Source: Deltaproteobacteria bacterium RIFOXYA12_FULL_61_11 (GTDB lineage: Bacteria > Bdellovibrionota_F > JAHFAK01 > YA12-FULL-61-11). Taken from it: 11,962 nucleotides of DNA. The notes beneath the pieces are model-generated. The model was not told the origin of the DNA. It did no database searches and worked only from the letters and a program-made list of their open reading frames with translations. Below are positions 1 to 11,962 of the stretch, piece by piece. The translations under genes were made by a program, and so were the position numbers. The DNA is taken from contig MGSU01000106.1 in assembly GCA_001799195.1 (NCBI GenBank), positions 1 through 11,962 on the forward strand, given 5' to 3'. Numbering within the stretch: position 1 is the stretch's first letter; every line of letters starts with the position of its first letter.

Positions 1-1519
1 CGGTCCAGACCAGACTCGCCGATCCGAGATAGGTGCTCGTGGTCCATACCTCGGGCGGGGTGATCCCGGTCCCGGCCGGCAAGGCATCCAAGAGCAGGTG
101 GTCGAGCTCGCCGAAGGTGGCCAACCCGAGCACTTCCCTCCGGGTCGGGAGCCGCCAGGCCGAGGGCTCCTCGAGGGCCAAGGAACTGCAAGCAGCGGTG
201 GCGGCCGCGAGATCGAGACCGCCGGCGGGATCGCCGAGCGCCCAGCGGTGGTCGGTGGTGCGGTCCAGGAACTGGTTGTCGTATTCGACAAGCTCCCAGG
301 GAGCTTTCTGGGTCATACCGAGATGCATCCGGCGTTCGGGGCTCAGGGACGCACAATCGATGAGGGAGTGATCGTCGTGACAGGTGGAGAGGCCGGTCCC
401 CTGGATCGGGGGGACAGAGGCGATCTCGAGGTGTACCTGGCTGGTCGAGCATCGCCTCGGATGTCCGTTGTCGCAGGCGCGTAGGGTGATGGTCGAGGTG
501 GTACCCGCGGCGTCGGTCGGAGGGTCGAACACGAGGTATTGATTGACCAAGCGAGCATAGGTGGGTAGCTGCGGGCTGGTCACTTGGAGGAGCTCTGAGG
601 GATCATCGCTGACCTCAAGCAGGTGCAAGGTGGTGACCCGAGGGAAGACCTCGAGGGTGGCGACGTCGTTCCAGGAAGGCGGCCCATCGGTCGGTTTGGG
701 GCGAGAGATCGCGTCTCGCAGCAATAACGGAGAGGTGTGGTCGAGGCTCACCTCTCCGAGGGATCTGATCGGAGCCGTAATGAGGAGGAGATCTAGGCGT
801 GGGGAGGAGAACTCACCGTCGAGATCGCACGCGGCGTGCAGAGTGGGAGCATCGTCGGAGGTGTCGGTGCCGCGTGAGAGTGGACAGAGCGCGTGGAAGG
901 TCTCTTCGCCGCTGTGGACCAACACGGTGGCCAGGAGGGCCACGGTACCTTCGTCGAGTGGGTCGGTTTTGTCCGGGCGGAAGTCTTTCGCCGTCGCGAG
1001 GAAGCCTTGCCCTGTCAGGAGGGCACTGGGGAGGGCTGCGGCAGGGAGCGCAGCGCTGGGTAAGGCGGCGGCGGGCAGGGCTGCTGCGGGGAGTGCGGCG
1101 AGAGTAGTGGTGTCGACGAGGTGGAGTGAGGCCGAGGGGGGGAGGTTCTCGGGGAGGACGGTGACCGGTAGCGAGAGGCCGAGAGTATCGCGCTGCAGGG
1201 AACGCTCTCCGGTCGCCGTGACCGAGACCAGCGCGGCCACGGACCCTCCAGCGGGCATCCCGACGTCGAGACCAGCTTGCCGCGCCGCGTCGGCAGCGTC
1301 GGCGCCGAGGGAACGCTCGACCGTGACCCCTCCGGTCTCCTCGGAGAGGGCAGAGGGGAGCTGTACGAGCAGGTCCAGGTCGGTGTGGCCGAGGTCGATG
1401 TTGCCGGAGTGAGAGGGGTCGGCCGTGGTATCGGAGGGTTGGGCCGACTTCGAGGCATCACAACCGCTCAGGGCGAAGATGAACAGGCCAAGGTAAAGAA
1501 CGTGAAGCAGTGTTGCCAC
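1..1519 (-). CDS. Secreted lipoprotein with DUF1566/Lcl-C-like domain (3' end beyond window)
   Basis: I read this frame directly on the minus strand: it is open for 506 codons from a GTG at 1517-1519 to the window edge. The start follows GGAGG at a normal distance. Residues 1-19 form a hydrophobic signal peptide ending in LSGC, a textbook lipobox, so Cys20 should be lipidated and the protein anchored in a membrane. Residues about 145-170 are a low-complexity Ala/Leu/Pro repeat (ALPAAALPSA type). A beta-rich stretch with a Cys pair (ACDNG...RRC) lies around residues 345-365. From about residue 410 comes a DUF1566-like domain: FLDRTTDHRW, then WRLPTRREV with its Trp at 455, then EVWTTSTY. DUF1566 domains occur in secreted or surface proteins and in Legionella Lcl adhesin; molecular function is generally unknown. 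The C-terminus is missing. It lies 178 bp downstream of the repeat-protein gene on the same strand and may be cotranscribed or use its own promoter. Function is not assigned beyond export. Confidence 0.85.
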   Translation of the reverse strand, partial: MATLLHVLYLGLFIFALSGCDASKSAQPSDTTADPSHSGNIDLGHTDLDLLVQLPSALSEETGGVTVERSLGADAADAARQAGLDVGMPAGGSVAALVSVTATGERSLQRDTLGLSLPVTVLPENLPPSASLHLVDTTTLAALPAAALPAAALPSAALPAAALPSALLTGQGFLATAKDFRPDKTDPLDEGTVALLATVLVHSGEETFHALCPLSRGTDTSDDAPTLHAACDLDGEFSSPRLDLLLITAPIRSLGEVSLDHTSPLLLRDAISRPKPTDGPPSWNDVATLEVFPRVTTLHLLEVSDDPSELLQVTSPQLPTYARLVNQYLVFDPPTDAAGTTSTITLRACDNGHPRRCSTSQVHLEIASVPPIQGTGLSTCHDDHSLIDCASLSPERRMHLGMTQKAPWELVEYDNQFLDRTTDHRWALGDPAGGLDLAAATAACSSLALEEPSAWRLPTRREVLGLATFGELDHLLLDALPAGTGITPPEVWTTSTYLGSASLVWT

Positions 1520-1523
1520 GGTG

Positions 1524-1537
1524 CCTCCTCGAGGAGG
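1524..1537. promoter_or_regulatory. Perfect palindrome covering the lipoprotein ribosome binding site
   Basis: CCTCCTCGAGGAGG is a perfect 14-bp palindrome. On the minus strand its right arm is the GAGGAGG Shine-Dalgarno sequence of the GTG-started lipoprotein, ending five bases before the start codon. In the mRNA, CCTCC can pair with GGAGG around a TCGA loop and hide the ribosome site. Whether this regulates translation is inference. Confidence 0.3.
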
Positions 1538-1614
1538 TTGTTCCCAAGGGTCCGGTGTTGCGAGAGCATGGCCGGAAGGTCCCTGGGAAGAGGTAGCGTA
1601 CTCGGTACAAGAGA

Positions 1615-1644
1615 CTTCTAGCAGCGAGCGGACGGGTTGGTCAA
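1615..1644 (-). promoter_or_regulatory. Possible sigma70-type promoter for the DUF1566 lipoprotein gene
   Basis: Minus strand: TTGACC (1639-1644), an 18-bp spacer, then TAGAAG (1615-1620). This matches 5/6 and 4/6 consensus positions and would give a leader of about 90 nt before the GTG start. Chance matches of this quality are common, so support is weak. Confidence 0.25.
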
Positions 1645-1696
1645 GTTGCGCAGGGTAGGCGCGGGAGGCAAACAGAGGGGGAGTTGTATGGGGGGG

Positions 1697-2431
1697 TCAG
1701 CAACCGCCACAAAGTTCGCAAGCGAGATCCGGGTCGAGATCGCCGTCCACGGTGGAGGTTGCACCATCGGTCGGCGACATGCGATAACAGACATCGCGGG
1801 AGGGATGGCTGTTGGAGCCATTGCCCCATTCCCAGCGGCAACCACCGCAGAGCTGACAAGCTTCTTCTGCATCGAGATCACCGTCCACGGTGGCTGTCGC
1901 GCCATCGGTCGCGGACATGAGGTAACACACATCGCGAGTGGGGTGGCTATTGGAGCCATTGCCCCAAGCCCAACGGCAACCACCGCAGAGTCGGCAAGCC
2001 AACTCGGGATCCAGATCGCCGTCCACGGTGTGGGTGGCACCATCGGTCGCGGACATGAGGTAACACACATCGCGAGTGGGGTGGCTGTTGGAGCCATTGC
2101 CCCATTCCCAACGGCAACCGCCACAGGTGGTGCAGGCAGCGAGGGGGTCAATATCTCCATCAATGGTATCAACCGCACCACCGGTCGCCGACATGCGATA
2201 GCAGACATCACGAGTGGGGTTGCTATTGGAGCCGTTACCCCATTCCCAGCGGCAACCGCTTTCAGCATTCCCATAGGGGTAGAGCGTGAGGTCGAGGTTG
2301 TAGAGTTCATCAAGTGCCGGAGTGCTGGGAATACTCCCTTCCTCACCCGTGCAGGCGATAGAAGCACCAAAGCCGAGGGCAACCAGTGCGATCATGCTGA
2401 TGATGGAGCCCAGAAAACGGATGTGGTCCAT
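1697..2431 (-). CDS. Exported Cys/Trp-rich protein of four 46-residue tandem repeats
   Basis: The product has 244 residues; the ATG is preceded by GGAGGTG at a good distance. Residues 1 to about 27 are a signal peptide with a hydrophobic core, ending GASIAC. Cys27 could be a lipidation site, but Ser at -3 is a poor lipobox, so simple secretion is also possible. After an acidic linker, residues 59-242 are four exact repeats of 46 residues. Each reads GCRWxWGNGSNS, x-P-x-R-DVCY, M-S-x-T-x-GA, then an acidic DGDxD segment and ACxxC. The chain stops two residues into a fifth copy (GGC, stop). Each repeat has four cysteines, two tryptophans and a cluster of aspartates, suggesting a disulfide-linked bead, perhaps binding Ca2+; that is inference. 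I do not recognise the family. It is upstream of another exported protein on the same strand. An alternative idea is a multi-core precursor peptide, but no modification or protease gene is adjacent. Confidence 0.85.
   Translation of the reverse strand: MDHIRFLGSIISMIALVALGFGASIACTGEEGSIPSTPALDELYNLDLTLYPYGNAESGCRWEWGNGSNSNPTRDVCYRMSATGGAVDTIDGDIDPLAACTTCGGCRWEWGNGSNSHPTRDVCYLMSATDGATHTVDGDLDPELACRLCGGCRWAWGNGSNSHPTRDVCYLMSATDGATATVDGDLDAEEACQLCGGCRWEWGNGSNSHPSRDVCYRMSPTDGATSTVDGDLDPDLACELCGGC
1700..2251. repeat. Four tandem 138-bp repeats inside the repeat-protein gene
   Basis: The landmark GCAACC (plus strand) recurs at 1700, 1838, 1976, 2114 and 2252, always 138 bp apart, so the reading frame is kept. 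Units 2 and 3 share an uninterrupted block of more than 40 identical bases around 1894-1940 and 2032-2078, encoding the DVCYLMSATDG core. Differences concentrate in the part encoding the ACxxC region and the residues after MSATDGA. Near-identity at the base level points to duplication, with possible gene conversion. Confidence 0.95.
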
Positions 2432-2469
2432 AAGGCACCTCCAGGAGTTGTGATCTCACCTCTAAGCAA

Positions 2470-2498
2470 GCTATATGCCGGATATAATATATTGTAAA
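2470..2498 (-). promoter_or_regulatory. Candidate promoter for the repeat-protein gene
   Basis: On the minus strand TTTACA (2493-2498) is followed after 17 bp by TATAGC (2470-2475), matching 5/6 and 4/6 of the sigma70 consensus, in the most A+T-rich patch of the left part. Transcription would begin near 2463, leaving a leader of about 30 nt with the ribosome site. Confidence 0.45.
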
Positions 2499-2528
2499 TC
2501 TTTCATTATTCCTTCATTCTTGGTGGAC

Positions 2529-2550
2529 CCCGGCCTAAGGCGGAGCCGGG
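2529..2550. other. GC-rich inverted repeat between the racemase-like and repeat-protein genes
   Basis: CCCGGC (2529-2534) and GCCGGG (2545-2550) form a perfect six-pair stem with a ten-base loop. It lies about 70 bp beyond the stop of the racemase-like gene and upstream of the repeat-protein promoter. Neither strand has a proper T-run right after it (plus strand has only TTTT ten bases on), so it is at best a weak terminator. Confidence 0.3.
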
Positions 2551-2617
2551 ATGGCTCTGGTTTTGTGAAACCCCATGTTGTGGGTCGGCGAAACAAAGGA
2601 GTGCGCAACCGATGGAT

Positions 2618-3817
2618 TCAGGCCTGTCTGATCACCCCCGCGGCGAGCAGGGCGTCGATGTCACTCCTGTCATAGGACGCGACCTCTGTCAGGATCTCGC
2701 GGCTGTGTTGCCCGTGGTCCGGTGCCGGAACAGGCGCGACGGCCGCAGCCTGCCCTTGCAATAACAACGGCAACGGGGCGAGGTAGCGGAAGGGACGGCC
2801 CTCCACACTGCCGGTCGTGGTCAAGGGATATTCCGGGCGATCGAGCAGGGCCAGGGCTCGCGCCAGGTCCAACACGGGCTCGACACAGCAGTCGGCAGAA
2901 CCGAAACGAGCCGTCACCTCAGCCTGGGTGTAAGTCGCGAAGAGCGCTGTGAGTTTCGCGGCTAGGTCTTTACGGCCTTCAGCGCTGGCAAGATCGGCGG
3001 TGAGCAAATCGGGCCGTGCTGCTGCCGCGCAGAAGGAGGTCCAGAACTTGGGTTCGATCGCGGCCAGGGTGACATGGCCGCCGTCGGCCGTGGCGTATAC
3101 GCCGTATTGGGGGTTGGCGCCGAAGAGGTAGCCGGCGAAGGGGTCATCGGCTTCGGGCACGGCAGCCGCTGAGGCGTAGAGCACGGGGAGGAGACCGAGG
3201 AAGCCGTGGCAGATGGAGAGATCGAGGTAGGCGCCCTTGCCGCTGGCCTGACGGCGGAGCAGGGCGGCCAGCACGCCAATGACCGCATGCAGGGACCCAC
3301 TGACGAGATCGGCGAGTTGGGTCCCCGGCAGACCGGGGGACGCCCCGGCTGCATGGTTGGCGAGATAGCCGGAGAGGCCGAGGTAGTTGAGGTCGTGGCC
3401 GGCGCGCTTTGCCAGGGCCGTGTGTTGACCATAGCCGCTCAGCGAACAGTAGATGAGCCCGGGACGCAGCGGCAGGAGTTGCTCATAGGCGATGCCGAGA
3501 CGCTCCGGCACCCCCGGACGGAAGCTCTCCAGGACCACGTCGCAGCCCGCGGCGAGCCGGCGCGCCACGTCGAGGCCGCGGGGTTGCTTGAGGTCGAGGG
3601 CCAGCCCGAGCTTGTTCCGATTGAGGAGTTCGAACAGGTTGCCCTTGGTAGGGGTCACCATGGGAGGCAGAAAACGGGTGTAATCGCCGAGCTGGAGGTC
3701 CTCGACCTTGATCACCGTAGCGCCGAGGTCGGCGAGGAGCAGCGAACAGAAGGGTCCCGGGACCAGCCTGGTGAAGTCGAGGACGCGAATACCAGCGAGC
3801 GGTTGGGGATCGTGCAT
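2618..3817 (-). CDS. Family III CoA-transferase / alpha-methylacyl-CoA racemase-like enzyme
   Basis: This 399-residue protein belongs to the CaiB/BaiF superfamily. GIRVLDFTRLVPGPF (residues 9-23), the DLGATVIKVE motif (30-39) and the NRNK...LDLK segment (66-77) are typical of the N-terminal CoA-binding fold. It resembles alpha-methylacyl-CoA racemases more than CoA-transferases: GHDLNYLGLSG carries His141, QLADLVSG carries Asp170 and AAIEPKFW carries Glu255. These align with His126, Asp156 and Glu241 of the mycobacterial racemase MCR, so the racemization acid/base residues appear conserved. Racemases of this family invert 2-methylacyl-CoA stereochemistry before beta-oxidation; the substrate here is unknown. 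Translation starts at an ATG with GGAGG six bases upstream. The gene stands alone on its strand and is divergent from the ygeY-hydroxylase pair, so a link to it is only positional. A CoA-transferase role cannot be excluded. It is likely cytosolic. Confidence 0.9.
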   Translation of the reverse strand: MHDPQPLAGIRVLDFTRLVPGPFCSLLLADLGATVIKVEDLQLGDYTRFLPPMVTPTKGNLFELLNRNKLGLALDLKQPRGLDVARRLAAGCDVVLESFRPGVPERLGIAYEQLLPLRPGLIYCSLSGYGQHTALAKRAGHDLNYLGLSGYLANHAAGASPGLPGTQLADLVSGSLHAVIGVLAALLRRQASGKGAYLDLSICHGFLGLLPVLYASAAAVPEADDPFAGYLFGANPQYGVYATADGGHVTLAAIEPKFWTSFCAAAARPDLLTADLASAEGRKDLAAKLTALFATYTQAEVTARFGSADCCVEPVLDLARALALLDRPEYPLTTTGSVEGRPFRYLAPLPLLLQGQAAAVAPVPAPDHGQHSREILTEVASYDRSDIDALLAAGVIRQA

Positions 3818-3947
3818 GGGGACCTCCGGCCAGGGAACTCGTGCGTCCTGCTAGCAGTTCTCGCGCAGAAATGCCAGCCGTAACCCCACAGTCTTGGGTG
3901 GATTGCAGGTTGTTCTTGTCACCATGTTGGGGTGGCGCCGACGGGGG

Positions 3948-3983
3948 ACCCCCACCACGCGCAAGCATGAGCATGGTGGGGGT
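3948..3983. other. Strong hairpin in the divergent intergenic region
   Basis: ACCCCCACCA (3948-3957) is exactly complementary to TGGTGGGGGT (3974-3983), and after one mismatch an inner GC/GC pair extends the stem, leaving a ten-base loop. There is no T-run, so it is not a standard terminator. Its place between two divergent genes suggests a protein-binding site or leader RNA structure; function unknown. Confidence 0.5.
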
Positions 3984-4111
3984 GGCCGCATGGATGCGGA
4001 CCTGCAAGCGACGCGCAGGATGCAGCGGCGTCGTTGTGAGAGGCGACAGGACCCCTTGCCCCACCCAAGACAGATCACGTACTGCCAGCCGCGGATTCCT
4101 CTTCCCCTCGG

Positions 4112-4125
4112 ACCTCGAACGAGGT
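4112..4125. promoter_or_regulatory. Inverted repeat upstream of ygeY, candidate operator
   Basis: ACCTCG-AA-CGAGGT is a perfect inverted repeat with a two-base centre, 65 bp before the chosen ygeY start. Its size and place would suit a dimeric regulator, but no regulator gene is in the window and no second copy was seen. Confidence 0.3.
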
Positions 4126-4189
4126 AGTGTTTTCCACCCCGAGGGGGCGGATGCCCATCGGGAAGGAGCGTTATACAGGGAGGGGTCGT

Positions 4190-5386
4190 ATGGATCATCG
4201 ACGGCTGGCCGAGGGGTATCGCGAGGATTGCGTGCGCTTTCTGCGGGAGTTGATCAAGCTGCCGAGCGAGAGCGCCCAGGAGAAAACGGTGGCCGAGCGG
4301 ATCAAAGCCGAGATGGAGCACCTCGGATTCGACGAGGCGTTCATCGACGACTATGGCAATGTCATCGGTCGCATCGGCCATGGACCGGTGCGGCTGGTCT
4401 ATGACGGGCATATCGACACGGTCGGTATCGGCAACCCGACCTCGTGGAGCTACGACCCTTATAAAGGAAAGCTCGAAGACGGTTTTATCTTCGGCCGCGG
4501 GGCCTCGGACAACAAACAGGCCCCCGTGGTCCAGGTCTACGGGGCCAAGCTCTTCGCCGACCACGGTGGCGCGAAGAGCCGCTTCAGCCTCTTCGTGGTG
4601 GGTTCGGTCCAAGAGGAAGATTGCGACGGACTCGGTCTGCGGCACGCCCTGGAACGCACCCTCGGCAAAGTCGACTACGTCTGCATCGGCGAGGCCACGA
4701 ATCTCGACGTGTACCGCGGTCATCGAGGAAGGATGGAGATCGAGGTCGAAGCCCGGGGTATCTCCTGTCACGGTTCCGCCCCGGAGCGCGGGGACAATGC
4801 CATCTACCGCATGTTGCCCCTGGTCGGGGATATCGAGCGTCTCAACGAACGCTTGGCCCAGGACGCTTTCCTGGGCAAGGGGACCTGCACCGTGACCCAC
4901 ATCGCCTGTAAGACCCCCAGCCTGTGCGCGGTACCGGACAGTTGCCGTATCCACGTCGACCGGCGCTTGACCAAGGGCGAGACCAAGGACAGCGCGCTGC
5001 AGGAGATACGCGACCTGCCGGGTTTCGATGCCGAGAAGATGACCCTCGAACTCCCGGTTTACGATACGCCGTCGCACACGGGGAAGGTGCTGACCACCGA
5101 GAAGTATTTCCCGACCTGGGTCCTACCCGAGGACCATGCCCTGGTTCGCGCCGGGGTTGAGGCCGCGACCAAGGCCTTGGGACGCAAACCCGGGGTGAGC
5201 AAGTGGGTCTTCAGCACCAATGGTATCGCCAGTATGGGGCAGCTCGGCATTCCCAGCATCGGGTTCGGACCGGGCAACGAGGTCGATGCCCACTCGGTCA
5301 ACGATAGGGTCCGCATCGAGGACCTGGTGACCGCGGTGGCCTATTATGCAGCCCTTCCCGACGCGTTGGCCGGCCACCTCGCTTGA
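4190..5386 (+). CDS. ygeY: M20-family hydrolase, YgeY selenium-metabolism type
   Basis: The 398-residue product is an M20/ArgE/DapE-type metallohydrolase. Visible metal and catalytic residues are His74 and Asp76 in YDGHIDTV, Asp107 in FGRGASDNK, the Glu142-Glu143 pair in QEED, Glu168 in GEATN, and the last ligand His368 in VDAHSVNDRV. His194 in SCHGSAPERG is the usual dimer-interface histidine. The overall pattern, especially YREDCVRFLRELIKLPSES and the C-terminal GFGPGNEVDAHSVND, fits the YgeY family (TIGR03526), whose genes accompany selenium-dependent molybdenum hydroxylases; the substrate is not established. I start at 4190 because GGGAGGGG lies six bases upstream and the family begins near this point. 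In-frame ATGs at 4127 and 4169 would add an unlikely 7-21 residues. It is the first gene of a two-gene unit, 53 bp ahead of the hydroxylase. Cytosolic. Confidence 0.88.
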   Translation: MDHRRLAEGYREDCVRFLRELIKLPSESAQEKTVAERIKAEMEHLGFDEAFIDDYGNVIGRIGHGPVRLVYDGHIDTVGIGNPTSWSYDPYKGKLEDGFIFGRGASDNKQAPVVQVYGAKLFADHGGAKSRFSLFVVGSVQEEDCDGLGLRHALERTLGKVDYVCIGEATNLDVYRGHRGRMEIEVEARGISCHGSAPERGDNAIYRMLPLVGDIERLNERLAQDAFLGKGTCTVTHIACKTPSLCAVPDSCRIHVDRRLTKGETKDSALQEIRDLPGFDAEKMTLELPVYDTPSHTGKVLTTEKYFPTWVLPEDHALVRAGVEAATKALGRKPGVSKWVFSTNGIASMGQLGIPSIGFGPGNEVDAHSVNDRVRIEDLVTAVAYYAALPDALAGHLA

Positions 5387-5439
5387 CCCTCTCCCCTCTG
5401 TGACGGATCCCCCTCTCTTTCGGCGGCAAGGACTTCGAG

Positions 5440-8043
5440 GTGACCATGCGTTTCAGGCTCAATGGTGCAGAGGTCGAGTATTCCGGTCCTGCCGACCGGA
5501 CCCTCTTGGTCTTCCTGCGCGAAGAACGCGGTCTGCGCAGCCTCAAGAACGGTTGTTCCGAGGGGGCCTGTGGTTGCTGTACGGTCCAGCTCGGAGCCCG
5601 CGCGGTCCTGGCCTGTCGTACCCCTATGAACCGGGTCGACGGCCGAGAAGTGCGGACGCTGGAAGGTTTTACGGAGCGGCAACGGGCTGTCTTCGCCCGG
5701 GCTTTTCTCCTGACGGGAGGGGTGCAGTGCGGTTTCTGCACGCCGGGTATCGTGGTCAGGGTCAAGGTGCTGCTGGACCACCATCCTGATCCTCGGCCCG
5801 AGGAGGTGCGAGAGGCCCTCGCTCCTCATCTGTGCCGTTGCACCGGGTACGTCAAGATCGTCGAGGCCGCGCTCCTGGCTGCCCGCTTGCTGCGCGAAGG
5901 CGGGGACTTGCCCGAGGTGAGCGCCGAGGGTTTCATCGGGATCTTCTTGCCGAGGTACCAGGGCGAAGCCCTCGTCCTGGGTGAGCGAGCCTTCGTTCGC
6001 GATCTCAAGGTGCCGGGGATGCTCCACGGTGCGTTGCGTCTCGCCGATCACCCGCGCGCCGTGGTCCGACAGCTCCGCCTTTCCCCGGCTTTCACCGTCG
6101 AAGGGGTTCGCCGCATCTTCACCGCTCAGGACGTTCCCGGCGAGCGTTTGGTAGGGTCGATCGTCCGCGATTGGCCGGTCTTCGTGGCCGAAGGTGAGCT
6201 CACCCGTTGTGTTGGCGATGTCCTGGCTGGGGTCGTGGCGACCAGCGAGGAAGCGGCGCGGCGAGCCGCGGCGGCCATCGAAGTGGAGTACGAGGTCCTC
6301 CCGCCTGTGAGCGACGTCGAAACGGCGCTGGGGTCCGAGGCTCCGGTCCTGCACCTCGGCGGCAACCTGCTCTACGACCACGAGCTGGTCCGGGGCAGGC
6401 CCGAAGAGGCTCTGGAGGCCTCGGCCCATGTCGCCCGCGGGGTCTATCACACGCAACGGGTCGAGCACGCCTTCCTCGAACCCGAGGCAAGTCTCGCCGT
6501 GCCGGCTGCGAGCGGCTCGCCCCATCGCCTGACCGTGCATTCGCAGAGTCAGGGGGTGTATGAAGACCGCGCCGCGTTGGCCCGGCTGTTGGACCTACCC
6601 GAGCACCTGCTCAACGTGATCCAGGTCCCGGCGGGGGGGGCCTTCGGCGGCAAGGAGGACCTCACCGTGCAGGCCCATGCCGCGCTCTATGCCTTGCTCC
6701 TCCATGAACCGGTGATGGTCGCGCTCTCCCGCGAAGAATCGCTGCGCGTGCATCCCAAGCGCCACCCCATGACCCTCCGGTATGCTCTCGGTTGTGACGA
6801 TCGGGGTCGGTTGACCGCACTCGTCGCCGACATCCTTGCGGACACCGGGGCGTACGCCTCGGTCGGCATGAAGGTGGTCGAGCGCGCGCTCGGGCACTCC
6901 GCCGGGGCCTATGTCGTTCCCAACGTGCGGGTACGCGGCCGCGCGGTCTACACCAACAACCTCCCCTGTGGCGCCATGCGCGGTTTCGGGGTGCCGCAGG
7001 TCACCTTCGCCGTGGAAGGTTGTATCGACGAGTTGTGCGCCCAAGGCGGTTTTGACCGCTGGCAGTTCCGCTACGACAATGCGATTCGGGACGGCGAGCG
7101 CACCATCACCGGGCAGCGTCTCGACGCGGGTGTCGGACTGCGAAGAACGCTCGAGGCGGTGCGCGAGGACTTCACCTCGGCACGGTATGCGGGTATCGCC
7201 TGTGGCCTCAAGAACGTCGGCGTGGGTAACGGCAAGCCGGACATCGGCCGTTGCAAACTCTCGATCGTCGCTCCGGGCCGCGTGGTCCTGCATCATGGGT
7301 GGAGCGAGATGGGCCAGGGGCTCTCCACGGTCGCGATCCAGGCCCTGTGCCAAGAAACCGGGCTGAGCCCCTCGCAGTGCGAGGTCCGAGTCGAGACGGC
7401 CGAGGAGGTCAGAGCCGGGATGACGACCTCCTCGCGGGGTACCTCGCTGCTCGGTCATGGAATCATCGCCGCGAGCAAGTTCCTCTCCGCCGATCTTGCA
7501 CGGTATCCGCTGGCCGAGCTGGTCGGTCGGGAGTATCGCGGCGAGTGGGCTTGCGAGGACACTACCGCTCCGGAGGATGAGACCGACGAGCCGGTGACCC
7601 ACTATTCCTATGGGTATGCCACGCAGGTCGTCCTGCTCGACGACGAGGGGCGGATCGGACGAGTCCTGGCCGCCCACGATGTCGGGAGGGTGATCAACCC
7701 GGTGCAGCTCGAGGGCCAGCTCGAGGGCTCGATCCACATGGGTCTGGGGTATGCGCTCAGTGAGGAGCTCCGACTCGAGCAGAGTCGCCTAGTCTCGGAT
7801 AAGCTGGGGCGCTGCGGTGTGTTGCGGGCTTGGCAGATGCCGGCGGTCGAGGTGCGCCTCCTCGAGGTACCCGATCCCCGTGGGCCGTTCGGAGCGAAGG
7901 GTGTCGGGGAGATCGGGGTGGTACCCACGGCCGCTGCCGTGGCCTCTGCCTTGCGAGCCTATGACGGTATCCAACGCACGACGCTGCCCATCGCCGAGGA
8001 CCGTCTACCGCAGCGACAGCGTCTTCAATCGGGCAGGTTGTAA
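5440..8043 (+). CDS. Selenium-dependent xanthine dehydrogenase-type molybdenum hydroxylase (fused Fe-S/Mo protein)
   Basis: This protein of up to 867 residues fuses two parts of the xanthine oxidase family. Residues 1-90 are a plant-type ferredoxin domain with CSEGACGCC and a later Cys (Cys39, 44, 47, 59). Residues 90-150 hold the second [2Fe-2S] cluster, CGFC (97, 100) and CRC (132, 134). No FAD domain follows; the chain goes straight into the molybdopterin part, with GGAFGGKEDL, AMRGFGVPQ, GWSEMGQGL and, near the end, GAKGVGEIG, whose Glu824 matches the catalytic glutamate of xanthine oxidase. This layout and the YgeY neighbour fit the TIGR03311 and E. coli XdhD group, thought to carry a labile selenium atom on the Mo cofactor, not selenocysteine: no in-frame TGA is present. 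The substrate is probably a purine or other N-heterocycle. The start is GTG 5440 (AAGGA seven bases upstream) or ATG 5446 (GAGG five bases upstream). An FAD partner must be encoded elsewhere. Its end overlaps the convergent metalloprotease gene. Confidence 0.9.
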   Translation: MTMRFRLNGAEVEYSGPADRTLLVFLREERGLRSLKNGCSEGACGCCTVQLGARAVLACRTPMNRVDGREVRTLEGFTERQRAVFARAFLLTGGVQCGFCTPGIVVRVKVLLDHHPDPRPEEVREALAPHLCRCTGYVKIVEAALLAARLLREGGDLPEVSAEGFIGIFLPRYQGEALVLGERAFVRDLKVPGMLHGALRLADHPRAVVRQLRLSPAFTVEGVRRIFTAQDVPGERLVGSIVRDWPVFVAEGELTRCVGDVLAGVVATSEEAARRAAAAIEVEYEVLPPVSDVETALGSEAPVLHLGGNLLYDHELVRGRPEEALEASAHVARGVYHTQRVEHAFLEPEASLAVPAASGSPHRLTVHSQSQGVYEDRAALARLLDLPEHLLNVIQVPAGGAFGGKEDLTVQAHAALYALLLHEPVMVALSREESLRVHPKRHPMTLRYALGCDDRGRLTALVADILADTGAYASVGMKVVERALGHSAGAYVVPNVRVRGRAVYTNNLPCGAMRGFGVPQVTFAVEGCIDELCAQGGFDRWQFRYDNAIRDGERTITGQRLDAGVGLRRTLEAVREDFTSARYAGIACGLKNVGVGNGKPDIGRCKLSIVAPGRVVLHHGWSEMGQGLSTVAIQALCQETGLSPSQCEVRVETAEEVRAGMTTSSRGTSLLGHGIIAASKFLSADLARYPLAELVGREYRGEWACEDTTAPEDETDEPVTHYSYGYATQVVLLDDEGRIGRVLAAHDVGRVINPVQLEGQLEGSIHMGLGYALSEELRLEQSRLVSDKLGRCGVLRAWQMPAVEVRLLEVPDPRGPFGAKGVGEIGVVPTAAAVASALRAYDGIQRTTLPIAEDRLPQRQRLQSGRL

Positions 8044-8957
8044 CGCCAGGAGGGATCCGGTTCTTCGAAGGCCGGGGCCGGCCCGATCAATTCGTCGAGT
8101 CGCAGCAGGGCCTCCTCGGGTTGCTCGAAAGCCGTGGGCAGGTTCGAGGACGTCAGCGTGGTCAGGGTGTGGTCGATGTGTTCCGCGGAGAAGACTCCCT
8201 TGTTGTAGCGGTCGGGAGAGGTTCCGTCCAAGAAGGTGTGCAGCAGGTACCACATGGCCGGGTCCGAGCGGCGCAAACGACTGTCCTGGTCGTGGTAGGC
8301 GGCCAGGGACTCGGCGAAGTACTCGAGTTCATTGGTATTGGCATACTCGCTGACCGGATTCCCCAGAGCTCGACCTTCCTGGTGAGCGGCGTAGAGGTCG
8401 CCGATCCCGCCATTGCGCGAGAAATAGGTTCCCCAGCCGAAGCCATAGGTTTCCAACAGATCGTCGAGGGCATGGGCGGCCTCGTGCACGACCGGGTTCT
8501 CGACCTGATAATAGAGGATAAGGCTGTGATCCTGGGGTTGGTAAAAACCGTTGACCTTGGTGAGCAGGCTCCGGCAGGCGGCCAGGACCTCTCCGCGGGC
8601 AAAGACCTCGTTGCCCGGGAAGGCGTGGACCGCGAGTTTGTGCAGGGGAGCGCCGAGCGAGCGGAGGTACGCGGTCATGGGCTCGTCGAAGACGAGGAAG
8701 AAACGCTCTTCGAGCGTGGCGCGACGAGTGGTCGAGATAGGTCCGTAGAGGTGCAGCGGGACCTCGAGCCAGGGACGCGAGAGCACGCTCTCGACATGAT
8801 CCTCGCCGGTCGCGGCAGCTCGGAGGAAGGTCCGGGTCGTGGAGTAGCAGGTATCGACGACCTCGTCTTGATCGTCCAGACAAGCGCCGGTGCCCACGAA
8901 AGCCAAAACCAAGAAGGGGAGGGCGGTGATGAGGGGAAAGAACCTTGACCACACCAT
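8025..8957 (-). CDS. Putative secreted zinc metalloprotease (HExxH) lipoprotein
   Basis: With the start at 8957 (GAGG eight bases upstream) the product has 310 residues. An in-frame ATG at 9086 would put 43 residues before the signal peptide, so I reject it. Residues 1-25 form a signal peptide (MVWSRFFPLITALPFLVLAF) ending TGAC; Cys26 may be lipidated, though Thr at -3 is unusual. The catalytic motif is HEAAH at 158-162, followed by NELEYFAESLAAYH at 209-222, where Glu212 or Glu216 would be the third zinc ligand. HExxH followed by an ExxAE motif resembles the anthrax lethal factor-like (ATLF) and related gluzincin families, usually secreted proteases; I infer that relation from the motifs alone. 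The substrate is unknown. Its 3' end overlaps the convergent hydroxylase gene by 19 bp. It has no cotranscribed partner in the window. Confidence 0.8.
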   Translation of the reverse strand: MVWSRFFPLITALPFLVLAFVGTGACLDDQDEVVDTCYSTTRTFLRAAATGEDHVESVLSRPWLEVPLHLYGPISTTRRATLEERFFLVFDEPMTAYLRSLGAPLHKLAVHAFPGNEVFARGEVLAACRSLLTKVNGFYQPQDHSLILYYQVENPVVHEAAHALDDLLETYGFGWGTYFSRNGGIGDLYAAHQEGRALGNPVSEYANTNELEYFAESLAAYHDQDSRLRRSDPAMWYLLHTFLDGTSPDRYNKGVFSAEHIDHTLTTLTSSNLPTAFEQPEEALLRLDELIGPAPAFEEPDPSWRYNLPD

Positions 8958-9188
8958 GGTATCGACCTCAAACGTTACCCTTCCTAAGGTAAGAAACCCA
9001 TGCGGTTCACGGGATCCTCCACGAATTGCGGGCGAAGACAACGGGGCAAGCAATGTGCCGCATATAACAATCTGGTATTCCTTCAATAATCCGCGTCATG
9101 GTGGTGCCAACAGCGCACCGTGGTGCCGGCGAGGCACCTGCGATACGAGCCGATCGAGAGCGAGCCGTCGGCGGGAAGAAAGGTCTGT

Positions 9189-9521
9189 TCAGCCGCCGCG
9201 CACGTAGTGCGGCATGATCTCGGGGATGACCAGGGACAGTTCGACCAAGCCCTGATACTGGCCGTCCTGGAACCAGGGGGCTTGATAGATCAGCGTCCGT
9301 ACGCCCTTTTTCTCGATGGTGTAGACATTGGTCCGGCCGCTCTCCAAGAGGTCGCGCAGCTTGCCGCGAGCCGGTTCGGGGTGGCAATCGAGGATGGTGG
9401 TACCCAGCAGGTGACGGCCCCCCTCTTGCTAAGCAGCACGGTCGTTCATCGCCACGAGGATCCCCTCGCGGTCACACACCTCGATCGAAGCGGGAAATTC
9501 CTTCACCCAGCGGTTGTCCAT
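9189..9521 (-). pseudogene. Small PAS-domain protein interrupted by an in-frame TAG
   Basis: Read on the minus strand, an ATG at 9519-9521 with AGGAG upstream opens a frame of 110 codons ending in TGA at 9189-9191, with one interruption: codon 31 is TAG (9429-9431). The protein on both sides belongs to one PAS-fold family. Before the TAG is EVCDREGILVAMNDRAA; after it come LDCHPEPARGKL, NVYTIEKKGVRTLIYQAPW and GLVELSLVIPEIMPHYVRGG, all typical of a compact ~110-residue PAS protein found in many anaerobes. Compared with my memory of that family, about three residues are also missing at the TAG site, so a small in-frame deletion that created a stop is the simplest reading. Amber readthrough is possible but unsupported. 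The usual role of such a stand-alone PAS is small-molecule or redox sensing. The start lies eleven bases beyond the stop of the truncated RhuM gene. Confidence 0.75.
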
Positions 9522-9532
9522 GGGAGGGCTCC

Positions 9533-9847
9533 TTAGCCAACGGAAATAATGGCATCAAGATTGTAAAAATCGACCGTGCGCGCTACCTGCCGCGGGCCTA
9601 CCGTTTGAACTGTCTGGAATTTCCGGATAGTTGCCTCCCGCTGGAGTTCCCCCGACTCATAGACGTTTCGCACATGCTCTCTGCTGGTCTGCACATCCAC
9701 GGCGAAGAGTTCAGCCATCAGCTTCTGCGTCAGCCAGATGGTCTCGTCCTCGTAGCGGGCCTCGATGCTCTTTTCGCCAGCCTGGGCGGTGAACATGAGA
9801 AATTCCGTCGTCCTGTTGCGGATGAGCTTGGTAGTGTCTTCCGTCAT
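9533..9847 (-). pseudogene. N-terminal fragment of a RhuM-family protein
   Basis: The 104 codons match the start of RhuM-family proteins, usually about 330 residues: FTAQAGEKSIEARYEDETIW, LTQKLMAELFAVDVQTSREH (a helix-turn-helix-like segment), VRNVYESGELQREATIRKFQ and FYNLDAIISVG. Intact members continue with Y-R-V; here the next codon is TAA, and the TAAGGAG that follows already supplies the ribosome site of the PAS gene. So the last two thirds of the gene are gone and the breakpoint lies at about 9533-9536. RhuM proteins occur in pathogenicity and defence islands; their biochemical role is unclear. The start is 12 bp after the helicase stop, so the piece is cotranscribed with it. It may still be translated as a short DNA-binding-like fragment. 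Confidence 0.8.
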
Positions 9848-9859
9848 GGTGTTACTGTG

Positions 9860-11755
9860 TTAGTTCATCTTATCAAGAAATCGAGAGGGGATTTGGCTCT
9901 TGTTCTCACCCCATGGCATTAGTCGATTCTGGGGATAGGTGATGTAAATCCAACGCCTCGATCTGGTTAGAGCTACAAATGCGCTGTTTAGCTCTTCCTC
10001 AAGTTCTTTCGGGCTGCGGGCGCGATAATCTGGGAACACCCCTTCACACATGCCTATCAGGAAAACGATGTCTTTTTCTAAGCCTTTCATCGTATGAACG
10101 GTACTCAAAGTTAACCCAGAGGGATTAAATTCCTCCGCAAGTTGCCCCAACGCCATAGCATTACGGAATGCAGAAAGCGACTCCCCAAGTCCCTTTTGTC
10201 TGAAGGTTGTCCAACACTTCTTAAAATCGCCTAATTCTTGAAGAGAACGTTCTAGTTCTCTAGTTTTATCAAAATCTTGCGTTGCCACGAGAGCTTCTAC
10301 TAGCTTTTTAAAATCGGACACCAATTTTGGTATGTTAGGTTGCTCCAAGTCGAGTTGCTGAATAGCATCCAAAAGGTTTGCCTGTATCTCAGGGAAAGGA
10401 ACATCGGCATTTCTTACTGAGTTAGCAAACAAATTCAGCAGCCCAGGTCCACCCCAACGGGGTGGTGGTGAAATTTTCAGAGCCGCGCAAAGCTTCTTTC
10501 CGTCTACCCAGTCTTTAGGGTTGAGTTTCAGGCGGATTGCTAAATCAAGTATCTTACCAAAGAGGGAGGATGGCTCCACTTGGCGTTCACCCTTATTAAG
10601 TGTGAACGGAATCTGATGCTCCTTCAGTTTATCTTCCAACGCCCGGAAGACAAATCGGTTACGGGCAATAACAACCATGTTTTTCAAGGTTATTTCTCCC
10701 TTAATTTCAGAGCTGTTTTTTTCAATTAGCAATGTGCGAATTTGACTAGATATCCACTCAGCTTCCGCATCTTCATCCTGAAAATTTTTAATTTCCATAC
10801 GTCCAGAAAGCGCAGAATCTTTTTCAGCGGGTATCTGTGATCCTGGCTTCAGTTTGTTGGCAAGGTGAATTACCGCTTGCGAACTCCTGTAGTTTTCTTT
10901 TAGTTCATGTTTTTTTGGCTTGAAATCAACAACAAACTCATCGCAAAGAAAACGGGTGGAGGAACCATTGAATCCGTAAATCATCTGATCGGGAGCGCCG
11001 ACCATCATGACACTCTTGAGTTCCTCCGCACATAGAGCTTTGATGAACTCATACTGCGCCCTGTTCAAGTCCTGCGCTTCGTCCACGCAAAGATGTTTGT
11101 ACTTAGCGCGGTAAATCTGGCCGCACCAAGGCTGTTGAAGAAGTATGCGGTGTGCGTAAACTAAAATATCGTCGAAATCGATGCCGCCACCTTGGAGTAA
11201 AGCATCTTGGTAAGCCTGGTAAATGCCCCAGAAATTAGCATCATTGTACTTTTCCAAGGCATCCGTTTCAGCCAACAGTTCTCTTTTGACTACAGAGAAT
11301 TGGTCCAAGTAGTTATGGATGATTTTTTCGCGCTCTTTTGTATCGCGTTCGTTCGGAACATTCAGCAATGCGTCAATGTCTATTACGCTATCTCGTAACG
11401 AATGCAAAAAAACTGTCTTGCGATCCTGGTCGCGTTCGTAAATGTGCAATTCGGTTGGCAGGCCAATCGTGTGGCCATATTGACTGAGAATCCGTTGAGC
11501 CACTGTGTGGATCGTGCCAATCCAGCACCGCTGTTCAATTTCTTCGATGTCAGCCAAGCGGGCTTGCATTTCTTCCGCAGCTTTGTTGGTGAAGGTCAAC
11601 GCAATGATGCCATCTTTGCGAGTGTTTTTTAGGATGTGGCGGATTCGTTCGGTCAAAACGCGAGTTTTTCCAGAGCCAGCCGATGCGAGGACTTGCAATG
11701 GCTGACCAATGGGGGCATTGACAATAGCAGATTGAGCGGGAGATAAGTTGATCAT
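9860..11755 (-). CDS. UvrD/Rep-family (SF1A) DNA helicase, probably the helicase of a Gabija-like pair
   Basis: The 631-residue product has the full set of SF1A helicase motifs: Q motif LSPAQSAIVNAP (4-15), Walker A ASAGSGKT (24-31), motif Ia ALTFTNKAAEEM (52-63), motif II DEAQ (225-228), motif III VGAPDQMIYGF (252-262), motif IV ENYRSSQAVI, motif V STVHTMKGLE (from 551) and motif VI ALTRSRRW (596-603). It translocates or unwinds DNA with ATP. Motif III has Ala-Pro-Asp where UvrD/PcrA have Gly-Asp-x-Asp. It is shorter than UvrD (about 720). Its ATG overlaps the stop of an upstream gene as ATGA, and GAGGA lies eight bases before. That arrangement, the length and the low GC recall GajB of Gabija systems or the helicase beside class 2 OLD nucleases; this subfamily call is inference. 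The A+T-rich composition contrasts strongly with the left part, a sign of transfer. The reading frame is intact. Confidence 0.88.
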   Translation of the reverse strand: MINLSPAQSAIVNAPIGQPLQVLASAGSGKTRVLTERIRHILKNTRKDGIIALTFTNKAAEEMQARLADIEEIEQRCWIGTIHTVAQRILSQYGHTIGLPTELHIYERDQDRKTVFLHSLRDSVIDIDALLNVPNERDTKEREKIIHNYLDQFSVVKRELLAETDALEKYNDANFWGIYQAYQDALLQGGGIDFDDILVYAHRILLQQPWCGQIYRAKYKHLCVDEAQDLNRAQYEFIKALCAEELKSVMMVGAPDQMIYGFNGSSTRFLCDEFVVDFKPKKHELKENYRSSQAVIHLANKLKPGSQIPAEKDSALSGRMEIKNFQDEDAEAEWISSQIRTLLIEKNSSEIKGEITLKNMVVIARNRFVFRALEDKLKEHQIPFTLNKGERQVEPSSLFGKILDLAIRLKLNPKDWVDGKKLCAALKISPPPRWGGPGLLNLFANSVRNADVPFPEIQANLLDAIQQLDLEQPNIPKLVSDFKKLVEALVATQDFDKTRELERSLQELGDFKKCWTTFRQKGLGESLSAFRNAMALGQLAEEFNPSGLTLSTVHTMKGLEKDIVFLIGMCEGVFPDYRARSPKELEEELNSAFVALTRSRRWIYITYPQNRLMPWGENKSQIPSRFLDKMN

Positions 11756-11907
11756 AGTTTCAGTCCTCTTTTTATTTTCTCGAAAAACTCAATAATCTTG
11801 GGTGGGAATACGATCTTGTCGAGTTCGCATAATTTGGAGGCAACTGCAGGGGAGTATTTTGGCTTGCTCTTATCACCGATTTTCGCGCTATCAAATAGCA
11901 AACAACA
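11752..11907 (-). pseudogene. C-terminal fragment of the gene upstream of the helicase, OLD/GajA-like
   Basis: The minus-strand frame ends in TGA at 11752-11754, overlapping the helicase ATG as ATGA. It is open for 51 codons back to 11907, then meets TGA at 11908-11910. The residues include LLFDSAKIGDKSK, SPAVASKL and FPPKIIEFFEKIKRGLKL, which resemble the basic, helical tail of OLD-family ATPase/TOPRIM nucleases; the match is weak and mainly contextual. Only the tail of such a protein (500 residues or more) is here, and the frame is broken. Base composition changes near 11900, so the break may be a deletion or insertion boundary. A TTG at about 11893-11895 with GAGG nine bases before could start a 49-residue product, but I consider a remnant more likely. 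Confidence 0.5.
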
Positions 11908-11962
11908 TCACCTCAGCACGCAGAGGGGTACCATTCGCAGGTGATTGACCTTCCTATGGTTT

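What the first reader, a model, noticed from the sequence alone, without database searches (positions are those of the whole stretch)
1697..2431. Unrecognised exported protein of four exact 46-residue Cys/Trp/Asp repeats
Each repeat has four Cys, the block WxWGNGSNS, the block DVCYxMSxTxGA and an acidic DGDxD segment before ACxxC. I recall no named family with this signature. Exact periodicity, a signal peptide and a good promoter and ribosome site argue for a real, expressed beads-on-a-string surface or secreted protein.
Basis: partly seen in the sequence, partly recalled or inferred. Interest (0 to 1): 0.65.

Follow-up and report, generated by a model that had tools for sequence, protein, structure and literature searches.

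The report
Orphan four-repeat cysteine-rich exported lipoprotein
A bacterium from a barely sampled phylum carries a real gene for a small exported, probably lipid-anchored protein made of four near-identical 46-residue cysteine-rich beads that match no known family; what it binds is unknown.

Summary
Window 2431-1697 (minus strand) encodes 244 aa: a signal peptide, a short linker and four tandem repeats of exactly 46 aa (aa 60-243, plus Cys244). In each repeat 31 of 46 positions are identical in all four. The frame is genuine: between repeats, synonymous sites are near saturation while the protein is kept (dN/dS 0.13), codon usage is host-like, and GGAGGT lies five bases before the ATG. The 'good promoter' is only a degenerate TTTACA-N17-TATAGC. 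The signal peptide ends in a lipobox-like ASIAC, so a lipoprotein is more likely than a free secreted protein.

No named family matches (Pfam, NCBIfam, PHROGs, PDB sequences); DUF4215, the nearest look-alike, was tested and rejected. No homologue turned up in 85,000 GTDB species contigs, IMG/VR, phages, plasmids or about 580 whole genomes. The array occurs once in its genome; its phylum has two held genomes. Structure prediction failed (pLDDT 38-48).

Best reading: an envelope lipoprotein of four disulfide-stapled modules acting as a multivalent binder. The genome encodes two VKOR-family frames, so disulfides are plausible. The binding role and ligand are inferred. A real orphan family, of a familiar kind.

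The parts
1697..2431 (-). CDS, 244 aa, exported four-repeat Cys-rich protein
   Evidence: ORF, translation, pooled dN/dS 0.13 between repeats, host-like codon usage
2351..2431 (-). signal peptide with lipobox-like ASIA-C27 (aa 1-27)
   Evidence: sequence; fits the PROSITE PS51257-type pattern
2255..2350 (-). linker TGEEGSIPSTPALDELYNLDLTLYPYGNAESG (aa 28-59)
   Evidence: translation
2117..2254 (-). repeat 1 (46 aa), the most diverged
1979..2116 (-). repeat 2 (46 aa)
1841..1978 (-). repeat 3 (46 aa)
1703..1840 (-). repeat 4 (46 aa), followed by terminal Cys244 and stop
2437..2442 (-). Shine-Dalgarno GGAGGT, 5 nt before ATG
2470..2498 (-). weak promoter-like TTTACA-N17-TATAGC
   Evidence: read by eye, checked; not found by the consensus scan
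2..1519 (-). downstream lipoprotein gene (LSGC lipobox, degenerate Lcl_C/DUF1566 domain near its end), runs off the contig; possible operon partner
   Evidence: ORF open at contig end; Lcl_C E 4.8e-4, below cut-off

Best explanation
The gene makes an exported protein, probably a lipoprotein of the cell envelope: the signal peptide is cut before Cys27, which is lipidated, a 32-residue linker follows, and four 46-residue modules are displayed in series. Each module is stapled by disulfides among its Cys (positions 1, 18, 41, 44 and the next module's Cys 1), made by the host's VKOR-family enzymes with their DsbA-like parts. The invariant WxWGNGSNS loop and the acidic DGDxD segment form the working face (aromatic/amide loop, perhaps with a bound cation), repeated four times to bind a repetitive ligand such as a polysaccharide or another envelope component by avidity. 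Shown: coding, the repeats, purifying selection, a signal-peptide sequence, and host disulfide enzymes by homology. Inferred: lipidation, disulfide pairing, binding function, ligand.
For: Purifying selection on the repeat protein: pooled dN/dS 0.13, single pairs 0.09-0.17, dS up to about 2. Best codon score of six frames. Ribosome site and signal peptide with lipobox-like C27. The invariant residues are the Cys, Trp, Gly/Asn loop and Asp segment, while variable positions are scattered. Two VKOR matches over the cut-off in the same genome, both frames continuing into a thioredoxin-like part with CPAC or CPHC (read by eye). The neighbouring gene is also a lipoprotein by its signal. The mature chain is acidic, pI 4.1, and the protein has no lysine.
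Against: The lipobox is weak (Ser at -3). If C27 is lipidated the mature chain has 17 other Cys, an odd number, so one is free or pairs between molecules. No confident structure. No direct evidence of ligand binding. A single gene in a single incomplete genome.
Confidence: 0.5

Rival explanations
1. A metal-sequestering or metal-storing envelope protein: the CxxCxxC clusters at module borders (C41, C44, C47) plus C18 and the Asp segment hold Zn, Cu or another metal, in a treble-clef-like hairpin-helix module or a metallothionein-like array.
For: CxxCGGC at each module border; low-confidence models repeatedly place a beta-hairpin then a helix that carries the CxxC.
Against: A Sec-type signal into an envelope with two VKOR-family oxidases favours disulfides. 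No fold match. Model confidence too low to use.
Confidence: 0.2
2. Structural spacer or decoration protein of the cell surface without specific ligand, for example a rigid stalk.
For: Uniform modules in series, strict 46-aa period.
Against: The strictest conservation lies in a Gly/Asn/Ser loop next to Trp, not expected for a mere spacer.
Confidence: 0.18
3. A multi-core precursor of small peptides: each repeat ends in GG, and cutting there would release four near-identical 46-residue Cys-rich peptides.
For: Every repeat ends CxxCGG followed by Cys.
Against: Selection conserves the whole repeat, with no hypervariable core. It has a Sec/lipoprotein-type N-terminus and not a cytoplasmic leader. 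No maturation enzyme or transporter was recognised in the window. GG-peptidases were not searched for genome-wide.
Confidence: 0.07
4. The repeat ORF is a by-product: the antisense or another overlapping open frame is the real gene.
For: Long open frames on + (1637-2497) and on - (1618-2382) overlap it. The antisense frame with aligned wobble positions also has low dN/dS, 0.205.
Against: The described frame has the lowest dN/dS, highest dS and the best codon score of six frames (0.064 against -0.085 for the antisense frame, others below -0.3), plus a strong ribosome site and a signal peptide. No such features were seen for the other frames.
Confidence: 0.03

Closest known systems
DUF4215 / myxococcal Cys-rich repeat (Pfam PF13948)
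   Same: Exported tandem Cys-rich repeat of about 47 aa with GNG, DGN and GDGCxxxC elements; found in the class-mate genome G001.
   Different: No Pfam match even at E 10, no PF13948 match in the host genome, profile-profile probability 2%. CDDGN and GDGC are absent; Cys spacing differs.
Lcl_C / DUF1566 lipoproteins (Pfam PF07603)
   Same: The neighbour downstream is a lipoprotein by its signal with a degenerate Lcl_C domain, and the host has ten Lcl_C matches. So the gene may sit among surface lipoproteins.
   Different: P0001 itself has no Lcl_C match.
Generic disulfide-stapled tandem-repeat surface proteins (EGF-like, Kazal-like and similar)
   Same: Works like them in outline: small Cys-rich modules in series (from general knowledge).
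   Different: No Pfam model of any such domain matches; resemblance is of design only.

Membership tests
DUF4215 (PF13948) | Match to the Pfam model | tested here: not met
   No match of the protein or of single repeats up to E 10; no match in the host genome
DUF4215 (PF13948) | CDDGN...GDGCxxxC core | tested here: not met
   Absent from all four repeats; hhalign against 14 DUF4215 repeats gives probability 2%
Bacterial lipoprotein | Signal peptide with lipobox ending in Cys | tested here: inconclusive
   Fits the PROSITE-type pattern, but -3 is Ser; two neighbours' boxes are LSGC and TGAC
Bacterial lipoprotein | Lipid on Cys27 | not testable with these tools
   Needs labelling or mass spectrometry
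Disulfide-rich tandem-repeat protein | Conserved Cys pattern in each repeat of an exported protein | tested here: met
   Cys 1, 18, 41, 44 invariant in four repeats
Disulfide-rich tandem-repeat protein | Cys paired in disulfides | not testable with these tools
   Host has two VKOR-family frames, but pairing itself is untested; models unreliable
Multi-core RiPP precursor | Maturation enzymes and a cytoplasmic leader | tested here: not met
   No such enzyme recognised in the 12-kb window, the rest of the genome was not searched; N-terminus is a signal peptide

The most novel reading that the evidence does not exclude
A new small-domain fold (about 46 residues, Cys 1/18/41/44 with a WxWGNGSNS loop and an acidic segment) with its own ligand- or metal-binding chemistry, restricted to an almost unsampled phylum and displayed in four copies on the cell surface.
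Probability: 0.2. Interest if true: 0.5.

Novelty: new variant of a known kind. Interest (0 to 1): 0.32.

Why it matters
It is a well-supported protein-coding orphan: the repeats themselves supply the evolutionary test that single orphans lack. If the module is a new fold or binding domain, it would add a small disulfide scaffold from a poorly sampled lineage. Otherwise it is one more unclassified envelope protein.

Tried and rejected
AlphaFold2 on the whole protein (pLDDT 37.6) and on two modules with a 3-row alignment of the repeats (47.7): too poor to use. Foldseek of the second model: nothing below E 1, prob under 0.1. Weak Shadoo (E 0.021, below cut-off) and DnaJ (E 0.49) hits: read as chance matches of low-complexity or CxxC stretches. 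DUF4215: rejected. Weak hits of the repeat profile in the own genome (L006, L007) and in G035 and G173 read as chance: unrelated frames, one with a stop inside, one a 14-residue match. 21 genome contigs matching the degenerate WGNGx7DxCY DNA pattern: none repeat-like, fewer than the roughly 30 I estimate by chance. One family scan included a mistyped stretch (window:57-152:-), which is not part of the gene and is not used. Paper searches gave nothing on this signature.

Full report
Observation. On the minus strand, window 2431-1697 encodes 244 residues: a signal peptide (aa 1-27), a linker (28-59) and four repeats of exactly 46 aa (60-243) closed by Cys244. TRF reports the 138-bp array. Thirty-one of 46 positions are identical in all four repeats.

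Is it a gene? Nucleotide differences between repeats fall mostly on third codon positions. dN/dS pooled over pairs is 0.13 in this frame, with dS 1.1; single pairs give 0.09-0.17. With the same number of random substitutions, none of 5,000 trials had as few amino-acid changes, in each of three pairs tested. The only other frame with a low ratio is the antisense frame whose wobble bases coincide (0.205). Codon scores favour the described frame over all five others. GGAGGT lies five bases before the ATG. The consensus promoter scan was empty; by eye there is TTTACA-N17-TATAGC, so the promoter claim is weak.

Location and chemistry. The signal peptide ends ASIA-C27, fitting the PROSITE-type lipobox pattern though with Ser at -3. 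Two neighbouring exported proteins have LSGC and TGAC. A Sec-type lipoprotein is likely, not shown. The genome has two VKOR matches over the family cut-off, and both frames continue into a thioredoxin-like part with CPAC or CPHC (that part read by eye). Disulfide formation in the envelope is therefore plausible.

Relatives. No match above cut-off in Pfam, NCBIfam, PHROGs, PADLOC or PDB sequences. No homologue in GTDB r220 contigs, IMG/VR (17, 23, 45), phages, plasmids, or some 580 whole genomes (11, 19, 24, 58, 66, 67; the own genome served as positive control in 11, 19 and 24). The contig scans rest on short patterns, and records of the window's own or very near genomes may be left out of them. 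The array occurs once in its own genome. The window's phylum has only two held genomes, so absence elsewhere may mainly reflect poor sampling. The high dS between repeats means the array is not recent, so relatives should exist in unsampled lineages (inference). The organism could not be named with the tools used.

Structure. Two AlphaFold2 runs were unreliable. Both place a hairpin around DVCYxMS...TVD and a helix at DPxLACxL in most repeats, which is only a hint. Foldseek found nothing.

Known families. DUF4215 shares a period near 47 and GNG/GDG/Cys elements and occurs in the class-mate genome, so it was tested: no Pfam match up to E 10 and hhalign probability 2%. Not a member. The downstream gene is a lipoprotein by its signal, runs off the contig and has a degenerate Lcl_C domain; the genome has ten Lcl_C matches. 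Lcl_C/DUF1566 proteins can be targets of diversity-generating retroelements (PMC4159848), but no RVT_1 match was found in this 87%-complete genome.

Mechanism. I favour a lipid-anchored string of four disulfide-stapled modules whose invariant WxWGNGSNS loop and acidic segment bind a repetitive ligand by avidity (0.5). Coding, repeats, selection and a signal-peptide sequence are shown; lipidation, disulfides and binding are inferred. Rivals are metal binding, a spacer, and a multi-core peptide precursor.

Verdict. Real, matching no described family, and confined to one genome in the collections searched, but of a familiar design. Interest 0.32.

Noticed in passing
window 9860-11755 (-): UvrD-like helicase matching PADLOC's GajB model (Gabija) at 885 bits, in a low-GC3 stretch (0.47 against about 0.79 in neighbours); a GajA partner is not in the window and the contig ends at 11962.
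   Followed up: partly
window 9533-9847 (-): 104-aa frame matching the N-terminal part of RhuM / PADLOC PDC-S05 models, beside the GajB-like gene; shorter than the models.
   Followed up: partly
window 4127-8043 (+): YgeY hydrolase and selenium-dependent xanthine dehydrogenase (TIGR03311, over cut-off) side by side, pointing to selenium-linked purine catabolism.
   Followed up: partly
window 8025-9086 (-): 353-aa frame with a signal-like stretch ending VGTGAC; weak below-cut-off Pfam matches to metallopeptidase families over a VHEAAHALDD region.
   Followed up: no
window 2-1519 (-): Lipoprotein-like frame with a degenerate Lcl_C domain and an AALPAAALP low-complexity stretch; ten Lcl_C matches in the genome, no RVT_1 reverse transcriptase found.
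   Followed up: partly
L043, + strand frame: Three tandem copies of a short Cys-containing unit (around ASCTPLEACFPAVTPTAF) in an open frame; not examined for coding.
   Followed up: no
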